From Agrococcus terreus (GTDB taxonomy: Bacteria; Actinomycetota; Actinomycetes; Actinomycetales; Microbacteriaceae), in assembly GCF_014645235.1 (NCBI RefSeq), contig NZ_BMLM01000002.1, positions 418,696-482,695 of the forward strand: 64,000 bases of DNA, read 5' to 3'. Shown piece after piece: positions 1 to 64,000 of this stretch; within the stretch, counting starts at the first letter, position 1; every line of letters begins with the position of its first letter. The position numbers were made by a program, and so were the translations under genes. The notes beneath the pieces are model-generated. The model searched no databases. It was given only the letters and a program-made list of their open reading frames with translations, and was not told the DNA's origin.

Positions 1-639
1 CGCGAGCTGCTGGTACGCGACCGGCTGGCTGCGGCGGTCGGCGCTGCGCCGCAGGCGCAGGTCGACCGACAGCACGACGCCGCGGAGGTCGCCGCGCTTC
101 AGCGCGGAGTCGCGGTAGCCCAGGCGCAGCTCGGCGGCGGGCACGTGCCGCACCTCGAGCGTCTCGGCGTCGAGCAGCTCGATCGCATGCAGCGTCGAGG
201 CGAGCTCCTGCCCGTACGCGCCGATGTTCTGGATGGGCGCGGCGCCCACCGAGCCCGGGATGCCGCTGAGCGCCTCGAGCCCGGCGAGGCCGTCGGCGAC
301 GGTGCGGGCGACGAGGGCGTCCCAGCCCTCGCCGGCCTCCACGCGCAGCACGACCGACTCGTCGGCCGGCGGCTCCTCGCCCTCGGGGCGGTGGGGCGCG
401 GGCGGGGCGGGCAGCTCCTGGATGCCGCGGGTGGCGATGCGCAGCACGGTGCCGTCGAAGTCGTCGCTCGAGGCGACCGTGTTCGACCCGCCGCCGAGCA
501 GCACGTGCGGCTCGTCGGTCGCGAGCAGCTCTGCGTACGCCTCGACCGCCTCCTCGCGGGTGGTGGCGTCGATCCAGCGCGCGGCCTCGCCGCCGACGCG
601 CATCGTCGTCGCGTCGGCGAGCGCGCGCCGCTCGCTCAT
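1..639 (-). CDS. murB: UDP-N-acetylenolpyruvoylglucosamine reductase (MurB), C-terminus cut by window edge
   Basis: MurB is the cytoplasmic flavoenzyme that reduces enolpyruvyl-UDP-GlcNAc to UDP-MurNAc in peptidoglycan precursor synthesis. The 213 visible codons show the FAD-binding N-terminal half: a TTMRVGG start, a LGGGSNTV loop near residue 45, and GIPGSVGAAPIQNIGAYGQE. The substrate-binding C-terminal domain with the catalytic Ser/Glu lies beyond base 1, so the gene is partial only because of the window edge. The ATG overlaps the TGA of the upstream hydratase by 4 bases (ATGA), so the three genes 1495->1 read as one translationally coupled operon. Confidence 0.93.
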   Translation of the reverse strand, partial: MSERRALADATTMRVGGEAARWIDATTREEAVEAYAELLATDEPHVLLGGGSNTVASSDDFDGTVLRIATRGIQELPAPPAPHRPEGEEPPADESVVLRVEAGEGWDALVARTVADGLAGLEALSGIPGSVGAAPIQNIGAYGQELASTLHAIELLDAETLEVRHVPAAELRLGYRDSALKRGDLRGVVLSVDLRLRRSADRRSQPVAYQQLA

Positions 640-1049
640 CGGTCGGTCGCCACGACGACCTGGGCCTTGCCGAGCACCGTCTGCTCGCCCGCGGTCACGG
701 TGAGGTCGATGCGCGCCGTGCCCTCCTCGACCTTGCCGACGGTGGCGACGACGCGCAGCGCGGCCCCCGCCTCCGGGTCGACCACGACGGGGCGGGTGAA
801 GCGCACCTGGTAGTCGAGCACGCGGCCGGGGCCGGCCCAGTCGACGACCGGCTGCACTGCGGCGCCCATGGTGAGCATCCCGTGCGCGAGCACGCCCGGC
901 AGGCCGACGGCCTCGGCGACGTCGTCGCGGTAGTGGATGGGGTTGAAGTCGCCGGATGCGCCCGCGTACCGGACGAGCGTCTCGCGCGTGAAGGCGAGCT
1001 CGCGCTCGGCGACCACCTGGCCGACCTCGAGGTCCTGCAGCTGCGCCAT
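636..1049 (-). CDS. MaoC family hot-dog dehydratase (HadB-like)
   Basis: This is a 137-residue hot-dog-fold protein of the MaoC/HadB type. It carries the hydratase signature around residues 35-60 (SGDFNPIHYRD, then LPGVLAHGMLTMG), giving the Asp/His pair that dehydrates or hydrates 2-enoyl thioesters. It follows a second hot-dog subunit (1049-1495) with a TGATG overlap, as in HadA/HadB-type heterodimers of actinobacteria. ATG at 1049 is chosen because it gives the normal MaoC N-terminus (MAQLQDLEVGQ). A longer in-frame extension upstream only overlaps the neighbour. The substrate (fatty acyl or other CoA/ACP thioester) cannot be told from the sequence. Confidence 0.88.
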   Translation of the reverse strand: MAQLQDLEVGQVVAERELAFTRETLVRYAGASGDFNPIHYRDDVAEAVGLPGVLAHGMLTMGAAVQPVVDWAGPGRVLDYQVRFTRPVVVDPEAGAALRVVATVGKVEEGTARIDLTVTAGEQTVLGKAQVVVATDR

Positions 1050-1495
1050 CACGCGTCCCCTCCCACGACGAGCGACGACGTGGCCGTGACCACGTGGGCG
1101 CCCTCCGCATCCGTCACGACCGTCTCGCAGGTCACCATGTCGTTGCCGCCGAGCGAGCGCACGCGCGTCACCGTGAGCTGCGCGGTGAGCTCGTCGCCCG
1201 CGACGATCGGCCGCGTGGCGGTGAAGCGCTGGTCGCCGTGGACGATGCGCGAGAGCACGATGCCCGCCTCCGGGTCGTCGAGCAGCTGGTTCCAGGTGAG
1301 CTGCTGGATGACGATCGGGAAGGTGGGCGGCGCGACCACGTCGGCGTGGCCGGCGGCGCGGGCCGCCTCGACGTCGTGGTGCTCCGGGTGGGTCGCCTGC
1401 ACGGCGCGCGCGAACTCGCGCACCTTCTCGCGGCCGACCAGGTACGGGGCCGTCGGAGGGTACTGGCGGCCCTGGATCTCGGGGTTCACTGGCAC
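1049..1495 (-). CDS. FAS1-type/HadA-like MaoC N-terminal dehydratase subunit
   Basis: A 148-residue protein resembling the N-terminal hot-dog half of MaoC dehydratases (HadA or UPF0336 type): a GREKVREFARAVQATHPEHHD stretch near residue 22, a V-A-P-P-T-F-P-I segment, and RIVHGDQRFTATRPIVAGD. HadA-type subunits bind the acyl chain while the partner supplies catalytic residues. The neighbour at 636-1049 carries the catalytic motif, which fits this division. The GTG start lies 6 bases after a TAGGCT -10 box, so the mRNA is probably leaderless. This is the first gene of the hadA-hadB-murB unit. Confidence 0.85.
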   Translation of the reverse strand: MPVNPEIQGRQYPPTAPYLVGREKVREFARAVQATHPEHHDVEAARAAGHADVVAPPTFPIVIQQLTWNQLLDDPEAGIVLSRIVHGDQRFTATRPIVAGDELTAQLTVTRVRSLGGNDMVTCETVVTDAEGAHVVTATSSLVVGGDA

Positions 1496-1501
1496 GCGCC
1501 A

Positions 1502-1507
1502 AGCCTA
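1502..1507 (-). promoter_or_regulatory. -10 box of leaderless promoter, HadA-like gene
   Basis: TAGGCT on the minus strand is followed by 6 bases and then the GTG at 1495. No room is left for a Shine-Dalgarno site, so transcription probably starts at the start codon. Confidence 0.6.
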
Positions 1508-1529
1508 GCCACCGGCTCGCGCCGCGCGG

Positions 1530-2096
1530 TCAGTGACCGTCGTCGCCGGAGCAGTCGTGCGCGACCGCGATGCCCATCGTCGACGAGCTCACGCCCCGGA
1601 CCGCGCCGGACTCGTTCGCGACGTCCCATCCGACTGCCGTGCCGTCCGCCGCGGCGTCGATCGGCCGGACGCGGACGACGACCATCACCGTCTCGCCCGC
1701 GGGGACGGTCGCCCCTGCGGCCGGGACGCGCTCCCAGGAGCGTCCCGACGCCCACGGATCGGTCACCGCGCCGATGGCGTCCTCCGTCCCGGTGACGACG
1801 GCCTCGACCAGCTCGAGGTTGTCAGCGCCGCGCAGCGCGACGCCACGGATCACGGCGTCGTCGGCGCCGTCGTTCGTGTGCGCGTTGCCGAACCAGAAGT
1901 CGGATCCCTCGTCGAGGGCGGCGGGGATGCACGCGCGCGACCCGCTCGATGCCTCGGCCCAGGGGACCCCCGGCGGGGCCTGCTGCTCGCCGCCTGCGGT
2001 CAGCGGACCGCGCGGCGCAGCGCAGCCGATGAGCACGAGGCCCGCGCAGGCGGCGACGACGAGCGCCGACGCGGCTCGCCCGATGGACCGTCGCAT
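1530..2096 (-). CDS. Secreted lipoprotein of unknown function
   Basis: 188 residues. The N-terminus has MRRS, a hydrophobic stretch and a lipobox ending LIGCAAP (Cys near residue 24), so it is predicted to be exported and lipid-anchored. The rest is a soluble domain with an SGSRAC segment and a terminal HDC that could pair as a disulfide. The ATG at 2096 has GGGAGG a few bases upstream; a longer frame from 2180 would destroy the signal peptide. It is convergent with nothing and transcribed away from the tRNA pair. I do not recognise the family. Confidence 0.75.
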   Translation of the reverse strand: MRRSIGRAASALVVAACAGLVLIGCAAPRGPLTAGGEQQAPPGVPWAEASSGSRACIPAALDEGSDFWFGNAHTNDGADDAVIRGVALRGADNLELVEAVVTGTEDAIGAVTDPWASGRSWERVPAAGATVPAGETVMVVVRVRPIDAAADGTAVGWDVANESGAVRGVSSSTMGIAVAHDCSGDDGH

Positions 2097-2184
2097 GCGC
2101 CCTCCCCCGTGGCCGCATCGGCACGGCACAGCCAGAGGATCGCATGCGCGCCTTCGCAGGCGCGACGACGCTCCGGACATGCAG

Positions 2185-2219
2185 AGGACCCCCGGAGCCT
2201 GACGGCGTCCGGGGGTCCT
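2185..2219. terminator. Hairpin downstream of the tRNA pair
   Basis: A perfect 12-bp stem (left arm 2185-2196, right arm 2208-2219) with an 11-base loop lies just beyond the 3' end of tRNA-Met. No T-tract follows, as is common in high-GC actinobacteria. It probably ends the Thr-Met tRNA transcript. Confidence 0.6.
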
Positions 2220-2226
2220 GCGGCGG

Positions 2227-2300
2227 TAGCGAGGGCGGGGTTCGAACCCGCGACCTCACGATTATGAGTCGTGCGCTCTCACCAACTGAGCTACCCCGCC
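2227..2300 (-). tRNA. tRNA-Met (CAT), elongator type
   Basis: A full cloverleaf folds on the minus strand: acceptor GGCGGGG with CCTCGCT, D-stem GCTC/GAGC, anticodon loop CTCATAA (anticodon CAT) and a T-loop TTCGAAC. The anticodon stem CACGA/TCGTG lacks the three G:C pairs of initiator tRNA, so it reads as elongator Met. An Ile2-type lysidine tRNA is less likely on the body sequence. The 3' CCA is not fully encoded (ACCG). Confidence 0.93.
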
Positions 2301-2338
2301 GCGACGCCCGCCCAGGCGCGAAGCACCAAGCGGACGAG

Positions 2339-2410
<72 letters not shown>

Positions 2411-2467
2411 GCTGCCGTGCGACGGCAACCGGACGATCATAGCACCGCGCCGCGGCCCGCTTCGACC

Positions 2468-3373
2468 TCACCGGCGCGGCGCGGGAGCGATCTCGGCGGC
2501 GCACGCGCGCAGCGCCTCGAGCGCGTGGCGCACCACCGCGCGCTCCGCCACCTCCGGCCGCGCGAGCGCGCTGATGACGCGCCCAGTGGCGACGCCGCGC
2601 AGCGGCAGGAGGCGCACCCCGGTCGACGGACGGGTGCTGAACCGCGGCAGGATCCCCATCCCGAACCCGGCCTCGACGAGCGCCTCGACCAGCCGGTTGT
2701 CGCGCATCCGCTGCACGATGCGGAACGGCTCGCCCGCCGCGGCCTCGATCGCGAGCCGCAGGTCGTCGAAGGGGTAGCCCTCGGGCACCCCGATCCACCG
2801 CTCCCCCGCGATGTCGGCCGGCGTCACGGCCTCGCGCGCGGCGAGCGGATGCGCGGCGGGCAGCGCGATGTCGAGCGGCTCGCGCAGCAGGTCGACGACC
2901 CGCAGGTGCTGCCAGTCGCGCCGGGGCTCGGGCGACATCCGGTGCCCGATGACGAGGTCGTGGTCGCGCGCGAGCGCCGCGTAGTCGGCCTCGGCCACGT
3001 CGTGGTCGTGCACGCGCACCTCCACCTCGGCGCCGAGGCGCCCGAGCAGCGCCGGCAGCAGCACGACGCCCGCGCTCGGCAGCGCCGCCACGTCGATCCG
3101 ACCCGCGATGCCGCCCTGGAACGCGGCGAGCCGCGCCTCGACGCTCGCGACGACCGCTGCGACCTCCACCGCCCCGGTGGCGAGCAGCCGCCCCGGCTCC
3201 GTGAGCCGGACACCCCGGCCCACCGGCTCGGTGAGCGGCAGGCCGAGGGTGCGCTCGAGGGCGCGGAGGCGCTGGGAGACGGCGGAGGGCGTCACCGACA
3301 GGGCGCGAGCGACGGCCGTGAGGCTGCCCCGCTCGTCGAGCTCCCGCAGCAGCACCAGGTCGCGCAGCTCCAT
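2468..3373 (-). CDS. LysR-type transcriptional regulator
   Basis: 301 residues with the LysR layout. An N-terminal winged helix-turn-helix (residues 1-60: RGSLTAVARALSVTPSAVSQRLRALE) is followed by a periplasmic-binding-like effector domain from about residue 90. The gene is divergent from an EamA exporter with a 72-bp gap, the classic arrangement in which the LysR protein controls its neighbour and itself. The ATG is 6 bases from a TAGCGT box, so the mRNA looks leaderless. The N-terminal dimer helix resembles ArgP/IciA-type regulators, which often control amino acid exporters. That resemblance is an impression, not a proven assignment. Confidence 0.9.
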   Translation of the reverse strand: MELRDLVLLRELDERGSLTAVARALSVTPSAVSQRLRALERTLGLPLTEPVGRGVRLTEPGRLLATGAVEVAAVVASVEARLAAFQGGIAGRIDVAALPSAGVVLLPALLGRLGAEVEVRVHDHDVAEADYAALARDHDLVIGHRMSPEPRRDWQHLRVVDLLREPLDIALPAAHPLAAREAVTPADIAGERWIGVPEGYPFDDLRLAIEAAAGEPFRIVQRMRDNRLVEALVEAGFGMGILPRFSTRPSTGVRLLPLRGVATGRVISALARPEVAERAVVRHALEALRACAAEIAPAPRR

Positions 3374-3420
3374 GCAGCAACGCTACACAGATGGTCAAGC
3401 AACGTTCGCTTGTGCTGCAT
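3372..3420. promoter_or_regulatory. Nested dyads in the lysR/EamA control region
   Basis: Outer 8-bp inverted arms ATGCAGCA (3372-3379) and TGCTGCAT (3413-3420) enclose an inner dyad at 3396-3412 with arms CAAGC/GCTTG around AACGTT. The inner dyad fits the T-N11-A form of LysR sites. The left outer arm covers the lysR start codon, so binding could give autoregulation. Confidence 0.5.
3380..3385 (-). promoter_or_regulatory. -10 box of leaderless promoter, lysR
   Basis: TAGCGT on the minus strand is separated by 6 bases from the ATG at 3373 and lies inside the LysR operator region. Confidence 0.55.
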
Positions 3421-3445
3421 GATCGTTGTCTGATCTCCTCTCGGC

Positions 3446-4426
3446 ATGATCCAGCGCGCGATGTCCACCCGGGAGCGGCTGCTGGCGATCCTGGTGGCGG
3501 TGCTGTGGGGGCTCAACTTCCTCGCGATCCACCTCTCGCTCGAGCAGTTCCCGCCGTTCTTCCTCGTCGCGCTCCGCTTCGCGCTGCTCGCGGTGCCGAC
3601 CGTGCTGCTCATCCCCCGCCCCGACGTGCCGCTGCGCTGGCTGCTCGGCTACGGCCTCGGCTTCGGCACGCTGCAGTTCCTCTTCCTGTACTGGGCGATG
3701 GCGACCGGCATGCCGACGGGCCTCGCCTCGCTCGTCCTGCAGTCGTCGGCGCCGATGACGGTGCTGCTCGGCGCCACGCTGCTGCGCGAGCGCCTCGACC
3801 GCGGCCAGGTGATCGGCATCCTGCTCGCCGTCGCGGGCCTCACCGCGATCGGCTGGCAGCAGCTCGGCACCGCGGCGCTCGGACCGTTCCTGCTCACGCT
3901 GCTCGGCGCGCTTGGCTGGGCGCTCGGCAACCTCTCGAACAAGCTGGCCCGGCCGTCGAAGCCGATGCACCTGACGCTCTGGATGTCGGTCGTGCCCGTG
4001 CTGCCGATGCTCGCGGTCTCGCTCTGGGTCGAGGGCCCCACGGCGATCGGCGCCTCGTTCGTCGGGCTCGAGACCCAGACAGGCCTCCTCGCGCTCGCCG
4101 GCCTCGGCTACACGATGCTCTTCGGCACCGTCGTCGGCAGCGGCATCTGGACCTGGCTGCTCACCCGCCACCCCTCGTCGCGCATCGCGCCGTTCTCGAT
4201 GCTCGTGCCCGTCGTCGGGCTGCTCACGGCGTGGGCGGTGCTCGGCGAGACGCTCACCGCGGGCGAGCTCGCCGGGGCGGGCGTCGTGGTGCTCGGCGTG
4301 CTGCTGGGCTCGGGCGCCGTGCCGCTGGGGCGTCGACGACCCGACCCCGAGGCGGCGCTCGCGGAGCCCGCGCCGCTCCGCGACGAGGCCGGCACCGAGC
4401 CGATCGGCGTCGTCGGCGCGCGCTGA
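3446..4426 (+). CDS. EamA/DMT family transporter
   Basis: 326 residues with about ten hydrophobic segments in two EamA repeats, ending in a charged cytoplasmic tail. The first repeat starts LLAILVAVLWGLNFLAI and the second about residue 155. DMT-family members export amino acids, metabolites or drugs. The divergent LysR regulator suggests inducible export, perhaps of an amino acid. The start is uncertain: ATG 3446 or the in-frame ATG at 3461 (MSTRERLL), neither with a clear ribosome site. It converges on the glycosyltransferase gene 28 bases downstream. Confidence 0.88.
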   Translation: MIQRAMSTRERLLAILVAVLWGLNFLAIHLSLEQFPPFFLVALRFALLAVPTVLLIPRPDVPLRWLLGYGLGFGTLQFLFLYWAMATGMPTGLASLVLQSSAPMTVLLGATLLRERLDRGQVIGILLAVAGLTAIGWQQLGTAALGPFLLTLLGALGWALGNLSNKLARPSKPMHLTLWMSVVPVLPMLAVSLWVEGPTAIGASFVGLETQTGLLALAGLGYTMLFGTVVGSGIWTWLLTRHPSSRIAPFSMLVPVVGLLTAWAVLGETLTAGELAGAGVVVLGVLLGSGAVPLGRRRPDPEAALAEPAPLRDEAGTEPIGVVGAR

Positions 4427-4454
4427 CCCCGCGACGCGGAGCCTGCGGCACGGC

Positions 4455-5273
4455 CTACGCCTCGGGCATCCGACCCGTCCGGCGCCAGCCGTCGCCGTCG
4501 CGCTCGATCGCGCCCGCCGCCGCGAACGCCTCGAGCCAGCCGCCCATCGGCCACCACCCCCACCGCTCGGCGAAGCGCGCACCGTTGCGGAGGATGTCGT
4601 CGAGGTGCTGCCACGGGGGGCTCGAGACCGGATGGTGCTGGTGGTACGCGTGCGCGCCGCCCACCCACGCGAGCGGCACGCCGGCGGCCTGCGCGCGCAT
4701 CGCGAAGTCGGTGTCCTCGCCGCCGTAGCCGACGTAGCCCTCGTCGAAGCCGCCGATCCGACGCCACGTCTCGGCGGTGGTCGCGAACGACAGCGACCAG
4801 AAGAGCACCTGCTCGTCGGGACGCGCCACCACCACCTCGCCGTCGGGCGGCGACGGCCGGGCGGGATGCGGCGCGGTGCGCGCGGCGAGGTCGGTGCCGG
4901 TCGAGACGAGGTCGCCCTCGCGGAGGTACGTGACCGGTCCCGCGAGCAGCGCACCCGGGTGCGCGCGCAGCGCCGACGCGTAGCGGTCGAGGAGGGCCGG
5001 GCCGGGCACGCAGTCCGCGTCGAGCAGCACGACCCCCGTCGCGCCGGCCGCGAGCGCCGCGGCGGCGCCTGCGTTGCGGGCGGCGGCGAGCCGCATGCCC
5101 TCGGCGGCAGGCGGCACGTGCAGCACGGCGGTGCCGGGGACGTCGACGGGCGGCGCCGCATCGAGCCAGACGACGACCCGCTCGAGGCCCCGCACCGGAG
5201 CGAGCCGCTCCTGCTGCCGCGCGAGGTGGTCGCGCCGCGCCTCGGAGGCGAGGGTGACGGTCGCGAGCGTCAT
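4455..5273 (-). CDS. Glycosyltransferase family 2 (galactosyltransferase-like)
   Basis: 272 residues of GT-A fold: TVTLAS start, RNAGAAAALAAGATGVVLLDADC (the DxD metal site near residue 85) and a C-terminal GGFDEGYVGYGGEDTDFAMR acceptor-site motif typical of N-terminal-domain galactosyltransferase-like proteins. No membrane segment is seen, so it is cytosolic. It is the last gene of a four-gene minus-strand operon in which every junction overlaps (ATGA here with the gene at 5270). The same fold and motif recur in the gene at 10569 on the other arm of the cluster. The sugar and acceptor are unknown. Confidence 0.87.
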   Translation of the reverse strand: MTLATVTLASEARRDHLARQQERLAPVRGLERVVVWLDAAPPVDVPGTAVLHVPPAAEGMRLAAARNAGAAAALAAGATGVVLLDADCVPGPALLDRYASALRAHPGALLAGPVTYLREGDLVSTGTDLAARTAPHPARPSPPDGEVVVARPDEQVLFWSLSFATTAETWRRIGGFDEGYVGYGGEDTDFAMRAQAAGVPLAWVGGAHAYHQHHPVSSPPWQHLDDILRNGARFAERWGWWPMGGWLEAFAAAGAIERDGDGWRRTGRMPEA

Positions 5274-6259
5274 GCCGCGACCCGCCCGGTGCGCGCGACG
5301 CGCGCGACGACGGCGGCCAGCCGCGCGGCCGCGCCCTCCACGCCCCAGCCCGTCCAGTCGGGCTCGAGCGCCGCGGCCGCGTCGACGAGGCGCTCGAGCC
5401 CGCCGGCGTCCGGGAGGTCGTCGGCCACGACAGCGAGGCCGAGCCCGCCGAGCAGCGTCGCGGTCGCACGCTGCTCGGCGAACGGCCGCGGCCTCGGCAG
5501 CACGACGGCGCGCGCGCCCGCGGCGGCGACGTCGGCGATCGCGTTCTGGCCCGCCGCGGTGACCACCACCTCCGCCTCGCACAGCGCGGTCCACGGGTCG
5601 TCGAGCCAGGCGCCCGCGCCCGCGATGCGCCAGGTGCGCCCGCTGGCGCCTGCCGCGGCCGCGACGAGCGCCGTCCACTCGGGGTCGTGAGCGCCGCCGC
5701 CGAGGGCGAGCACCGTGCCGGGCCGCGCCGCGGCGGTGCGCGGGCGCCCGGCGTGGCGGGAGATGCCGCCGACGTGCTCGAACGGCGAGCCGGTCGGATC
5801 GCCGGCGGGCGTCGGCCAGGGTGCGACGATCGCCTCCGCGAGTCGGCGGCCGAGCGCGTGCGGCGCGTCGGTGCGCTCGCCCGGCTGGGCGACGAGCACC
5901 ACCGGGAGGCCGAGGAGCCGGGCGAGCGCCGTCACCTCGACCGAGACGTCGACGACCATCGCGTCGAGCTCGGGGGCGAGCGCCGCGATCGCGGCCAGCC
6001 GACGCGCGTGCCCGCGATGGCGCAGGGGCGCCCAGTGCAGCGAACCTCCTGCTGTCGGCGAGGCCAGCGCCGGGGCGCCCTCGCCCTCGTCGTGGTCGTC
6101 CCGCGGCAGCTCGATCCACTCCGCGCCGGCGGGCAGCCCGGTCGGCCGTGGGAGCGAGCTGAGCGCGACGACGCGGGCGTCGAGGTGGGGGCGGACGGCC
6201 AGGAACCGCGCGAGGTGGCCGTGCCCGTGGTGGTGCACGTACCAGCCGATCGCGGTCAC
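5270..6259 (-). CDS. MurG-like (GT28-type) glycosyltransferase
   Basis: 329 residues of GT-B fold. The N-terminus GWYVHHHGHGHLARFLAV has the glycine/histidine-rich loop of MurG-like enzymes that scan an acceptor. The C-terminal half has LALGGGAHDPEW, then VVVTAAGQNAIADVAAAGARA and a PFAEQ motif, as in MurG and UDP-sugar glycosyltransferases. The GTG start overlaps the preceding stop (GTGA) and the stop overlaps the next start. MurG itself is unlikely because there is no cell-division (dcw) gene context and the enzyme is clustered with other surface-glycan transferases. Confidence 0.82.
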   Translation of the reverse strand: MTAIGWYVHHHGHGHLARFLAVRPHLDARVVALSSLPRPTGLPAGAEWIELPRDDHDEGEGAPALASPTAGGSLHWAPLRHRGHARRLAAIAALAPELDAMVVDVSVEVTALARLLGLPVVLVAQPGERTDAPHALGRRLAEAIVAPWPTPAGDPTGSPFEHVGGISRHAGRPRTAAARPGTVLALGGGAHDPEWTALVAAAAGASGRTWRIAGAGAWLDDPWTALCEAEVVVTAAGQNAIADVAAAGARAVVLPRPRPFAEQRATATLLGGLGLAVVADDLPDAGGLERLVDAAAALEPDWTGWGVEGAAARLAAVVARVARTGRVAA

Positions 6260-7440
6260 GCGCCCGCCTCCGCCCCGTCGCCGGGATCCACGATGCGCAG
6301 CAGCCGCGGGGCGAGCGAGGCCGGCACGGGCGGTGCTGCCGCACGGGTCGGGGCTGCGGCGACGCCCGCCTGGGCGACGAGCCGCGCGATGCGGCCGGCG
6401 CTCGAGAACCGCTCGAGCGCGCGCTCGCGGATCCGCGCGCGCTCGGCGGCGCCGGGCGATCCCAGCCGCAGCGCCGCGGCGGCGAGCGCGCCGACGTCGC
6501 CGGGCGGCACGAGCGCCGCGCCGGGCAGGTCGCCGACCACCTCCCGGATGCCGCCGCGGTCGAACGCGACGACCGGCGTGCCGGTCGTGAGCGCCTCCGC
6601 CACGACGAGCCCGAACGGCTCGTCCCAGCACGGCGTCACGAGCGCGCATCCGCTGGCGCCGACGAGCCGCGCGAGCCGCCGGCGCCGCAGCGGCCCCACG
6701 TGCCGCACGGCACGGCCGAGGCGCGGCGCGATGGCGCGCTCGTGGTACTCGACGTCGCCCACCCGCCCCGCCAGCACGAGCCGCCGGCCGAGCGCCTCCG
6801 CGGCCTCGATCGCGAGGTGCGGCCCCTTCTCGGGCACGATCCGGCCGAACCACACGAGCCTCGTGCCGCCGCGACCGAGCGGCCAGGCCTCCGCGTCGAC
6901 GACGTTGGGCTCCACGGTCGACGCGACGCCGCTGCGCCGCCACTCGCTCGCGGTATGCGCGCTCACCGAGACGAAGGCGTGCCCGGGGCCTGCGGCGACC
7001 GCCGCCTCGACGAGCTCGGGCAGCGGCGGCGTGTGCAGCGTCGTGCGCATGGGGATGCCGTGCTCGGCCGACCGCGCGATCGGGATCGGGTGAAGGCTGT
7101 GGTTGTCGATGAGGTCGAACGCGCCGGGATCGGCGGCGAGCCGGTCCATGAGCTCGTCGAGCACGCGGGCGACGCCGTCGAGGTAGCCGGGCGGGTAGAC
7201 GGCATCCGACGAGCGCGTCGCGCCCCAGACGACGGCGGGCATCCGCAGCGCGTCGGGCGTACGGTCGAGGAAGTCGGAGCCGTGCGAGGCGACGAGGACC
7301 GCGTCGTGGCCCGCGGCCCGCAGCGCGCGCACCCGGTCCCAGACGGCCGCCTCGAGGCCGCCCGCGTGCGGCTGCCGGATCGGGTGGCGGGAGGGCGCGA
7401 TGACGAGCACCCGCAGCCGCCGGCCGGCCGCAGCGGTCAC
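6256..7440 (-). CDS. Glycosyltransferase family 4
   Basis: 394 residues. The N-terminal Rossmann domain has a glycine loop (QPHAGGLEAAVWDRVRALRAAGH) and the C-terminal GT4 domain has the EPNVVD and WFGRIVPEKGPHLAIEAA segments. The nucleotide-sugar site E-x7-E is visible near residue 300 (WDEPFGLVVAEALTTGTPVVAFD). It is a retaining cytosolic transferase. The GTG start is translationally coupled to the upstream gene through a GTGA overlap. A proline/alanine-rich tail of about 40 residues follows the catalytic domain. Confidence 0.9.
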   Translation of the reverse strand: MTAAAGRRLRVLVIAPSRHPIRQPHAGGLEAAVWDRVRALRAAGHDAVLVASHGSDFLDRTPDALRMPAVVWGATRSSDAVYPPGYLDGVARVLDELMDRLAADPGAFDLIDNHSLHPIPIARSAEHGIPMRTTLHTPPLPELVEAAVAAGPGHAFVSVSAHTASEWRRSGVASTVEPNVVDAEAWPLGRGGTRLVWFGRIVPEKGPHLAIEAAEALGRRLVLAGRVGDVEYHERAIAPRLGRAVRHVGPLRRRRLARLVGASGCALVTPCWDEPFGLVVAEALTTGTPVVAFDRGGIREVVGDLPGAALVPPGDVGALAAAALRLGSPGAAERARIRERALERFSSAGRIARLVAQAGVAAAPTRAAAPPVPASLAPRLLRIVDPGDGAEAGA

Positions 7441-8549
7441 CGGCGGCCTCCGGCGACGACGCGGCGGTAGAGCTCGAGGTGCGCGTGCGCGACGAGCTCG
7501 CGCTCCGCCGCGCGCCTCCGCGCGCGATGCGCGACGAGCCGCGCGCGCTCGGGGGTACCCGCGGGCGGGGCCGCGGCGAGCGCCGCGAGGGCCGCCGCGC
7601 CCGCGCCGTCCCAGCCCTCGAACCCTGCGTAGTCGCCCGGGTGCTGGCGCGCCATCGGCAGCCCGGCGGGCCCGAGCACCGGGATGCCGCGGTCGTGGCA
7701 CAGCTCGACCCAGCCGGAGTGGGTGCCGTGGCCGTACGGCAGCAGCGCGAGGTCGAGCGCGTCGAGCTCGGCGAGGAGGGCCGCGTCGTCGGGCCGGGGC
7801 CGCACGACCACCTCGCACCACGGCCTGTCGGCGAGGTCGTCGACGAGGCGTGCCGCGCGGGCGTCGTCGCGGGTGCGCTCGTTGAGGTGCAGGCGCGCGA
7901 TCGCGGGCGTGCCGGCGGCGCGGAGCGCCGAGACGGCCGCGAGCAGGCCTCGTGCCGCGCCCTCGGCGTCGATGCTGGGGCGCAGGTCGCGCAGGTGGGT
8001 GCCGACGACCACCTGGTCGCCCGTGCGACGTGGCGCCGGGGCGGCGGTCGCGAGCAGGGTCGGGTGCGGCAGCACGAGCGCCTCCCGGCCCCAGGCGTCC
8101 CGGATGCGCCGGGCCGCCTCGTCGGTGAGCGTCACGAGCGCGTCGGCCCGCGGCACGATGCGGTCGAGGTCCGCGCGATGCGAGCGCTGGTCGTGCAGCT
8201 GCGGGTTGTCGAGGTCGTGCACGGTGTGCACGAGCGGCACACCGGCTGCCTCGAGCGCGTCGAGCGCCGCGTCGAGCCGGCCCGGCGGCAGCGACTCCAT
8301 GCCGAAGTGCACGTGCACGAGGTCGAGGGCGTCCGCGTGCTCGGCGATCCACTCCGGCTCGAGGACCGCCGGCGGCCACCAGCGCTCGGGATGCGCGGGG
8401 TCGACCACGGGATCCGGCAGCACCTCGATGCCCGACGCGGCCGTGACCGCGCGCACGTAGGGATGCGCGGCGGGCACGGCGGCGATCCGCACGGGGTCGC
8501 GGTCCTCGAGCAGGAGCGCGCGGCTGGTCGTCGCAGGGTCTCGATCCAA
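7437..8549 (-). CDS. GT-B glycosyltransferase (GT4/GT1-like), first gene of left arm
   Basis: 370 residues from a TTG start at 8549, chosen because GGAGGAG lies 8 bases before it. A GTG at 8597 in the same frame has no such site. Visible features are LDLVHVHFGMES, VHTVHDLDNPQLHDQ, a VLPHPTLL hinge, and a weak C-terminal donor site (LLPYGHGTHSGWVELCHDRGIPVLG). The E-x7-E pair is only partly recognisable, so the donor site may be diverged. It heads the minus-strand arm and faces the WcbI-like gene across a 158-bp control region. Confidence 0.78.
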   Translation of the reverse strand: MDRDPATTSRALLLEDRDPVRIAAVPAAHPYVRAVTAASGIEVLPDPVVDPAHPERWWPPAVLEPEWIAEHADALDLVHVHFGMESLPPGRLDAALDALEAAGVPLVHTVHDLDNPQLHDQRSHRADLDRIVPRADALVTLTDEAARRIRDAWGREALVLPHPTLLATAAPAPRRTGDQVVVGTHLRDLRPSIDAEGAARGLLAAVSALRAAGTPAIARLHLNERTRDDARAARLVDDLADRPWCEVVVRPRPDDAALLAELDALDLALLPYGHGTHSGWVELCHDRGIPVLGPAGLPMARQHPGDYAGFEGWDGAGAAALAALAAAPPAGTPERARLVAHRARRRAAERELVAHAHLELYRRVVAGGRR

Positions 8550-8660
8550 GGCGTGCTCCTCCAGGCAGGCGTCAGCTGGGACACCGGCGTGGGGCACCGT
8601 CGATGCGCTCAGGGCGTCTGGGGCCGCCCGCGCCTACAGTAGCCAGCACGACCCTGGATG

Positions 8661-8678
8661 TCCCCCGAATCCGGGGGA
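8661..8678. promoter_or_regulatory. Inverted repeat in the divergent glycan-cluster control region
   Basis: Perfect 7-bp arms TCCCCCG/CGGGGGA flank the 4-base centre AATC. The element lies between the two arms of the cluster, 30 bp before the WcbI-like start. It may be an operator or a leader hairpin. Confidence 0.4.
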
Positions 8679-8707
8679 CGGATCCGGCCCGAGACGGAGG
8701 AGGCCCC

Positions 8708-9604
8708 GTGGCCGACGAGGACGGCAGGCGCCGCCACTACGCCGACCTGTACGAGCCGTCGGCCGACGACGGGCCGGTCGGCGTCGTGCTCGGCAACTGC
8801 CAGGCGGAGTCGCTGCGGCAGGCGCTCGAGGGCATCGACGTGCGCCTGCTCCGGGTGCCGCCCGTCCACGAGCTCGTCGCGGACGACGTGCCGCACCTGC
8901 AGCGGGCGCTCGCCCGGGCCGCGGTCGTGGTGGCGCAGCCCATCCGCGACGACTACCACGGGCTGCCGCTCGGCACCCGGCAGCTGTTCGCCGCCGCACC
9001 CGCGGGTGCCCGCACCGCCGTGCTGCCGGTCATCCGCGATGCGAGCGCCTACCCCTGGCACGCGATCGTGCGCCCACCCTCGGATCCCGGCGCGACGCCG
9101 CCCGTCGTCGCCTACCACGACCTCCGCACGCTGAGCGCGGCGGCGGGGCGCCCCGCGGCACCGCTGCCGAGCGCCGACGCCCTCCGGGCGATCGGCGCCG
9201 CCTCGCTCGAGGAGCTGCGCTCGCGCGAGCAGCGGCACGGCACCGTGCCGGTCTCCGACCTGCTCGCCGAGCCGAGCTTCGAGCGCATGCGCACCATCAA
9301 CCATCCGGGCAACGCGGTCTGGGAGCCGGTGGCGCTGCGGGTGCACGAGGTCCTCGGCACGGGCGGCGAGCCCCGCCGGCTCTCGCGCCCGCTGCTCGAC
9401 GCCGTGCACGCGCCACGGGAGGCCGCCGTGATCGACCTCCTCGGCATCGACGCCGAGCCCCGCGACCACTGGATCGTCGACGGCCGCAGCGTGGACCGCG
9501 GCGAGGTGCGGGAGGCGCACCTCGCCTGGTACCGCGAGCACCCGGATGCCGTGCGCGCGGGGCTCGAGCGGCACGCGGCCGCGCTCGGGGCGCTCGGCCT
9601 GTGA
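8708..9604 (+). CDS. WcbI-like polysaccharide biosynthesis protein (putative acetyltransferase)
   Basis: 298 residues. The opening VGVVLGNCQAESLRQALEG and the following PPVHEL are the hallmarks of the WcbI domain, named from a capsule biosynthesis protein and thought to act as an acetyltransferase or esterase on surface glycans. There is no signal peptide and no membrane segment. The GTG is chosen because GGAGGAGG ends 4 bases before it. It heads the plus-strand arm, its stop overlapping the next GTG (GTGA). Catalysis by this family is not well established, so the product name is tentative. Confidence 0.68.
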   Translation: MADEDGRRRHYADLYEPSADDGPVGVVLGNCQAESLRQALEGIDVRLLRVPPVHELVADDVPHLQRALARAAVVVAQPIRDDYHGLPLGTRQLFAAAPAGARTAVLPVIRDASAYPWHAIVRPPSDPGATPPVVAYHDLRTLSAAAGRPAAPLPSADALRAIGAASLEELRSREQRHGTVPVSDLLAEPSFERMRTINHPGNAVWEPVALRVHEVLGTGGEPRRLSRPLLDAVHAPREAAVIDLLGIDAEPRDHWIVDGRSVDRGEVREAHLAWYREHPDAVRAGLERHAAALGALGL

Positions 9605-10572
9605 GCGCCCCGCCGCTCCTCGTGCACCTCGGGCAGCCCGAGCACGGCGTCGACCGCTGCGCGCGGGCGATCGGCGCCGCCGCGGCGGCCCTCGACGGGC
9701 GCGCGACGCTGGTCGAGGCGAGCGCCGACGCCCTCGGCGCGGCGCGCCTGCACCTCCACTTCACCGACCGGTTGTGGGGGCCCGATCCGGATGCGGCCGC
9801 CGCGGCGGTCGAGCGGTTCGCGCGCCGCGCCCGGGTGTCGGTCACGCTCCACGACCTGCCGCAGCCCTCCGACGGCGCTGCCTCGATGGCCCGGCGCGCT
9901 GCGGCGTACCGGAGGGTCGTCGAGGCCGCCGAGGTCGTCGTCTGCAGCAGCGAGCACGAGCGGCGCCTGCTCGACGCGCTGCTGCCCTCGTCCCGCGTCG
10001 TCGACGTCATCCCGCTGCCGGCGGCCGCGCCCGACCTGACGCCCGCGCCGGAGCCGCTCCGGGAGCTCGCCGTGCTCGGCTTCTTCTACCCCGGCAAGGG
10101 GCACGCGGAGGCCGTCGAAGCCGCCGCGGCCTTCCACCCGCCGCTCGCGGTGACGGCGATCGGCAGGCCCTCGCCGGGCCACGAGGCCGAGCTGGAGGCG
10201 CTCCGCGCGCACGCCGCCTCCCGGGGCGTCGCGCTCGCAGCGACCGGCTTCCTCGACGACGCGGCGCTGCTCGAGCGCGCCCGCCGGGCCGCGGTGCCGC
10301 TCGTCGCGCATCGGCACGTGTCGGCGTCCGGATCGCTCAACGACTGGCTCGCGGCGGGCCGCCGTGCGGTCGTCGTCGAGAACGACTACTTCGCCGAGAT
10401 GGCGGCGCTGCGCCCGGGCACCATGACGCTCGTGCCCGTCGAGGGGCTGCGGGGCGCCGTGGAGGCAGCCCTCGAGGACCCGGGGAGCACCTGGCTCGGC
10501 CCCGACGCACGCACCGAGCCGCACCTGGCGCAGACGGCCGCCGCCTACCTCGAGCGCTGGAGCCGCTGGTGA
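9601..10572 (+). CDS. GT-B glycosyltransferase (GT4-like)
   Basis: 323 residues. The N-terminal half contains LHLHFTDRLWG and VSVTLHDLPQ, then VVCSSEHERRLL, as in GT4-type enzymes. The C-terminal half begins LAVLGFFYPGKGHAEAVEAA, the GT4 phosphate-binding turn, and continues with VPLVAHRHVSASGSLNDWLAAGR. It is shorter than the usual 360-400 residues because the acceptor domain is reduced. It is coupled by GTGA overlaps on both sides (9601-9604 and 10569-10572). Confidence 0.8.
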   Translation: MSAPPLLVHLGQPEHGVDRCARAIGAAAAALDGRATLVEASADALGAARLHLHFTDRLWGPDPDAAAAAVERFARRARVSVTLHDLPQPSDGAASMARRAAAYRRVVEAAEVVVCSSEHERRLLDALLPSSRVVDVIPLPAAAPDLTPAPEPLRELAVLGFFYPGKGHAEAVEAAAAFHPPLAVTAIGRPSPGHEAELEALRAHAASRGVALAATGFLDDAALLERARRAAVPLVAHRHVSASGSLNDWLAAGRRAVVVENDYFAEMAALRPGTMTLVPVEGLRGAVEAALEDPGSTWLGPDARTEPHLAQTAAAYLERWSRW

Positions 10573-11858
10573 CCGCGCCGTTCGGCGCACCGCTCGTCGG
10601 CAACGACTGGTCGGCGGCGCTGGTCGACCCGCCGGCGCCGCGGCGCGTCTCGGTGGTCGTCGCGCACTTCGATCAGCAGGCGCAGCTCGAGCGGACCCTC
10701 GCGGCGCTCGCGCGGCAGACGCATCCGGCCGACCTGCTGGAGGTGGTCGTCGCGGACGACGGCTCGCCCGAGCCGCCGCGGGTGCCGGACGGCGTGCGGC
10801 TCGTGCGGCAGGAGGACCGCGGGTTCCGCCTGTCGGCGGTGCGCAACCTCGGCGCGCGCGCCGCGACGGGCGACGTGCTCTGCTTCCTCGACGCCGACAC
10901 CGCGCCGGAGCCCGCGTACGTCGCGCGGCTCGCGGCCATCCCGTCCGCCCTGCCCGACGTCGTCGCGGTCGGCCGGCGACGGCACGCCGAGCTGGACCGC
11001 GCCGGCCCCGCGGAGCCCGTCGAGGCGGCCGGCCCGCGGCTCGAGCTGCCCGAGCCGGCCTGGCTCGCCGACGCCTACCGCGGCTCGCGCGACCTCCTCG
11101 ACGCCGACGCGCGCTCCTACCGCTTCGCGATCGGCGCGGTGCTGGCCTGCTCGCGGTGGCTGCTCGACGACGTCGGCGGCTTCGACGAGTCGTTCGACGC
11201 CTACGGCGGCGAGGACTGGGAATGGGCGCACCGGGCGTGGCTCGGAGGCGCGGGCCTGGCGCACGTGCCGGGCGCCGTCGCGTGGCACGACGGCCCCGAC
11301 TGGGCCGGCCGCGACGAGGCGGAGCGCGTGGAGCGCAAGAACGCCGAGACCGCGCGGCTGTGGGCCGCGATCGGCGCGCCCGGCGGCATGGGCGGCTCTC
11401 TGCTGGGCGCGGCTGCCGACGTCGTCGTGCGCCTCGAGCGCGCCGCGACGCCCGCCGCTGGCGCGGTCTGCGTCGACGCCGTGCTCCGCGCGATGCCGAC
11501 GGCCCGCGTCGTCGCCCCCGACCACGTGCGCGCAGCGCTGCCCCCGGATCCGCGCGTCGTCGCCGCCTGGCCCGGCCCGGCGCGGGTCGTGCTCGCGCTG
11601 CGCTCGCCCGTCGCGCTGAGCGCGGCGGGCGCCGCGGCGGTCGCGGATGCGGTCGGCGCGGTCGGCGTCGGCGACCTCGGCGTCGTGCGGCTCGGCGACG
11701 CGGCCACCGCGACGGCCGTGCGCGCGACCGCGCGCGATCGGCGCTGGGGCGGGCCGACGGGCTGGCGCACCGAGCAGCGCGGGGACGCAGGCCTCGTGGC
11801 CGTGCCGGACGCGGCCGACCTCGAGGCGTACCTCGGCGGCTGGTGGCCGGGCGGCTGA
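10569..11858 (+). CDS. Glycosyltransferase family 2 with C-terminal extension
   Basis: 429 residues. Residues 25-270 form a GT-A domain: VSVVVAHFDQQAQLERTLAAL, VVVADDGS, VRNLGARAATGDVLCFLDADTAP (DxD) and GGFDESFDAYGGEDWEWAHR, as in chondroitin-synthase-like galactosyl/hexosaminyl transferases. About 150 residues follow without a recognised domain, rich in Ala and Val. This extension may be a second degenerate nucleotide-binding fold. The GTG start overlaps the upstream TGA. It ends the plus-strand arm. Confidence 0.86.
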   Translation: MTAPFGAPLVGNDWSAALVDPPAPRRVSVVVAHFDQQAQLERTLAALARQTHPADLLEVVVADDGSPEPPRVPDGVRLVRQEDRGFRLSAVRNLGARAATGDVLCFLDADTAPEPAYVARLAAIPSALPDVVAVGRRRHAELDRAGPAEPVEAAGPRLELPEPAWLADAYRGSRDLLDADARSYRFAIGAVLACSRWLLDDVGGFDESFDAYGGEDWEWAHRAWLGGAGLAHVPGAVAWHDGPDWAGRDEAERVERKNAETARLWAAIGAPGGMGGSLLGAAADVVVRLERAATPAAGAVCVDAVLRAMPTARVVAPDHVRAALPPDPRVVAAWPGPARVVLALRSPVALSAAGAAAVADAVGAVGVGDLGVVRLGDAATATAVRATARDRRWGGPTGWRTEQRGDAGLVAVPDAADLEAYLGGWWPGG

Positions 11859-11928
11859 CACCGCCGCCATCGCGCGAGCACCGCTGCCGCCGTCGGCGCC
11901 GGCCCCGCCGACGGACCCCGACGCACGA

Positions 11929-11954
11929 ACCGGACCCGGCACACGGGGTCCGGT
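11929..11954. terminator. Bidirectional hairpin between the glycan cluster and GH13 gene
   Basis: Nine-bp arms ACCGGACCC/GGGTCCGGT with an 8-base loop lie between two converging genes. No T-tract is present. Confidence 0.5.
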
Positions 11955-11987
11955 CCGCGGGATCGGGTCCGCGAGGCAGGCGGAGGC

Positions 11988-13958
11988 TCAGCCCTCGCCG
12001 TGCACGTCCTTGCTCCAGGCGGCCGTCTCGGTGGGCGCGGCGGGCTCGCCGTGGGCGAGCGCCGAGTCCTGCGCCGCGTTCTGGTCGAGCAGCTCGCGCT
12101 CGGCGAGCTCGGCCGCCTCGTCGGCGACGGGCACCGCGACGCCCGGCAGCGACCACGCGCTGAACGACGGGCCGGATCCCGTGAGCCGCAGGCCACCGGC
12201 ACCGAAGGCCGTCGCGCCGCCCTCGCCCCACAGGAGCGCGGGCTCGCCGTCGACGACGACGTCGCCCTCCTCCACCACCACGTCGTAGAACCCGCGCGCC
12301 GCGACGCACAGCACCGACGACGCCGCGGCCTCGCGCACCCAGACGAGCACCTCCTCGCCCACGTGCAGCCAGCGCATCCCGCCGCCGCGGAGCGCCGGCT
12401 GCCCGGCCCGCAGCGCGAGCAGCTCGCGGTGCACCGCGATCGTGCCCTGGTGCTGGTCGATCGCGTCCCACGGCATCGGCGTGCGGGAGTCCTCGCCGTT
12501 GGCGCCCGTGAGCCCCAGCTCGTCGCCGGCCCACACGACCGGGATGCCGGGCATCGAGACGGCCATGCCGAGCGCGACCGGCACGGCGCCCGGCAGCGCG
12601 TTCGTCGCGAACCGCGGGGTGTCGTGGGTGTCGAGCGCGTTCATGTTGTGGAGGCGCGTGCGCCACGGGATGCCGGCCACGAAGCGCTGGTGCTGCTGGT
12701 GCACGTCGACGCCCGTGTACGAGGGGATGACGGAGCGGGCCATGCCGAGGCCGCCGAACGCCGCGGAGCCCGGCACCGACAGCCAGCCCCACACGGGCCG
12801 GGTGAAGTTCGCGTACGTCATCGCGCCGTGCCAGGCGTCGCCCTGGAAGTCGTCGGTCGCGTCGTTCGTCGACTCGCCCAGCAGCAGCGTGTCGGGGTTG
12901 ATCTCGACCATGGTGCGGCGGATGATCTGCCGCACCTCGGCGTTGAGGTCATCGCCCTCGTACCGCCCGGTCATGTTGGCCACGTCGATCCGCCACCCGT
13001 CGAGCGAGAAGGGCGGCCGCAGCCAGCGGCCGACGACGGAGTCGGGGCCCTCGATGAAGCGGTCGCGCAGCTCCTGGCTGTTCCAGTTGAGCTTCGGCAG
13101 CGAGGCGTGGCCGAGCCAGGAGGCGTAGGTGCCGCCCTCGTGGAAGTAGTAGAAGGCGCGCTCGGGCGCGTCCTCGGAGGCCTGCGCCGCGAGGAACCAC
13201 GCGTGCGTGTCGCCCGTGTGGTTGCTCGTGAGGTCGCCGAGCACCTTGAGGCCCTTCGCGTGCGCGGACTCCACGAGCGAGACGAGCGCCTCGTCGCCGC
13301 CGAGCAGGGGGTCGACCTCGTCGAAGGTGGAGGCGTTGTAGCGGTGGTTCGACTCGCCGGGGAAGACGGGCGTGAGGTAGAGCACCGTCGCGCCGAGCCC
13401 GACGAGGTGGTCGAGGTGCGCCTCGACGCCCGCGAGGTCGCCGCCGTAGTACTGCTCCGAGACGCCGGGGCCGGAGCCGACGACGGGCTCGTCCCAGCCG
13501 GCCGCGACCGCCCAGGCGGGCGTCGGTCGCGCATCGGCGGCCTCGGAGCGCGCGAAGCGGTCCGGGAACACCTGGTAGAGCACGGCGTCGGTCGCCCAGG
13601 CGGGCGGCGGCTCGTGCGCGACGAGCGCGAAGTCGGCGTCGTCGCGGGTCTCGATGCGGTGCACGCCCTCCTGGTTGATCCAGTGCGTCAGGCCCGACTC
13701 GTAGTGCACGAGCCAGCGGTAGCGGTGCACCGGGTTCGCCACCCGGATCTCAGCCTCCCACCAGTCGTGGCCGCCGGCGGTGCCGAGGTGCACCGCCTTG
13801 TTGAAGAACGGCTCGCGGTCGGGGCACGACCGCACGAGCACCTCGAGCGGCGCGTCGGCGCCGACGGGGATGCGCAGGCGGACGGCGACGACGTCGCCGA
13901 GCGCGGGCGCGAGGGTGGAGACGTGGAGGGCGGAGCCGTCGTGGTGGGGCTGGAGCAC
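11988..13958 (-). CDS. GH13 alpha-amylase family glycosidase (neopullulanase/maltodextrinase-like)
   Basis: 656 residues. An N-terminal beta-sandwich (residues 1-120, with the WLVHYESGLTHWINQEG segment) precedes a TIM barrel starting DAVLYQVFPDRFARS. The GH13 motifs are present: nucleophile Asp near 322 (GWRIDVANM), acid/base Glu near 361 (LLGESTND) and transition-state Asp near 443 (LDTHDTPRF). No signal peptide is seen, so it acts on imported oligosaccharides. It is near the MalEFG-type importer and a second GH13 gene. The GTG lies 6 bases after TAGTCT, so the mRNA is probably leaderless. Confidence 0.9.
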   Translation of the reverse strand: MLQPHHDGSALHVSTLAPALGDVVAVRLRIPVGADAPLEVLVRSCPDREPFFNKAVHLGTAGGHDWWEAEIRVANPVHRYRWLVHYESGLTHWINQEGVHRIETRDDADFALVAHEPPPAWATDAVLYQVFPDRFARSEAADARPTPAWAVAAGWDEPVVGSGPGVSEQYYGGDLAGVEAHLDHLVGLGATVLYLTPVFPGESNHRYNASTFDEVDPLLGGDEALVSLVESAHAKGLKVLGDLTSNHTGDTHAWFLAAQASEDAPERAFYYFHEGGTYASWLGHASLPKLNWNSQELRDRFIEGPDSVVGRWLRPPFSLDGWRIDVANMTGRYEGDDLNAEVRQIIRRTMVEINPDTLLLGESTNDATDDFQGDAWHGAMTYANFTRPVWGWLSVPGSAAFGGLGMARSVIPSYTGVDVHQQHQRFVAGIPWRTRLHNMNALDTHDTPRFATNALPGAVPVALGMAVSMPGIPVVWAGDELGLTGANGEDSRTPMPWDAIDQHQGTIAVHRELLALRAGQPALRGGGMRWLHVGEEVLVWVREAAASSVLCVAARGFYDVVVEEGDVVVDGEPALLWGEGGATAFGAGGLRLTGSGPSFSAWSLPGVAVPVADEAAELAERELLDQNAAQDSALAHGEPAAPTETAAWSKDVHGEG

Positions 13959-13964
13959 GAGGCG

Positions 13965-13970
13965 AGACTA
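13965..13970 (-). promoter_or_regulatory. -10 box of leaderless promoter, GH13 gene at 13958
   Basis: TAGTCT on the minus strand, then 6 bases, then GTG at 13958. Confidence 0.55.
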
Positions 13971-14047
13971 GGGCATCTCGCGAGGGGCGCCCACGGCGCG
14001 CCGCGGCGCCCGTCCGCGCCGGGCGCCGGCGCGTCGCGCGCCGCCGC

Positions 14048-14509
14048 TCAGCGCGGCGTCGGCGCCATGTCGTACGTGACCCACCGGGTCTCGGCCGCCT
14101 CGCGGTCGTAGAGCGAGCGGGCGTCGGCGTTGTCGCTCGCGGTGATCCACCGCACGACCGAGCGCCCCTGCGCCGCGGCGTCCTCCCGCAGCCGCGCCAG
14201 GAGCGCGGTCGCGGCGCCCGAGCGGCGCACCGAGGGGTCGACGAAGAGGTCGTCGAGGTAGGTGCCGATGGTGCCGGTCGACGGCCGGTGGAACGCGCGG
14301 TGGTTGGCGAGGCCGACGAGCTGCCCGTCGCGCTCCGCGACGATGCCCTCGACCACGGTGGTCGCATCCTGGATCCACGCCCACACCCGGTCGACGACCG
14401 CGTCGTCCGGGTCGAGCCGGTAGAAGTCGCGGTAGCCGCGGTAGAGCGCCTTCCAGGCCGCCTCGTCGGTCGCCTCGACCGCCCGCACCGTCACCGTCGC
14501 GTCGCCCAT
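14048..14509 (-). CDS. GNAT family N-acetyltransferase
   Basis: 153 residues with the GNAT fold: beta4 LDDLFVDPSVRRSGAATALLARL contains the acetyl-CoA pyrophosphate loop (R-x-x-G-x-A near residue 90), followed by WITASDNADARSLYDREA. The ATG at 14509 is preferred over the one at 14536 because GAGGGGAG lies about 7 bases upstream. It is a cytosolic acetyltransferase of unknown substrate. It lies between the GH13 gene and the symporter, all on the minus strand, with no overlap. Confidence 0.88.
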   Translation of the reverse strand: MGDATVTVRAVEATDEAAWKALYRGYRDFYRLDPDDAVVDRVWAWIQDATTVVEGIVAERDGQLVGLANHRAFHRPSTGTIGTYLDDLFVDPSVRRSGAATALLARLREDAAAQGRSVVRWITASDNADARSLYDREAAETRWVTYDMAPTPR

Positions 14510-14545
14510 GCCCGCTCCCCTCGTCGTCGTGCCCACGCTACGCGA

Positions 14546-14588
14546 CGAGGGCCGCCCGGCGCCGCGCGCGGCGACCGGACGGCCCTCG
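14546..14588. terminator. Hairpin after the symporter gene
   Basis: Fourteen-bp arms (14546-14559 and 14575-14588) pair with a single G-T wobble around a 15-base loop, 11 bases beyond the symporter stop codon. It probably ends the DUF485-symporter transcript. Confidence 0.6.
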
Positions 14589-14599
14589 GGCGATGCGGG

Positions 14600-16213
14600 T
14601 CAGTGCTCGCTGGCCTTCTCGGCACCGGCACCCGTGAACGAGCGCACCTCCATCTCGGCCTGCTTCACCGCGTGGTCAGCCGACGGCTTCGTCACGAGCG
14701 TGCCGACGATGCCGAGCACGAACGCGAGCGGGATCGACACGATGCCCGGGTTGGACAGCGGGAAGATCGCGAAGTCGGCGTCCGGGAACATCGACGTCTC
14801 GCGCCCCGAGACGGCGGGCGAGAGCACGATGAGCAGCACGCACGAGATGAGCCCGCCGTACATCGACCACAGCGCCCCGCCGGTGTTGAAGCGGCGCCAG
14901 AACAGCGAGTAGAGGATGGTCGGCAGGTTCGCCGAGGCGGCCACCGCGAACGCGAGCGCCACGAGGAACGCGACGTTCTGGTTCTGCGCGACGATGCCGC
15001 CGACGATCGCGATGATGCCGATGACGACCACCGTGATGCGCGCCACCTTCACCTCGGCACCCGGCGCGACGTCGCCGCGCTTGATGATCGAGGCGTAGAT
15101 GTCGTGCGCGAACGAGGTGGCCGCCGTGATCGCGAGGCCCGCGACCACCGCGAGGATCGTCGCGAACGCGATCGCCGAGATCACCGCCATGAGCACCGGC
15201 CCGCCGAGCGCGAGCGCGAGCAGCGGCGCCGCCGCGTTCTCGCCGCCCGCCGCCCCGGCGATCGTCTCCGGGCCCACGAGGGCGCCGGCGCCGAAGCCGA
15301 GCACGAGCGTGAAGAGGTAGAAGATGCCGATGAGCCAGATGGCCCACACGACGCTGCGCCGCGCCTCCTTGGCGCTCGGCACCGTGTAGAAGCGCATGAG
15401 CACGTGCGGGAGGCCCGCGGTGCCGAGCACGAGCGCGAGGCCGAGCGAGAGGAAGTCGATCGGGTTCGTGTACTTCAGGCCCGGCGCGAGGATCGCCTCG
15501 CCCTCGGGCGACTGGTCGATCGCCCGCTGCAGCAGCTCGTTGAAGTCGAACTGCACGATGAACAGCACCATCAGAGTGAGGATGCCGGCGCCGGCGATGA
15601 GCAGCACGGCCTTGATGATCTGCACCCAGGTGGTGCCCTTCATGCCGCCGAAGATGACGTAGACGATCATGAGGCCGCCGACGATCGCGATCGTGATGTC
15701 CTTCGCGATCGGGTCGGTGAACCCCATGAGCAGCGCCACGAGGTTGCCCGCGCCCGCCATCTGCGCCACGAGGTAGAAGAAGCAGACCGTGAGCGTCGCG
15801 AGCGCCGCCGCCATGCGCACCGGGCGCTGCTTGAGGCGGAAGCTCAGCACGTCGGCCATCGTGAAGCGGCCGGTGTTGCGCAGCAGCTCGGCGACGAGCA
15901 GCAGCGCCACGAGCCACGCGACCAGGAAGCCGATCGAGTAGAGGAAGCCGTCGTACCCGGCCACGGCGATCGCGCCGCAGATGCCGAGGAAGCTCGCGGC
16001 CGAGAGGTAGTCGCCCGCGATCGCGATGCCGTTCTGGCGGCCCGAGAACGACCGCCCGGCGGCGTAGAACTCGTTCTCGGTCGCCTTCCGGCGCGAGACG
16101 CGGAACACGATGAAGAGCGTGACCGCGACGAACGCCGCGAACACGACCATGTTGATGACGGGGTCGACCTGCTGCAGGTCCGGCGTCGCCGCGGACGCGA
16201 GCTCCGCGCTCAT
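14600..16213 (-). CDS. Solute:sodium symporter, ActP-like (cation/acetate type)
   Basis: 537 residues with about 13 membrane segments. The SSS signature is seen in FYAAGRSFSGRQNGIAIAGDYLSAASFLGI near residue 45 and in LPHVLMRFYTVPSAKEARRSV near residue 275. It resembles ActP/MctC monocarboxylate (acetate, pyruvate) sodium symporters. Its start overlaps the stop of a DUF485 gene (ATGA), the same pairing as yjcH-actP. The substrate is inferred from family resemblance and this pairing only. Confidence 0.9.
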   Translation of the reverse strand: MSAELASAATPDLQQVDPVINMVVFAAFVAVTLFIVFRVSRRKATENEFYAAGRSFSGRQNGIAIAGDYLSAASFLGICGAIAVAGYDGFLYSIGFLVAWLVALLLVAELLRNTGRFTMADVLSFRLKQRPVRMAAALATLTVCFFYLVAQMAGAGNLVALLMGFTDPIAKDITIAIVGGLMIVYVIFGGMKGTTWVQIIKAVLLIAGAGILTLMVLFIVQFDFNELLQRAIDQSPEGEAILAPGLKYTNPIDFLSLGLALVLGTAGLPHVLMRFYTVPSAKEARRSVVWAIWLIGIFYLFTLVLGFGAGALVGPETIAGAAGGENAAAPLLALALGGPVLMAVISAIAFATILAVVAGLAITAATSFAHDIYASIIKRGDVAPGAEVKVARITVVVIGIIAIVGGIVAQNQNVAFLVALAFAVAASANLPTILYSLFWRRFNTGGALWSMYGGLISCVLLIVLSPAVSGRETSMFPDADFAIFPLSNPGIVSIPLAFVLGIVGTLVTKPSADHAVKQAEMEVRSFTGAGAEKASEH

Positions 16214-16548
16214 CGGGCCGCCTCCGCCCGCTCCATCTCGTGCGCGAGCGGCTCGGCGATGGGGTCGTAGGTGCGGTTCGCCCACCGGCTGTAGAGCATC
16301 GTGATCGCGAACGTCGTCACGAACTGGCCGAGCCCGAAGAGCAGGCCGAGGTTGATGTTGGAGCCGCCGATGCGGATGGCGAAGAAGTCGGGCGCGAAGC
16401 CCGCGATGAGCACGTACGCGAGGTACCAGGCCAGGAAGACGATCGTCATCGGCAGGATGAAGGTCATGAACGTGCGCCGTAGGCGCTGGAACTCGGGCGA
16501 GCGCTGCATGGCGACGCTGCGCTCGGCGATCGGATCGGACTCGGGCAT
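16210..16548 (-). CDS. DUF485 (YjcH-like) inner membrane protein
   Basis: 112 residues with two membrane helices: FMTFILPMTIVFLAWYLAYVLI and an ING-LLFGLGQFVTTFAITMLY segment. The conserved SPEFQRLRRTF start and the YSRWAN end match DUF485. Such proteins accompany ActP-type symporters and may be accessory subunits. The ATG at 16548 has GAGGAG about 8 bases upstream. A possible promoter is a minus-strand TAGTGT near 16608. Confidence 0.88.
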   Translation of the reverse strand: MPESDPIAERSVAMQRSPEFQRLRRTFMTFILPMTIVFLAWYLAYVLIAGFAPDFFAIRIGGSNINLGLLFGLGQFVTTFAITMLYSRWANRTYDPIAEPLAHEMERAEAAR

Positions 16549-16677
16549 CGGGACGCTCCTCTTCCCAGGCGCGACGCTGCGCCTGCTTCACCGTCGAAGT
16601 GGGGCCACACTATCCGCGCGCGCCGGAACGGCCGCGCGACCCGCCCACAGGCCGGATCGCGGATCCGCTTCCGTCGG

Positions 16678-17619
16678 CTACTTGACGGCGCCGGCCGTGA
16701 GGCCGCTCACGATGTACTTCTGGAGGTACAGGAACAGCAGCACGACCGGGATGGCGGCGAGCACCGCGCCGGCCGCGAAGACCGGGTAGTTGGTGTTCGT
16801 CTCCTCCGAGACGTAGCGGAACAGGCCCACCGCGAGCGTCAGCCTCTCGGGGCTCGTGAGGATGACCGAGGAGATCACGAAGTCGTTGGTCGTGCCGATG
16901 AACGACAGCAGCCCGATGACCGCGAGGATCGGCGCGACGAGGCGCAGGATGATCGTGAAGAAGATGCGCGCGTGGCCCGCCCCGTCGAGCTTCGCCGCCT
17001 CGTCGATCGACGACGGCACGGTGTTGAAGAAGCCGTACATGAGGTACGTGTTCACGCCGAGCGCGCCGCCGAGGTACACCATGATGAGGCCGAGCAGGCT
17101 GTCGAGGCCGATGGCCGGGAACACCTCGCCGATGCCGCGCATGAGCACGTAGATCGCGACGACCGCGAGCAGCTGCGGGAACATCTGCACGAGGATGAGG
17201 CTCAGCAGGCCCGCGCGGCGGCCCGTGAACCGCATCCGCGAGAACGAGTAGGCGGCGAGCGCGCCGAGGAAGACCGTGCCGATCGACGTGGCGATGCCGA
17301 CGATCATCGTGTTGCCGAACCAGGCCGCGTAGGGGCGGTTCGGATCCGAGAGCAGCTTCACGTAGTTGTCGAGCGAGAGCGCGCGGAAGAGCTGGTTCGA
17401 GCCCGTGAGCGTGCCCGTGGGGTTGAACGAGGCGCTCAGCACGTAGATGAGCGGGAACGTGGCGAAGATCGCGACGGCGATGCCCACGAGGTGCCGCCAG
17501 CCGAGCGTGCGCACCCACCGGCCGAAGGGCATGCGCGGCTGCGGGGCGGGCTTCGGCTCCTTGGCCTCGGGCGTGGCCGCGGCGGCGTCGAGGGCGCGGG
17601 GGTCGATGGGAGTGCTCAT
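16678..17619 (-). CDS. malG: Maltodextrin-type ABC transporter permease (MalG-like)
   Basis: 313 residues with six membrane segments after a proline-rich cytoplasmic N-terminus. The EAA loop that docks the ATPase reads SSIDEAAKLDGAGHARIFFTI (about residue 210), and the C-terminus SGLTAGAVK is MalG-like. It forms the membrane pore with the MalF-like protein just upstream (TGATG overlap). No ATPase gene is adjacent, so a shared MsmK/MalK-type ATPase is expected elsewhere. Substrate assignment rests on the flanking GH13 glycosidases and on MalF/MalG similarity. Confidence 0.9.
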   Translation of the reverse strand: MSTPIDPRALDAAAATPEAKEPKPAPQPRMPFGRWVRTLGWRHLVGIAVAIFATFPLIYVLSASFNPTGTLTGSNQLFRALSLDNYVKLLSDPNRPYAAWFGNTMIVGIATSIGTVFLGALAAYSFSRMRFTGRRAGLLSLILVQMFPQLLAVVAIYVLMRGIGEVFPAIGLDSLLGLIMVYLGGALGVNTYLMYGFFNTVPSSIDEAAKLDGAGHARIFFTIILRLVAPILAVIGLLSFIGTTNDFVISSVILTSPERLTLAVGLFRYVSEETNTNYPVFAAGAVLAAIPVVLLFLYLQKYIVSGLTAGAVK

Positions 17620-19208
17620 CAGTGCAGGTCCTCCAGCGCCTTGGTGCGGCGGAACGCGATCGCCGAGACGGTCGCGACGATGATGAAGATGAGGATCGAG
17701 AGCGCCGACGCGAGGCCGTAGTCGCGGCCCGTGCCCGCCTCGAACGCCGTCTTGTAGACGAGCGTGATGAGGAGGTCGGTGTGGCCGACGTTCTCGTCGA
17801 CGCCCGACATGCGCGGCCCTCCGCGGGTGAGCATGTAGATCGTGTTGAAGTTGTTGAAGTTGAACGCGAACGACGAGATGAGCAGCGGTGCCGTCGAGAC
17901 GAGCAGCAGCGGCAGCTTGATGAGCCGGAAGACGTCCCAGCCCTTCGCGCCGTCGACCGTCGCGGCCTCCGTCAGCTCCTCGGGGATCGACTGCAGCGCA
18001 CCCAGGCAGATGAGGAACATGTAGGGGAAGCCGAGCCACACGTTCACGAGCAGCACCGAGACCTTCGCGAGCACCGGGTCGGTGAGCCACGGGATGTCGG
18101 CCGAGCCGAACAGCACCTCGTTGACGAAGCCGAACTGCGTGTTGAGCAGGCCCAGCCAGACGAGCGCCGAGAGGAACGACGGGAAGGCGTACGGGAGGAT
18201 GATCAGCACCCGGTAGACCTTGCGCGAGCGCATCCTCGGGTCGTTGAGCGCGATCGCGAGGAACAGGCCGAGGATGAACGACAGGCCCACCGTGAGGATC
18301 GCGAACGCGAACGTCCAGATCGTCACCGAGACCAGCGCCGCGCCGAACTGCTGGTTCTGGAACGGGTAGAGGAAGTTGTCGAGGCCGACGAGGATCTGCC
18401 AGCCGGTGCCGAGCACCTGGCCGTCGTCCGACTCGAACTGCCCGTTGCCGCGGTCGGTGTAGACCGTGCCGGTGGCCGAGTCGGTCATCGTGCCGGCCGC
18501 CTCGTCGTAGACGAAGGTCGACTGGAAGACGAAGGCGTTCACCGCGTCCGTCGTGCGCAGGAAGCCCTCGGAGAGGTCGTCGCCGAGCGGCACCTGGAGC
18601 GCCGCGACCTCCTGCTGGCGCTGCAGGATCTGCTGCTGCGGGAGGCTCGTCCAGCCCTCGGCGGCGGTGGCGCGGCCGGCCTCCTGGGTGACGGAGGCGG
18701 GGTCGAGCGGCTCGAGCGGCTGCTCGGCCGTGCCGACGAGGAACTCGCCGTCGGGCGAGGTGGCGAGCAGGCCCAGGCCGCCCGCGCCCTCGACCACCGT
18801 CACGCGGTAGGCGGGCGAGCCCTCGACGCGCTGCGTGTTCTGGAGGACGATCGCCGCGACCGCGTCCTCCTTCGTGGAGTTGTGGCCGTCGCCGTAGTTC
18901 GTGAACGCGATGTAGCAGGAGTAGACGACGACGAAGACCTGGAAGATCGCGAGGAAGATGAGGCCCGGCGTCAGGTACTTCGCCGGGAGCAGGCCCGGGT
19001 GCAGGTAGACGACGTTCACGAGCAGCGTGCCGAGCAGCAGGATGCCGAGCACGAGCCAGCTGCCCTGGAAGAAGAGGATGCTCGCCGCGAAGACGGCGAT
19101 GGCGTCGACGATCGCGAGGAGCGCGATCTTCACCAGGATGACGCGCAGGCTGGGCGGCGCGGAGGCGAGGCTGCGGCGGCGCGCAGGGGCGGGGGACGTC
19201 GTCGTCAC
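17619..19208 (-). CDS. malF: Maltodextrin-type ABC transporter permease (MalF-like) with large external loop
   Basis: 529 residues, near the E. coli MalF length. After three or four N-terminal helices comes the VVYSCYIAFTNYGDG segment and a soluble external insert of about 170 residues, equivalent to the MalF P2 loop that touches the binding protein. The transport domain follows, with the EAA loop EELTEAATVDGAKGWDVFRLI. The GTG start has GGAG 6 bases upstream. It is separated from the binding-protein gene by a strong hairpin and coupled to malG by TGATG. Confidence 0.9.
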   Translation of the reverse strand: MTTTSPAPARRRSLASAPPSLRVILVKIALLAIVDAIAVFAASILFFQGSWLVLGILLLGTLLVNVVYLHPGLLPAKYLTPGLIFLAIFQVFVVVYSCYIAFTNYGDGHNSTKEDAVAAIVLQNTQRVEGSPAYRVTVVEGAGGLGLLATSPDGEFLVGTAEQPLEPLDPASVTQEAGRATAAEGWTSLPQQQILQRQQEVAALQVPLGDDLSEGFLRTTDAVNAFVFQSTFVYDEAAGTMTDSATGTVYTDRGNGQFESDDGQVLGTGWQILVGLDNFLYPFQNQQFGAALVSVTIWTFAFAILTVGLSFILGLFLAIALNDPRMRSRKVYRVLIILPYAFPSFLSALVWLGLLNTQFGFVNEVLFGSADIPWLTDPVLAKVSVLLVNVWLGFPYMFLICLGALQSIPEELTEAATVDGAKGWDVFRLIKLPLLLVSTAPLLISSFAFNFNNFNTIYMLTRGGPRMSGVDENVGHTDLLITLVYKTAFEAGTGRDYGLASALSILIFIIVATVSAIAFRRTKALEDLH

Positions 19209-19252
19209 GTGGGCTCCGGTCTGGAGGCGGATCGGGATGCCGAAGCAGGGGT

Positions 19253-19290
19253 GCCCGCGGGCCGGGGGATCGCTCCCCCGGCCCGCGGGC
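19253..19290. promoter_or_regulatory. 17-bp perfect stem-loop between malE and malF
   Basis: Arms 19253-19269 and 19274-19290 pair perfectly. In the minus-strand mRNA the loop is GCGA, a GNRA tetraloop. It starts 6 bases after the malE stop and 44 bases before malF. No T-tract follows, so partial termination or 3'-end protection of malE mRNA is more likely than full termination. Confidence 0.7.
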
Positions 19291-19296
19291 GACGGC

Positions 19297-20550
19297 TCAG
19301 CCGTCGAGCGTGGACTGGATCTTCTCCGCCATGGCGGTCCAGGCGGCGCCCGGGTCGGAGGCCTGGCCGCCGATGATCTGCGCCTGCGTGGTGCCCCAGT
19401 CGGCCCAGAGGGCGTCCATCTCGGGGATGTTCGGCATCGGCACGCCCTCGGCGCCGACCGCGCCGAAGCCGGCCACGTCCGGGTTCTCCTGGGCCGCCTC
19501 GAACGCCGACGAGAGCGCGGGCGCGCGCTGGCCGGTCTCGTAGATCGCGGTCTGCGCCTCCTCGCTCGCGATGTAGTCGGTGAGGAACTGCGTCGCGACG
19601 ATCGGGTTGTTCGCGTAGGCCGAGACCATGAAGCCCTGCACGCCCACGAACGGCGTGGCGGGCTCGCCGCCGGCCGACGGGATCGGGTCGATCGCATACT
19701 CGACGCCCGCCTCCTGGAAGTCGGCGAGGTTCCACGGACCGGTGATCGTGTACGGCGAGGCGCCGTTCGCGAACTGCTCCTTGGCGATGTCCTGCGAGAT
19801 GTTGAGGTTGATGATGCCGTCGGCGCCCCACTGCGCGAGCGCGCCGGCGAACTCGACGTTGCCCTCGTTGCCGATCTCGAGCTCGTCGGCGTTGTAGGAG
19901 CCGTCCTCGTTGATGCCGAAGACCGGGCCGCCGTAGGAGGCCTGCAGCGGGTACAGGTGGTACGGGTCCGACGTGTTCGGGTCGATGCCGACGAGCAGCG
20001 GGAACTCGGCGTCGCCCGACTCCACGGCCGCCTGGCCGGTCGAGACGAGGTCGTCCCACGTGGCCGGCGCCTCCGGCGCGAGCGCGGTGTTGCGGACGAG
20101 CGCGATGTTCTCGATCGAGACCGGCACGCCGTAGACGGAGCCCTCGTAGGTCATGGCGCTGATCGAGACGTCCTCGAAGTCGCCGGCGATGTCGCCGAGC
20201 TCGACGGGCGCGACGACGCCGTTCTGCACGAGCTTGCCGATCCAGTCGTGGGCGCCGACGACGACGTCGGGGCCCTCGCCCGAGGGGGCCTGGGTGGTGA
20301 GGTCGTCGCGGATCGCGCCGAAGTCCTTCACGACCACCTCGACCGTGGTGCCGGTCTCGGACTGGAACGTCTCGATGACGTCGGCGAGCGCATCCGCGCG
20401 GTTCTGGTCCATCCAGATGACGAGCTCGCCGCCGCCGGCCGCCTCCGACTCGCTCTCGGCCGGTGCGGGCGTGCCGCCTCCGGCGCACGCCGCGAGCGTG
20501 AGCGACAGCGCCCCGACCCCGGCGATCTTCATGACGCTGCTGCGCTGCAT
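19297..20550 (-). CDS. malE: Sugar ABC transporter substrate-binding lipoprotein (MalE-like)
   Basis: 417 residues. The signal peptide ends in a lipobox LAACAGG (Cys near residue 22), so it is anchored outside the membrane. The mature part opens ELVIWMDQNRADALADVIETF, typical of MalE-type extracellular solute-binding proteins, and carries YGVPVSIENIALVRN and TGPWNLADF motifs. ATG 20550 is chosen over the internal ATG (MKIAGV) because GGAGAG lies about 8 bases upstream. It is the first gene of the malE-malF-malG operon and is divergent from a GH13 glucosidase gene, consistent with shared control. Confidence 0.92.
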   Translation of the reverse strand: MQRSSVMKIAGVGALSLTLAACAGGGTPAPAESESEAAGGGELVIWMDQNRADALADVIETFQSETGTTVEVVVKDFGAIRDDLTTQAPSGEGPDVVVGAHDWIGKLVQNGVVAPVELGDIAGDFEDVSISAMTYEGSVYGVPVSIENIALVRNTALAPEAPATWDDLVSTGQAAVESGDAEFPLLVGIDPNTSDPYHLYPLQASYGGPVFGINEDGSYNADELEIGNEGNVEFAGALAQWGADGIINLNISQDIAKEQFANGASPYTITGPWNLADFQEAGVEYAIDPIPSAGGEPATPFVGVQGFMVSAYANNPIVATQFLTDYIASEEAQTAIYETGQRAPALSSAFEAAQENPDVAGFGAVGAEGVPMPNIPEMDALWADWGTTQAQIIGGQASDPGAAWTAMAEKIQSTLDG

Positions 20551-20702
20551 GGTGCCTACTCTCCGTTGAGCGGCCCTCGCGCCGACGTCCCTCGTCGGCT
20601 GGGCCTGGCACATCGTGGCCGGGCGCCGTCCCCCGCCGCAACCGGCGCACGGGTCCGGATCGCGATCGTTGGCATTTCGTGACCTTCTCGGCCGCATCCC
20701 CA

Positions 20703-20708
20703 TAGCCT
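20703..20708 (+). promoter_or_regulatory. -10 box of leaderless promoter, GH13 gene at 20716
   Basis: TAGCCT, then 7 bases, then the ATG at 20716. No Shine-Dalgarno site can be fitted. Confidence 0.55.
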
Positions 20709-20715
20709 TGGTCGC

Positions 20716-22374
20716 ATGACCGACGCCTCGACGCAGTCCGCAGCGCACGCGACCGCCGGCCACGACAGCCGTGGCGGCGAGTGGTGGCGCACCGCCGTGA
20801 TCTACCAGATCTACCCCCGCTCGTTCGCCGACGCCTCGGGCGACGGCGTCGGCGACCTCGCCGGCATCACCGGCCGGCTGCCGCAGGTCGCCGAGCTCGG
20901 CGTCGACGCGATCTGGCTGAGCCCCTTCTACACCTCGCCGCAGAAGGACGGCGGCTACGACGTCGCCGACTACCGCGACATCGACCCGCTCTTCGGCACC
21001 CTCGACGACTTCGACCGGATGCTCGACGCGGCCCACGGCCTCGGCCTCAAGGTGATCGTCGACCTCGTGCCGAACCACTCCTCCGACCAGCACGAGTGGT
21101 TCCAGGCGGCGCTCGCCGCCGCGCCCGGCTCGCACGAGCGCTCGCGCTACATCTTCCGCGACGGCAAGGGCTCCGAGGGCAGCCTGCCGCCCAACAACTG
21201 GCAGTCGGTGTTCGGCGGCCCCGCATGGACGCGCGTGCCCGACGGCCAGTGGTACCTGCACCTGTTCGACTCCTCGCAGCCCGACTTCGACTGGGCGAAC
21301 CCGGAGGTCGGCGACATGTTCGTCGACGTGCTGCGGTTCTGGCTCGACCGCGGCGTCGACGGCTTCCGCGTCGATGTCGCCCACGGCAACGTCAAGGCCG
21401 TCGGCCTGCCGGACGTCGACGCCGAGATGGTCGAGGCAGGCTCGATGGAGTCGCCCTTCTTCGGCCAGGAGGACGTGCACGAGATCTACCGCCGCTGGCA
21501 CGAGGTGCTCGCCGCCTACGACGGCGACCGCGTGCTGTGCGCCGAGGCCTGGGTGTCGCCGCTCGAGAAGATGGCCCGCTACGTGCGCCCCGACGAGATG
21601 CACCAGGCGTTCAACTTCGTCTACCTCGAGACGCCGTGGGACGCCGCGCGGCTGCGAGACGTGATCGACCACTCGATCCGCGCCTTCGGGGAGGTGGGGG
21701 CCCCGAGCACGTGGGTGCTCTCGAACCACGACACGATCCGCCACCGCACGCGCCTCGCGCTCGTGCCGCCGCCCACGCACGGCGCCGGCATCGGCCCGAC
21801 CTCGGCGTCGAAGGCCGACCCGACCGTGTCGCTCCGCCGCGGCCGCGCCGCGACGGCGCTCATGCTCGCGCTGCCGGGCAGCGCCTACGTCTACCAGGGC
21901 GAGGAGCTGGGCCTGCCGGAGGTGACCGCCATCGAGGCGCACCAGCGGCAGGACCCGACCTTCCACCGCACCGCGGGCGAGCTGTGGGGCCGCGACGGCT
22001 GCCGCGTGCCGATCCCGTGGGAGGCGGACGCCCCGGCGTACGGCTTCAGCGAGGCCGGCGCCTCGTGGCTGCCGCAGCCGCCGCTGTGGGCCGAGCTCGC
22101 GCGCGACCGCCAGGAGGGCGACGCGGGCTCGACCCTCGAGCTGTACCGGAGCGCGCTCGCGCTGCGAGCCGAGCACTCGCTCGGCTCGGGCGAGCTCGAG
22201 TGGCTCGACGTGGGCCGCACCGCCCTCGCGTTCCGCAACGGCGACATCACCGTGGTCGCGAACCTCGGCCACGACGCGGTCGACGTGCCGCGCGGCGAGA
22301 TCGTGCTCGCGTCCTCACCGCTCGACTCGGCCTCGCTCGCGGCCGACGAGGTGGTCTGGGTCAGGACGCACTGA
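20716..22374 (+). CDS. GH13 alpha-glucosidase / oligo-1,6-glucosidase
   Basis: 552 residues. The barrel starts WWRTAVIYQIYPRSFADASGDGVGDL, a GH13 subfamily 23/30/31-type start, and QKDGGYDVADYRDIDPLFG follows. The catalytic residues are visible: Asp near 220 (GFRVDVAHG), Glu near 277 (LCAEAWV) and Asp near 339 (LSNHDTIRH). No signal peptide is seen. It would cleave imported malto- or isomalto-oligosaccharides to glucose. It is divergent from malE by 165 bp and is probably coregulated with it. Confidence 0.9.
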   Translation: MTDASTQSAAHATAGHDSRGGEWWRTAVIYQIYPRSFADASGDGVGDLAGITGRLPQVAELGVDAIWLSPFYTSPQKDGGYDVADYRDIDPLFGTLDDFDRMLDAAHGLGLKVIVDLVPNHSSDQHEWFQAALAAAPGSHERSRYIFRDGKGSEGSLPPNNWQSVFGGPAWTRVPDGQWYLHLFDSSQPDFDWANPEVGDMFVDVLRFWLDRGVDGFRVDVAHGNVKAVGLPDVDAEMVEAGSMESPFFGQEDVHEIYRRWHEVLAAYDGDRVLCAEAWVSPLEKMARYVRPDEMHQAFNFVYLETPWDAARLRDVIDHSIRAFGEVGAPSTWVLSNHDTIRHRTRLALVPPPTHGAGIGPTSASKADPTVSLRRGRAATALMLALPGSAYVYQGEELGLPEVTAIEAHQRQDPTFHRTAGELWGRDGCRVPIPWEADAPAYGFSEAGASWLPQPPLWAELARDRQEGDAGSTLELYRSALALRAEHSLGSGELEWLDVGRTALAFRNGDITVVANLGHDAVDVPRGEIVLASSPLDSASLAADEVVWVRTH

Positions 22375-22375
22375 G

Positions 22376-22490
22376 CGCTCCCCCGCTGGTCGAGGAGCGC
22401 GGCCGCTCCCCCGCTGGTCGAGGAGCGCGCGGCCGCTCCCCCCGCTGGTCGAGGAGCGCGCGGCCGCAGGCCGCTCGCGTCTCGAGACCA
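22376..22490. repeat. Three tandem copies of a GCTGGTCGAGGAGCGCG element
   Basis: The 17-base core occurs at 22385, 22413 and 22444, within units of 28 and 31 bases. The last unit is followed by CTCGAGACCACC. Related copies lie at 29801 (inverted) and 34331, so this is a dispersed intergenic element. Confidence 0.7.
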
Positions 22491-22502
22491 CCACCCCGAC
22501 AC

Positions 22503-22538
22503 GACGAAGGGCCCCGCCTCCCGGCGGGGCCCTTCGTC
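22503..22538. terminator. Bidirectional terminator between GH13 and M23 peptidase genes
   Basis: A perfect 16-bp stem (22503-22518 and 22523-22538) has a 4-base loop TCCC. It lies between two converging genes, 5 bases from the end of the peptidase gene. Confidence 0.75.
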
Positions 22539-22543
22539 ATGCG

Positions 22544-23737
22544 TCAGTACGGGCGGTGCTCCAGGTTCTGCTCGCGCGTCTGCAGCCAGAGCACCGGGTC
22601 GAACGACACGTAGTCGCTGTTCTTCAGCTCGAGGTGCAGGTGCGGTCCGGTCGAGCGGCCCGAGTTGCCGACCTGGCCGACGACGGTGGTGATGTCGACG
22701 ACCTGGCCGACCTCCACCTGGATCGAGCCGGGCAGCATGTGCGCGTACCACGACTGGAAGAACTCGCCGTCGATGTTGTGGTCGATGAAGACCGCGTAGC
22801 CGCCGCCGCCCGGGTTGTTGCCCTGCCAGACGGCCGACACGACGCCGTTCGCGATCGGGCGGATCTCGGTGCCGAGGCCGGGGGTGAAGTCGGAGCCGCC
22901 GTGGAAGCCGCCCGGCCGGTAGCCGAAGCCGCTCGAGACGGGCACCTGGTCCATGTGGGGCAGCGGCGTCTGCACGTAGCTCGTCTCGAGCATCCCCCAC
23001 ACCTGCGGGAACGCCGGGTCGCCCGTGTACGACGGGCCGGGTGCCTCGCCGTCGGCGACGGCCTGGTACGCGGCCAGCTCGCCGGGTGCCATGCGCGCGG
23101 AGGCGATCTGGTCGTTGACCACGACGTCGTCGCGGGCGAGGAACTGCGTGGTGCCGTTCGCGGAGCCCTCGAGCGTCTGCGCCTCGGCGGCGCCCTCGAT
23201 CTGCGCGACCTCGGGGTCGAGGCCGCCCGGCGACTGCACGGCCTGCGCCGGCAGCGACGTGACCACGACGAGCGAGCCGATGAAGAGCAGGGCGCCGGCC
23301 GCGGTGATGCGCTGCGCGAGGCGTCGCGCGGCGCGGGGTGCGCGCGGCGGCGCCGCGGGGGCCGAGGAGAGCACGCGCGGCGAGAAGGCGCGCGGCTGGC
23401 GCACGCCCAGGCTCTCGATGCGGATGCTCTCGCCCGCCCCGAGCGCAGGGGCGTCCACGGTGAGGCGCGGCGCCACGTAGGTGGCCTCCGCCATCTGCAC
23501 GGGCAGGTCCTCGGCGGCGCGGGTGGCCGACTCGCGCATCGCGCGGCGGCTCGTGTACAGGGGTGCGGAGCCCTCGATCAGGGTGACGCGCTCGGCGGCG
23601 CGTGCCTCGGAGGTCGTGACCGCGATCGACTCGGCTGCCCGCTCGCGCTCGCGCAGCTCGCGGCGCGTCGGCTGGGCCTCCGGGCTCGTGACACCGTCAG
23701 CTGACGAGCCCAGGGCTCGTCGGGTGGGGTGTGTCAC
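22544..23737 (-). CDS. M23 family metallopeptidase (LytM-like cell-wall hydrolase)
   Basis: 397 residues. A cytoplasmic N-terminal region of about 140 residues is followed by one membrane helix (ITAAGALLFIGSLVVVTSLP). Outside are a spacer and a C-terminal LytM domain with zinc motifs H-x3-D (FHGGSDF, near residue 285) and HLHLE near residue 373. It should cut peptidoglycan cross-bridges, or act as an activator if the catalytic pocket is closed; the key residues look intact. The GTG at 23737 has AAGGA about 12 bases upstream, a loose fit. It ends against a bidirectional terminator. Confidence 0.88.
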   Translation of the reverse strand: MTHPTRRALGSSADGVTSPEAQPTRRELRERERAAESIAVTTSEARAAERVTLIEGSAPLYTSRRAMRESATRAAEDLPVQMAEATYVAPRLTVDAPALGAGESIRIESLGVRQPRAFSPRVLSSAPAAPPRAPRAARRLAQRITAAGALLFIGSLVVVTSLPAQAVQSPGGLDPEVAQIEGAAEAQTLEGSANGTTQFLARDDVVVNDQIASARMAPGELAAYQAVADGEAPGPSYTGDPAFPQVWGMLETSYVQTPLPHMDQVPVSSGFGYRPGGFHGGSDFTPGLGTEIRPIANGVVSAVWQGNNPGGGGYAVFIDHNIDGEFFQSWYAHMLPGSIQVEVGQVVDITTVVGQVGNSGRSTGPHLHLELKNSDYVSFDPVLWLQTREQNLEHRPY

Positions 23738-23885
23738 AGGGATGGCCGTCCTTCTGGATCTCGTTCAGGTCGTCTCGAGCGGGTCGAGGACGCCGATCGG
23801 AATCGAGACCGATCGTCGCATGGACCCGCGTCGGAGGGCAAAGGCGCGCGGGGTGCGCGGCGGCTGCTCGCTCCAGCGCACCAAT

Positions 23886-23902
23886 GTAACGGAACGGTAA
23901 CG
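23886..23902. promoter_or_regulatory. Direct repeat GTAACG-N5-GTAACG upstream of the M23 peptidase
   Basis: GTAACG occurs at 23886-23891 and 23897-23902, one helical turn apart, in the only gap that can hold the peptidase promoter. Direct GTAAC/GTCAC repeats are bound by MtrA-type response regulators that control wall hydrolases in actinobacteria. The link here is inference. Confidence 0.4.
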
Positions 23903-23917
23903 CTGTGGCAAGGGCTA

Positions 23918-24721
23918 TCAGACTTCGTTGGCCCGCAGGGGCTCGAGGATGGCGGCCAGGTCGTCGGCGAGCGCAGGGGCCGCGGCGAGCAGGAAGCCGG
24001 TGCCCGCAGGCTCGCCGCGCCAGCCGCGCACGGCGCCGCCCGCCTCCTCGACGACGAGCGCGCCCGCCGCCATGTCCCACGGGTTGAGGCCGGTCTCGTA
24101 GTAGGCGTTGAGCCGCCCTGCTGCCACGAAGCAGAGATCGAGCGCGGCCGATCCGCCGCGGCGCACATCGCGCACCTCGCCGATGAGGCCCTGGAGCACC
24201 GCGCCCTGCCGACTGCGGCGCGCCGCGTCGTAGCCGAAGCCGGTGCCGACGAGCGCGACCGCCGGATCCACCGCATCCGCGACCCGCATCTCGCGGCCGT
24301 CGAGCCGCGCGCCGTGGCCGCGCAGCGCCTCGAACCGCTCCCCCGTCGCGCCGTTGACGACGGCGCCCGACAGCCCGCGCCAGGTGGCCGGATCCGGGTC
24401 GCCCTCGACGAGCGCGATCGAGACGGCGTAAGCGGGGATGTCGTAGAGGTAGTTGACGGTGCCGTCGATGGGGTCGATCACCCACGTGAGGCCGCTCGTG
24501 CCGGCGACGCTCGTGCCCTCCTCGCCGAGCACGCCGTCGTTCGGGCGGGCGGCGAGGATGCGGTCGACCACGAGCCGCTCGACCTCGCGGTCGGCCTCGG
24601 TGACGATGTCGACGATGCTCGTCTTGCTGGCGGCGATGTCGACGCCCGCGGCGCGGCGCGTGCGCGCCAGGTCGGCGGCCTCGACCGCCAGGCCGACGAC
24701 CAGGTCGTGGAGCTCGCGCAT
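23918..24721 (-). CDS. Inositol monophosphatase family protein (SuhB/HisN-like)
   Basis: 267 residues with the complete FIG/IMPase metal site: GEEG near residue 71, DPIDGTVNYLYDIP near residue 83 and the C-terminal NPWDMAAGALVVEEAGG near residue 215. It is a soluble magnesium-dependent, lithium-sensitive phosphatase acting on inositol-1-phosphate or histidinol-phosphate. The sequence does not decide between these. The ATG at 24721 lies 6 bases after TAGGTT, so the message is probably leaderless. Its upstream region holds a long imperfect palindrome. Confidence 0.9.
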   Translation of the reverse strand: MRELHDLVVGLAVEAADLARTRRAAGVDIAASKTSIVDIVTEADREVERLVVDRILAARPNDGVLGEEGTSVAGTSGLTWVIDPIDGTVNYLYDIPAYAVSIALVEGDPDPATWRGLSGAVVNGATGERFEALRGHGARLDGREMRVADAVDPAVALVGTGFGYDAARRSRQGAVLQGLIGEVRDVRRGGSAALDLCFVAAGRLNAYYETGLNPWDMAAGALVVEEAGGAVRGWRGEPAGTGFLLAAAPALADDLAAILEPLRANEV

Positions 24722-24727
24722 GCTGCG

Positions 24728-24733
24728 AACCTA
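24728..24733 (-). promoter_or_regulatory. -10 box of leaderless promoter, IMPase gene
   Basis: TAGGTT on the minus strand, 6 bases, then ATG at 24721. Confidence 0.55.
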
Positions 24734-24790
24734 TCGCGGATGCGCGCGCGGCCTCGCCGCTGCGGCGGGTGCCGGTGGACGGCGCCCGAC

Positions 24791-24867
24791 CCCGGAGGAA
24801 TCGGCCGCCTGCGCGCACATGGCTGCGATATGCGGTCATGCGGCCACAGGGAGCCGATTCCTCCGGG
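24791..24867. repeat. 77-bp imperfect palindrome
   Basis: Perfect 15-bp outer arms (24791-24805 and 24853-24867) continue inwards as a clearly related inverted copy over about 20 further bases on each side. It lies between the IMPase start and tRNA-Tyr. It looks like two head-to-head copies of a 38-base element, for example a REP/MITE remnant. Confidence 0.55.
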
Positions 24868-24873
24868 CTTCGG

Positions 24874-24903
24874 CCGACGACCGCCGCGACGCGCGGTCGT
24901 CGG
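24874..24903. repeat. 11-bp inverted repeat upstream of tRNA-Tyr
   Basis: CCGACGACCGC and its exact complement flank an 8-base loop. It may separate the palindrome region from the tRNA promoter or act as a terminator. Its function is unknown. Confidence 0.4.
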
Positions 24904-24923
24904 AGGCGGACGGCGGCGGATGT

Positions 24924-24929
24924 TAGGAT
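24924..24929 (+). promoter_or_regulatory. Putative -10 box of tRNA-Tyr
   Basis: TAGGAT lies 21 bases before the mature tRNA 5' end. No convincing -35 is seen. Confidence 0.4.
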
Positions 24930-24950
24930 CGTCCTCGGCCCTCGGGCCAC

Positions 24951-25035
24951 GGCGAGTTACCCAAGCGGCCAAAGGGATCTGACTGTAAATCAGCTGTCAT
25001 CGACTTCGGGGGTTCGAATCCCTCACTCGCCACCA
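24951..25035 (+). tRNA. tRNA-Tyr (GTA)
   Basis: Class II tRNA with acceptor GGCGAGT/ACTCGCC, anticodon loop with GTA, a long variable arm, T-loop TTCGAAT and an encoded 3' CCA (25033-25035). The 3' end overlaps the stop codon and last codons of the converging P-loop kinase gene. Confidence 0.95.
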
Positions 25036-25589
25036 TCGCGAAGCCCCGCCTCGGCGGGGCTTCCGGCGTCTTGGGGCGAGCCCGGGCGTCGGAGCGCGCG
25101 CCGGATCTCGGCGGCAGCCTCCGACGGATCGCCGTCGGCGACGACGCGGATCCGCTCCTCGCCCCAGGTCGCGAAGCCGTCGCGGCGGCCCTCGACCGAC
25201 GCCCAGGTGGGCTCCGGGAAGCCCGGCAGGTCGCGGGTCCGGGCCGCGAGGCGCGCGCGGTGGGTGCCATCGTCGGGGGCGAACACCTCGACGAAGCGGA
25301 GGTCGACGCCCTCCCCCGCCGCGAGGTCGCGCCACTGCTGGCGCGCGGCCCCCGCGTCGTTGACCGCGTCGACCACGACGTGGTGCCCGAGCCGCAGCTG
25401 CTCGCGCGCCACCGCCTCGGCCGCCACGTAGGCCGCGAGACCCGTCGGCTGGTCGGCAGCGATGCCCGCGCGGTGCATCGCCGCCTCGATCGGGTCGACG
25501 GCGATGACCGCGCAGCCGATGCTGCGCGCGAGCGCCGCGGCGATCGTGCTCTTGCCGCTCCCGGGCAGCCCCGCCATGACGATCAGCAT
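25023..25589 (-). CDS. P-loop AAA/kinase-like ATPase (zeta-toxin/gluconokinase-like fold)
   Basis: 188 residues. Walker A GLPGSGKST begins at residue 7, an aspartate in VDAVND (about residue 74) fits a catalytic or Walker B site, and an arginine-rich lid follows (RARLAARTRD). Such small proteins phosphorylate small molecules; the substrate is unknown. The ATG is 6 bases from TAGCGT (leaderless). Oddly, the last 14 or so codons run through the tRNA-Tyr terminator stem and into the tRNA acceptor on the opposite strand. The C-terminal tail (SPQDAGSPAEAGLRDGGE) is thus probably non-functional read-through. Confidence 0.8.
   Translation of the reverse strand: MLIVMAGLPGSGKSTIAAALARSIGCAVIAVDPIEAAMHRAGIAADQPTGLAAYVAAEAVAREQLRLGHHVVVDAVNDAGAARQQWRDLAAGEGVDLRFVEVFAPDDGTHRARLAARTRDLPGFPEPTWASVEGRRDGFATWGEERIRVVADGDPSEAAAEIRRALRRPGSPQDAGSPAEAGLRDGGE
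25040..25063. terminator. Terminator of tRNA-Tyr
   Basis: Arms GAAGCCCCGC and GCGGGGCTTC start 5 bases after the encoded CCA. The element also lies inside the 3' end of the converging kinase frame. Confidence 0.65.
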
Positions 25590-25595
25590 GCGGCC

Positions 25596-25601
25596 ACGCT
25601 A
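25596..25601 (-). promoter_or_regulatory. -10 box of leaderless promoter, P-loop kinase
   Basis: TAGCGT on the minus strand, 6 bases, then ATG at 25589. Confidence 0.5.
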
Positions 25602-25640
25602 CGGGAGCGCCGCGGGGAGCTCAGTCTTGGAGGCTGTCCT

Positions 25641-26027
25641 CTACGAGCCGTCGGAGGCTCCGTAGACGAAGCTCGCCGCGAAGCCCTCCGCCGCCGCGAG
25701 CCGGGCGACCTCTCGCTCCGCGGCCGCGACGCGATCGTCATCGAGCGCGTCGCGCTCGGCGTAGACGCTCACCACGAGCACGGCCCGGTCGTCGGGGCTC
25801 GGCCCGTTGCCGCTCCCCGAACCGAGGGTGCGCCGCACCTCGTCGATCACCGAGCGCTGCAGCGCTTCTGACGGCGCGGCGGCGGCCTCGGCGGTCGTGG
25901 GCGCGACGTCAGCGGTCGCGGTGGGCCCCGCATCCACGGACGACGAGTCGGCGGGCTCCGTGCCGGCCGAGCATCCGGTCGTGACCACGATCGCGGCGGC
26001 AGCGAGGACGAGGGCGAGGCGCTCCAT
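25641..26027 (-). CDS. Small lipoprotein, unknown function
   Basis: 128 residues. The signal sequence MERLALVLAAAAIVVTTGCSAG ends in a lipobox with Cys near residue 19. A Thr/Ala/Ser-rich linker follows, then a compact acidic domain with SVYAERDALDDDRVAAAEREVARLAA. It is likely surface-anchored. I do not recognise the family. It is divergent from a second small lipoprotein gene 98 bases away. Confidence 0.65.
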   Translation of the reverse strand: MERLALVLAAAAIVVTTGCSAGTEPADSSSVDAGPTATADVAPTTAEAAAAPSEALQRSVIDEVRRTLGSGSGNGPSPDDRAVLVVSVYAERDALDDDRVAAAEREVARLAAAEGFAASFVYGASDGS

Positions 26028-26125
26028 GGCCAGAGCATGCCGGACGCGTGTGGCTGCCGGCGAGCGGCGCGCGAGGAACCTGACTCCTGCTCGCCTTCTC
26101 GCGCGATCGGTGCCACGCTGGCCGC

Positions 26126-26497
26126 GTGACCTCGATCCCCCGCACCGGCGCGGCCGTGACCGCGGCTGCAGCCGTCTCGGCGCTGGTCGCGTGCTCGTCC
26201 ATCGATCCATTCCGGGGCGCGCCCGATCGGACCGACTCGGTCGCGACGGACGAGCAGGACGCGATCTGGAGCGTGCCGGCCGACGCGTGCGACGACGACG
26301 TGGTGCGCACCACCGTCGAGGACGCGCTCGCCTCCGGCGCCGAGGGTCCGGGGAGCTCGCTGCTCGCGACCCCGGACGAGGTGCCGCGCGACGCCCGCGA
26401 GCGCCAGGCCCGCGCCTGGCACGACCTCGATGCCGAGGCGCTCGCGTTCCAGCTGTGCCTGCGCGCGCTGCAGAACGGCGACGTGTTGGACCGGTGA
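26126..26497 (+). CDS. Small lipoprotein, unknown function
   Basis: 123 residues. The N-terminus reads MTSIPRTGAAVTAAAAVSAL and then VACSS, giving a lipobox Cys near residue 23. The mature part is acidic with a possible disulfide (DACDDD and LCLRAL). The GTG start is preceded by CACGCT at 6 bases, a weak leaderless-type promoter. There is no family match that I can name. It is probably not related by sequence to the divergent lipoprotein. Confidence 0.6.
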   Translation: MTSIPRTGAAVTAAAAVSALVACSSIDPFRGAPDRTDSVATDEQDAIWSVPADACDDDVVRTTVEDALASGAEGPGSSLLATPDEVPRDARERQARAWHDLDAEALAFQLCLRALQNGDVLDR

Positions 26498-26554
26498 GCC
26501 CGCGCCGACCGGGCAGCGCGCGGCCTCCTGCTCGCGACTGCGAGACTGGATCGC

Positions 26555-26947
26555 GTGGCGGGCTTCCATCATGTCGAGGTGTGGGTCGCGGACTTCGCGC
26601 AGGCGAGCGGCGAGTGGGGCTGGTTGCTCCGCGAGCTCGGCTTCGAGCGCTCGAGCCAGTGGCCCGGCGGCGAGTCCTGGGCGGCCGGTGGCGCGTACCT
26701 CACGCTCACCACGTCGCCGAACCTCGCTGGCGAGGCGCACGACCGACGGCTGCCCGGCGTGAACCACCTCGCGTTCAAGGCAGGCGCGCGCGCTCGAGTG
26801 GACGAGGTCATCGCTGCCGCCGAGCAGCACGGATGGCGGCCGCTGTACCAGGAGCGCTACCCGCACGCCGGAGGGCCGGATCACTACGCGGGCTGGTTGG
26901 AGAACTCCGCGGGCTTCAAGGCCGAGCTCGTCGCGGACGAGTCGTGA
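26555..26947 (+). CDS. VOC/glyoxalase superfamily protein
   Basis: 130 residues with paired beta-alpha-beta-beta-beta units: FHHVEVWVADFAQA (metal His near residue 5), then GVNHLAFKAGARARVDEV (second His near residue 72) and HYAGWLENSAGFKAELVA (third site near residue 125). These fit a metal-dependent VOC enzyme, such as a glyoxalase, dioxygenase or resistance protein. The reaction is not assignable. The GTG start is taken because the fold begins immediately after it. Confidence 0.8.
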   Translation: MAGFHHVEVWVADFAQASGEWGWLLRELGFERSSQWPGGESWAAGGAYLTLTTSPNLAGEAHDRRLPGVNHLAFKAGARARVDEVIAAAEQHGWRPLYQERYPHAGGPDHYAGWLENSAGFKAELVADES

Positions 26948-27002
26948 TGACGGGGCCGCGGCGGCCTTGAGCGCACGACGGGCGCCGTGCAGGGAACCCG
27001 CA

Positions 27003-27008
27003 TAGGAT
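27003..27008 (+). promoter_or_regulatory. -10 box of leaderless promoter, yajQ
   Basis: TAGGAT, 6 bases, then ATG at 27015. Confidence 0.6.
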
Positions 27009-27014
27009 CTGCGC

Positions 27015-27503
27015 ATGGCAGATTCCAGCTTCGACGTGGTCAGCAAGGTCGACAAGATGGAGGCCGACAACGCGGTCAACCAGGCGCGCAAGGAGGTCGA
27101 GCAGCGCTACGACTTCAAGGGCGTCGGCGCCGACGTCTCCTGGAGCGGCGAGAAGGTGCTGCTCAAGGCCAGCACCGAGGAGCGGGTCAAGGCCGTGCTC
27201 GACGTGCTGCAGACGAAGTTCATCAAGCGCGGCATCGACCTCAAGATGCTCGACCAGGGCGACCCCTACCCCTCCGGCAAGGAGTACCGCATCGAGGTCG
27301 GCATCAAGGACGGCATCTCGAGCGAGAACGCCAAGAAGGTGTCGAAGCTCATCCGCGACGAGGCGCCCAAGACGGTCAAGAGCCAGATCCAGGGCGACGA
27401 GGTGCGCGTCACCTCGAAGAGCCGCGACGACCTGCAGGCGACCATCGCGCTGCTCAAGGGCGCCGACCTGGACATCGACCTGCAGTTCGTCAACTTCCGC
27501 TGA
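27015..27503 (+). CDS. yajQ: YajQ family nucleotide-binding protein
   Basis: 162 residues, full length for the family. It opens [24 protein letters not shown] and carries the RYDFKGVGA and [11 protein letters not shown] motifs, two ferredoxin-like domains in tandem. YajQ proteins bind nucleotides; a Xanthomonas member binds cyclic di-GMP and acts with a transcription factor. Whether this one does is unknown. The leaderless TAGGAT promoter gives it its own transcript, and the cardiolipin synthase gene follows after 19 bases. Confidence 0.93.
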
Positions 27504-27522
27504 GCCGGCGCAGACGCCTGCC

Positions 27523-28974
27523 GTGATCCAGGAAGTCGCCCAGGCGCTGTACTGGCCCTGGATCATCCTCGACGTCGCCCTGCGACTCCTCGCGCTCGCC
27601 GTCGTCCCCTACAACCGCCGGCCCGCGGCCGCGATCGCGTGGCTGCTGGTCATCCAGCTGCAGCCGATCCTGGGATGGATCGTGTTCGGGATGCTCGGCA
27701 ACAACCGGCTCCCGCGAGGCAGGTTCGCGAAGATGGCCGCCATCCGCGACCTCATCGCCGAGAGCACCTCCGACATCGACGACGCGCCCGCCCGCCGCGA
27801 CCGGCCCGAGTGGCTGCCCGGCGTGCTCGAGCTCAACCGCGCCCTCTCGTCGATGCCGCACGCCGGACCCGCCGACGCGATCGTGTGGGGCGAGTTCGAC
27901 GCGCAGCTGGAGGCGATGGCGCGGCGGATCGACGAGGCCGAGTCGTTCGTGCATGTCGAGTTCTACCTCATCGTCGCCTCGGAGCGCACCGAGCCGTTCT
28001 TCGCCGCGCTCGAGCGCGCCGCGGCGCGCGGCGTGACGGTGCGCGTGCTCGTCGACCACCTCACGAGCGTGCGCTACCCGCGCCGCAAGGAGACCGTCGC
28101 CCGCCTCGAGGCGATGGGCGCCGAGCTGTGCGACATGCTGCCGCTGCGGCCCTGGCGCGGGCAGTGGCAGCGGCCCGACCTGCGCAACCACCGCAAGCTC
28201 GTCGTCATCGACGGCAGCGTCGGCTTCACCGGCTCGCTCAACCTCGTCGACCCCTCCTACCTGATGAAGAAGAACATCCGCCGCGGGCTGCAGTGGCGCG
28301 ACACCTGGGTGGAGCTCACCGGCCCGCCCGTGCGCGAGCTCGACGTGCTGTTCTGGTCGGACTGGTGGGCCGAGTCGAACGAGCTCGTCGAGCAGTCGGC
28401 GGCCGAGCCGGAGCCCGGCGGCGACCTGCTCGCGTCGATCGTGCCCTCCGGCCCCGGCTTCGAGGGCGAGCTGAACCTCCGCGTCTTCCTCGAGCTCGTG
28501 CACGCGGCCGAGGAGCGCATCATCATCGTCTCGCCGTACTTCGTGCCCGACGACTCGATGCGGTACGCCATCACCTCCGCCGCGCTGCGCGGCGTCGACG
28601 TGGAGCTGTTCGCAAGCGAGATCGGCGACCAGTTCTGGACGCACCACGCGCAGCGCTCGTACTACGAGGAGCTGCTCGAGGCGGGGGTCAAGATCACGCT
28701 CTTCTCGCCCCCGACGGTGCTGCACTCCAAGTTCATGGTCTTCGACGACCAGGTGTCGGTGATCGGCTCGTCGAACATCGACCTGCGCTCCTTCAGCCTC
28801 AACTTCGAGGTGTCGATGCTCGTCGAGGGCCGCGGCATGGTCACGCAGCTCGACGGCATCGCAGAGGGCTACCGGCGGCAGTCGACCACCCTGACGCTCG
28901 AGGACTGGATGGCGCGCCCGCGGGTGGCGCAGCTGTTCGACTCGATCGCGCGCCTCACCTCCGCGCTGCAGTAG
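27523..28974 (+). CDS. cls: Cardiolipin synthase
   Basis: 483 residues. Two N-terminal membrane helices of the PLDc_N type (VALRLLALAVVPYNRRPAAAIAWLL) precede two phospholipase D motifs: NHRKLVVIDGSVGFTGSLN (about residue 222) and HSKFMVFDDQVSVIGSSNID (about residue 402). The enzyme joins two phosphatidylglycerols into cardiolipin at the membrane. Actinobacteria often use a CDP-alcohol-type enzyme instead, so this is the bacterial PLD-type. The GTG at 27523 is 19 bases after yajQ, so they may be cotranscribed. Confidence 0.92.
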   Translation: MIQEVAQALYWPWIILDVALRLLALAVVPYNRRPAAAIAWLLVIQLQPILGWIVFGMLGNNRLPRGRFAKMAAIRDLIAESTSDIDDAPARRDRPEWLPGVLELNRALSSMPHAGPADAIVWGEFDAQLEAMARRIDEAESFVHVEFYLIVASERTEPFFAALERAAARGVTVRVLVDHLTSVRYPRRKETVARLEAMGAELCDMLPLRPWRGQWQRPDLRNHRKLVVIDGSVGFTGSLNLVDPSYLMKKNIRRGLQWRDTWVELTGPPVRELDVLFWSDWWAESNELVEQSAAEPEPGGDLLASIVPSGPGFEGELNLRVFLELVHAAEERIIIVSPYFVPDDSMRYAITSAALRGVDVELFASEIGDQFWTHHAQRSYYEELLEAGVKITLFSPPTVLHSKFMVFDDQVSVIGSSNIDLRSFSLNFEVSMLVEGRGMVTQLDGIAEGYRRQSTTLTLEDWMARPRVAQLFDSIARLTSALQ

Positions 28975-28983
28975 CGCGGCGGC

Positions 28984-29748
28984 TCAGCCGAGGAGCATCG
29001 AGAGGGCGACCGCGAGCGCGAAGCCGATCACGACGACGCGCAGCACCCAGCTCGGGATGCGGCGGGCCACCCGGCCGCCGATGATGCCGCCGAGCAGCGA
29101 CCCGGCGAGCATGATGCCCGCGACGCCCCAGTGCACGAGCGGCGAGAACGCGAGCACCAGCACCCCCGAGCCGTTCACGACGAGCGCCGTGAGGTTCTTG
29201 AGGCCGTTGTGGTGCTGCAGGGTGTCGTGGATGACGACGCCCAGCACCGCGAGCATCATGATGCCGATGCCGGCGCCGAAGTACGCGCCGTAGACGCCGA
29301 TGCCGAGGAACGCGATCCGCACGCCCCAACCGCCCGTGGCCTCCGGATCCGGCTCCCCCGCCGAGCGCTCGCGCACGACGCGGGTGACGAGCGGCTGCAG
29401 CGCGAAGAGCGCCGCCGCGGTGAGCACGAGCCACGGCACGATCGCGGTGAAGGAGTCGGAGGGCGTCACGAGCAGCAGGATCGCGCCCAGGATGCCGCCG
29501 ACGGCCGCCCAGGGCGCGTTCACCAGGAAGCGGCGGCGCCGCGCGCGCAGCTCGGCGCGGTACGCGTAGGCGCCGCCGAAGCTGCCCGCGAGCAGGCCGA
29601 CCGACGAGGTGATGTTCGCCGCGAGCGGGCTCATGCCCGCCGCGAGCATCGCCGGGAAGGTGATGAGCGTGCCGCCGCCCGCGGCCGCGTTGATCGCGCC
29701 CGCGCCGACGGCGGCGAGCGCGACGAGGAGGTAGCCGCTCAGCTCCAC
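28984..29748 (-). CDS. TauE/SafE family permease
   Basis: 254 residues with about eight membrane helices in two repeats. The signatures are AGAINAAAGGGTLITFPAMLAAG near residue 18 and YGAYFGAGIGIMMLA near residue 158. TauE/SafE proteins are proposed exporters of sulfite or sulfoacetate. The substrate here is unknown. The gene converges on cls with a 9-base gap. Its upstream side holds the dispersed GCTGGTCGAGG-type element. Confidence 0.88.
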   Translation of the reverse strand: MELSGYLLVALAAVGAGAINAAAGGGTLITFPAMLAAGMSPLAANITSSVGLLAGSFGGAYAYRAELRARRRRFLVNAPWAAVGGILGAILLLVTPSDSFTAIVPWLVLTAAALFALQPLVTRVVRERSAGEPDPEATGGWGVRIAFLGIGVYGAYFGAGIGIMMLAVLGVVIHDTLQHHNGLKNLTALVVNGSGVLVLAFSPLVHWGVAGIMLAGSLLGGIIGGRVARRIPSWVLRVVVIGFALAVALSMLLG

Positions 29749-29770
29749 GGGGCTGATCCGGATGCGTGGC

Positions 29771-29843
29771 GGTGGTCTCGAGACGCGTGCGCCTTCGACG
29801 CGCGCTCCTCGACCAGCGGGAGGGGCGCGCGCTCGACCAGCGG
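29771..29843. repeat. Dispersed element (inverted orientation)
   Basis: The reverse complement of the GCTGGTCGAGGAGCGCG core is exact at 29801-29817, a shortened copy follows near 29826-29841, and GGTGGTCTCGAGACGCG precedes at 29771. The arrangement mirrors the copy at 22376-22490. Confidence 0.65.
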
Positions 29844-29860
29844 GTGAGCCGCCGCGGCGG

Positions 29861-31216
29861 TCACTCGCGGCGCGAGACGCGGATCATCTCGTCGCGCGGC
29901 ACGACCTTGATGCGGGCGCGGCCCTCCGGCTCGCCCAGGCCCATCTCGTGCTCGTCGAGGCGGATCCAGCCGGCGATGTCGGTCCAGGCGACGCCCCGCT
30001 CGGCGAGCAGCGCCGGCACCGCGTCGGCCTCGTAGGGCTGCGGCTCCCAGCGGCTGTTGTCATCGGCGAGCAGCTGCTCGATCGTCTCCTTCGCATCGGA
30101 CTTCGTGTGGCCGATGAGACCCACGGGTCCGCGCTTGATCCAGCCCGTCGCGTAGACGCCCGGCAGCGGCCGGTGGCCGTCCATGACGCGGCCGGCCTCG
30201 TTGGGGATGACGCCGCGCAGCTCGTCGAAGGGGACACCCGGCACGGGCGAGGAGAAGTAGCCGACGGCGCGGTAGACGGCCTGCACCGGGAACTCCCGCA
30301 GCTCGCCCGTGCCCTCGAGGCCCGTGCCGTCGTCGGTGGGGCGCGTGCGCTCGACGCGCAGCGCCTCCACGCGCCCGTCGCCGAGCACCGCATCCGGCTT
30401 CGACCAGAAGTGCAGGTGCAGGCGACGCGACGCCTGCCCGACCTCGCGCGTGCGCCACTGCTCGAGCGTGCGCGAGATGACGAGGATCTGCTTGTTCTGC
30501 TTCTGCTGCTCCTCGTTCGGGTCGACCCCGAAGTCCTCGTCGTGCACGATCATGTCGACGTCGCGCAGCTCGCCGAGCTCGCGCAGCTCGAGCGGCGTGA
30601 ACTTCACGCCCAGCGGGCCGCGGCGGCCGAAGACGTGCACATCGGTGACGGGCGAGGCCTTGAGGCCCTGGTAGACGTTCGGCGGCACCTCGGTGGGCAG
30701 CAGGTCCTCGGGGTGCTTCACGAGCACGCGGGCCACGTCGAGCGCGACGTTGCCGTTGCCGATGACGGCGATTTCCTTCGCCTCGAGCGGCCACTCGCGC
30801 GGCACGTCGGGGTGGCCGTCGTACCAGGAGACGACGTCGGCGGCGCCGTAGGATCCGGGGAGGTCGATGCCGGGGATGTCGAGCGGCGCGTCCTTCGTGG
30901 CGCCGGTGGCGAAGATGACGCCGTGGTAGTGCCGCTGCAGGTCGTCGAGCGCGATGTCCTCGCCGAAGCGGACGTTGCCGAACAGGCGCACGACGCCCGA
31001 CTCGAGCACCTCGCGGAGCGCCCGGATGATGCCGGTGATGCGCGGGTGGTCGGGCGCGACGCCGTAGCGGACGAGGCCGTACGGGGCGGGCAGGTGCTCG
31101 AACAGGTCGATGAGCACGTCGCCGCCGCGCGCGGCGACCTCCTTCTTCAGGATGTCGGCGGCGTAGATGCCGGCGGGGCCGGCGCCGACCACGGCGATGC
31201 GGAGCGTCTCGCTCAC
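29861..31216 (-). CDS. Ferredoxin/adrenodoxin-type NADP reductase (FprA-like)
   Basis: 451 residues. The FAD site RIAVVGAGPAGIYAADIL starts at residue 6. APYGLVRYGVAPDHPRI follows, the NADP site is VIGNGNVALDVARVL near residue 150, and a C-terminal GWIKRGPVGLIGHTKSDA completes the adrenodoxin reductase type seen in mycobacterial FprA. It passes electrons between NADPH and ferredoxins. The GTG start has GAGGAGG 4-5 bases upstream. It lies 41 bases after the prenyl synthase gene in the same direction, as in related men loci. Confidence 0.92.
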   Translation of the reverse strand: MSETLRIAVVGAGPAGIYAADILKKEVAARGGDVLIDLFEHLPAPYGLVRYGVAPDHPRITGIIRALREVLESGVVRLFGNVRFGEDIALDDLQRHYHGVIFATGATKDAPLDIPGIDLPGSYGAADVVSWYDGHPDVPREWPLEAKEIAVIGNGNVALDVARVLVKHPEDLLPTEVPPNVYQGLKASPVTDVHVFGRRGPLGVKFTPLELRELGELRDVDMIVHDEDFGVDPNEEQQKQNKQILVISRTLEQWRTREVGQASRRLHLHFWSKPDAVLGDGRVEALRVERTRPTDDGTGLEGTGELREFPVQAVYRAVGYFSSPVPGVPFDELRGVIPNEAGRVMDGHRPLPGVYATGWIKRGPVGLIGHTKSDAKETIEQLLADDNSRWEPQPYEADAVPALLAERGVAWTDIAGWIRLDEHEMGLGEPEGRARIKVVPRDEMIRVSRRE

Positions 31217-31233
31217 GGTCCTCCTCGGGTGCG

Positions 31234-31250
31234 GGGCGGCTGCGCCGCCC
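31234..31250. other. Short hairpin between prenyl synthase and FprA-like genes
   Basis: Seven-bp arms GGGCGGC/GCCGCCC enclose a 3-base loop TGC. It may tune expression between two genes of the same direction. Confidence 0.3.
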
Positions 31251-31257
31251 GGGGTGT

Positions 31258-32268
31258 TCAGCGGGTGCGCGCGACGACGTGCTCGGCGAAGGCCTCGAGG
31301 CCTCGGCGCACGGTGCCGGCGGGCAGGGGGGCGAGCGCGGCGAGCGCCTCGCGCTGCCAGCGCTCGGCCTCGGCGACGGTCTCGGCGACGACGGGATGCG
31401 CCGACAGCTCGGCGATGGCCGCGTCGAGGTCGGCGTCGTCGGCGGGCGACTGGAGGCGCGCGCGCAGCGCGACCGACGCCTCGTCGGTGCGGCGCGCGAG
31501 CAGCAGCGTGGGGAGGGTGACGACGCCCGCGCGCACGTCGGTGCCTGCGTCCTTGCCGGTCTCCGGGTCGCTCGAGAGGTCGATGACGTCGTCGACGAGC
31601 TGGAAGGCGACGCCGATCCGCTCGCCGAACTCGCGCACCGCGGCGCGGTACGACGCATCCGCGCCGCTCACGACGACGCCGAGCTCGGCGGCCGCGGCGA
31701 TGAGCGAGCCGGTCTTGTCGGCGAGCACCTGGATGTAGTGGTCGACGACGTCGCCGTCGCCCGGCCCGAGCGTCTCGTGCAGCTGGCCGAGGCACAGGCG
31801 CTCGAAGGTGCGCGACTGCAGCTCGGCCACTTCGGAGCCGAGCGGCGCGGTCAGCTGGCCGGCGCGCGCGAACAGCAGGTCGCCCGCGAGGATCGCGACG
31901 TTGTTGCCCCACACGGTGTGCGCAGAGGGCACGCCCCGGCGGGTGTCGGCCTCGTCCATGACGTCGTCGTGGTACAGGCTCGCGATGTGGGTGAGCTCGA
32001 CCACGCCCGCCGCCTGCAGCACGCGCTCGTCGACGCCCGAGCCGAGGTGCGCCGTGAGCAGGAGGAGCAGCGGCCGGGCGCGCTTGCCGCCCGCCTCGAG
32101 CAGGTAGCGCGCGACCGCGTCGGCGACCGGATCGGTCACGCGGAGGTGCTGCTCGAGCAGCGTCTCGAGCTCGGCGAGGCCGCGCTCGACCTCGTCGACG
32201 ACGCGGCGGTCGCCGGGCAGCGCGAAGCGCGCGCCCCTGAGCCCGAAGGCCTCGGCAGTGGAGCGCAT
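31258..32268 (-). CDS. Polyprenyl diphosphate synthase (menaquinone side chain)
   Basis: 336 residues. The first aspartate-rich motif is SLYHDDVMDEADTRRG (DDxxD near residue 100) and the second is AFQLVDDVIDLSSD (near residue 225). GGKRARPLLLLL binds the diphosphate. It should make the long all-trans prenyl chain that MenA attaches. The start overlaps the stop of menG (TGATG) and has AGGAGG upstream. Its place beside menG is the normal arrangement and supports the role (HepT/GrcC type). Confidence 0.92.
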   Translation of the reverse strand: MRSTAEAFGLRGARFALPGDRRVVDEVERGLAELETLLEQHLRVTDPVADAVARYLLEAGGKRARPLLLLLTAHLGSGVDERVLQAAGVVELTHIASLYHDDVMDEADTRRGVPSAHTVWGNNVAILAGDLLFARAGQLTAPLGSEVAELQSRTFERLCLGQLHETLGPGDGDVVDHYIQVLADKTGSLIAAAAELGVVVSGADASYRAAVREFGERIGVAFQLVDDVIDLSSDPETGKDAGTDVRAGVVTLPTLLLARRTDEASVALRARLQSPADDADLDAAIAELSAHPVVAETVAEAERWQREALAALAPLPAGTVRRGLEAFAEHVVARTR

Positions 32269-33020
32269 CACGCCTCCTGGTCGTCCGCCTGCGCGTGGCG
32301 CGCCAGGCGGATGGCGCCGGTCGCCTCCGTGGGCTTGCGCCCGCGGTGCAGCGCGACGACGCCGAGCGTGAGGTTGCGGTGCGCGACGCGGGTGAAGCCG
32401 GCGGTGCGGATCCACTGCGACAGCGCCTGCTGGTCGGGCCACGAGCGGATCGACTCGACGAGGTAGCGGTACGCCTCCGGGTTCGAGCTCGCGAGGCGCG
32501 CCATGCCGGGCAGCACCGTGCCGAGGTACGCCTCGTAGCCGCGCCGCACGACGTTGACGGGCGGCTGCGAGAACTCGCACACGAAGAGCCGGCCGCCGGG
32601 CTTCAGCACGCGCAGGAACTCCGAGAGCGCCGCGCGCGGGTGCTGCACGTTGCGGAGGCCGAACGAGATCGTGACGGCGTCGAACGTGTCGCTCGCGAAG
32701 GGCAGCTCCTCGGCCGAGCCGTGCACGAACTCGATGTCGGGGTGCCGGCGCCGGCCCTCCTCGATCATGCCCGCGCTGAGGTCGAGGGCGGTGACGAGCG
32801 CGCCCGCCTTCGCCATCGGCGCCGACGACGCGCCCGTGCCCGCCGCGACGTCGAGGATGCGCTCGCCCGGCTGCGGCTTGACGGCGCGCTGCATGTGGAT
32901 GCGCCACAAGCGGTCGTTGCCGCCGGAGAGCAGCGAGTTCAGGAGGTCGTAGCGCTTCGCGGTGGCGTCGAACATGCCCGCGACATCGTCCGGATCCTTC
33001 TGCATGTCTGCCCTGCTCAC
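32268..33020 (-). CDS. menG: Demethylmenaquinone methyltransferase
   Basis: 250 residues. The MenG/UbiE signatures are DVAGMFDATAKRYDLLN (residue 15), SAM motif ILDVAAGTGASS (residue 55) and TISFGLRNVQ (residue 115). It methylates demethylmenaquinone in the last step of menaquinone synthesis. The GTG at 33020 (MSRADMQKDPDD) is preferred over ATG 33029 because a TAGGAT box lies 7 bases before it, whereas that box overlaps the ATG. It is divergent from menF. Confidence 0.93.
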   Translation of the reverse strand: MSRADMQKDPDDVAGMFDATAKRYDLLNSLLSGGNDRLWRIHMQRAVKPQPGERILDVAAGTGASSAPMAKAGALVTALDLSAGMIEEGRRRHPDIEFVHGSAEELPFASDTFDAVTISFGLRNVQHPRAALSEFLRVLKPGGRLFVCEFSQPPVNVVRRGYEAYLGTVLPGMARLASSNPEAYRYLVESIRSWPDQQALSQWIRTAGFTRVAHRNLTLGVVALHRGRKPTEATGAIRLARHAQADDQEA

Positions 33021-33027
33021 ACGCACC

Positions 33028-33033
33028 ATCCTA
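33028..33033 (-). promoter_or_regulatory. -10 box of leaderless promoter, menG
   Basis: TAGGAT on the minus strand, 7 bases, then GTG at 33020. The box overlaps the alternative upstream ATG and so decides the start. Confidence 0.6.
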
Positions 33034-33084
33034 GGCGCCCCCCACGTGCGAGCGGCCCGGGCGTCGCCCAGGTGGGCGCGGGCG

Positions 33085-33090
33085 TAGGCT
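33085..33090 (+). promoter_or_regulatory. -10 box of leaderless promoter, menF
   Basis: TAGGCT, 7 bases, then ATG at 33098. Confidence 0.6.
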
Positions 33091-33097
33091 GGCGAGC

Positions 33098-34318
33098 ATG
33101 GGAGGCCTGCGAGCGCGCTCCGAGCGCGCGGAGCTCGGGCGCCTGCTGGAGCACGCGAGCCCCCGCTCGCCGCTCGCGATCCGTCGCGGCGCCGACGGCA
33201 TCGTCGGCCGCGGCGAGGCGATGCGGATGGGCTTCCGCGGGCCCGACCGCTTCGTCGACGCGGCGCGCGCCTGGCGCGAGGTCGCGGCCGCCGCCGAGGT
33301 GGACGACGCCGTGGGCGTGCCCGGGTCCGGCCTCGTCGCCTTCGGCGCCTTCGCGTTCGACGACGCCTCCGAAGCCGAAAGCGTGCTCGTCGTGCCGCGG
33401 CTCGTCGTGGGCCGCCGCGGCGACGACGAGTGGGTCACCTGGATCGGCGCCGACGGCGATGCCGACCTGCCGATCCACGAGACGGCGATCGACGAGGTGC
33501 GCGTCGAGCTCTCGGACGGCGCGATCGGCCGCAAGCGCTACCGCGCGATCGTCGCGGAGGCCGTGGCGCGCATCCGCGCGGGCGAGGCCGAGAAGCTCGT
33601 CGTCGCGCGCGACCGCGTGGGCGTGCTGCCGCAGGACGGCGACGTGCGCTCGGTGGTCGTGGGGCTCGGGCGGCGCTACCCCGATGCGGTGGCGTACGCG
33701 GTCGACGGGCTCGTGGGCGCCAGCCCCGAGACGCTCGTCGCCGCCCACCGCGGCCACTTCTTCTCGCGGGTGCTCGCCGGCACGGCGGCGCGCGGGGCGA
33801 CGCCCGCGCTCGACGCCGAGATCGCCGAGGCGCTCGCCGCCGGCGACAAGGACCTCCGCGAGCACCGCTACGCCGCCGACTCGGCGATCGAGGTGCTGCG
33901 CGGGCTCGCGCCCGACGCGAGCGCGTCGGAGCCGTTCCCGCTCCGGCTGCCGAACCTCTGGCACCTCGCGACCGACATCACCGGCACGCTCGGCGACCGC
34001 TCGACGCTCGACGTGCTCTCGCTGCTGCACCCGACCGCGGCGGTCGCGGGCACGCCGCGAGAGGCGTCGCTGCGGATCATCCGCGAGCTCGAGGGCATCG
34101 ACCGGGGTCGCTATGCGGGGCCGGTCGGCTGGGTCGACGGCGACGGCGGCGGCGAGTGGGTGATCGCGCTGCGGGGCGCGGAGATCTCGCCGGACGGCGC
34201 GATCCGCGCGTTCGCGGGCGCGGGCGTCGTGGCCGGCTCGGAGCCGGAGGCGGAGCTCGCCGAGACCGCGGTGAAGCTGCGGCCGATCACCGACGCGCTC
34301 GCCGACCCGCTGCCGTAG
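33098..34318 (+). CDS. menF: Isochorismate synthase
   Basis: 406 residues with the chorismate-binding fold. The catalytic half begins about residue 150: KRYRAIVAEAVARIRAGEAEKLVVAR, then GLVGASPETLV, a LAGTAARG motif, HLATDITGTL, LHPTAAVAGTPRE and GRYAGPVGWVDGDG. It converts chorismate to isochorismate, the first step towards menaquinone. A salicylate/siderophore role is less likely given the surrounding men genes. The leaderless promoter divides it from menG, so the two are divergent. Confidence 0.91.
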   Translation: MGGLRARSERAELGRLLEHASPRSPLAIRRGADGIVGRGEAMRMGFRGPDRFVDAARAWREVAAAAEVDDAVGVPGSGLVAFGAFAFDDASEAESVLVVPRLVVGRRGDDEWVTWIGADGDADLPIHETAIDEVRVELSDGAIGRKRYRAIVAEAVARIRAGEAEKLVVARDRVGVLPQDGDVRSVVVGLGRRYPDAVAYAVDGLVGASPETLVAAHRGHFFSRVLAGTAARGATPALDAEIAEALAAGDKDLREHRYAADSAIEVLRGLAPDASASEPFPLRLPNLWHLATDITGTLGDRSTLDVLSLLHPTAAVAGTPREASLRIIRELEGIDRGRYAGPVGWVDGDGGGEWVIALRGAEISPDGAIRAFAGAGVVAGSEPEAELAETAVKLRPITDALADPLP

Positions 34319-34330
34319 GGGCGCGGCGAC

Positions 34331-34437
34331 CGCTGGTCGAGGAGCGCGCGGCGCAGCCGCACGCATCACGGGACCCGCCCCGCCGACGGGGTCTCGTGAC
34401 GGCAGCGCCCTGGCGGGCGCGGCCTCCTCGACCAGCG
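34331..34437. repeat. Dispersed element forming a nested palindrome
   Basis: The 14-bp arm at 34331-34344 is repeated in inverse at 34424-34437. Inside lies a second inverted pair around 34365-34400. It carries the GCTGGTCGAGGAGCGCG core and lies between converging menF and PPK2 genes, so it may also stop transcription. Confidence 0.65.
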
Positions 34438-34453
34438 AGGCAGCACCGGGCGG

Positions 34454-35479
34454 TCAAGCCCCCGGGCGTGCAGCCTCCTTCGACTTCCTCGACTTCTTCG
34501 ACTTCTTGGCCTTCTTCGACTTCTTGGCGCTCTTGGGCTTCTTCGACTTCTTGGGCTTCTCGGACTGCTTCGGCTCGTGCAGCTCACTGGCCTTCACGAC
34601 GCTCTCGTCCGCCTCCGGCTCCGCCACGGGCTCGACCGGCACGCCGCCCGCGGCGATGAGCCGCTCGCGCTCGGCCGCGACGTCGAAGTCGGCCGGCGGC
34701 CACTGCGGATCGACGCGCTCGAGCGCCTCGACGAGCAGCTCCTGCACCGCGAGCCGCGCGTACCACTTGCGGTCGGCGGGCACGACCGCCCACTGCGCGC
34801 TCGCCCGCGCCGTGCGGTTGATCGCCACCTGGTACGCCTCCATGTAGGCGTCCCAGTGCTCGCGCTCGTCGATGTCGCCGGGGTTGAACTTCCAGTGCTT
34901 GTCGGGGCGGTCGAGCCGCTCGAGCAGCCGCGCGCCCTGCTCCTCGCGCGAGATGTGCAGCATGACCTTGACGAGCTCGATCCCGCGCTCAGCGACCTCC
35001 TGCTCGAAGGCGACGATCCGGCCGTACCGCTCCTGGACCACCTCGGGCGTCGACAGCCCGCGCACGCGGTGGATCAGCACGTCCTCGTAGTGCGAGCGGT
35101 CGAAGACGCCGATCATGCCCGGCCCGGGCAGCGCCTGCTCGATCCGCCACAGGAAGTCACGGCGCCGCTCGGCCGCGGTGGGCGCCTTGAACGCCGTGAT
35201 GCGCACGCCCTGCGGATCGACCTGGCCGACGACGTGCCGCAGGATGCCGCCCTTGCCGGAGGTGTCCATGCCCTGCACGACGAGCAGCACGGCGCGTTCG
35301 GCGCCCGCCCGGCTCGCGGCGAAGAGCCGCTCCTGCAGCTGGGCGAGCCGGTCCGCGCCCGCGGCGAGCGCCGCCTGCCCTGCGACCTTGTCGCCGGTGA
35401 AGCCGGGCGTCGACGACGGGTCGACGGCGTCGAGCCGCACGGATCGGGTGATGCGGAGGGCGTCGGTGATCTCGCTCAT
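34454..35479 (-). CDS. ppk2: Polyphosphate kinase 2 family protein with lysine-rich tail
   Basis: 341 residues. Walker A GMDTSGKGG is at residues 70-78 and the lid/Walker B FDRSHYEDVLIHRVRG begins at 126. The HWKFNPGDIDEREHWDAYMEAY block is typical of PPK2 enzymes, which move phosphate between polyphosphate and nucleotides. The last 35 or so residues (about 304-338) form a KKSKK/KKAKK repeat with roughly 17 lysines, not part of the PPK2 fold. The ATG lies 6 bases after TAGGCT (leaderless). Confidence 0.9.
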   Translation of the reverse strand: MSEITDALRITRSVRLDAVDPSSTPGFTGDKVAGQAALAAGADRLAQLQERLFAASRAGAERAVLLVVQGMDTSGKGGILRHVVGQVDPQGVRITAFKAPTAAERRRDFLWRIEQALPGPGMIGVFDRSHYEDVLIHRVRGLSTPEVVQERYGRIVAFEQEVAERGIELVKVMLHISREEQGARLLERLDRPDKHWKFNPGDIDEREHWDAYMEAYQVAINRTARASAQWAVVPADRKWYARLAVQELLVEALERVDPQWPPADFDVAAERERLIAAGGVPVEPVAEPEADESVVKASELHEPKQSEKPKKSKKPKSAKKSKKAKKSKKSRKSKEAARPGA

Positions 35480-35485
35480 GCGCGG

Positions 35486-35491
35486 AGCCTA
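35486..35491 (-). promoter_or_regulatory. -10 box of leaderless promoter, PPK2
   Basis: TAGGCT on the minus strand, 6 bases, then ATG at 35479. It lies just inside the end of the AI-2E gene, at its stop codon. Confidence 0.55.
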
Positions 35492-36721
35492 GCCCCGCCG
35501 CCTCCCGGTGCGCCGGGGCCGCTGGGCGGGGGCGGCTGCCTCGGGCGGCGCGGCCTCCGCGGCGGGCTGCCTCTGCCCGACGCCCGGCGCGACGGCCCTG
35601 CCGAGCCGCGGCCGCGCGGCGCCCTCCGGCTTCGACGAGATGAGCTGGCTGATCCACGACAGCCGCGGGTCGCGGTCGACGAGCAGCGTCTTCACCGCGA
35701 GCGTCGACGGCAGCGCGAGCAGCGCGCCGACCGGCCCGAGCGCGAACGCCCACACGAGCAGCGACAGGAACGACGTCGCTGGCGTGACGCCCACCGCATC
35801 CCCCGCCACCTTCGGCTGGATGAGCGACTGCATGACGAAGTTGATGACGCTGAACAGGATCGCCGTGAGCAGGGCGTTGAGCGGCCCGTTGGCGAGCAGC
35901 GCCATGAGCGTCGGCGGGATGACGCCGATGACGAAGCCGACGTTCGGGATGTAGTTCGTGACGAAGGCGAAGACGGCCCAGACGAACGCGAGCGGCACCC
36001 CGAGCGCCCACAGCGCCACGAGGTCGAGCGCCGAGACGATGAGGCCGAACAGCGTCGCGACCACCCAGTAGCGCTGCACGCCGGAGGCGAAGCGGTCGAT
36101 GCCGCGCACGAGCCCCGGGTTCGTGGCCGCGATGCGCTGCATGCGCTCGGGCAGCTGCATCGAGTCCCAGGCGAGGAAGAAGATGACGACCGCGAGGGTG
36201 GCGAGGAAGCCGAGCGCGCTGCCGGCGTTCGAGAGCACGCTCGTGAGGGCGCCGGTGATGGCGCTCGGGCTGAACGCCGCCTGCAGCTGGTGCAGCGCCT
36301 CGTCCTGCGAGATGCCGAAGCCGGCGAGCCAGTCGAGCGTCTGCCGGTACAGCGCGTTGAACTCGGCCGAGTAGCCCGGCAGCTCCTGCACGAGCGACTG
36401 CACCGACCAGTAGAGCGACCAGAAGAGGGCGATGAGGAAGGCGAAGACGGTGAGCATCGCCGCGAGCGCCGCGACGGCCTTCGGCGCGCCGATGCGCAGC
36501 AGCCACTGCTGGAGCGGCATGACGGCGATGACGAGGTTGAACCCGAGGAAGACCGGCGCCACGAACGTCGCCACCTGGCTGAGCAGGATGAGGGTGGCGA
36601 TGACGGCGATGATCGACAGCAGCACGATGAGCGCCCGCGGGAGGGCCCAGCGGCGCTCCTGGTCCTCGGTCACCTGCACGACGGGCGGCTCGGGCCGCCG
36701 TCGCTGCCACGGCCAGCGCAT
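35489..36721 (-). CDS. AI-2E family transporter
   Basis: 410 residues with about eight membrane segments: two N-terminal helices (LIVLLSIIAVIATLILLS and PVFLGFNLVIAVMPLQQWLL), a soluble region and a C-terminal group with NYIPNVGFVIGVIPPTLMALL, the family signature. An Ala/Pro/Arg-rich tail follows. Members transport autoinducer-2 or act as sodium/proton antiporters; the substrate here is unknown. It lies 27 bases downstream of menD on the same strand and may be cotranscribed with it. Confidence 0.87.
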   Translation of the reverse strand: MRWPWQRRRPEPPVVQVTEDQERRWALPRALIVLLSIIAVIATLILLSQVATFVAPVFLGFNLVIAVMPLQQWLLRIGAPKAVAALAAMLTVFAFLIALFWSLYWSVQSLVQELPGYSAEFNALYRQTLDWLAGFGISQDEALHQLQAAFSPSAITGALTSVLSNAGSALGFLATLAVVIFFLAWDSMQLPERMQRIAATNPGLVRGIDRFASGVQRYWVVATLFGLIVSALDLVALWALGVPLAFVWAVFAFVTNYIPNVGFVIGVIPPTLMALLANGPLNALLTAILFSVINFVMQSLIQPKVAGDAVGVTPATSFLSLLVWAFALGPVGALLALPSTLAVKTLLVDRDPRLSWISQLISSKPEGAARPRLGRAVAPGVGQRQPAAEAAPPEAAAPAQRPRRTGRRRG

Positions 36722-36748
36722 CAGGCGGTCCGTCCGCTCGCCGCGGCG

Positions 36749-38449
36749 TCAGCCGGCTGCGTCGCCCGCGTCGTCCTGTGCTGCGTCATCCTGCGCTCCC
36801 TCCAGCACCGCCTCAACGATGCCAGGCCGAGACTGCGAGAGGGCCCGGCGGAGGCCCGCCCGGTCGACGACGCGCTCGAAGTCCCAGCCGTAGGCGGCGG
36901 CGAGGTGCTCGAGGTCGACGTCGTGCGGGGTGCGCTGCACCCGGCGGAAGTCGTCGGGGTCGGCGGTGCCGGCGACCTCGAGCAGCTCGAACAGCGAGCC
37001 GCCGCGGTCGTTGCCGACGACGATCTGCAGGCGCGGGCGCTCCTCCCCCGGCGGAATGAGCAGGCCGCCCGCGTCGTGCAGCAGGGCGAGGTCGCCGATG
37101 AGCAGCCGCGTCATGCCGCCGGGCTGCTCGCGCTCGTGCGCGATCGCGACGCCGACGGCGGTCGAGACGGTGCCGTCGATGCCGGCGAGCCCGCGGTTGG
37201 CGCGCGCGGTGACGGCCTTCGGGCCCGCGTGGTCGTCGAGCTCGCGGATGAGGCGAGAGGCGGCGACGACGAGCCGGTCGTGGGGCCAGGTGCGGTCCCA
37301 GACGGCCGTGACGAGGTCGCGGCGCGAGACGCGCGTGCGCCCCTCGGCGAGCTCGGCGCGCGCGTAGTCGGCGCGCGCCAGGGCCGAGTCGGGCGCGGCC
37401 TCGGCGTCGGCGGCGGCCGCGAGCGCCCGCCCGGCCGACACCCAGCGCTCGATCCAGGCGCGATCGGTCTCCTCGGCCTCCTCGACCCGGATGCGGCCCG
37501 TGAGCACGCGGGTGGTGCCGGTGCCGCGGATGTTGTCCTGGCCGGCGCGGCCGAGCACGACCACCTCGACGGCGGGATCCCGCAGGAGCGCCGCGATCGG
37601 GCGCGTCAGGGTGGGATGCCCGATGACGACGGCGCGCCGCACCTCGCGGTGGAGCGCCGCCACGACCTCGCGGCCGTGCTGCACGAGGTGGGGGCCGAAG
37701 CGGGCTCGGGAGGTGGGCTCGGCGACGAGCGGCGCGCCGATGGCTTCGGCGAGGTCGACCGCGGCGGCGCCCGCATCGGCGCCGGCGACGACGACGGTGC
37801 GCTCGGCCGCGTCGAGCGTCGCGCTCGGCATGGGCGGGCGGCCGACCGCCTCGACGGCGGGGCCGGCGGCGGCCTCGCCGCCGGAGAGCGGCTCGCGGAA
37901 GCCGACGTTGAGCTGCACGGGGCCCGGCTCGGTGTGGCCGTCGTCGCCCGTGCCGCGCCAGCCGAGCGCCGCGCGGACGGCTGCCACCGCATCCGCCTCC
38001 GGATCGGACAGGTCGTCGGCGCCGATGTCGAGCACGACGCGGGCGCCCTCGCCGAGCGCGCCCGGCTGCCGGGTGGTCTGGTTGGCGCGGATGCCCTGCA
38101 GCTCGGCGGGCCGGTCGGCCGTGATGGCGATGAGCGGCACGTCGCTGTGGTGCGCCTCGAGGAAGGCGGGCGCGAGGTTGGCGACGGCGGTGCCGCTCGT
38201 GACGACGACCGCGGCAGGCGCGCCGGACTCGCGGGCGAGGCCGAGCGCGAGGAAGGCGGCGGTGCGCTCGTCGATGCGCACGTGCAGCGCGATGCCGCCG
38301 GCCCGCGCGGTGCGGGCGGCGGCGAGGGCGATCGCCTGCGAGCGGGATCCCGGGCAGACGACGACGTCGGCGACGCCGGCGGCCGCGAGCGCGGCGACGA
38401 GCCGGTCGGCGTAGGCGGCGGCGGGCAGCGCGGCCCGCCGGTCAGGCAC
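36749..38449 (-). CDS. menD: SEPHCHC synthase (MenD)
   Basis: 566 residues, a thiamine-diphosphate enzyme joining isochorismate and 2-oxoglutarate. The N-terminus shows DVVVCPGSRSQAIALAAAR, the catalytic Glu in HVRIDERTAAFLALG and a TSGTAVANLAPAFLEA block. The C-terminus holds the cofactor site IGDLALLHDAGGLL and VGNDRGGSLFELLE. GTG 38449 is chosen because an upstream extension would be low-complexity. The start overlaps the stop of the preceding gene by 8 bases, so they are translationally coupled. Confidence 0.93.
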   Translation of the reverse strand: MPDRRAALPAAAYADRLVAALAAAGVADVVVCPGSRSQAIALAAARTARAGGIALHVRIDERTAAFLALGLARESGAPAAVVVTSGTAVANLAPAFLEAHHSDVPLIAITADRPAELQGIRANQTTRQPGALGEGARVVLDIGADDLSDPEADAVAAVRAALGWRGTGDDGHTEPGPVQLNVGFREPLSGGEAAAGPAVEAVGRPPMPSATLDAAERTVVVAGADAGAAAVDLAEAIGAPLVAEPTSRARFGPHLVQHGREVVAALHREVRRAVVIGHPTLTRPIAALLRDPAVEVVVLGRAGQDNIRGTGTTRVLTGRIRVEEAEETDRAWIERWVSAGRALAAAADAEAAPDSALARADYARAELAEGRTRVSRRDLVTAVWDRTWPHDRLVVAASRLIRELDDHAGPKAVTARANRGLAGIDGTVSTAVGVAIAHEREQPGGMTRLLIGDLALLHDAGGLLIPPGEERPRLQIVVGNDRGGSLFELLEVAGTADPDDFRRVQRTPHDVDLEHLAAAYGWDFERVVDRAGLRRALSQSRPGIVEAVLEGAQDDAAQDDAGDAAG

Positions 38450-38927
38450 GTGCGGAGGGGCCGTCGCCGGGCGCGCGGTGGCCGCGCTCGTCGGTCTCGT
38501 CGTCGGCGGCCGCGGGCTCGGCCCCCTGCTCTGGAGCGGGCTCCGGGGCCTCGGGCTCGGCGGCCGCCTCGGGCTCGGGCTGGGGCTGCGGGCGCTCGGG
38601 GCGGCGGATCTCGATGTCCTCGGCGTCGAGCGCCGCGAGCTGCGCCTCGAGCTCGGCGATGCGGCGGTCGGCCTCGGCATCGGTGACGTCGCTCGAGCGC
38701 GAGAACGAGGGGTCGTCGTCGGGCGCCATGGGACGGGCGGAGGCGCGCGGGCCCTTGCCCCATGCGAGCCAGCCGAGCGCGCCCAGCACCGGGACGAGGA
38801 CGATGAGCACGACCCACAGCACGCGGTTCAGGCGACGGATGCGGCGGTCGTCCGTGACGGTGAGGTCGACGAGCGCGTACACCATGACCACGAGGGCCAG
38901 GATCCCGCCGATGATGAGCCACCTCAT
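38442..38927 (-). CDS. PLDc_N domain membrane protein
   Basis: 161 residues with two helices (IIGGILALVVMVYALVDLTV and LWVVLIVLVPVLGALGWLAWG), the short PLDc_N domain found before PLD catalytic domains but here alone. A cytosolic coiled segment (AEADRRIAELEAQLAAL) and a Pro/Glu/Ala-rich tail follow. Stand-alone PLDc_N proteins are common beside menD in Micrococcales; their job is unknown. The ATG is 7 bases from TAGTGT (leaderless). Confidence 0.82.
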   Translation of the reverse strand: MRWLIIGGILALVVMVYALVDLTVTDDRRIRRLNRVLWVVLIVLVPVLGALGWLAWGKGPRASARPMAPDDDPSFSRSSDVTDAEADRRIAELEAQLAALDAEDIEIRRPERPQPQPEPEAAAEPEAPEPAPEQGAEPAAADDETDERGHRAPGDGPSARA

Positions 38928-38934
38928 AGGGATC

Positions 38935-38940
38935 ACACTA
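38935..38940 (-). promoter_or_regulatory. -10 box of leaderless promoter, PLDc_N-menD
   Basis: TAGTGT on the minus strand, 7 bases, then ATG at 38927. Confidence 0.5.
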
Positions 38941-38964
38941 CGGCGCGCACCTATGCACCGCTCA

Positions 38965-38970
38965 TAGGAT
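38965..38970 (+). promoter_or_regulatory. -10 box of leaderless promoter, DUF4229 gene
   Basis: TAGGAT, 6 bases, then ATG at 38977. It lies back-to-back with the PLDc_N promoter. Confidence 0.6.
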
Positions 38971-38976
38971 TGGTGC

Positions 38977-39261
38977 ATGGCCCCCTCCCTGCGGTACCTC
39001 GTCGTGCGCACGGTGCTGTTCCTCGTGCCGTTCGCGCTGCTCATGGTCGCCGGGGTCGAGTGGTGGCTCTCGCTGCTCGTCGCCCTCGCCTTCGCGTTCG
39101 CGGCGAGCCTCGTGTTCTTCGCGCGCCTCCGGAACGACGCCGCGGGCGATCTGCAGCGGCTCCGCGAGGGCCGGCGCCGCGAGGGCGCGGCCGCCGACGA
39201 CGGCGACGTCGAGGACTCCGCGATCGACGCGCCCGAGGATCCCGAGCGCCCGATCCGCTGA
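38977..39261 (+). CDS. DUF4229 small membrane protein
   Basis: 94 residues: two closely spaced helices (VVRTVLFLVPFALLMVAG and WWLSLLVALAFAFAASLVFF) and then a charged cytosolic tail with RLREGRRRE. It matches the DUF4229 layout, a family mainly found near menA in actinobacteria. Its role is unknown. It has its own leaderless promoter and converges on menA with a 7-base gap. Confidence 0.8.
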   Translation: MAPSLRYLVVRTVLFLVPFALLMVAGVEWWLSLLVALAFAFAASLVFFARLRNDAAGDLQRLREGRRREGAAADDGDVEDSAIDAPEDPERPIR

Positions 39262-39268
39262 CCCCGGG

Positions 39269-40243
39269 CTACGGGATGGGTGCGGGCGGCGGCACGAAGC
39301 CGACGGGTCCGCCCCAGATGGCGACGGCGAGGCCGACGCCGTAGAGCAGCGCCGTCAGGCCCGTGAGCCCGAGCGCGAGGATGAGGTCGCGCGGCGTGCG
39401 CGCGAGGCAGACGATGACGATCGCGGGGCCGGCGATGAGCAGCACCACGAACACCGCGGCGCCGTAGACGAGCGCGTACGAGAAGATCCACAGCACCGCG
39501 AACGGGACGAGCATGAGGAACGCGTAGAGCGCCTTCGAGGCGCGGCGGCCGATGAGCGTCGGCAGCGTGCGCTTGCCCGCGGCCCGGTCGGTGTCGATGT
39601 CGCGCAGGTTGTTCGTGAGCATGAGCGCCGCCGAGATGCAGCCCATCGCGATGCCGAGCGCGACGGCGTCCTCGGTGATCCGGCCGATGATGGCGTAGGT
39701 GGTGCCGACGACCGCGATCGGGCCGAAGAACAGGAACGAGACGAGCTCGCCGAGACCGAGGTAGCCGTAGGGGCGCTTGCCGCCCGTGTACGTCCAGGCC
39801 GCCACGAGCGCGACGGCGCCGACGAGCAGCAGCCACCAGCGCTGCGAGAGCAGCACCACGACGACGCCGGCGATCGCGCCGGCGACGAGGAAGGCGATCG
39901 CGACGTTCCGCACCGCCGCGGGCGAGGCCTTGCCCGCGCCCACGAGCCGGCCGGGGCCCACGCGCACGGCGTCGGTGCCGCGCACGCCGTCGGCGTAGTC
40001 GTTGGCGTAGTTCACGCCGATCTGCAGGCACAGCGCGAGCACGAGGCAGGCGAGCGCGATCCCCAGGTGGTAGCCCTCGGCGTTGAAGGCCGCGGCGGTG
40101 CCGAGCGCGACGGGCGCGACCGCCATCGAGAGCGTGCGGGGCCGGGATGCGGCGATCCAGTCGCGCGCGGTCGCCGGTCGGGGTGCGGTGCCGGCGGCCT
40201 GGGCGCGCTTGGCGGGGTTGCCGGATCGGGGGTGCGGTGCCAT
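39269..40243 (-). CDS. menA: 1,4-dihydroxy-2-naphthoate polyprenyltransferase
   Basis: 324 residues with about nine membrane helices. The UbiA-type aspartate motifs are NYANDYADGVRGTD (near residue 78) and NNLRDIDTDRAAGKRTL (near residue 210). It joins the polyprenyl chain to dihydroxynaphthoate in the membrane. The N-terminal 27 residues are hydrophilic. The ATG is 8 bases from a TACGAT box with GGAGG between, so either leaderless or short-leader initiation is possible. Confidence 0.94.
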   Translation of the reverse strand: MAPHPRSGNPAKRAQAAGTAPRPATARDWIAASRPRTLSMAVAPVALGTAAAFNAEGYHLGIALACLVLALCLQIGVNYANDYADGVRGTDAVRVGPGRLVGAGKASPAAVRNVAIAFLVAGAIAGVVVVLLSQRWWLLLVGAVALVAAWTYTGGKRPYGYLGLGELVSFLFFGPIAVVGTTYAIIGRITEDAVALGIAMGCISAALMLTNNLRDIDTDRAAGKRTLPTLIGRRASKALYAFLMLVPFAVLWIFSYALVYGAAVFVVLLIAGPAIVIVCLARTPRDLILALGLTGLTALLYGVGLAVAIWGGPVGFVPPPAPIP

Positions 40244-40292
40244 CGCCTCCGATCGTATCCGCGCCCGCCACGACCGGCCGCGGGACGACGAC

Positions 40293-40323
40293 GGCGGCGG
40301 CCTCCTGGGTGGAGGCCGCCGCC
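40293..40323. terminator. Hairpin downstream of the MatC-like permease gene
   Basis: A perfect 13-bp stem (40293-40305 and 40311-40323) with loop TGGGT lies 15 bases beyond the permease stop. It separates the acid-sugar cluster from menA. Confidence 0.65.
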
Positions 40324-40337
40324 GGGTCGGACGCGCG

Positions 40338-41648
40338 CTAGAGCCCGAGGAAGGGCACCACGAACAGCGCGAGGGTGACGAGCGGTCCGATGATGACCAT
40401 CGACAGGCCCCACGTCGCGAGGTGGCGGTACAGGCGCGGCCGCTCCTCCTCGACGCCCGAGGCGACGATCGTCGCGCCCGTCGTGCCGAAGGGGGCGCAG
40501 TCGACGAGCGAGGCCGAGATCGCGAGCGCGTAGATGAAGCCGGTCATCTCGAGCCCGCCGCCCGGCACGAGCAGCGGCACGGCGAGCGGGATGAGCGCGC
40601 CGATGATGCCGATCGTCGACGCGAAGGCCGAGACCAGCGCGGCGATGACGCACATGACGAACGCTGCGAGCAGCGGCACGTTCACCGAGCGCGCGACCTC
40701 GCCGAGCTGGTCGATCGCGCCGAGGCGCGTCAGCACGCCCACGTACGTGATGATGCCGCCGAGCAGCAGGATCGTGTTCCAGTCGATCTTCCCGAGCGAC
40801 TCCTTGCCGACCTTCGGGTCGATGAACGCGAGCAGCACCGCGAGGGTGAGCGCGACCGCGCCGAGGTTGAGGTCGATGTCGAGCATCGTGACCGTGGCGA
40901 AGCCGACGATGAGCACGGGGATGGCGACGAGCGTGAGCACGCCGAAGCCGCTGAGGCGCACGGGCGCCTCGGTGCGGGTCGCGACGGCGACGCCGCCGCC
41001 GCTGCCGGCCGGCTCGCCCGCGTCCGCGGCGGCCTTCGCGGCCCGGCCGCGCGCGATGAGCTCGCGGCCGCCGAACATGAGGAACGCGGCGAGCGACACG
41101 ACCACGTTGATGCCGACCGAGAGGCCGAACATGAGCGCCGGGTTGTAGGGGATGTCGGCCGTGTTCGCGACCGTCATCACCGTGATGCCGACGATGCTCG
41201 TCGGCGCGAGCGCGCCGCCGACGATCGCCGAGCTCATGAAGATGCCCATCATCGTCGAGTGGATGCGGTGCTTGTGCGCGAGCGACATCGCGATCGGCAC
41301 GATCGTGAACGCCGCGTGCGAGGTGCCGAGGCACGCGACGAGCGTGCCGACGAGCAGCATCGCCCACGGGATGAGCGCGACGCGGTCGCCGATGAGGCGC
41401 ACCGAGCGGTCGACGAGCCAGTCGACGGCGCCGACCGTGCGGGCGATGCCGAACAGGTAGGTGATGCCGAGCAGGATGAGGAGCGCGTCGACGGGGAAGC
41501 CGCCGAGCACGTCGTCGAGCGGCTCGCCGACGACGATGACGCCGACGAGCAGCGCCGCGACGAAGGCGAGCGCGCCCATGTGGACGTTGCGGATCGCCGA
41601 GATCGCGAAGACCGCGACCAGGACGACGAGGGCGATGGCCTCGATCAT
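40338..41648 (-). CDS. SLC13/MatC-like dicarboxylate-type permease
   Basis: 436 residues with about eleven membrane helices. The MatC_N-like N-terminus is followed by an SxST-like motif in CLGTSHAAFTIVPIAMSLAH and an LIPLAVPLLVPGGGLEMTGFIYALAISASLVDCAPFG block near residue 360, as in ion-transporter superfamily carboxylate carriers. The ATG has GGGAGG 7-8 bases upstream. It follows the SAF-domain oxidoreductase by 90 bp on the same strand. Its likely cargo is the acidic sugar consumed by the neighbouring enzymes (inference). Confidence 0.83.
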   Translation of the reverse strand: MIEAIALVVLVAVFAISAIRNVHMGALAFVAALLVGVIVVGEPLDDVLGGFPVDALLILLGITYLFGIARTVGAVDWLVDRSVRLIGDRVALIPWAMLLVGTLVACLGTSHAAFTIVPIAMSLAHKHRIHSTMMGIFMSSAIVGGALAPTSIVGITVMTVANTADIPYNPALMFGLSVGINVVVSLAAFLMFGGRELIARGRAAKAAADAGEPAGSGGGVAVATRTEAPVRLSGFGVLTLVAIPVLIVGFATVTMLDIDLNLGAVALTLAVLLAFIDPKVGKESLGKIDWNTILLLGGIITYVGVLTRLGAIDQLGEVARSVNVPLLAAFVMCVIAALVSAFASTIGIIGALIPLAVPLLVPGGGLEMTGFIYALAISASLVDCAPFGTTGATIVASGVEEERPRLYRHLATWGLSMVIIGPLVTLALFVVPFLGL

Positions 41649-41738
41649 GCGCGGGCCTCCCTCACGGGCGGGCGGGCGGGGGCGTGGTGCATCGTCGTCG
41701 AGCTCCTCGTCGTGGGTGGGTGCTGGGTGCGGGGTGGG

Positions 41739-43103
41739 TCAGGCGCCGAGCGCCAGGCCGGCGCGGTACGCCTCGAGCGCGCGCTCGGGCACGCCCTCCA
41801 GGTCGGCGAGCCGGACGAGCTCGCCCGCCGGCACGTCGGCGAGCAGCCGGGCGCCGGAGAGCAGGTAGTAGGGCGCGACCTCGCCCGCGTCGGGGTCGAT
41901 GATCACGGGCGCGACGCCGGCGATCTCGTGGTGGTGGCCCTCGACGCGGAACTCGGTGCCGGCGGCGAGGTCGGCCGTCGCGCGCGCCGCGAGCACCGTG
42001 TGCTGGCGGGGCTCGGCGACGACGGCGGTGCCGTCGACGGCCGCGGCGATCGTGAGCGGCGTCTCGACCCCCATGTAGTGGTACGGCCAGTAGATGCAGG
42101 CGTAGCGGCCGTCGCGGCTGATGACGTGCCCCTTGCCGCGCAGCGTCTCCCACGTGACGGGGTCGCCGGTGCGGACGACGACGAAGACGCCGCCCGCGAA
42201 GCTCGCCTCGCCCGGCAGGCGCAGCATCGAGAAGACGTCGACGGATCCGGTGCGGCCGATGAGGCCGCCGTCCTCGCGCGCGGCGTACAGGTCGGCGAGC
42301 TCGTGGGGGCGCGCGACCGGGTAGTGCATCGCCTCGACGTCGCTCACGGCGCCCGTGTAGAGCGAGACGACGTTCATCTCGCACGCATCGGCGGCCGCGG
42401 CGCGCTTGAGGCCGGCGACCTGCTCGGCGCGGGCGGCGAGGGTCGCGTGCGGGTCGTCGCCGAGCTCGAGGAGGCCGGCGAGGCCGGGTGCGTCGACGCG
42501 GACGCCGTTCTGGTCGACGACGCCGGTGGCGGGGTCGAAGCGGAGGTCGTACTCCCCCGACTTGCCGAGGGCGACGATGTCGAACCCGGTCTCGAGCACC
42601 CAGGCGACGAGCCGCAGGAGGTTGGCGGGCTGGTCGCCGTCGCCGGGGAGGTAGCGCAGGCCGAGGCCACGCGCCTTGGCCGACAGCGCGACGCCGGCGA
42701 CCGACTCGATCTCCTTCGACACCATGACGACGTGCGCGCCGGCGTCGAGCGCGGCGTGCGCGTAGCCGACGCCCGCCTCGACGCGGCCGGTGGCCTCGAC
42801 GAGCACATCGACGGCGCTCCAGTCGATCGCGGCGCCGTCGGCGAGGGCCGCGACGCGGCCGTCGGCGAGCGCGGCGGCGGTCTCGGCGGCCGTGGTCGGT
42901 GCGACGATGGCTGCGGGGTCGACGCCGAGGTCGACGAGCATGCGCGAGACGCCCTCCACGTCCGGGTCGACGAGCTGGGCCGCGCCCATGTCGGGCAGGC
43001 GCCGCAGCTGGTCGAGCAGCGTGCGGCCGTAGCCGCCGTTCGCGCCCGTGAGGACCACGCGGATCGGGGAGGTGCGGCGGGGCGCCTGGCTCTGGATCAC
43101 CAT
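41739..43103 (-). CDS. Homoserine-dehydrogenase-like NAD(P) oxidoreductase with C-terminal SAF domain
   Basis: 454 residues, of the predicted homoserine dehydrogenase plus SAF type (COG4091-like). The Rossmann motif VVLTGANGGYG is at about residues 17-27, VLVEATGRVEAGVGYA and HVVMVSKEIESVAG near 115-140, and a SAF-type C-terminus (AARATADLAAGTEFRVEG) near 350. True homoserine dehydrogenase is unlikely: there is no ACT domain and the context is a DUF1537 kinase cluster. ATG 43103 has AGGAA just upstream. It may oxidise an acid sugar before the kinase step. Confidence 0.82.
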   Translation of the reverse strand: MVIQSQAPRRTSPIRVVLTGANGGYGRTLLDQLRRLPDMGAAQLVDPDVEGVSRMLVDLGVDPAAIVAPTTAAETAAALADGRVAALADGAAIDWSAVDVLVEATGRVEAGVGYAHAALDAGAHVVMVSKEIESVAGVALSAKARGLGLRYLPGDGDQPANLLRLVAWVLETGFDIVALGKSGEYDLRFDPATGVVDQNGVRVDAPGLAGLLELGDDPHATLAARAEQVAGLKRAAAADACEMNVVSLYTGAVSDVEAMHYPVARPHELADLYAAREDGGLIGRTGSVDVFSMLRLPGEASFAGGVFVVVRTGDPVTWETLRGKGHVISRDGRYACIYWPYHYMGVETPLTIAAAVDGTAVVAEPRQHTVLAARATADLAAGTEFRVEGHHHEIAGVAPVIIDPDAGEVAPYYLLSGARLLADVPAGELVRLADLEGVPERALEAYRAGLALGA

Positions 43104-43156
43104 CGTTCCTGTCGTTCGTGCGAGAGCCCCCGCGGTCGGCGAGGGCGAGCGTGGCA

Positions 43157-43184
43157 ACTGTATCCGAGGTTCACAGATTGTCAA
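43157..43184 (-). promoter_or_regulatory. Sigma-70-type promoter of the oxidoreductase-permease operon
   Basis: On the minus strand a perfect TTGACA (43184-43179) is followed after 16 bases by TACAGT (43162-43157). Its -35 lies within the phased operator repeats. Confidence 0.65.
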
Positions 43185-43209
43185 GCATCGTCACAAATCA
43201 TCACATACA
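43170..43209. promoter_or_regulatory. Four phased 10-bp repeats, probable DeoR operator
   Basis: The decamers TTCACAGATT, GTCAAGCATC, GTCACAAATC and ATCACATACA follow each other with no gap (consensus NTCACANATC). The repeat length equals one helical turn, as in operators of DeoR/GlpR regulators, and one such gene lies in the adjoining operon. The array overlaps both promoter regions. Confidence 0.7.
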
Positions 43210-43211
43210 CT
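43206..43211 (+). promoter_or_regulatory. -10 box of the kinase-aldolase operon
   Basis: TACACT overlaps the last operator repeat. The leader to the ATG at 43262 is about 44 bases. No good -35 is present, which suggests activation or a weak basal promoter. Confidence 0.5.
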
Positions 43212-43261
43212 GGTCGCGGCAGGGGCATCCGCCCCCGTCGCCGCAGAACGAAGAGGCCCCC

Positions 43262-44497
43262 ATGCACATCGGCGCCGTCGCCGACGACTTCACCGGAGCG
43301 ACCGATCTCGCCACGACGCTGCAGGCGCGCGGGCTCCGCGCGGCCGTCGTCATCGAGGACCGCCCGGTCGACGAGCGCGCCCTCGACGGGCTCGACGCCG
43401 TCGTCGTCGCCCTGAAGTCGCGCACCGCGCCCGTCGAGGAGGCCGTGGCCGCCTCGCAGCGCGCGCTCGACCGCGTGCTCGGCTGGGGCGCCGACCGCGC
43501 CTACGTGAAGTACTGCTCGACCTTCGACTCCACCGACGCCGGCAACATCGGGCCCGTGCTCGACGCCGCCCGCGAGCGCCTCGGCGTCGACCGCACCGTC
43601 GTCGTGCCCTCGTTCCCCGCGAACGGCCGCACCGTCGAGGACGGCCTGCTGCTCGTGCACGGCGAGCTGCTCGAGGACTCCCCCATGCGGCACCACCCGC
43701 TCACCCCCATGACGCGCTCCCGCGTGCGCGACCTCCTCGCCCCGCAGACGGCGCAGCCGGTCTCGGAGATCCCGCTCGCGGTGGTGCGCGAGGGCGCCGA
43801 CGCGCTCCGCGCCGCGATCGACGGCGCCGACCCCGGCTACCTCGTCGTCGACGCGGTCACCGACGACGACCTCCGCGTCATCGCCGCCGCCTCCGAGCAC
43901 CTGCGCCTCCTGAGCGGCGGCGCGGCGCTCGCCGCCGGCATCGACGCGACGGGCGGCCACGGCGCCGCGCCCATGCCGCCGCTGCCGGGCGGCCGGCTGG
44001 TCGTGGCGGGCTCCGCCTCCGCCGCCACCCGCGGCCAGGTCGCCGACGCGATCGCCGCCGGCCTGCCCACCCGCCAGGTCGACGTCGCCGCCGCGATCGC
44101 CGACCCCGATGCCGAGGCCGACGCGCTGGCCGCCTGGGTGCGCGGCCGCATCCCCCGCGTCGTGCCCGTGGTCTACTCCGTGGCGCAGCTCTCGGACGTG
44201 CGGCCCGACCCCGACGGCGTCGCGGCGGCCGCGGTCGAGCGGGTGCTCGCGCGGCTCGTCGCCGAGCTGGTCGGCACCGGCGAGGTCGACCGCGTCGTCG
44301 TCGCCGGCGGCGAGACGAGCGGCGCCGTCGTGCAGGCGCTCGGCGTCGGCATGCTGCGCATCGGGCCGCAGCTCGCGCCCGGGGTGTGCTGGAGCGCCGC
44401 GACCACCGCCGACGGCCGCGAGGTGGGCCTCGTGCTCAAGAGCGGCAACTTCGGCGCGCCCGACCTCTTCACCAGCGCCTGGGAGGCACTCCGATGA
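43262..44497 (+). CDS. otnK: DUF1537 four-carbon acid sugar kinase (OtnK-like)
   Basis: 411 residues. The N-terminal substrate domain starts MHIGAVADDFTGATDLATTL and has YVKYCSTFDSTDAGNIGPVL near residue 80. The C-terminal nucleotide domain shows VVVAGGETSGAVVQALGV and LVLKSGNFGAPDLF. Known members are 3-oxo-tetronate kinases (OtnK) and D-threonate or erythronate kinases. ATG 43262 follows a GAAGAGG site. Its stop overlaps the aldolase start (ATGA). The exact acid sugar is not known here. Confidence 0.9.
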   Translation: MHIGAVADDFTGATDLATTLQARGLRAAVVIEDRPVDERALDGLDAVVVALKSRTAPVEEAVAASQRALDRVLGWGADRAYVKYCSTFDSTDAGNIGPVLDAARERLGVDRTVVVPSFPANGRTVEDGLLLVHGELLEDSPMRHHPLTPMTRSRVRDLLAPQTAQPVSEIPLAVVREGADALRAAIDGADPGYLVVDAVTDDDLRVIAAASEHLRLLSGGAALAAGIDATGGHGAAPMPPLPGGRLVVAGSASAATRGQVADAIAAGLPTRQVDVAAAIADPDAEADALAAWVRGRIPRVVPVVYSVAQLSDVRPDPDGVAAAAVERVLARLVAELVGTGEVDRVVVAGGETSGAVVQALGVGMLRIGPQLAPGVCWSAATTADGREVGLVLKSGNFGAPDLFTSAWEALR

Positions 44498-45147
44498 CCG
44501 CGCCCGACCTCGCTGCCGCCCTCATCGACGCCGGCCGCCAGCTCGTGGACGCGGGGCTCAGCCCGGGCAGCTCCGGCAACGTCTCGGTGCGCGACGGCGA
44601 CCGCATCCTGATGACCGGCACCGGCACGCGGCTCGGCGCGCTCGAGCGCACCGACCTCGCCGAGCTCGCGCTGGACGGCACGCCGCTCGGCGGCGCCCGG
44701 CCCTCCAAGGAGGTCGCGCTCCACCTCGCCCTCTACGCGAAGAACCCCGAGCACGCCGCCGTCGTGCACGTGCACTCCCCCAGCGCCGTCGCCGCAGCCT
44801 GCCTCGCGCCGTGGAGCGACGAGAGCGCCGTGCCGCCGCTCACGCCGTACGCGCTCATGCGCGTCGGCCAGGCGCCGCTGCTGCCCTTCGCCGCGCCCGG
44901 CGACCCCGCCATGGGCGAGCGGATCGCCGCGAGCCCGCACCCGTTCCGCGCCGCGCTGCTCGCCAACCACGGGGCCGTCGTCAGCGGCGAGGACCTCGCC
45001 CGCGCGGTCGACAGCACCATCGAGCTCGAGGAGTGGTGCCGCATCGCGCTGCTCACGCAGGGCGCCGCGCGTACCCTCATCGCGCCCGAGCACGTGCGCG
45101 CGCTCGCCGACCGTTGGGGCATGCCGTGGACCGGCCCGCTCGCGTGA
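44494..45147 (+). CDS. otnC: Class II aldolase / 3-oxo-tetronate 4-phosphate decarboxylase (OtnC-like)
   Basis: 217 residues, close to OtnC and L-fuculose-phosphate aldolase. The zinc ligands are His92 and His94 (HVHS) and His159 (LLANHG). Glu73 (SKEVALH) is the catalytic acid/base. In the OtnK/OtnC route this enzyme decarboxylates the phosphorylated 3-oxo acid to dihydroxyacetone phosphate. Tight coupling to the kinase (ATGA) supports that role. A true aldolase on a different acid sugar cannot be excluded. Confidence 0.85.
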   Translation: MTAPDLAAALIDAGRQLVDAGLSPGSSGNVSVRDGDRILMTGTGTRLGALERTDLAELALDGTPLGGARPSKEVALHLALYAKNPEHAAVVHVHSPSAVAAACLAPWSDESAVPPLTPYALMRVGQAPLLPFAAPGDPAMGERIAASPHPFRAALLANHGAVVSGEDLARAVDSTIELEEWCRIALLTQGAARTLIAPEHVRALADRWGMPWTGPLA

Positions 45148-45158
45148 CGCGGATCGCC

Positions 45159-45164
45159 TAGGCT
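45159..45164 (+). promoter_or_regulatory. -10 box of the DeoR regulator gene
   Basis: TAGGCT lies 21 bases before the ATG at 45186, with GGAGGGCCGAGG between. This gives a short leader with a ribosome site, in contrast to the leaderless genes. Confidence 0.5.
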
Positions 45165-45185
45165 GACCGGCGGGGAGGGCCGAGG

Positions 45186-46016
45186 ATGACCGAGCAGAGC
45201 ATGGCCGACGCGGCCGCGGCGAGCGCGCCGCTCATCCCCGAGCAGCGTCGCGAGAGCATCGTGCGCCACCTGCAGCGCGAGCGGGTGCTCAGCTTCCGCC
45301 AGCTCACCGAGCTGCTCGGCGTGAGCCACATGACCGTGCGCCGCGACGTCGCCGCGCTCGAGGAGCAGGGCCGCGTCGCCGCGACGCCCGGCGGCGCGAA
45401 GCTCGCGCCGCGCCTGCTCGCCGAGCCGAGCCGGGCAGAGAAGCAGGACGCGGACCTCGCCGAGAAGGACGCGATCGCCCGCGCGGCCGCCGCGCTCGTG
45501 CGCGACGCGATGACCATCTACCTCGACGCGGGCACGACGATGCAGGCGATGCGCCCGTACCTGCAGGGCGTCTCCGACCTCACCGTCGTCACGAACGACC
45601 TCGCCACCGTCCAGGCGTTCCTCGACCACCCCTCCGTCGACCTCATCTCGATCGGCGGCCGGGTCGAGCGCTCGAACCTGTCGACGATGGGGCGGCTCGC
45701 GCGGCTCGCGCTCGCCGAGCTCTCGATCGACGTCGCGTTCATCTCGTCGAGCTCGTGGGACCTCCAGCACGGCATCACGACGCCCGTCGAGGCCAAGGTC
45801 GAGGCGAAGCGGGCGGCGATCGAGGTGGCCGAGACCGCGGTGCTCGCGGCCGACTCCTCGAAGTACGGCCGGTTCGGCAAGTACCGGGCGCTGCGGCTCG
45901 ACGAGATCGACGTCGTGATCTCGGACGCGGGGCTGCCGCCCGAGGCCGCCGCCGACCTCCGGGCCGCCGGCGTCGACCTGCGGATCGCCGGCGAGCCCGC
46001 GGCCGACGCGGCCTGA
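45186..46016 (+). CDS. DeoR/GlpR family transcriptional regulator
   Basis: 276 residues. The N-terminal helix-turn-helix (residues 37-62: FRQLTELLGVSHMTVRRDVAALEEQG) is the DeoR signature. The C-terminal sugar-phosphate sensor has YLDAGTTMQAMRPYL near residue 118 and AADSSKYGRFGKYRAL near 223. It should repress the divergent acid-sugar operons until a phosphorylated intermediate binds. Its probable operator is the phased repeat array at 43170-43209. A 20-residue polar N-terminal extension precedes the usual start of the family. Confidence 0.91.
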   Translation: MTEQSMADAAAASAPLIPEQRRESIVRHLQRERVLSFRQLTELLGVSHMTVRRDVAALEEQGRVAATPGGAKLAPRLLAEPSRAEKQDADLAEKDAIARAAAALVRDAMTIYLDAGTTMQAMRPYLQGVSDLTVVTNDLATVQAFLDHPSVDLISIGGRVERSNLSTMGRLARLALAELSIDVAFISSSSWDLQHGITTPVEAKVEAKRAAIEVAETAVLAADSSKYGRFGKYRALRLDEIDVVISDAGLPPEAAADLRAAGVDLRIAGEPAADAA

Positions 46017-46043
46017 GCCCGCGGGGGCGACCCGCCCGCCACG

Positions 46044-46095
46044 CGGCGGTCTCGACTCGGGCGGCGCCTGCGGCGCCGTCCGGCTCGACCGGCGG
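46044..46095. repeat. GC-rich palindromic spacer between DeoR and menE genes
   Basis: GGTCTCGACTCGGGCGGC, a GGCGCC-TGC-GGCGCC hairpin and GGCTCGACCGGCGG resemble a degenerate copy of the dispersed GCTGGTCGAGG element. It separates converging genes and may end transcription. Confidence 0.4.
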
Positions 46096-46107
46096 AGGGG
46101 CGAGCGG

Positions 46108-47109
46108 CTACCCGAACAGGCCGCGGCGGCGGCGCTCGCCCGTGCGGCTCGCGACGAGCTTCTGCAGGCGCTTGCGGTCGGGCTTGCCCGACGCGGTCGT
46201 GGGCATCACCGACACCGTCACGAGGTGGTTCGGGCGCGCGGGCTTGCCCAGCGCGTTGCCGACCGCCGCGCGGATCTCGGCGAGCGACGGCTTGAGCGTC
46301 GTCACGACCGCCGGCACCTCGCCCCACTCCGGGTGCGGCGCGGCGACGACCACCGCATCCGGTGCGAACACCTGCACGACGTGCTCGACCGAGGCGAGCG
46401 AGATCTTCACGCCGCCCGAGATGATGACGTCGTCGATGCGGCCCGACACCTGCAGCGTGCCGCCCAGCAGCGACCCGGCGTCGCCCGTGCGGTACCAGCG
46501 CACGCCCGCCCCGTCGGTGATGAAGCGCTTCGCGGTGAGCTCCGGGTCGTCGTAGCCGTCGGCGAGCTGCGGCCCCGAGATCTCGATCTGGTCGGTGAGG
46601 CGGATCTTCACGTCGCGCAGCGGCCGGCCGTCCCACACGCAGCCGCCCACCGTCTCGGTCGCGCCGTACGTGCGCGTCACGCGCCAGCCGAGCCGCGCGG
46701 CGCGCTCGATGAGGCCGAGCGGCGCGCGCTGGCCGCCCAGCAGGATGCGGTCGAGGCGCGCGATGGGTCCGATGAACGAGCGGTCGAGCGCGGCAGCGTC
46801 GACGAGCCGCGCGAGCTGCGTGGGCACGAGCGACGTGAACGTGCGGTCGTGCTCGAGCTGGCCCAGCGCCTCCACGAACGCCTCCGCGGTGAACGACCCC
46901 TCGGTGCGCACGAGCGGCGCGCCCGACGCCTCGTTGCGCCAGATCACGTTCTTGCCCGCGATGTAGTGCTCGGGCAGCGCCAGCACCCACTGGCCCGCGC
47001 CGCCGAGCCGCTCGTTGGCGGCGTCGGTCGAGGCGCGGATCGCCTCCTCCGAGATCACGACGCGCTTGGGCACGCCGCTCGACCCGCTCGTCTCCACGAC
47101 GATCGGCAT
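46108..47109 (-). CDS. menE: o-Succinylbenzoate-CoA ligase
   Basis: 333 residues, an acyl-adenylating enzyme. It starts at the P-loop (VVETSGSSGVPKRVVIS) and has RTYGATETVGGCVWDG near residue 175, WYRTGDAG near 240, a VSGRIDDVIISGGVKI hinge and TASGKPDRKRLQ with the catalytic lysine. The N-terminal portion before the P-loop is missing, as in other actinobacterial MenE forms. ATG 47109 has GGAGG 8 bases upstream. It activates o-succinylbenzoate with CoA for MenB. It is 20 bases from menB. Confidence 0.91.
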   Translation of the reverse strand: MPIVVETSGSSGVPKRVVISEEAIRASTDAANERLGGAGQWVLALPEHYIAGKNVIWRNEASGAPLVRTEGSFTAEAFVEALGQLEHDRTFTSLVPTQLARLVDAAALDRSFIGPIARLDRILLGGQRAPLGLIERAARLGWRVTRTYGATETVGGCVWDGRPLRDVKIRLTDQIEISGPQLADGYDDPELTAKRFITDGAGVRWYRTGDAGSLLGGTLQVSGRIDDVIISGGVKISLASVEHVVQVFAPDAVVVAAPHPEWGEVPAVVTTLKPSLAEIRAAVGNALGKPARPNHLVTVSVMPTTASGKPDRKRLQKLVASRTGERRRRGLFG

Positions 47110-47129
47110 GCGGTCCACCTCCTCGTGCG

Positions 47130-48029
<900 letters not shown>

Positions 48030-48036
48030 CCTCGCA

Positions 48037-48042
48037 AGCCTA
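48037..48042 (-). promoter_or_regulatory. -10 box of leaderless promoter, menB-menE
   Basis: TAGGCT on the minus strand, 7 bases, then GTG at 48029. Confidence 0.55.
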
Positions 48043-48071
48043 GTCGCGAGGGCCATGCCGCGGGCTGGGCG

Positions 48072-49184
48072 TCAGCCGCAGGGCCCCCAGTCGAAGCTCG
48101 CCGAGCCGCGCATGTATGCGTTCGGCTCGAGGCACTCCCAGGTCTCGGTGCCGTCCGCGGCGCGCTGCACGCGGACGGGCACGTCGACGTGCTGCACCTG
48201 GTAGTTGCCGCTGCCCGACGTCCCGGACGTGACCCCGATCGCGACGCCGAGCTCGATGCTGTCGGGCCCGTTCATCCCGCTGAGGTACGCGGGCTGGATC
48301 CCCTCGAACCGCGCGTCGGCGGGCAGGTCGCACGCAGGATCGGCTGCGCACGCGGCCGCGCGGCGCAGCGCCTCCTCGGTCGCCGCCTCGGAGAGCTCGG
48401 GCACGACCTCGGTCGAGAGCATGACCTCGGACGGCGTCGTGGGGTCGCCGTCGACGCGCACCTGGCCGGGCTCGACCCGCACCCACTCGTCCTCCTGCTC
48501 GTCCGTGGTGTAGATCCCCGGGTACAGCAGCGACGGCCGCGCCGGGTCGAGCGCGACCCCGGCGATCGTCGCCGCGGCGCCGAAGCCCATGTCGTACAGC
48601 AGGACCGGCTCGGCGAGGGAGGTGCGGATCGTCCACCCCTCGGCCGCGCGCTCCGCCTCGAGCGTGCGCGTGCGCTCGCCGCTGCTCGAGCGGAACCGCA
48701 CGTCGACGCGGGCGCTGTCGCCGTCGATCTGGACGACGCCGACCGCGGGCTCGCCGATGCGCTGCGCCGTCGCGAGCACGGCGTCGACGAGCAGCGGTGC
48801 ACCACCGGGCGCCGATGGCGGCACGAGCGCCGTCGCGTCGTCCGCCCGCCCCTCGGCGATCGCGGTGACGTACTCGAGCGCGAGCGCCTCGAGGCCCGCC
48901 CGGTCGGCCGCGGCGGCGCTGCGCTCGACCGCCTGGAGGCCGCCTGGGATCGCCGCGCCGACGACGACGCCGATGGCGCCGGCCGCGATGAGCTGCCGCC
49001 ACGGACGTCGCGAGCGGACAGGCGGATGCTCGCGCGGCTCGAGCTCGGAGGGATGCAGCGCCGTGACGCCGGGTGCGGGCCGCTCGTCGAGCTCAGGCGG
49101 AGCGCTGGCGGCCGGCGGTCCCGCAGGCGGCTCGACCGGCATCACGAACTCCGGCATCGTCCCTGCATCTCGGTCCGCGGTCAT
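48072..49184 (-). CDS. MPEF-motif single-pass membrane protein, paralogue 1
   Basis: 370 residues. An N-terminal cytoplasmic part has the MPEF-V-MP motif at about residues 10-16 and a Pro-rich stretch. One helix (LIAAGAIGVVVGAAIPGG, near 68) is followed by an external domain of about 280 residues with RADDATALVPP, LLVDAVL, SLLYPGIYTTD and a terminal WGPC. Its domain order matches the next two genes. ATG 49184 has GGGAG 8 bases upstream. The external domain has several cysteines near residues 290 and 350. Family and function are not recognised. Confidence 0.7.
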   Translation of the reverse strand: MTADRDAGTMPEFVMPVEPPAGPPAASAPPELDERPAPGVTALHPSELEPREHPPVRSRRPWRQLIAAGAIGVVVGAAIPGGLQAVERSAAAADRAGLEALALEYVTAIAEGRADDATALVPPSAPGGAPLLVDAVLATAQRIGEPAVGVVQIDGDSARVDVRFRSSSGERTRTLEAERAAEGWTIRTSLAEPVLLYDMGFGAAATIAGVALDPARPSLLYPGIYTTDEQEDEWVRVEPGQVRVDGDPTTPSEVMLSTEVVPELSEAATEEALRRAAACAADPACDLPADARFEGIQPAYLSGMNGPDSIELGVAIGVTSGTSGSGNYQVQHVDVPVRVQRAADGTETWECLEPNAYMRGSASFDWGPCG

Positions 49185-49206
49185 GGCCTGCTCCCTCGTC
49201 CGGGCC

Positions 49207-50229
49207 TCATGGTGCCTCCCCCCGGCACGGCGCGAGCTCGGCGCCGTCCGCATCCGCATCGCCGACCGGGCCTCGGCAGGTCCATGCCGGCGTCCCGTCC
49301 TCGGCGACCGTGCCCCGCACGTCGATCGCGAGCTGCGCCGGCGCCTGCTCGCCCGACCGCAGGGCGGCCGTGCTGATGCGCACCGTCATGCCGCCGTCCT
49401 CGCCGAGCGCCAGCACGGAGAGCGAGCGCTGGCCGGTGAGCGCGCCGTCGGCCAGCGGGCACGAGCCGTCCGCCTGGCAGGCGGCGAGGTGCGCCGCCGC
49501 GATCTCGAGCTGCGCTTCGGGCGACGAGCCACGGGGCGACAGGACGACGCCGAACGGCTGCCCGCCCGGCACGCCGTCGACGACGACGCGGGCCGGCTCG
49601 TACGCCCACAGCGCCGCCACGTGCGGGTCGGTGCCGTAGGCGCCCGGGTAGAGCAGGCTCGACCCGTCGAGCGCGAGCGGGATGCCGCGGATGCTGGGGG
49701 CGATGCCGAGCGCCGGCTCGTCGCGGATCGCGACCGGCTCCGCGAGCGACGTGGTGAGGACCCAGCCTGCACCGACCCTCGCGGCGTCGAGCGAGCGCTC
49801 GACGGCGCCGCTCCACGCCCGGTACGCCACCCGCACGGAGGCGACGTCGCCGTCCACCTCCACGGCGCCGACCTCGGTGCCGGAGATGCGCTCGGCGCCT
49901 CCGAGCACCGCGTCCAGCAGCAGCGACGCGTCGCCCTCGACGGGCGCGAGCTCGGTGGCATCGGCGGCACGGCCCTCCTCGATGGCGTCGAGATATGCCT
50001 GCGCGAGCGTCGTCACCGCCTCGATGTCGGCCGCCCGCGCCTCGCGCGCCATGCGCTGCGCGAGGACCGAGCCACCCGCCGCCAGCATGATCGCGACGGC
50101 CGCGATGATGCCGACCACGAGGCGCGTCCGACGCGGTCGCTCCACGGTGCCCGAGCCGGGCGTCGTCTCGAGCACCTCGCCCGGGGCTCGGTCCGGCGGC
50201 ATCTGGAACTCCGGCATCCGCGACGACAC
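49207..50229 (-). CDS. MPEF-motif single-pass membrane protein, paralogue 2
   Basis: 340 residues with the same plan: MSSRMPEFQMP, a linker, one helix (LVVGIIAAVAIMLAAGG, near 38), then an external domain with AIEEGRAADATELAPVEG, LLLDAVLGGAERI, WVLTTSLAEPVAI, SLLYPGAYGTDPHVAALW and PVGD. It is closest to paralogue 3. The GTG start and the bases around it are conserved with paralogue 3. Secreted part probably holds disulfides (AACQADGSCPLADG). Function unknown. Confidence 0.7.
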   Translation of the reverse strand: MSSRMPEFQMPPDRAPGEVLETTPGSGTVERPRRTRLVVGIIAAVAIMLAAGGSVLAQRMAREARAADIEAVTTLAQAYLDAIEEGRAADATELAPVEGDASLLLDAVLGGAERISGTEVGAVEVDGDVASVRVAYRAWSGAVERSLDAARVGAGWVLTTSLAEPVAIRDEPALGIAPSIRGIPLALDGSSLLYPGAYGTDPHVAALWAYEPARVVVDGVPGGQPFGVVLSPRGSSPEAQLEIAAAHLAACQADGSCPLADGALTGQRSLSVLALGEDGGMTVRISTAALRSGEQAPAQLAIDVRGTVAEDGTPAWTCRGPVGDADADGAELAPCRGEAP

Positions 50230-50331
50230 TTTCCCATCATGGCGCCCTCGCTGCGACCCGTCGAGGGAGCCGGCGGCATGTCCCGGCCGGAGCCGAGGAA
50301 TCCCCAGCTTCCCCGCGCGGTCGCGGATCCA

Positions 50332-51378
50332 TCACGGCGGTGCGCCCCCGCACGGCCCGAACGGGGCCGTGCCTGCGTCGTCCAGTGGCACGGGGCCGGC
50401 GCACGACCAGGCCACCGCGCCCCGCCCGGTGGCGGTCGCGAGCACGTCGACGACCACCTCGACCTGCTCGCCCGCCCGCTCGGCGGCGCTCCCGATGCGC
50501 CCCGCGACGCCCCCGTCCCCGGCGAGGCCGAGTGAGCTCCAGGTGGTCTCGCCGAGACGGGCGTCGAGCCCGCGCGGCGCGGGCACGCACGCGCCCGCAT
50601 CGCGGCACGCGGCGAGGTGGAGCGCCGCGAGGTCGACCATCGCAGGGAGCGGGGAGCTCGCGCCCGCCAGCTGCATCGCCACCGGGTTCGTCACGGTGCT
50701 CGGATCGCCGTCGACGGCCACCCGTGCCGGCGACAGCGTCCAGACCGCTGCACGGGCGGCGTCGGTCAGGTACAGGCCCGGGTAGAGCAGCGACGCTCCG
50801 CGCACGGCGAGCGGGAGGCCGGCGATCGACGGCCCGACGCCGAACACCGGCTCGGCCTCCAGCGCGACCGGCTCGGCCAGCGACGTCGTCAGGCGCCAGC
50901 CCTCGGGCGTCCGCTGGGCATCGATCGCGCGGCGGACGGGCCCGTTCCACGCGCGGTACGCGACCTGGACGGTGGCGCCGTCGCCGCCGACATCGACCCG
51001 GCGCACGACGGCGTCGGAGATCCGCACCGCCGCGCCGAGCACCGCGTCGACCAGCAGCGCCTCGTCGCCCTCGACCGGCACGAGCGCCGTCGCATCCGCG
51101 GCGCGGCCGTCCTCGATCGCGTCGAGGTACTGGGCCGCGAGCCGGGCGACGGCGTCCGAGTCGGCGGCTCGCGCGTCTGCGGCCGCGCGCTGCACCATCG
51201 CCGAGGCCCCGGCACCCAGGAGCAGCGCCACCGAGGCGACGATGCCCGCGATCAGGCGCGCCCGCCCCCGAGGAGCCTCGGAGCCGTCGTCGATCGGCGA
51301 GCGCGCCGCCCGGGCCGCGCGGACGGATGCGCGGGACGACTCCCGCGGCATCTCGAACTCCGGCATCCGCGTCGGCAC
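50332..51378 (-). CDS. MPEF-motif single-pass membrane protein, paralogue 3
   Basis: 348 residues: MPTRMPEFEMP, linker, helix (LIAGIVASVALLLGAGASAM, near 45), then AIEDGRAADATALVPVEG, LLVDAVLGAAVRI, WRLTTSLAEPVAL, SLLYPGLYLTDAARAAVW and CRDAGACVP. GTG 51378 is preferred to the one at 51402 because it aligns with the start of paralogue 2. It is the first of three head-to-tail copies. Divergence between the copies is high outside the motifs, so the duplication is not recent. Confidence 0.68.
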   Translation of the reverse strand: MPTRMPEFEMPRESSRASVRAARAARSPIDDGSEAPRGRARLIAGIVASVALLLGAGASAMVQRAAADARAADSDAVARLAAQYLDAIEDGRAADATALVPVEGDEALLVDAVLGAAVRISDAVVRRVDVGGDGATVQVAYRAWNGPVRRAIDAQRTPEGWRLTTSLAEPVALEAEPVFGVGPSIAGLPLAVRGASLLYPGLYLTDAARAAVWTLSPARVAVDGDPSTVTNPVAMQLAGASSPLPAMVDLAALHLAACRDAGACVPAPRGLDARLGETTWSSLGLAGDGGVAGRIGSAAERAGEQVEVVVDVLATATGRGAVAWSCAGPVPLDDAGTAPFGPCGGAPP

Positions 51379-51453
51379 GCCTCCATGATCGCTCGCGCGC
51401 ACCCGGAGCGCGAGGGGTCGATCGTGCCGCTGATGGCCGTCGAGGGCTCGGGC

Positions 51454-51795
51454 TCAGACCGTCTCCGACAGGGCCGCGAGGAAGCCCCAGCCGAACGAGG
51501 AGGCCGCGCCGAAGAGCACGAGGCTCGCCAGCGCGAGCGCCGCGCCGAAGGCACCGGTGCGGCGACCTCGGCGCGAGGCGAGCGCGACGCAGCCCGCCAC
51601 GACCGCCGCGACGCCGAGGAGCGTCGCCGCGACGATGCCTGCGATCACCGCCCCCAGCTCCCCCGGTCGCGGGGCGAAGAGGTAGCTGAGCTGCTGCGCG
51701 AGCGAGAGGGCCTGCAGGAGCGCGGAACCGCCGAGCAGCCAGAGCGACAGCGGGCCGAGCCGGGCGCGGTCGAGGCGGCGGACGGCGGAGGGCAC
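51454..51795 (-). CDS. Small membrane protein, unknown
   Basis: 113 residues with three hydrophobic segments (LSLWLLGGSALLQALSLAQQ, VIAGIVAATLLGVAAVVAG and FGAALALASLVLFGAAS). The GTG lies 6 bases after TACGCT, so a leaderless transcript is likely. It is not similar in layout to the MPEF-motif proteins beside it. No family is recognised. Confidence 0.6.
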   Translation of the reverse strand: MPSAVRRLDRARLGPLSLWLLGGSALLQALSLAQQLSYLFAPRPGELGAVIAGIVAATLLGVAAVVAGCVALASRRGRRTGAFGAALALASLVLFGAASSFGWGFLAALSETV

Positions 51796-51801
51796 CGGGC
51801 G

Positions 51802-51807
51802 AGCGTA
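51802..51807 (-). promoter_or_regulatory. -10 box of leaderless promoter, membrane protein at 51795
   Basis: TACGCT on the minus strand, 6 bases, then GTG at 51795. Confidence 0.45.
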
Positions 51808-51862
51808 CGCGGCGATCGGGCGAGGGCCGGACAGGCGCGCTGTCCGCGCATCGCCCGCCGCG

Positions 51863-52195
51863 TCAGCGCAGGATGCCGAGCGCGAAGCCGATGACGAGGA
51901 ACAGCACAGGGTTCGAGACCACGAGCAAGCCGCCCGCGATCGCCGCCATCGTCACGTTGCCCGCTCCGCGCCGCGCGGCGGCCGTGATCGCGAACGCGAC
52001 GGCGAGCAGCGTCACGACGCCCCACACCGGCAGCACCCAGACGACGAGGCCCGCCAGGCCCGCGTAGCCGATCACGAACGAGAGCAGGAAGAGCGCGCCG
52101 CAGACCACCGCGGCGACGAGCGCGAGGATGCCCCAGACCGGGCTGCGTCGGCGGCCAGCGGGCGTGCGCGTCTCGACGACCCAGGGCAGCTCCAC
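51863..52195 (-). CDS. Small membrane protein, unknown
   Basis: 110 residues with three or four hydrophobic segments after a short polar N-terminus (MELPWVVETRTPAGRR). The layout (polar start, then GILALVAAVVCGALFLLSF and later TAAARRGAGNVTMAAIAGG) resembles DUF4190-type small membrane proteins, but I cannot assign it. The GTG start is preceded at 6 bases by CAGGAT, a weak leaderless-type box. It is divergent from menC. Confidence 0.6.
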   Translation of the reverse strand: MELPWVVETRTPAGRRRSPVWGILALVAAVVCGALFLLSFVIGYAGLAGLVVWVLPVWGVVTLLAVAFAITAAARRGAGNVTMAAIAGGLLVVSNPVLFLVIGFALGILR

Positions 52196-52256
52196 GCCGC
52201 CATCCTGGCAGGCGCCCGGCGGCCCCGCGACGCGGCGCGCGTGGGAGCATGGCCGC

Positions 52257-53228
52257 GTGGACCTCGACCTGGAGCGGCTCGCCGACCGCATGCACGTCGT
52301 CTCGCTGCCGCTCGCGACGCGCTTCCGCGGCGTCGACGAGCGCGAGGTGGCGCTGTTCTCCGGCCCGGCCGGCTGGGGCGAGTGGAGCCCCTTCCTCGAG
52401 TATCCGCCCGAGGAGGCGGCACGCTGGCTGCGCGCGGCGCTCGAGGACGCGGACCTGGAGCGGCCCGCGCAGGTGCGCGCATCCGTGCCGGTGAACGCCA
52501 CGCTGCCCGCCGTGGAGCCCGCGCGCGTCGCATCGGTGCTCGCCCGCTACGACGGCTGCCGCACCGTGAAGGCGAAGGTCGCCGAGCGCGGACAGCTGCT
52601 CGCCGACGACGTCGCGCGCATCGCCGAGGTGCGGGCGCTGCTGCCGGATGCGCGCATCCGGGTCGATGCGAACGGCGGCTGGAACGTCGACGAGGCCGAG
52701 ACCGCGATCCGCGCGCTCGAGCGCTTCGACCTCGAGTACGTCGAGCAGCCGTGCGCGAGCGTCGAGGAGCTGGCCGAGCTGCGGGGGCGCGTGCACCGGC
52801 TCGGCATCCCGATCGCCGCCGACGAGTCGGTGCGGCGGGCGGAGGATCCGCTGCGCGTCGCCCGGGCCGGCGCCGCCGACCTGCTCGTCGTCAAGGCCCA
52901 GCCGCTCGGCGGCGTGCGGGCGGCGCTCGCGATCGTCGAGGAGGCGGGGCTGCCGGCGGTCGTCTCGTCGGCGCTCGACTCGAGCGTCGGGCTGTCGATG
53001 GGGGCCGCGCTCGCGGCGTCGTTGCCCTCGCTGCCGCACGACTGCGGGCTCGGCACCGGCGCGCTGCTCGCCGCCGACGTCGCGTCGCCGCCGCTCGTGC
53101 CCGTCGGCGGCGCCGTCTCGCCGGCCCGCGTCGCGCCAGACCCGGCCCTCCTCGCCTCCCTCGCCGCACGGCCCGCTCGCGTCGACGCCTGGCGCGCCCG
53201 CCTCGCCGCGACCCTCCCCCACCTCTGA
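52257..53228 (+). CDS. menC: o-Succinylbenzoate synthase
   Basis: 323 residues of the enolase superfamily. Key sites are TVKAKVAERGQ (KxK base near residue 103), RIRVDANGGWNVDEA (first metal Asp near 140), LEYVEQP (Glu near 166), AADESV (Asp near 191) and VVKAQPLGG (second Lys near 214). It dehydrates SHCHC to o-succinylbenzoate. The N-terminal capping domain is short, as usual in actinobacterial MenC. GTG start, ahead of which GAGCAT lies 6 bases away. Confidence 0.92.
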   Translation: MDLDLERLADRMHVVSLPLATRFRGVDEREVALFSGPAGWGEWSPFLEYPPEEAARWLRAALEDADLERPAQVRASVPVNATLPAVEPARVASVLARYDGCRTVKAKVAERGQLLADDVARIAEVRALLPDARIRVDANGGWNVDEAETAIRALERFDLEYVEQPCASVEELAELRGRVHRLGIPIAADESVRRAEDPLRVARAGAADLLVVKAQPLGGVRAALAIVEEAGLPAVVSSALDSSVGLSMGAALAASLPSLPHDCGLGTGALLAADVASPPLVPVGGAVSPARVAPDPALLASLAARPARVDAWRARLAATLPHL

Positions 53229-53238
53229 CCCGCGCTGG

Positions 53239-53303
53239 TCTCAACCGGGTCAGTGGTCAGCCGACGGGATAATGCCCCCGGCCGACCATAGGACCGGTTG
53301 GGA
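53239..53303. repeat. 65-bp palindromic element, left copy
   Basis: Outer 18-base arms (starting TCTCAACCGG and ending CCGGTTGGGA) match in inverse at about 14 of 18 positions. It agrees with the right copy at 54233-54297 at roughly three quarters of positions. It lies just upstream of the DUF559 gene. Confidence 0.7.
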
Positions 53304-53363
53304 TCTCCACAGACCGCCTCCTGCCGCGCGTGCGCGTCGGCTGGTGCCCTGCAGAGTGCGCGC

Positions 53364-54230
53364 ATGGACTTGGTGGAATGGATGCGCGCGACCGGCGGGC
53401 TGTGCACGGTGCAGGCGGCGCGCGACCGCGCGAGCAGTGACGAGATCGATGCGATGCGCGGAAGCGTGCTGTGGTCGCCGCTGCGAGGCTGGCTCGCGCT
53501 CGCCGGGATGCGCGACGAACGCACCTGGGCGCTGCAGCACGGCGGCGTCGCGACCTGCGTCACCGCCTTCGCGCGCCATGGGATGTGGGTGCCGCACGGA
53601 CCGCAGCACGTGCATGTCCGCGTCAACCGCGAGACGCACAGCGCCAGGGTCGCCGCTGCAGCGAGCGTGCCCGGGATCGTCCTGCACCGGATGCACCTGC
53701 GGCTGCCTGACCGCAGGCCGGGACACGGCGTCGACGTGCCCCTCGCGGCCCTCGCCGTCGCGTCGGGCTGCGTGTCCGCCGACGATCTCGTGGCGGCGGC
53801 GGACTCCGCGCTCGCGGCCGGTCTCATCGGACGAGACGATCTGCGAGCGCTGGCAGCTGCGCTCCCGCGTCGTCGCCGACGAGGTCTCGAGCGTGCCTCT
53901 TCGCTGTCCGGATCCGGGACCGAATCGGCCTTCGCCGCCGTGCTCCGCCGTGCAGGCATCGCGTTCGCTCAGCAGGCCGAGCTCGTGCCCGGCGAGTACG
54001 TCGACTTCCTGATCGGCACGTCGCTCGTCGTCGAGATCGACTCGCAGCGCTGGCACGGGAGTCCGGATCAGCAGGCTCGTGATCGGGCTCGGGACGCCGC
54101 ACTCACTGCCCTGGGCTACCGCGTGCTCCGCTTCACCTATGAGCAGGTGCTGTTCGAGCGCGAGCGCTGTCTGGCCGCGATCCTGGCGATCGTGCGTCGT
54201 GACGGGCACCGACGCAGGAGCTGGCGTTGA
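53364..54230 (+). CDS. DUF559 (Vsr-like) nuclease-domain protein with AbiEi-like N-terminus
   Basis: 288 residues. The N-terminal 90 residues look like a winged-helix AbiEi-type antitoxin domain (WMRATGGLCTVQAARDR, then SVLWSPLRGWLAL). The C-terminal DUF559 domain is of PD-(D/E)XK type: GEYVDFLIGTSLVVEIDSQRWHG (Asp and Glu near residues 216-226), RDARDAALTALGYRVLRFTYEQV. ATG 53364 is preferred to the GTG-type extension at 53298. It is flanked by paired 65-bp palindromes. Substrate and partner are unknown; no adjacent toxin gene is seen. Confidence 0.78.
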   Translation: MDLVEWMRATGGLCTVQAARDRASSDEIDAMRGSVLWSPLRGWLALAGMRDERTWALQHGGVATCVTAFARHGMWVPHGPQHVHVRVNRETHSARVAAAASVPGIVLHRMHLRLPDRRPGHGVDVPLAALAVASGCVSADDLVAAADSALAAGLIGRDDLRALAAALPRRRRRGLERASSLSGSGTESAFAAVLRRAGIAFAQQAELVPGEYVDFLIGTSLVVEIDSQRWHGSPDQQARDRARDAALTALGYRVLRFTYEQVLFERERCLAAILAIVRRDGHRRRSWR

Positions 54231-54232
54231 GA

Positions 54233-54297
54233 TCTCAACCGGGTCTGTGGCCGCCCGAGGGCACTATCCCCTCCGCCGACCACAGAACCGGTTGAGA
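54233..54297. repeat. 65-bp palindromic element, right copy
   Basis: Arms of 18 bases (54233-54250 and 54280-54297) are inverse copies at 17 of 18 positions. The element begins 2 bases after the DUF559 stop and ends 10 bases before the end of ccsB. It could fold into a strong hairpin in RNA or DNA. Confidence 0.75.
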
Positions 54298-54306
54298 AGC
54301 GCGGGG

Positions 54307-55227
54307 CTAGAGGCCGCTGTAGGCGTGGAGGCCCTTGAAGAAGAGGTTCACGACCGTGAAGTTGAAGAGGACGGCGACGAAGCCGACGAGCTGCAGCCAC
54401 GCGGAGCGCGAGCCGCGCCAGCCGCGCGTCGCACGGGCGTGGATGTAGCCGGCGTAGACCACCCAGATGATGAAGGTCCACACCTCCTTGGTGTCCCAGC
54501 CCCAGTAGCGGCCCCACGCGTGCTCGGCCCAGACGGCGCCGGCGATGAGCGTGAAGGTCCAGAAGATGAAGCCGATGACCGAGACGCGGTACGAGAGGTC
54601 CTCGAGCTGCGTCGACGACGGCAGCGACCGCAGGAAGCCGCCGGCACGCCGCTCCTTGAGCAGCTGCAGGATCGACAGGCCGGATCCGAGCGCGAAGAAG
54701 CCGGTGGCGAGCGTCGCCACGAAGACGTGGATGACGAGCCAGTACGACTGCAGCGCCGGCGGCAGCGGGATCGGCTCGACGTAGAAGTTCACCGTCGCGA
54801 CACCGAGGAACGCGGTCGCGAGGCCCGTGATGTAGACGCCGAGGAACGTGAGGTCGCGCCACAGCCGCGACAGCACGAACACGCCGACGATCACGGCGAT
54901 GCCGGTGAGCGCGAACTCGTACATGTTCGCCCACGGCACGCGGCCGGCGGCGACGCCGCGGAGGACGACGGACGCGACGTGCAGCGCCCAGGCGAGCACC
55001 GTGAGCACGAAGCCGATGCGGGCGCCGCGGCCAGGGCCGATCGCCACGGGCTCGGCGGGCGCCGACACCGCCGGGCCGCCGGCGCCGACGAGCTCGTGCG
55101 CCGGCACGGGCCTGGCGGCCGAGCGGCGCGCGACGTCGACCGCGAACGCGACGAACGCGACCGTGTAGACGGCCATGGCCGAGTACACGAGCAGCAGCGA
55201 GAGCGCGTCGAGGGCGGGCGTGTTCAT
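54307..55227 (-). CDS. ccsB: Cytochrome c biogenesis protein CcsB/ResC
   Basis: 306 residues with about eight membrane helices. The heme-handling WWD-type motif reads WAEHAWGRYWGWDTKEVWTF near residue 230, and conserved histidines occur in VIHVFVATLATG. With ResB it carries heme outwards and attaches it to apocytochrome c (System II). It follows resB with an ATGA-type overlap (55224-55227) and also has a TAGGAT box 6 bases before its own ATG, so it may be read from an internal promoter. Confidence 0.93.
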   Translation of the reverse strand: MNTPALDALSLLLVYSAMAVYTVAFVAFAVDVARRSAARPVPAHELVGAGGPAVSAPAEPVAIGPGRGARIGFVLTVLAWALHVASVVLRGVAAGRVPWANMYEFALTGIAVIVGVFVLSRLWRDLTFLGVYITGLATAFLGVATVNFYVEPIPLPPALQSYWLVIHVFVATLATGFFALGSGLSILQLLKERRAGGFLRSLPSSTQLEDLSYRVSVIGFIFWTFTLIAGAVWAEHAWGRYWGWDTKEVWTFIIWVVYAGYIHARATRGWRGSRSAWLQLVGFVAVLFNFTVVNLFFKGLHAYSGL

Positions 55228-56981
55228 GCGTCGATCCTACCGTCGGGGCCTCGCCGGGCGGCGGGGCCGGTGGCGTCGGAGCGGGGCTCCGGGGTGGTGT
55301 CGGAGGCGGATGCGGCGGCGTCCGCGTCGGGGCGCGCGGAGGCATCCGAGCGGGATGCGTCGGCGCCCGGTTCGGGATGCGCCGAAGTCTCGGAGCCCGC
55401 CTCCGCCTCGTCGCCGCCGATCCGCCTCGCGAGGTCGGCGACGGCACGCTCGAGCGTCGGGTCCTCGCCGCGCGCGAGCCCCGCGAGCTCGAGGCGCCCG
55501 CCCGCGGCCTTCACCCACATGCGGCGGCGCGGGATGAGCAGCGACGCCAGCAGCGAGACGAACAGCACGATCGTGATCCAGAGCACCGGCACCTGCGTGA
55601 CGTCCTCGTGCACCTCGATCACGCCGTAGCGCTGCACGTCGGCGAACTCGATCGTGCCGAGGCCTCCCGGGATCTCGGCCGTCTCGCCGAGCGCCATCGT
55701 CAGCTCGTCGGCCTCCGCGTCGCCGCCCGCGATGGGCGTCAGGTCGTCGGTGTCGAGGGCGTAGACCGAGCGCGGCACGCCTGCGTCGAGCCCGAGGTCG
55801 CCGGTGAAGCCGCGCAGCGACAGCACGGGGTTCAGGAGGTCCGGGTAGATGGAGGCGAGCGCGCCGGTCTCGAGCTGGCCGGCCGACGGGTAGAAGAAGC
55901 CGAGGAGGCCCAGCTGCTCGTCGAGGCCGTCGGGCACCTTGAGCACGCCGAGGCTCGTCATCATCGGGTCCTCCTGCGCGAGGAACGGCGTGTACTCGTC
56001 GAACACCACCTCGCCCTCGGCGTCGCGGACGATGACGCGCGGCGCGTACCCGTTGGAGATGAGGTAGAGGTTGGCGCCGGCGATGCGCAGGGGCTCGTTG
56101 ACCTTGATCTGACCGGGCCGCGCCTCCTGCCCCGGCTCGGTCACGGTGACGCTCGCGGTGAAGTCGAGGGGTGCCCCGATCGCGTTCGGGTTCTCCATCT
56201 CGTACACGACGTCGAGGTCGTCGAGCGAGAGCGAGAACGGCTCGAGCGCCCCCTCGTCGAACCAGCGGCCCGACGTGAACGTGTCGTACGACGACTGCGC
56301 GTTCGCGAAGGACCGCCCCTCGACCACGAGCCGCTGCCCCTGGTAGCCGAAGCCGGATCCGATGCCGACCACGAGCAGCAGCGCGAGCATCGAGATGTGG
56401 AAGACGAGGTTGCCGGTCTCGCGCAGGTAGCCCCGCTCGGCCGAGATCGAGTCGCCGTAGCGGGCGGTGCGGTAGCCGAGCTTCCGCAGCACGCCGTCGG
56501 CGCGATCGAGGTCGGAGGCGTCGCCGGCCACGGTGCGGAAGCCGACGAGCCGCGTCAGCCGCGCGGGCGTCCTGGGCGGCTGCGCCCGCATGGCGCGCCA
56601 GTGGTGCGCGAGGCGCGGGATGACGCAGCCGACGAGCGACGTGAACAGCAGCAGGTAGATGGCCGAGAACCACGGGCTCGAGTAGACGTCGTGCAGCGAG
56701 AGCGCGTCGTAGAGCCAGACGAGCTCGGGGTTGTCGGCGCGCACCTGGATGACGCCGTTGGGGTCGGAGGATCGCTGCGGCACGAGGCTGCCGGGCACCG
56801 CGGCGATGGCGAGCAGCAGGAGCAGCACGATGGCCGTGCGCATCGAGGTGAGCTGCCGCCACAGGAACCGCAGCCAGCCGACGAACCCGAGGCGGGGGTT
56901 GCCGCCGTCGCCCGCCGCCTCGGGGGCGGCGTCGATGTGGTCGCTCGGCCGGAGCGGGTCGGACTCAGACGATCGTGACAA
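55224..56981 (-). CDS. resB: Cytochrome c biogenesis protein ResB
   Basis: 585 residues. Three N-terminal helices (MRTAIVLLLLLAIAAVPGSL, WFSAIYLLLFTSLVGCVIPRLAHHW and NLVFHISMLALLLVVGIG), a large external domain of about 250 residues and a last helix (LWITIVLFVSLLASLLIPRRRMWVK) give the ResB plan. The C-terminal 70 residues are Asp/Ser/Ala-rich and variable. The TTG start at 56981 overlaps the end of ccdA by 17 bases. The start is uncertain, as no clear ribosome site exists. Confidence 0.9.
   Translation of the reverse strand: MSRSSESDPLRPSDHIDAAPEAAGDGGNPRLGFVGWLRFLWRQLTSMRTAIVLLLLLAIAAVPGSLVPQRSSDPNGVIQVRADNPELVWLYDALSLHDVYSSPWFSAIYLLLFTSLVGCVIPRLAHHWRAMRAQPPRTPARLTRLVGFRTVAGDASDLDRADGVLRKLGYRTARYGDSISAERGYLRETGNLVFHISMLALLLVVGIGSGFGYQGQRLVVEGRSFANAQSSYDTFTSGRWFDEGALEPFSLSLDDLDVVYEMENPNAIGAPLDFTASVTVTEPGQEARPGQIKVNEPLRIAGANLYLISNGYAPRVIVRDAEGEVVFDEYTPFLAQEDPMMTSLGVLKVPDGLDEQLGLLGFFYPSAGQLETGALASIYPDLLNPVLSLRGFTGDLGLDAGVPRSVYALDTDDLTPIAGGDAEADELTMALGETAEIPGGLGTIEFADVQRYGVIEVHEDVTQVPVLWITIVLFVSLLASLLIPRRRMWVKAAGGRLELAGLARGEDPTLERAVADLARRIGGDEAEAGSETSAHPEPGADASRSDASARPDADAAASASDTTPEPRSDATGPAARRGPDGRIDA
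55234..55239 (-). promoter_or_regulatory. -10 box of internal leaderless promoter, ccsB
   Basis: TAGGAT on the minus strand, 6 bases, then ATG at 55227. It lies within the last codons of resB. Confidence 0.5.
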
Positions 56982-57738
56982 CGGAGGCGATCCATCCCTG
57001 GAGCTGGTACATGAGGGCGTTCCACGCGCCGCTGACCATGAGCAGGCCGACGGCGACGAGCATCGCGCCGCCGGCGACGTTCACGGCGCGGATGTGGCGG
57101 CGCAGCCAGCCGACGGCGCCGCCGGCCCAGCCGAGCCCGAGGGCGATGGCGAGGAAGGGGATGCCGAGGCCGAGTGCGTAGGCGAGGCCGAGCACCGCGC
57201 CCTGCCAGGCGCTGCCGGTGGTGACGGTGAGGGCGCTGATCGCGGCGAGCGTGGGGCCGGAGCACGGCGTCCAGCCGAGCGCGAAGACGACGCCGACGAG
57301 CGGCGCCGACCACATGCCGCCGGAGCGCACCTGCTGGGGCTTCCACATCCGCTGCAGGAACGAGAACTGGCCGACGAACACGAGGCCCATGACGATGAGC
57401 ACCGCGCCGAGGATGCGCACGAGCAGGTCGCCGTGCTGCAGCAGGAAGCCGGAGACGGCGCCGACGATCGTGTTCGCGAGCACGAAGACGAGCGTGAAGC
57501 CGGCGATGAAGAGGCCGACGCCGCCGACGAGCCGCCCCCGCCCGGCATCGCGGTCGCCGACGAGCGAGCCGACGAGCCCGAGGTAGCCGGGCACGAGCGG
57601 CAGGATGCAGGGGCTCGCGAACGAGACGAGCCCGGCGAGCAGCGCGATGGGCACCGAGACGAGCAGCTGGCCGCTGAGGACGGCGCCGGCCGGGTCGAAG
57701 GACGCGAGCGCCAGCACGGCGGGCAGGAGCGCGCTCAC
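56965..57738 (-). CDS. ccdA: Cytochrome c biogenesis thiol transporter CcdA
   Basis: 257 residues with six helices. The two redox-active cysteines are in FASPCILPLVPGYLG (near residue 44) and LGWTPCSGPTLAA (near 158). It passes reducing equivalents from cytosolic thioredoxin to the outside thioredoxin-like protein so that apocytochrome heme-site cysteines stay reduced. The ATG overlaps the stop of the thioredoxin-like gene (57735-57738). Confidence 0.93.
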   Translation of the reverse strand: MSALLPAVLALASFDPAGAVLSGQLLVSVPIALLAGLVSFASPCILPLVPGYLGLVGSLVGDRDAGRGRLVGGVGLFIAGFTLVFVLANTIVGAVSGFLLQHGDLLVRILGAVLIVMGLVFVGQFSFLQRMWKPQQVRSGGMWSAPLVGVVFALGWTPCSGPTLAAISALTVTTGSAWQGAVLGLAYALGLGIPFLAIALGLGWAGGAVGWLRRHIRAVNVAGGAMLVAVGLLMVSGAWNALMYQLQGWIASVVTIV

Positions 57739-58307
57739 CGCGCGAGCTCCTCCTGGAGGAGCGTCGAGAGGATGCTCGTGTCGCTCACGGCGCCCGAGAC
57801 GCGCGCGGCGACGCGGCCCTCGCCGTCGAGCACGAGCGTCGTCGGCACGGCGTTCGGCGCGACGATCCCCGAGAACGCGAGCTGGGCGGAGGAGGTCTCG
57901 TCGTCGAGGATCGACGGGTACTCGATGCCGAACTGCTCCTCGAAGGCGAGCGCCTGCGCGGCGCCGTCGCGGGTGTTGACGCCGATGAAGTCGACCTGGT
58001 CGCCGAACTCGGCGTGCAGCTCGGCGAGCACGGGAGCCTCGACGCGGCAGGGAGGGCAGCCCGCGTACCAGAAGTTCACGACCGAGACGCCGTCGAGCGA
58101 GGCGGAGTCGAACTCGCCGCCCTCGGCGAGCGGCCCCGTGAAGGGGGTGGGCGCCTGCCGCTGGTCGGGCACGATCTCGGTGATGAGGCCGTCGCCGGCG
58201 ATGTAGCCGGCGTCGCCGACCTGGCCCGCGACGCCGTCGGCGCTCGAGCAGCCGGCGAGGGCGAGCGCGGCGACCGCGACGGCGGCGCCGATGCGGAGGC
58301 GGCGCAT
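57735..58307 (-). CDS. resA: Membrane-anchored thioredoxin-like lipoprotein (ResA/TlpA type)
   Basis: 190 residues. The lipobox LALAGCSS (Cys near residue 20) anchors it outside. The redox motif is FWYAGCPPCRVEAPVLAEL (CxxC with CPPC, near residue 82), and the cis-proline loop AVPTTLVLDGEGRV is present. It should reduce apocytochrome c before heme attachment, with CcdA as electron source. The start overlaps the stop of the phosphatase gene (TGATG). Confidence 0.91.
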   Translation of the reverse strand: MRRLRIGAAVAVAALALAGCSSADGVAGQVGDAGYIAGDGLITEIVPDQRQAPTPFTGPLAEGGEFDSASLDGVSVVNFWYAGCPPCRVEAPVLAELHAEFGDQVDFIGVNTRDGAAQALAFEEQFGIEYPSILDDETSSAQLAFSGIVAPNAVPTTLVLDGEGRVAARVSGAVSDTSILSTLLQEELAR

Positions 58308-58960
58308 CACACGGCCCCCGCGTCGATCGCGTCGACCTCGGCGGCGGGCTCGGCGTAGCCGACCTCGACGAAGGCGTCGCCGCGGCGCTCGAGGCTCGTG
58401 ATCGACGACAGCTGGCAGCGGCGCCGGCGCGGGTCGTGCCAGAGCGGCTCGCCCGCGAGGTGGCGGTGCACGATCCAGATGGGCGACTGGTGCGAGACCA
58501 TCACGACGTCGCCGTCGTCGGCCGACTCGTCGAGCTCGCTCCAGGCATCCTCCATCGCGGCGACGACGCGGTGCGCGATCGCGCGGTACGGCTCGCCCCA
58601 CGAGGGCCGGAAGGGGTTGCGCAGGAGCGGCCACGCGCTCGGGTGGCGCAGCGCGCCGGAGGCCTCGAAGGTCTTGCCCTCGAACTCGTTCGTCGGCTCG
58701 ATGATCCGGTGCTCGGTGCGCACGTCGAGCCCGAAGCGGTCGGCCCACGGCTCGGCCGACTGCTGCGCGCGCTCGAGCGGGCTCGCGACGAGCCGCACGA
58801 CGGGTCGCGCGGCGGCGCCGTCGGCGAGGTGGTCGGCCGCGAGCGCAGCCATGCGCTGACCCCGCTCCGAGAGGCGGAAGCCGGGGATGCGCCCGTAGAG
58901 GATGCGATCGGGGTTGTGGACCTCGCCGTGGCGCACGAGATGGATGCGACGGGCGGGCAT
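58307..58960 (-). CDS. Histidine phosphatase family protein
   Basis: 217 residues with the branch signature HLVRHGEVHNP near residue 7, GRIPGFRLSERG, the SPLERAQQSAEP block near residue 60 and a second catalytic His in VVMVSHQSPIWIVH near 162. It removes phosphate from an unknown substrate; family members include phosphoglycerate mutase-like enzymes. It begins the resA-ccdA-resB-ccsB unit, as commonly found in actinobacteria. The ATG at 58960 lies 7 bases after TAGGCT, so it is leaderless. Confidence 0.89.
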   Translation of the reverse strand: MPARRIHLVRHGEVHNPDRILYGRIPGFRLSERGQRMAALAADHLADGAAARPVVRLVASPLERAQQSAEPWADRFGLDVRTEHRIIEPTNEFEGKTFEASGALRHPSAWPLLRNPFRPSWGEPYRAIAHRVVAAMEDAWSELDESADDGDVVMVSHQSPIWIVHRHLAGEPLWHDPRRRRCQLSSITSLERRGDAFVEVGYAEPAAEVDAIDAGAV

Positions 58961-58967
58961 GGCCTCC

Positions 58968-58973
58968 AGCCTA
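58968..58973 (-). promoter_or_regulatory. -10 box of leaderless promoter, phosphatase-resA-ccdA-resB operon
   Basis: TAGGCT on the minus strand, 7 bases, then ATG at 58960. Confidence 0.55.
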
Positions 58974-59025
58974 CCGAGCGTTCCTATCAATCGTTCAGGT
59001 CGCTCAGGCCTGGCACCATGGCCGG

Positions 59026-59322
59026 GTGCCCCTCCTCGTCCCCGTCGTGCTCGCCCTCGTCGTGGCGCTCGGCGCGTGCCTCATGTGGGTGCACACCCGC
59101 TACCTCGCGCAGCGCACGCTCGGGGCGCCCGCCGCCCTCGTGGTCGTCGTGCTCGCCGCCGCCGGCGTCTGGGCGATCGTCGCGTCCGAGCAGGTGGGCG
59201 ACGCCGGCACCGCGGTGCTCGGCTGGTCGCTGCTCGCCGCGTCCGGCGCCTGCCTCGTGGGCGGCTGGTTCGCGCTGCGCGCCTTCGCGCCGCCGCGCCG
59301 CGAGGCGCCGCGCCGCCGGTAG
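59026..59322 (+). CDS. Small membrane protein, unknown
   Basis: 98 residues with three hydrophobic segments (VPVVLALVVALGACLMW, ALVVVVLAAAGVWAIVA and VLGWSLLAASGACLVGGWF) and a basic tail RREAPRRR. GTG start. It lies between the phosphatase and aspS and looks like an aspS-linked membrane protein of unknown function. No family is recognised. Confidence 0.6.
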   Translation: MPLLVPVVLALVVALGACLMWVHTRYLAQRTLGAPAALVVVVLAAAGVWAIVASEQVGDAGTAVLGWSLLAASGACLVGGWFALRAFAPPRREAPRRR

Positions 59323-59362
59323 GGCCGCCGAGGCCGAGGACGGGGCGGCCGAGCGCCGTCGG

Positions 59363-59368
59363 TAGGAT
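59363..59368 (+). promoter_or_regulatory. -10 box of leaderless promoter, aspS
   Basis: TAGGAT, 7 bases, then GTG at 59376. Confidence 0.6.
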
Positions 59369-59375
59369 CGTCGCC

Positions 59376-60692
59376 GTGACCCACACCCAGCCCCGGACGC
59401 TCATCAAGGACCTCGCCACGCTGCCCGACGGGCCCGTGACCGTGCAGGGATGGGTCGAGACCGTCCGCGACCAGAAGCGCGTGCAGTTCGTCATCCTCCG
59501 CGACGAGTCGGGCTCGGCCCAGCTCGTGAACCCCGTGAACGAGGACACGGCCGAGACGGCTGCCACGATCTCGGGCCTCATGCACGGCTCGTTCGTGACC
59601 GTGCGCGGCGACCTGAAGGCCGACGAGCGCGTCAAGCTCGGCGGGCTCGAGGTGAAGGTGGGCGAGCTCGTCGTCGAGACGGTCGCCAAGGACTCCCCCA
59701 TCGCCGACGACTCGTCGATCGACAAGCGCCTCGACTGGCGCTTCCTCGACCTCCGCCGCCCGGAGGCGCAGCTCATCTTCCGCGTGCAGACCACGATCGA
59801 GCACGCCTTCCGCCAGCACTGGATCGACGAGGGCTTCATCGAGATCCACACGCCGAAGCTCATGGCGACGGCGTCGGAGTCGCGCGCCGAGCTCTTCGAG
59901 GTGCCGTACTTCGAGACCACCGCGTACCTCGCGCAGTCGCCGCAGCTGTTCAAGCAGATGGCGCAGTCGGCCGGCTTCGGCAGGATCTTCGAGATCGCCC
60001 CGGCGTTCCGCGCCGACCCCTCGTTCACGAGCCGCCACGCGACGGAGTTCACCTCGGTCGACGCCGAGATCTCGTGGGTCGAGAGCCACGAGGACGTCAT
60101 GGCGATGCACGAGCAGCTGCTCGCGAAGGCCGTGACGGCCGTCATCGAGCGCCACGGCGAGGAGATCCAGCAGCGCTTCGGCATCGAGCTGCAGGCCCCG
60201 ACGCTGCCGTTCCCCCGCATCCCGCACGCCGAGGTGAAGCGGATCGTCGAGGAGGGCGGGCACACGATCGAGCGCGCCGACGGCGACCTCGACCCCGAGG
60301 CGGAGCGCCGCATCTCTGCCCACGTCAAGGAGACGCAGGGCCACGACTTCGTCTTCGTGACCGAGTACCCGTCGACGGTGCGGCCGTTCTACCACCTGCG
60401 CCCCGAGGGCCGCGAGGAGGTCACGAACTCGTACGACCTCATCTACAACGGCGTCGAGATCTCGACCGGCGCGCAGCGCGAGCACCGCATCGAGCGCCTC
60501 CGCGAGCAGGCGCTCGAGAAGGGCATGGACGTCGCGGAGCTCGAGGAGTACCTCGGCTTCTTCGAGTACGGCGTGCCCCCGCACGGCGGCTTCGGCATGG
60601 GCCTCGCCCGCGTCGTGATGCTCATGCTGGGCCTGTCGTCGATCCGCGAGACGACGTTCCTGTTCCGCGGCCCGACGCGCCTGCACCCGTAG
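59376..60692 (+). CDS. aspS: Aspartyl-tRNA synthetase, short archaeal/eukaryotic-like type
   Basis: 438 residues. An N-terminal OB-fold (VTVQGWVETVRDQKRVQFVILRDESGS) precedes the class II core: motif 2 FEIAPAFRADPSFTSRHATEFTSVDAE near residue 205 and motif 3 GGFGMGLARVVMLMLGL near 408. It is about 150 residues shorter than the bacterial enzyme because the GAD insertion is absent. This form may be non-discriminating, also charging tRNA-Asn for GatCAB. Downstream a glutaredoxin-like gene follows after 8 bases. Confidence 0.9.
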   Translation: MTHTQPRTLIKDLATLPDGPVTVQGWVETVRDQKRVQFVILRDESGSAQLVNPVNEDTAETAATISGLMHGSFVTVRGDLKADERVKLGGLEVKVGELVVETVAKDSPIADDSSIDKRLDWRFLDLRRPEAQLIFRVQTTIEHAFRQHWIDEGFIEIHTPKLMATASESRAELFEVPYFETTAYLAQSPQLFKQMAQSAGFGRIFEIAPAFRADPSFTSRHATEFTSVDAEISWVESHEDVMAMHEQLLAKAVTAVIERHGEEIQQRFGIELQAPTLPFPRIPHAEVKRIVEEGGHTIERADGDLDPEAERRISAHVKETQGHDFVFVTEYPSTVRPFYHLRPEGREEVTNSYDLIYNGVEISTGAQREHRIERLREQALEKGMDVAELEEYLGFFEYGVPPHGGFGMGLARVVMLMLGLSSIRETTFLFRGPTRLHP

Positions 60693-60700
60693 GCGCGGCC

Positions 60701-60952
60701 GTGGTCGAGGTCACGCTGCTCGCGAAGCCCGGCTGCCACCTCTGCGACGAGGCGCGGCCGGTGGTCGAGCGCGTCGTCGCCGGGTTCGAGGGCGTCACGC
60801 TCGCCGAGGTGTCGATCCTCGACGACCCGGCGCTCGAGGGGCGCTGGAGCGAGGACATCCCGGTCGTGCTCATCGACGGGCGCCCGCACTCGTCGTGGCG
60901 CGTCGACCCCGTGAAGCTGGCCGACCGCATCCGGGCGCGGCTGGAGGCCTAG
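60701..60952 (+). CDS. Glutaredoxin-like protein (DUF836)
   Basis: 83 residues. The redox motif CHLC is in LLAKPGCHLCDEARPV near residue 13, and the fold ends with EDIPVVLIDGRPH with cis-Pro. It matches the short glutaredoxin-like DUF836 family. It is a cytosolic thiol protein of unknown partner. GTG start, 8 bases after aspS, so they are probably cotranscribed. Confidence 0.84.
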   Translation: MVEVTLLAKPGCHLCDEARPVVERVVAGFEGVTLAEVSILDDPALEGRWSEDIPVVLIDGRPHSSWRVDPVKLADRIRARLEA

Positions 60953-60989
60953 CGGCGCGCTCGCCGGTCGAGCCGCCCCCGAGAACGCT

Positions 60990-61023
60990 GAAGCCGGGAT
61001 CCTGCAGAGCAGGTCCCGGCTTC
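60990..61023. terminator. Hairpin between glutaredoxin-like and bS22 genes
   Basis: Ten-bp outer arms (60990-60999 and 61014-61023) enclose a further 5-bp stem CCTGC/GCAGG with one bulged T. It is shared by two converging genes. Confidence 0.65.
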
Positions 61024-61037
61024 GACGTGTGTGCGCG

Positions 61038-61136
61038 CTACTTGCGGTTGCGGCGCTGGTGGCGGGTCTTGCGAAGCAGCTTGCGGTGCTTCTTCTTCGC
61101 CATGCGCTTGCGGCGCTTCTTGACCACAGAACCCAT
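61038..61136 (-). CDS. Ribosomal protein bS22 (AURKAIP1/COX24 domain)
   Basis: 32 residues, very basic: MGSVVKKRRKRMAKKKHRK then LLRKTRHQRRNRK. It matches the small-subunit protein bS22 first seen in mycobacterial ribosomes (33 residues). The ATG has GAGGA 7 bases upstream. It is too short for standard gene calls and easily missed. It lies alone on the minus strand between two other genes. Confidence 0.88.
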   Translation of the reverse strand: MGSVVKKRRKRMAKKKHRKLLRKTRHQRRNRK

Positions 61137-61264
61137 CGAGGTTCCTCACTTCCATCGGATTGCTCGTCGACGCTGCGCGATCGGGTCGACCGGCGCAGGA
61201 AAACGCTCAGAGCATCGTACCGAACCCGCGCGCGCACCGCACACCCGGGCCGGGCGGGCGGGGC

Positions 61265-61954
61265 TCAGTCGAGCTTGGCGTCGTCGCCCTCGCGGGCGGC
61301 GTGGCCGTCCTCGAGCGCGCCGGGCGCCTCGTCGTCGCGGCCGCGGATGCGGTCGCGCGCGCCGTCGATGCGCTGGCTCGCGCGGCCCTGCAGCTCCTGG
61401 ATGCGGTCCTGCACGTCGTGGATGCGGTCGCGGGCCTCCTGCACGCGGGCCTCCAGCTCGTGCACGCGCTCGGCGGCGCGGCGGCCGAGCGAGGCGCCGA
61501 CGGGCGCGGGGTGCTCGACCTTGTCGCTGACGCGCGCGAGCGCCTGCTCGGCGGCGACGCGCGCCTGCTCGGCGGCCTGGCGCGCCTGCTCGGCGGCGGC
61601 GCGCAGCGGCGCCTGCACGTTGGCGCCGGCCCAGGCGGCGAAGGCCGCGGCGCCGAGCGAGACGTCGTGCGCCTGCTGGCCCTCAGCGAAGATGAACGGC
61701 ATCAGCCAGTCGTCGACCTGGTCGAAGGGCTCGAGCACGATCGCGTAGAGGCGGTGCTGGCCCTCCTCTCGCACGGTGACGAGGCCGACGTCGCGCAGGG
61801 TGCGCAGGTGCTTCGAGATCGTGGGCTGCGGGACACCCAGCGCGTCGACGATCTCGCTGACGCTGGCCTCCCCCGTCGTGGCACGCCGATCGAGCAGCAC
61901 GGAGAGGATGTCCCGTCGCGTGCTGTCGGCGATGACGGAGAAGATGTCGGCCAT
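61265..61954 (-). CDS. ArsR-type HTH regulator with long coiled-coil tail
   Basis: 229 residues. Residues 1-80 form a winged helix (MADIFSVIADSTRRDILSVL, VPQPTISKHLRTLRDVGLV, REEGQHRLYAI). A hydrophobic LMPFIF segment and an Ala/Gln/Arg-rich stretch (RAAAEQARQAAEQARVAAEQAL) follow, then a charged coiled coil up to about residue 210 with HDVQDRIQELQ repeats. Usual ArsR proteins are 100-120 residues, so about half of this one is an added domain. No metal-binding cysteines are present. The signal is unknown. Confidence 0.82.
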   Translation of the reverse strand: MADIFSVIADSTRRDILSVLLDRRATTGEASVSEIVDALGVPQPTISKHLRTLRDVGLVTVREEGQHRLYAIVLEPFDQVDDWLMPFIFAEGQQAHDVSLGAAAFAAWAGANVQAPLRAAAEQARQAAEQARVAAEQALARVSDKVEHPAPVGASLGRRAAERVHELEARVQEARDRIHDVQDRIQELQGRASQRIDGARDRIRGRDDEAPGALEDGHAAREGDDAKLD

Positions 61955-62040
61955 GGTGGAAGCATGGCAGGGCGTGGCGGGCCTGCCAAACCGCGGCGAC
62001 GCGGCACGCCAGGCAGACCCGGCACGTCAGAGAACGGGGC

Positions 62041-62046
62041 TACAGT
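62041..62046 (+). promoter_or_regulatory. -10 box of trkH
   Basis: TACAGT lies 53 bases before the GTG at 62100. The leader contains AGGAGG 7 bases before the start. Confidence 0.4.
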
Positions 62047-62099
62047 GACTCCGGCCCTGCGCCGCCGGACGGCGCGGCCCCTGTGCAGGAGGCGGAACG

Positions 62100-63530
62100 G
62101 TGGCTGAGCAGCGGACGGGCGCGGATCGACCGCTCCTCGTGCGATGGCGCGATCGCTTCGAGCAGTTCGCCTCGCAGTACCCGTCGCGCTTCGCGATCCT
62201 CGTCTTCGGCGGCCTCAACGTGCTCTGGACCGCCCTCCTCATGACGCCGTGGGCGTCGGCGACGGGCGAGCCGACACCGCTCGTGGACGCCTTCTTCCAG
62301 GCGGTGTCGATCATCTGCGTGACGGGACTCACGGTCGTCGACATGGCGACGCACTGGAGCCCGTTCGGCAACGCGCTCGTGCTCGTGGGCGTGCAGGTGG
62401 GCGGCATCGGCGTGCTGACCCTCGCCTCCATCCTCGGCCTCACCGTCGCGCGCAAGCTCGGCCTGCGCCAGCGCCTCCTCGCCGCGGGCGACTCGAACCC
62501 CTCCCGCGTGCGCAAGGGCGCCGTGGTCGAGAACCAGGCCGTGCGCCTCGGCGACGTGGGCGCGCTGCTGCGCACCGTCGCGCTCTCGGTGCTCGTGTTC
62601 GAGGCCGCGCTCATGCTGCTGCTGTACCCGCGCATCCTGCTCGAGGGCACGAATCCGCTGCAGGCGCTCTACGAGGCCGCCTACTGGTCGTTCATGTCGT
62701 TCACGAACTCGGGCTTCGTGCCGACCGTCGCCGGGCTCGAGCCCTACGCGACCGACCCGTGGTTCCTCACGGTGCTCATGATCGGCGTCTTCCTCGGCTC
62801 GCTCGGATTCCCCGTCTACTTCGTGCTGCTGAAGAACCTCGGCAACCCGCGCCAGTGGTCGCTGCACGTCAAGCTCACGATCACGGTCTCCGTGCTGCTC
62901 TTCCTGCTCGGCGGCCTCGTCTTCCTCGTGCTCGAGTGGGGCAACAGCAACTCGTGGGGCGAGGAGGACTTCGGGCAGCAGGTGCTGCAGGCCTTCTTCC
63001 TCTCCTCCATGGCCCGGTCCGGCGGCTTCGCCGTGTACGACCTGGGCCTGCTCCACAACTCGAGCCTGCTCGTCACCGACATGCTCATGTTCGTCGGCGG
63101 CGGCTCCGCCTCCACCTCCGGCGGCATCAAGGTCACGACCCTCGCGATCCTCTTCCTCGCAGCGGTCGCGGAGGCGCGCGGCCGCAGGTCGATGGAGGCG
63201 TTCGGCCGCCGCATCCCCTCGGATGTGCTGCGCCTCGCCGTCGCCGTCACGCTGTGGAGCGCGACGATCATCGCGGGCGTCACGATCGTGCTGCTCGAGA
63301 TCACCGGGGCGCCGCTGTCGTTCGTGCTCTTCGACGTGATCAGCGCGTTCGCGACCGTGGGCCTCTCGACCGGCTTCACGCATCCGGGCCTCGAGGAGGA
63401 GGCGAAGGTCATCCTGGCACTGACGATGTTCGCCGGCCGCATCGGCAGCGTGACCCTCGCCGCCGCGCTCGCGGCGAACCAGCGCACGCAGCTGTTCACG
63501 CGACCGGAGGAGCGCCCGATCGTCGGTTGA
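62100..63530 (+). CDS. trkH: TrkH family potassium uptake protein
   Basis: 476 residues with four pore modules. The selectivity turns are ICVTGLTV (near 77), SFTNSGFVP (near 202), ARSGGFAVYD (near 308) and ATVGLSTGF (near 424). It is the membrane channel of a KtrB/TrkH potassium transporter. GTG start with AGGAGG 7 bases upstream. A TrkA-type regulatory subunit follows on the same strand after 47 bases. Confidence 0.93.
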   Translation: MAEQRTGADRPLLVRWRDRFEQFASQYPSRFAILVFGGLNVLWTALLMTPWASATGEPTPLVDAFFQAVSIICVTGLTVVDMATHWSPFGNALVLVGVQVGGIGVLTLASILGLTVARKLGLRQRLLAAGDSNPSRVRKGAVVENQAVRLGDVGALLRTVALSVLVFEAALMLLLYPRILLEGTNPLQALYEAAYWSFMSFTNSGFVPTVAGLEPYATDPWFLTVLMIGVFLGSLGFPVYFVLLKNLGNPRQWSLHVKLTITVSVLLFLLGGLVFLVLEWGNSNSWGEEDFGQQVLQAFFLSSMARSGGFAVYDLGLLHNSSLLVTDMLMFVGGGSASTSGGIKVTTLAILFLAAVAEARGRRSMEAFGRRIPSDVLRLAVAVTLWSATIIAGVTIVLLEITGAPLSFVLFDVISAFATVGLSTGFTHPGLEEEAKVILALTMFAGRIGSVTLAAALAANQRTQLFTRPEERPIVG

Positions 63531-63564
63531 GGACGCCCGCGCGGCGCACCCGGGCCGCCGGCCC

Positions 63565-63570
63565 TACGCT
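63565..63570 (+). promoter_or_regulatory. -10 box of leaderless promoter, trkA
   Basis: TACGCT, 7 bases, then ATG at 63578. Confidence 0.5.
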
Positions 63571-63577
63571 GGTGCGC

Positions 63578-64000
63578 ATGGTGGACAGGATCCCGCACGA
63601 CGCCCCCGTGCTCGTCATCGGGCTCGGCCGCTTCGGCGCGGCCACGGCAGGACAGCTCGCGCGCCTCGACCGCGAGGTGCTCGCGATCGACGGCAGCATC
63701 GACCTGGTGCAGAAGTGGTCGGAGCGGCTCACGCACACCGTCCAGGCCGACGCCCGCTCCATCGACGCGCTCAAGCAGGTCGGCGCGCACGAGTTCTCGA
63801 TCGCGGTCTGCGCCGTCGGCTCGTCGATCGAGGCCTCGGTGCTCATCGTCGCCAACCTCGTCGACCTCGGCATCCCGCAGATCTGGGCGAAGGCCATCAG
63901 CCAGTCGCACGGCAAGATCCTCAGCCGCATCGGCGCCAACCACGTCATCTACCCGGAGGCGGAGGCCGGCGAGCGCGTCGCGCACCTCGTCTCGGGCCGG
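63578..64000 (+). CDS. trkA: TrkA family potassium uptake regulator, C-terminus cut by window edge
   Basis: 141 codons are visible. The RCK N-terminal Rossmann motif VLVIGLGRFGAATAGQLARL starts near residue 11, followed by VQADARSID and the ASVLIVANLVDLGI segment. It binds nucleotides and gates the TrkH channel. The gene is incomplete only because the window ends. It likely is one RCK-domain protein, as in KtrA. The ATG has a leaderless-type box 7 bases upstream. Confidence 0.92.
   Translation, partial: MVDRIPHDAPVLVIGLGRFGAATAGQLARLDREVLAIDGSIDLVQKWSERLTHTVQADARSIDALKQVGAHEFSIAVCAVGSSIEASVLIVANLVDLGIPQIWAKAISQSHGKILSRIGANHVIYPEAEAGERVAHLVSGR

Follow-up and report, generated by a model that had tools for sequence, protein, structure and literature searches.

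The stretch of Agrococcus terreus DNA analysed here (the window; 64,000 nucleotides) contains, at positions 40338–46016, genes for a permease, a DRL-family (COG4091) oxidoreductase, a DUF1537 kinase, an OtnC-like decarboxylase and a YgbI-like DeoR regulator. They form two divergent units, permease and oxidoreductase on the (-) strand and kinase, aldolase and DeoR regulator on the (+) strand. Our gene calls and family profiles of the window agree with the first-pass annotation of this DNA in the content, order and coordinates of the cluster, and in the coupling of the kinase and aldolase genes (43262–44497 and 44494–45147), which share an ATGA. The features are as follows.

40338..41648, (-) strand: MatC/CitMHS-type carboxylate permease, 436 aa (Pfam PF07158, 111.2 bits, cut-off 23; PF03600, 85.6 bits, cut-off 31.9)
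41739..43103, (-) strand: DRL/DXR-II-like oxidoreductase of the D-x-C-E branch, COG4091 type, 454 aa (PF21135 DRL_cat, 81.9 bits, cut-off 27)
43157..43184, (-) strand: predicted sigma-70-like promoter for the oxidoreductase gene, TTGACA-16-TACAGT (consensus match only, 10/12)
43166..43205, (-) strand: four 10-base direct repeats (TGTGANNATN type) in an operator-like array that overlaps the promoter
43262..44497, (+) strand: DUF1537 kinase, OtnK type, 411 aa (NCBIfam NF043035, 398.6 bits, cut-off 350; Pfam SBD_N and NBD_C)
44494..45147, (+) strand: class II aldolase/decarboxylase, OtnC-like, 217 aa (Pfam PF00596, 154.5 bits; NCBIfam NF043034)
45186..46016, (+) strand: DeoR-family regulator, closest to YgbI, 276 aa (NCBIfam NF040890, 222.8 bits, cut-off 400)

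The setting and the individual genes

The cluster lies between menE and menA. MenD, MenA and MenB score above their NCBIfam cut-offs, and for MenE the OSB-CoA ligase family is the best NCBIfam match, with a score under the cut-off. The menE–menA gap is 5984 bp in A. terreus and at most 1274 bp in 21 of 24 Agrococcus genomes, which supports the earlier suggestion that the cluster was inserted among, and so interrupts, the men genes. A foreign base composition was considered as a further sign of acquisition and found unsupported; the GC content of the cluster (0.747) is about that of the window (0.742), so the insertion rests on synteny, without compositional support.

By its NF043035 score, which passes the cut-off, the window kinase is a member of the 3-oxo-tetronate kinase (OtnK) family. 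The same cut-off is passed by all ten cluster kinases that were scored singly (the window's and nine others), and all 31 kinases of our alignment, which includes E. coli YgbK and the second OtnK of the A. terreus genome as controls, match this model at E≤3e-105. The apionate-route kinase OiaK was rejected as an identity for the window kinase (NF042436, 97.7 bits against a cut-off of 700). The best NCBIfam match of the aldolase, NF043034, has 197.1 bits and is under its cut-off of 250, so we name the protein OtnC-like only, and the reaction that it catalyses may differ. Class II aldolases bind their metal through one Glu and three His; E73, H92, H94 and H159 are present in the aligned window protein and fit such a site. 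The regulator is 41.5% identical to E. coli YgbI and falls short of the NF040890 cut-off for YgbI proper. The control for the predicted promoter gave a mean of 0.0 in 50 shuffles. As for the repeat array, a two-decamer score of at least 11/14 is found in 50 of 69 intergenic regions from related species, counting that of the window; 40 single-letter shuffles gave a mean of 0.3 and a maximum of 2.

The D-x-C-E oxidoreductase

The oxidoreductase matches 3upy and 3upl in phmmer searches (E 3.5e-27 and 3.6e-27, respectively), and its AlphaFold model (pLDDT 94.2) matches 3upl in Foldseek (E 3.5e-31, TM 0.75/0.78, 24% identity); as modelled, then, it has the full-length fold of Brucella DRL (DXR-II). 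The first-pass annotation had called it a homoserine-dehydrogenase-like SAF protein. The SAF label is upheld by the C-terminal alignment and fold match to 3UPY/3UPL and not by the Pfam SAF model PF08666, which has no match in it at E≤0.001. Homoserine dehydrogenase was rejected as its identity on family models: the Pfam NAD-binding domain model is passed marginally (24.4 bits against a cut-off of 24), the Pfam catalytic domain is absent and nothing in NCBIfam reaches E≤0.001. Public records name its relatives "homoserine dehydrogenase", "FlgA" or simply SAF protein.

Nor does the statement hold that COG4091 proteins have no agreed function, since the family has a characterised member in DRL/DXR-II (3UPL/3UPY) as well as two uncharacterised groups. 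K191, K193 and T229 are the residues given as fosmidomycin/substrate anchors of DXR-II (PMC3847144). In the window enzyme, which shares the DRL catalytic domain, K191 is kept as K181, and the K193 and T229 anchors are lost (aligned to G183 and D239); unlike DXR-II it carries D-x-C-E and GHHH motifs and has acid-sugar partners. An ordinary DXR is encoded in the A. terreus genome, and a DXR-II isoprenoid role was rejected on this together with the lost anchors. The named DXR-II-like family includes the groups DLO1 and DLO2, both described as uncharacterised, and four DLO1/DLO2 proteins were unable to replace DXR (PMC3847144). Streptomyces sp. SirexAA-E is assigned there to DLO2, and the one DRL_cat match that its genome has belongs to the window type, accompanied by kinase, aldolase and DeoR genes. 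Judged from this genome alone, the D-x-C-E branch seems to overlap DLO2.

In a tree of 54 rows, D-x-C-E is present in 40 of 40 branch rows and 0 of 14 others, and the branch with acid-sugar partners makes up one side of a fork with 100/100 support. The rows were hand-chosen, partly by gene context already seen, so the tree shuffle test is not independent; the tool also flagged long branches meeting and an odd make-up in six rows, and the placement of a distant trio (L120, L155 and L156) may reflect long-branch attraction. An Asp that ends the second Rossmann strand is a hint of NAD use. It is present in 39 of the 40 branch rows and in 13 of the 14 others as well, and since it is common to both it indicates neither cofactor nor direction; an NAD preference argued from it was dropped.

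Occurrence of the gene set in other genomes

We scanned for similar loci with the window oxidoreductase as seed and kept the best 80 of 134 confirmed relatives; the search used two peptide patterns, so divergent members were missed, and all counts are conditional on the presence of the oxidoreductase. Among these best 80 of 134, homologues of the kinase, aldolase and DeoR genes lie beside the oxidoreductase gene in 78, 77 and 78 loci, respectively, so their association with it is not due to chance (the two loci that lack the kinase are L060 and L090). The D-x-C-E signature is present in 79 of the 80; the sole exception, L079, has an apparent reading-frame break. A permease homologue is nearby in 35 of the best 80 of 134, and the transporters around the conserved core vary between loci. 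LtnD and OtnI homologues were found in one locus of the 80, both in L077, and no other oxidoreductase family recurs in the cluster core (members of an SDR family are present at a distance of up to 6 kb in 5 of the best 80 of 134). The comparison of loci agrees with the view that the COG4091 protein occupies the usual place of a dehydrogenase and an isomerase, and makes this a conserved arrangement. An amidohydrolase family is present in 17 of the best 80 of 134 loci, one member resembling L-fucono-lactonase (83.7 bits, cut-off 400), which hints at a lactone precursor. As a control, 20 of the 58 listed loci with other DRL-family proteins of the phylum, picked after the search table at differing score levels (five of the 20 stretches were shortened, by contig ends or by choice), had DUF1537 homologues in 0/20 and D-x-C-E in 0/20.

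The arrangement is present on chromosomes and plasmids in two phyla. On proteobacterial plasmids (60 of 101 matching records listed; 22 regions opened, two of them unannotated) the gene set is kept and its order is changed. Ten of the 15 plasmid branch members opened have OtnK and OtnC homologues, four are paired with PdxA, an oxidising decarboxylase, and with a tripartite transporter but lack a DUF1537 gene, and one has neither set, so the oxidoreductase is not tied to OtnK alone. In Paracoccus sp. TOH an OtnK/OtnC set and a PdxA set lie side by side, and PdxA and OtnK may therefore be parallel branches.

When the search was started from the kinase, across 396 genomes of the phylum, OtnK was recovered at E≤1e-80 from 7 of them, in 8 kinase places, too few to give a rate. 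Two of these have LtnD and OtnI, that on A. terreus's own contig C1 has a 3HCDH-type dehydrogenase, the window has the D-x-C-E protein and G083 a distant D-x-C-E protein; the oxidoreductase queries had no match at G097, G161 (a 4 kb contig) or G260.

The first-pass annotation had found no LtnD, OtnI or PdxA2 to supply the kinase substrate. The window indeed has no LtnD or OtnI match at E≤1e-3, and in the whole A. terreus genome there is no PdxA and OtnI has two partial matches only (best 30%, 3.2e-6). An LtnD homologue is however present on C1 (~129 kb), adjoining a DUF1537 gene of its own and a neighbour that by eye looks GntR-like, so that of the LtnD and OtnI homologues under identical regulation that might have been found elsewhere, only LtnD is there, and in a different setting. 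A second extra DUF1537 locus has OtnK, an OtnC-like aldolase and a 3-hydroxyacyl-CoA-dehydrogenase-like enzyme. With two other DUF1537 loci in the genome, the window cluster may serve a different acid.

A candidate tetronate route and its alternatives

The D-apionate route, in which the oxidoisomerase ApnO is followed by the DUF1537-type kinase OiaK, is similar in layout; the comparison covered the kinase model, which the window kinase does not match. Like the window, the LtnD/DenD–OtnI–OtnK–OtnC tetronate pathway (E. coli ygbIJKLMN) has an OtnK-type kinase, an OtnC-like decarboxylase, a YgbI-like regulator and a permease. This pathway was reportedly set out by Zhang in 2016. It is described in PMC12540250 and PMC10580937, and the window cluster differs from it in having one DRL-family oxidoreductase in place of LtnD and OtnI, and a MatC-type permease. 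A three-step L-threonate route (LtnD, 2-OtnK and 2-OtnC; Guo 2024 as cited in PMC12540250) is OtnI-free like the window, but has LtnD and an F_bP_aldolase-type decarboxylase.

The cluster probably degrades a four-carbon sugar acid with the DRL-family protein as its only oxidising enzyme. Our main reading, to which we give a probability of roughly 0.58, is a three-enzyme route for a tetronate (erythronate or threonate) consisting of the DRL-family oxidoreductase, OtnK and the OtnC-like enzyme. The MatC-type permease would import the tetronate, and the oxidoreductase would convert it with NAD(P)+ directly to 3-oxo-tetronate, replacing LtnD (or DenD) plus OtnI. OtnK would then phosphorylate C4 of the 3-oxo-tetronate, and from the phosphorylated product the OtnC-like enzyme would release CO2, leaving dihydroxyacetone phosphate to enter glycolysis. 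The DeoR protein may repress both divergent units through the common repeat array between them. It is the match of the cluster kinases to the 3-oxo-tetronate kinase model that ties the oxidoreductase product to this compound; the substrates, reactions, redox direction and regulator–operator link we infer from sequence. Only tentatively do we suggest that the protein could be a DXR-II-fold acid-sugar oxidoisomerase, combining hydride transfer with a carbonyl shift in one active site, so as to convert directly to 3-oxo-tetronate either a linear tetronate or, through a DXR-like skeleton rearrangement run backwards, a branched C4 acid (2-(hydroxymethyl)glycerate, for example).

The shared fold with a reductoisomerase also invites the idea of an oxidoisomerase that works like DXR in reverse on apionate, 2-(hydroxymethyl)glycerate or a similar branched acid, an option that the first-pass annotation had raised, with kinase and decarboxylase processing the product; DUF1537 kinases do include OiaK of the apionate route (NCBIfam), and 2-(hydroxymethyl)glycerate could give 3-oxo-tetronate in one rearrangement. 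We think this quite unlikely, as the kinase scores 398.6 bits on the OtnK model and 97.7 on that of OiaK, and among the cluster families identified no recurring gene was recognised for a four-carbon ketose phosphate. It is unlikely, too, that the oxidoreductase makes 2-oxo-tetronate only and leaves the rest to a promiscuous or unlinked isomerase or to the kinase/decarboxylase pair. An OtnI-free route is on record (PMC12540250), but the decarboxylase described there is of the F_bP_aldolase type and that of the window of the Aldolase_II type; moreover the window kinase passes the 3-oxo-tetronate kinase cut-off and the genome has no clear OtnI.

Four branch members pair with PdxA and have no DUF1537 gene nearby, as might be expected of an epimerase or reductase that feeds another acid in and does not itself make the kinase substrate; the LtnD/OtnI needed to make the oxo-acid are missing from almost every one of the best 80 of 134 loci, however, and the two sets coexist in Paracoccus sp. 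TOH, which makes this very unlikely. Finally, a DXR-II isoprenoid enzyme or homoserine dehydrogenase that adjoins the kinase by chance would account for the DRL_cat domain and fold, the marginal NAD-binding domain and the public names of the relatives. It would have to do so with G183 and D239 in place of two anchors, an ordinary DXR in the same genome, no NCBIfam match, no homoserine catalytic domain and a kinase linked in 78 of the best 80 of 134 loci, and we regard it as extremely improbable.

The earlier papers closest to the subject are Zhang 2016 and Carter 2018. Among the open-licence PMC titles and abstracts listed, none joins the oxidoreductase with DUF1537, and an earlier description in print is possible. 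The route proposed here offers a function for a branch now recorded as homoserine dehydrogenase, FlgA or SAF protein, suggests a likely role for part of the DLO2 group, itself uncharacterised, and would be a second way of supplying the OtnK/OtnC pathway. D-x-C-E is a short signature that separates the branch proteins from DXR-II, which matters because an isoprenoid-pathway survey took COG4091 as the source of its DXR-II model (PMC10663253). If the enzyme both oxidises and isomerises, this would suggest an origin for the chemistry of DXR-II; that enzyme would in such a case have branched off from an old family of oxidoisomerases acting on sugar acids.

A divergent cluster at the menE-menA junction

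The region at 40338-46016 holds five genes in two divergent units, as the first-pass annotation described it, and the ATGA coupling of kinase and aldolase proposed there is likewise present:

40338-41648, leftward unit: permease with Pfam domains MatC_N and CitMHS, 90 bases past the oxidoreductase gene
41739-43103, leftward unit: DRL-type oxidoreductase, start at the ATG at 43103
43184-43157, minus strand: predicted sigma-70-like promoter of the oxidoreductase gene, overlapped by the repeat array
43205-43166, minus strand: four 10-base repeats between the divergent units, TGTGATGATT, TGTGACGATG, CTTGACAATC and TGTGAACCTC
43262-44497, rightward unit: DUF1537 kinase (Pfam SBD_N and NBD_C)
44494-45147, rightward unit: aldolase, start overlapping the kinase stop (ATGA)
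45186-46016, rightward unit: DeoR regulator (nearest NCBIfam model YgbI, 222.8 bits, under the cut-off of 400)

A repeat pair scoring at least 11/14 is present in 50 of 69 corresponding intergenic regions (many of them from related species and so not 69 independent cases), whereas 40 single-letter shuffles average 0.3. We infer that the DeoR protein binds the array.

The distance between MenE and MenA matches is at most 1274 bases in 21 of 24 Agrococcus genomes, the exceptions being A. terreus itself (5984), G548 (5615) and G544 (3060, with a 3 kb insert at the junction). Window-type oxidoreductase genes (at least 79% identical) are present in three of the 24. Two other genomes, G536 and G537, have the cluster between different flanks, and its DNA there shares 83.5%-83.6% identity with the block at about 40332-45992. 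The junction (40126-46108) is likely an insertion hot spot in the genus, because other genes occupy the same site in G548, which is the closest relative when judged by MenE (95% identical); by eye they encode regulators and a tripartite tricarboxylate transporter. Thus the earlier claim that the men genes are interrupted stands; the acquisition it suggested finds no echo in foreign base composition (GC 0.747 in the cluster, 0.742 in the window).

Conserved company of the oxidoreductase

A profile built from ten window-type proteins was run against one genome per species for 84,980 species. It confirmed 134 relatives, of which the 80 best were kept; these belong to Actinomycetota and Pseudomonadota. 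Within the sequence fetched around each of the 80, reaching up to 10 kb either side, homologues of the kinase are present in 78 loci, of the aldolase in 77, of DeoR in 78 and of MatC in 35. With the E. coli ygbIJKLMN proteins as queries, YgbK, YgbL and YgbI homologues were each found in 78 loci, and homologues of YgbJ (the dehydrogenase LtnD) and YgbM (the isomerase OtnI) in a single locus of the 80, the same one for both (L077). The lack of LtnD and OtnI first noted here is thus shared by nearly all of these loci. Gene maps from a simple gene caller show a four-gene core with varying carriers (e.g. MatC, GntP, MFS); an SDR family is present within 6 kb in five of the 80. Amidohydrolases (27 genes) are near the core in 17 loci, often with MFS carriers (e.g. 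L072, 12596-14472); the one scored is L-fucono-lactonase-like, far below the cut-off. They hint at a lactone precursor.

Plasmids retain the gene set in altered order, in Comamonas, a leaf Comamonadaceae, Paracoccus, Palleronia, Alloyangia, Ancylobacter, Agrobacterium and Klebsiella; a conjugative Klebsiella plasmid has all five genes in a single direction. Fifteen plasmid-borne members of the oxidoreductase branch described below were opened: ten have OtnK and OtnC (kinase and decarboxylase) homologues, four have PdxA and a tripartite transporter with no DUF1537 gene nearby (L149, L153, L158, L162), and one has neither set; LtnD or OtnI (E ≤ 1e-6) adjoins none of the 15. On one Paracoccus plasmid the oxidoreductase gene separates two sets, PdxA with a dihydroxyacetone kinase gene and OtnK with an aldolase. 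A dihydroxyacetone kinase gene adjoins PdxA in L158 and L167, and such neighbours suggest a non-phosphorylated PdxA route. Between oxidoreductase and kinase lies a gene annotated as Asp/Glu racemase (L155) or arylsulfatase (L156) in a distant trio of about 30% identity. The kinase itself matches 1021 plasmid records at E ≤ 1e-30, of which 614 are from Klebsiella and 784 are typed conjugative or mobilizable; in 198 of the 1021 a single place covers at least 80% of the query.

A D-x-C-E branch of the DRL family

The oxidoreductase matches the Pfam "Oxidoreductase DRL, catalytic domain" model at 81.9 bits (cut-off 27), and its only PDB sequence matches at E ≤ 0.001 are 3upl and 3upy. The fold of a structure model built from 29 aligned sequences (mean pLDDT 94.2) is best matched, along its whole length, by 3upl (E 3.5e-31, TM 0.75/0.78); apart from these two entries, the strongest match is weaker by 24 orders of magnitude. 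The view that this COG4091-type family has no agreed function must therefore be amended, since it includes DXR-II, an isoprenoid enzyme known from Brucella (PMC3847144). That paper splits the family three ways, setting DXR-II apart from the uncharacterised DLO1 and DLO2 groups, reports four DLO proteins unable to replace DXR, and gives K191, K193 and T229 as fosmidomycin anchors. Of these the window protein retains K191 (as K181), while G183 replaces K193 and D239 replaces T229. A DXR-II role is very unlikely, because two of the three anchors are replaced and the genome has an ordinary DXR; the loss would fit a phosphate-free substrate. Public records name the plasmid-borne relatives homoserine dehydrogenase, flagellar biosynthesis protein FlgA or SAF domain-containing protein.

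A midpoint-rooted tree of 54 family members has a 100/100 fork with 40 rows on one side, where the neighbours are OtnK (33), OtnK and PdxA (1), PdxA (4) or neither (2). None of the other 14 is near OtnK, one being near a different DUF1537 kinase. Asp-x-Cys-Glu occupies the T229 site in all 40 branch rows versus none of the 14. The distant trio (G083, Ancylobacter, Agrobacterium) drew a tool warning of a long branch meeting another, which makes its placement unsure; its motif and OtnK neighbours hold regardless of the tree. Of the 80 loci kept from the scan, 79 carry the motif, and the one miss seems to be a reading-frame break. As a control, the DRL_cat model was run against 396 genomes of the phylum, giving 58 listed places in 51 genomes; of 20 places selected from these, none had a DUF1537 homologue nearby and none the D-x-C-E motif, and several resemble true DXR-II, with GKGK at one site and T at the other. 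In the two known branch-bearing genomes in the control table, A. terreus and G083, OtnK and an aldolase adjoin the oxidoreductase. Tree rows and control places were hand-chosen, so these counts speak to specificity and are not a rate. This branch probably makes up part of DLO2, because Streptomyces sp. SirexAA-E, placed under DLO2 in PMC3847144, has a single DRL_cat match, a window-type protein accompanied by kinase, aldolase and DeoR. A. terreus has two more DRL-family proteins, without D-x-C-E, flanking TRAP-like transporter genes (by eye) at about 264-271 kb of contig C1 (L004, 9099-15913); a tartronate-semialdehyde-reductase-like gene (195.5 bits, cut-off 340.75) overlaps the second.

Proposed route and other DUF1537 loci

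The window kinase exceeds the cut-off of the NCBIfam 3-oxo-tetronate kinase model (398.6 bits versus 350), as do the nine other cluster kinases scored one by one. An alignment of 31 kinases combines the window's own and 28 from scan loci with E. coli YgbK and a second OtnK that A. terreus encodes, and every one of the 31 matches the model at E ≤ 3e-105. If the kinase is rightly named, the oxidoreductase must supply 3-oxo-tetronate. The known four-step route passes through 2-oxo-tetronate, the product of LtnD, whose carbonyl OtnI then moves (PMC12540250); a Brucella operon contains ltnD, otnK, otnI, denD and otnC (PMC10580937). The A. terreus genome has no clear OtnI match (best 3.2e-6, partial), and PdxA was not found in it. 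Given these absences, the oxidoreductase would either oxidise tetronate directly at C3, giving 3-oxo-tetronate, or, more boldly, combine C2 oxidation and carbonyl shift in one site; for the latter the fold offers a precedent, DXR-II being a reductoisomerase. Kinase and then decarboxylase would yield dihydroxyacetone phosphate. The cluster would thus work like the OtnK/OtnC pathway but differ at the oxidation step. Among the open-licence PMC papers listed by our searches, a set outside which two key papers lie, none describes such an operon.

The genome has two other DUF1537 loci. That at about 129-132 kb of C1 (L110, 6967-10150) has an LtnD homologue (250.3 bits, cut-off 350), a GntR-like gene (by eye) and a DUF1537 protein below the cut-off of every named kinase model; its neighbours resemble gyrA and gyrB (by eye). 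That at about 311-318 kb (L111, 8523-15418) has OtnK, an OtnC-like aldolase, a 3-hydroxyacyl-CoA-dehydrogenase-like enzyme and no OtnI, and its TRAP transporter genes and GntR-type regulator were recognised by eye; the dehydrogenase-like enzyme is perhaps another direct maker of 3-oxo-tetronate. Because of these two loci, the window cluster may serve another acid or another condition. It is real and conserved, and plausibly forms a complete acid-sugar operon of three enzymes, in which the oxidoreductase comes from an uncharacterised DRL-family branch.
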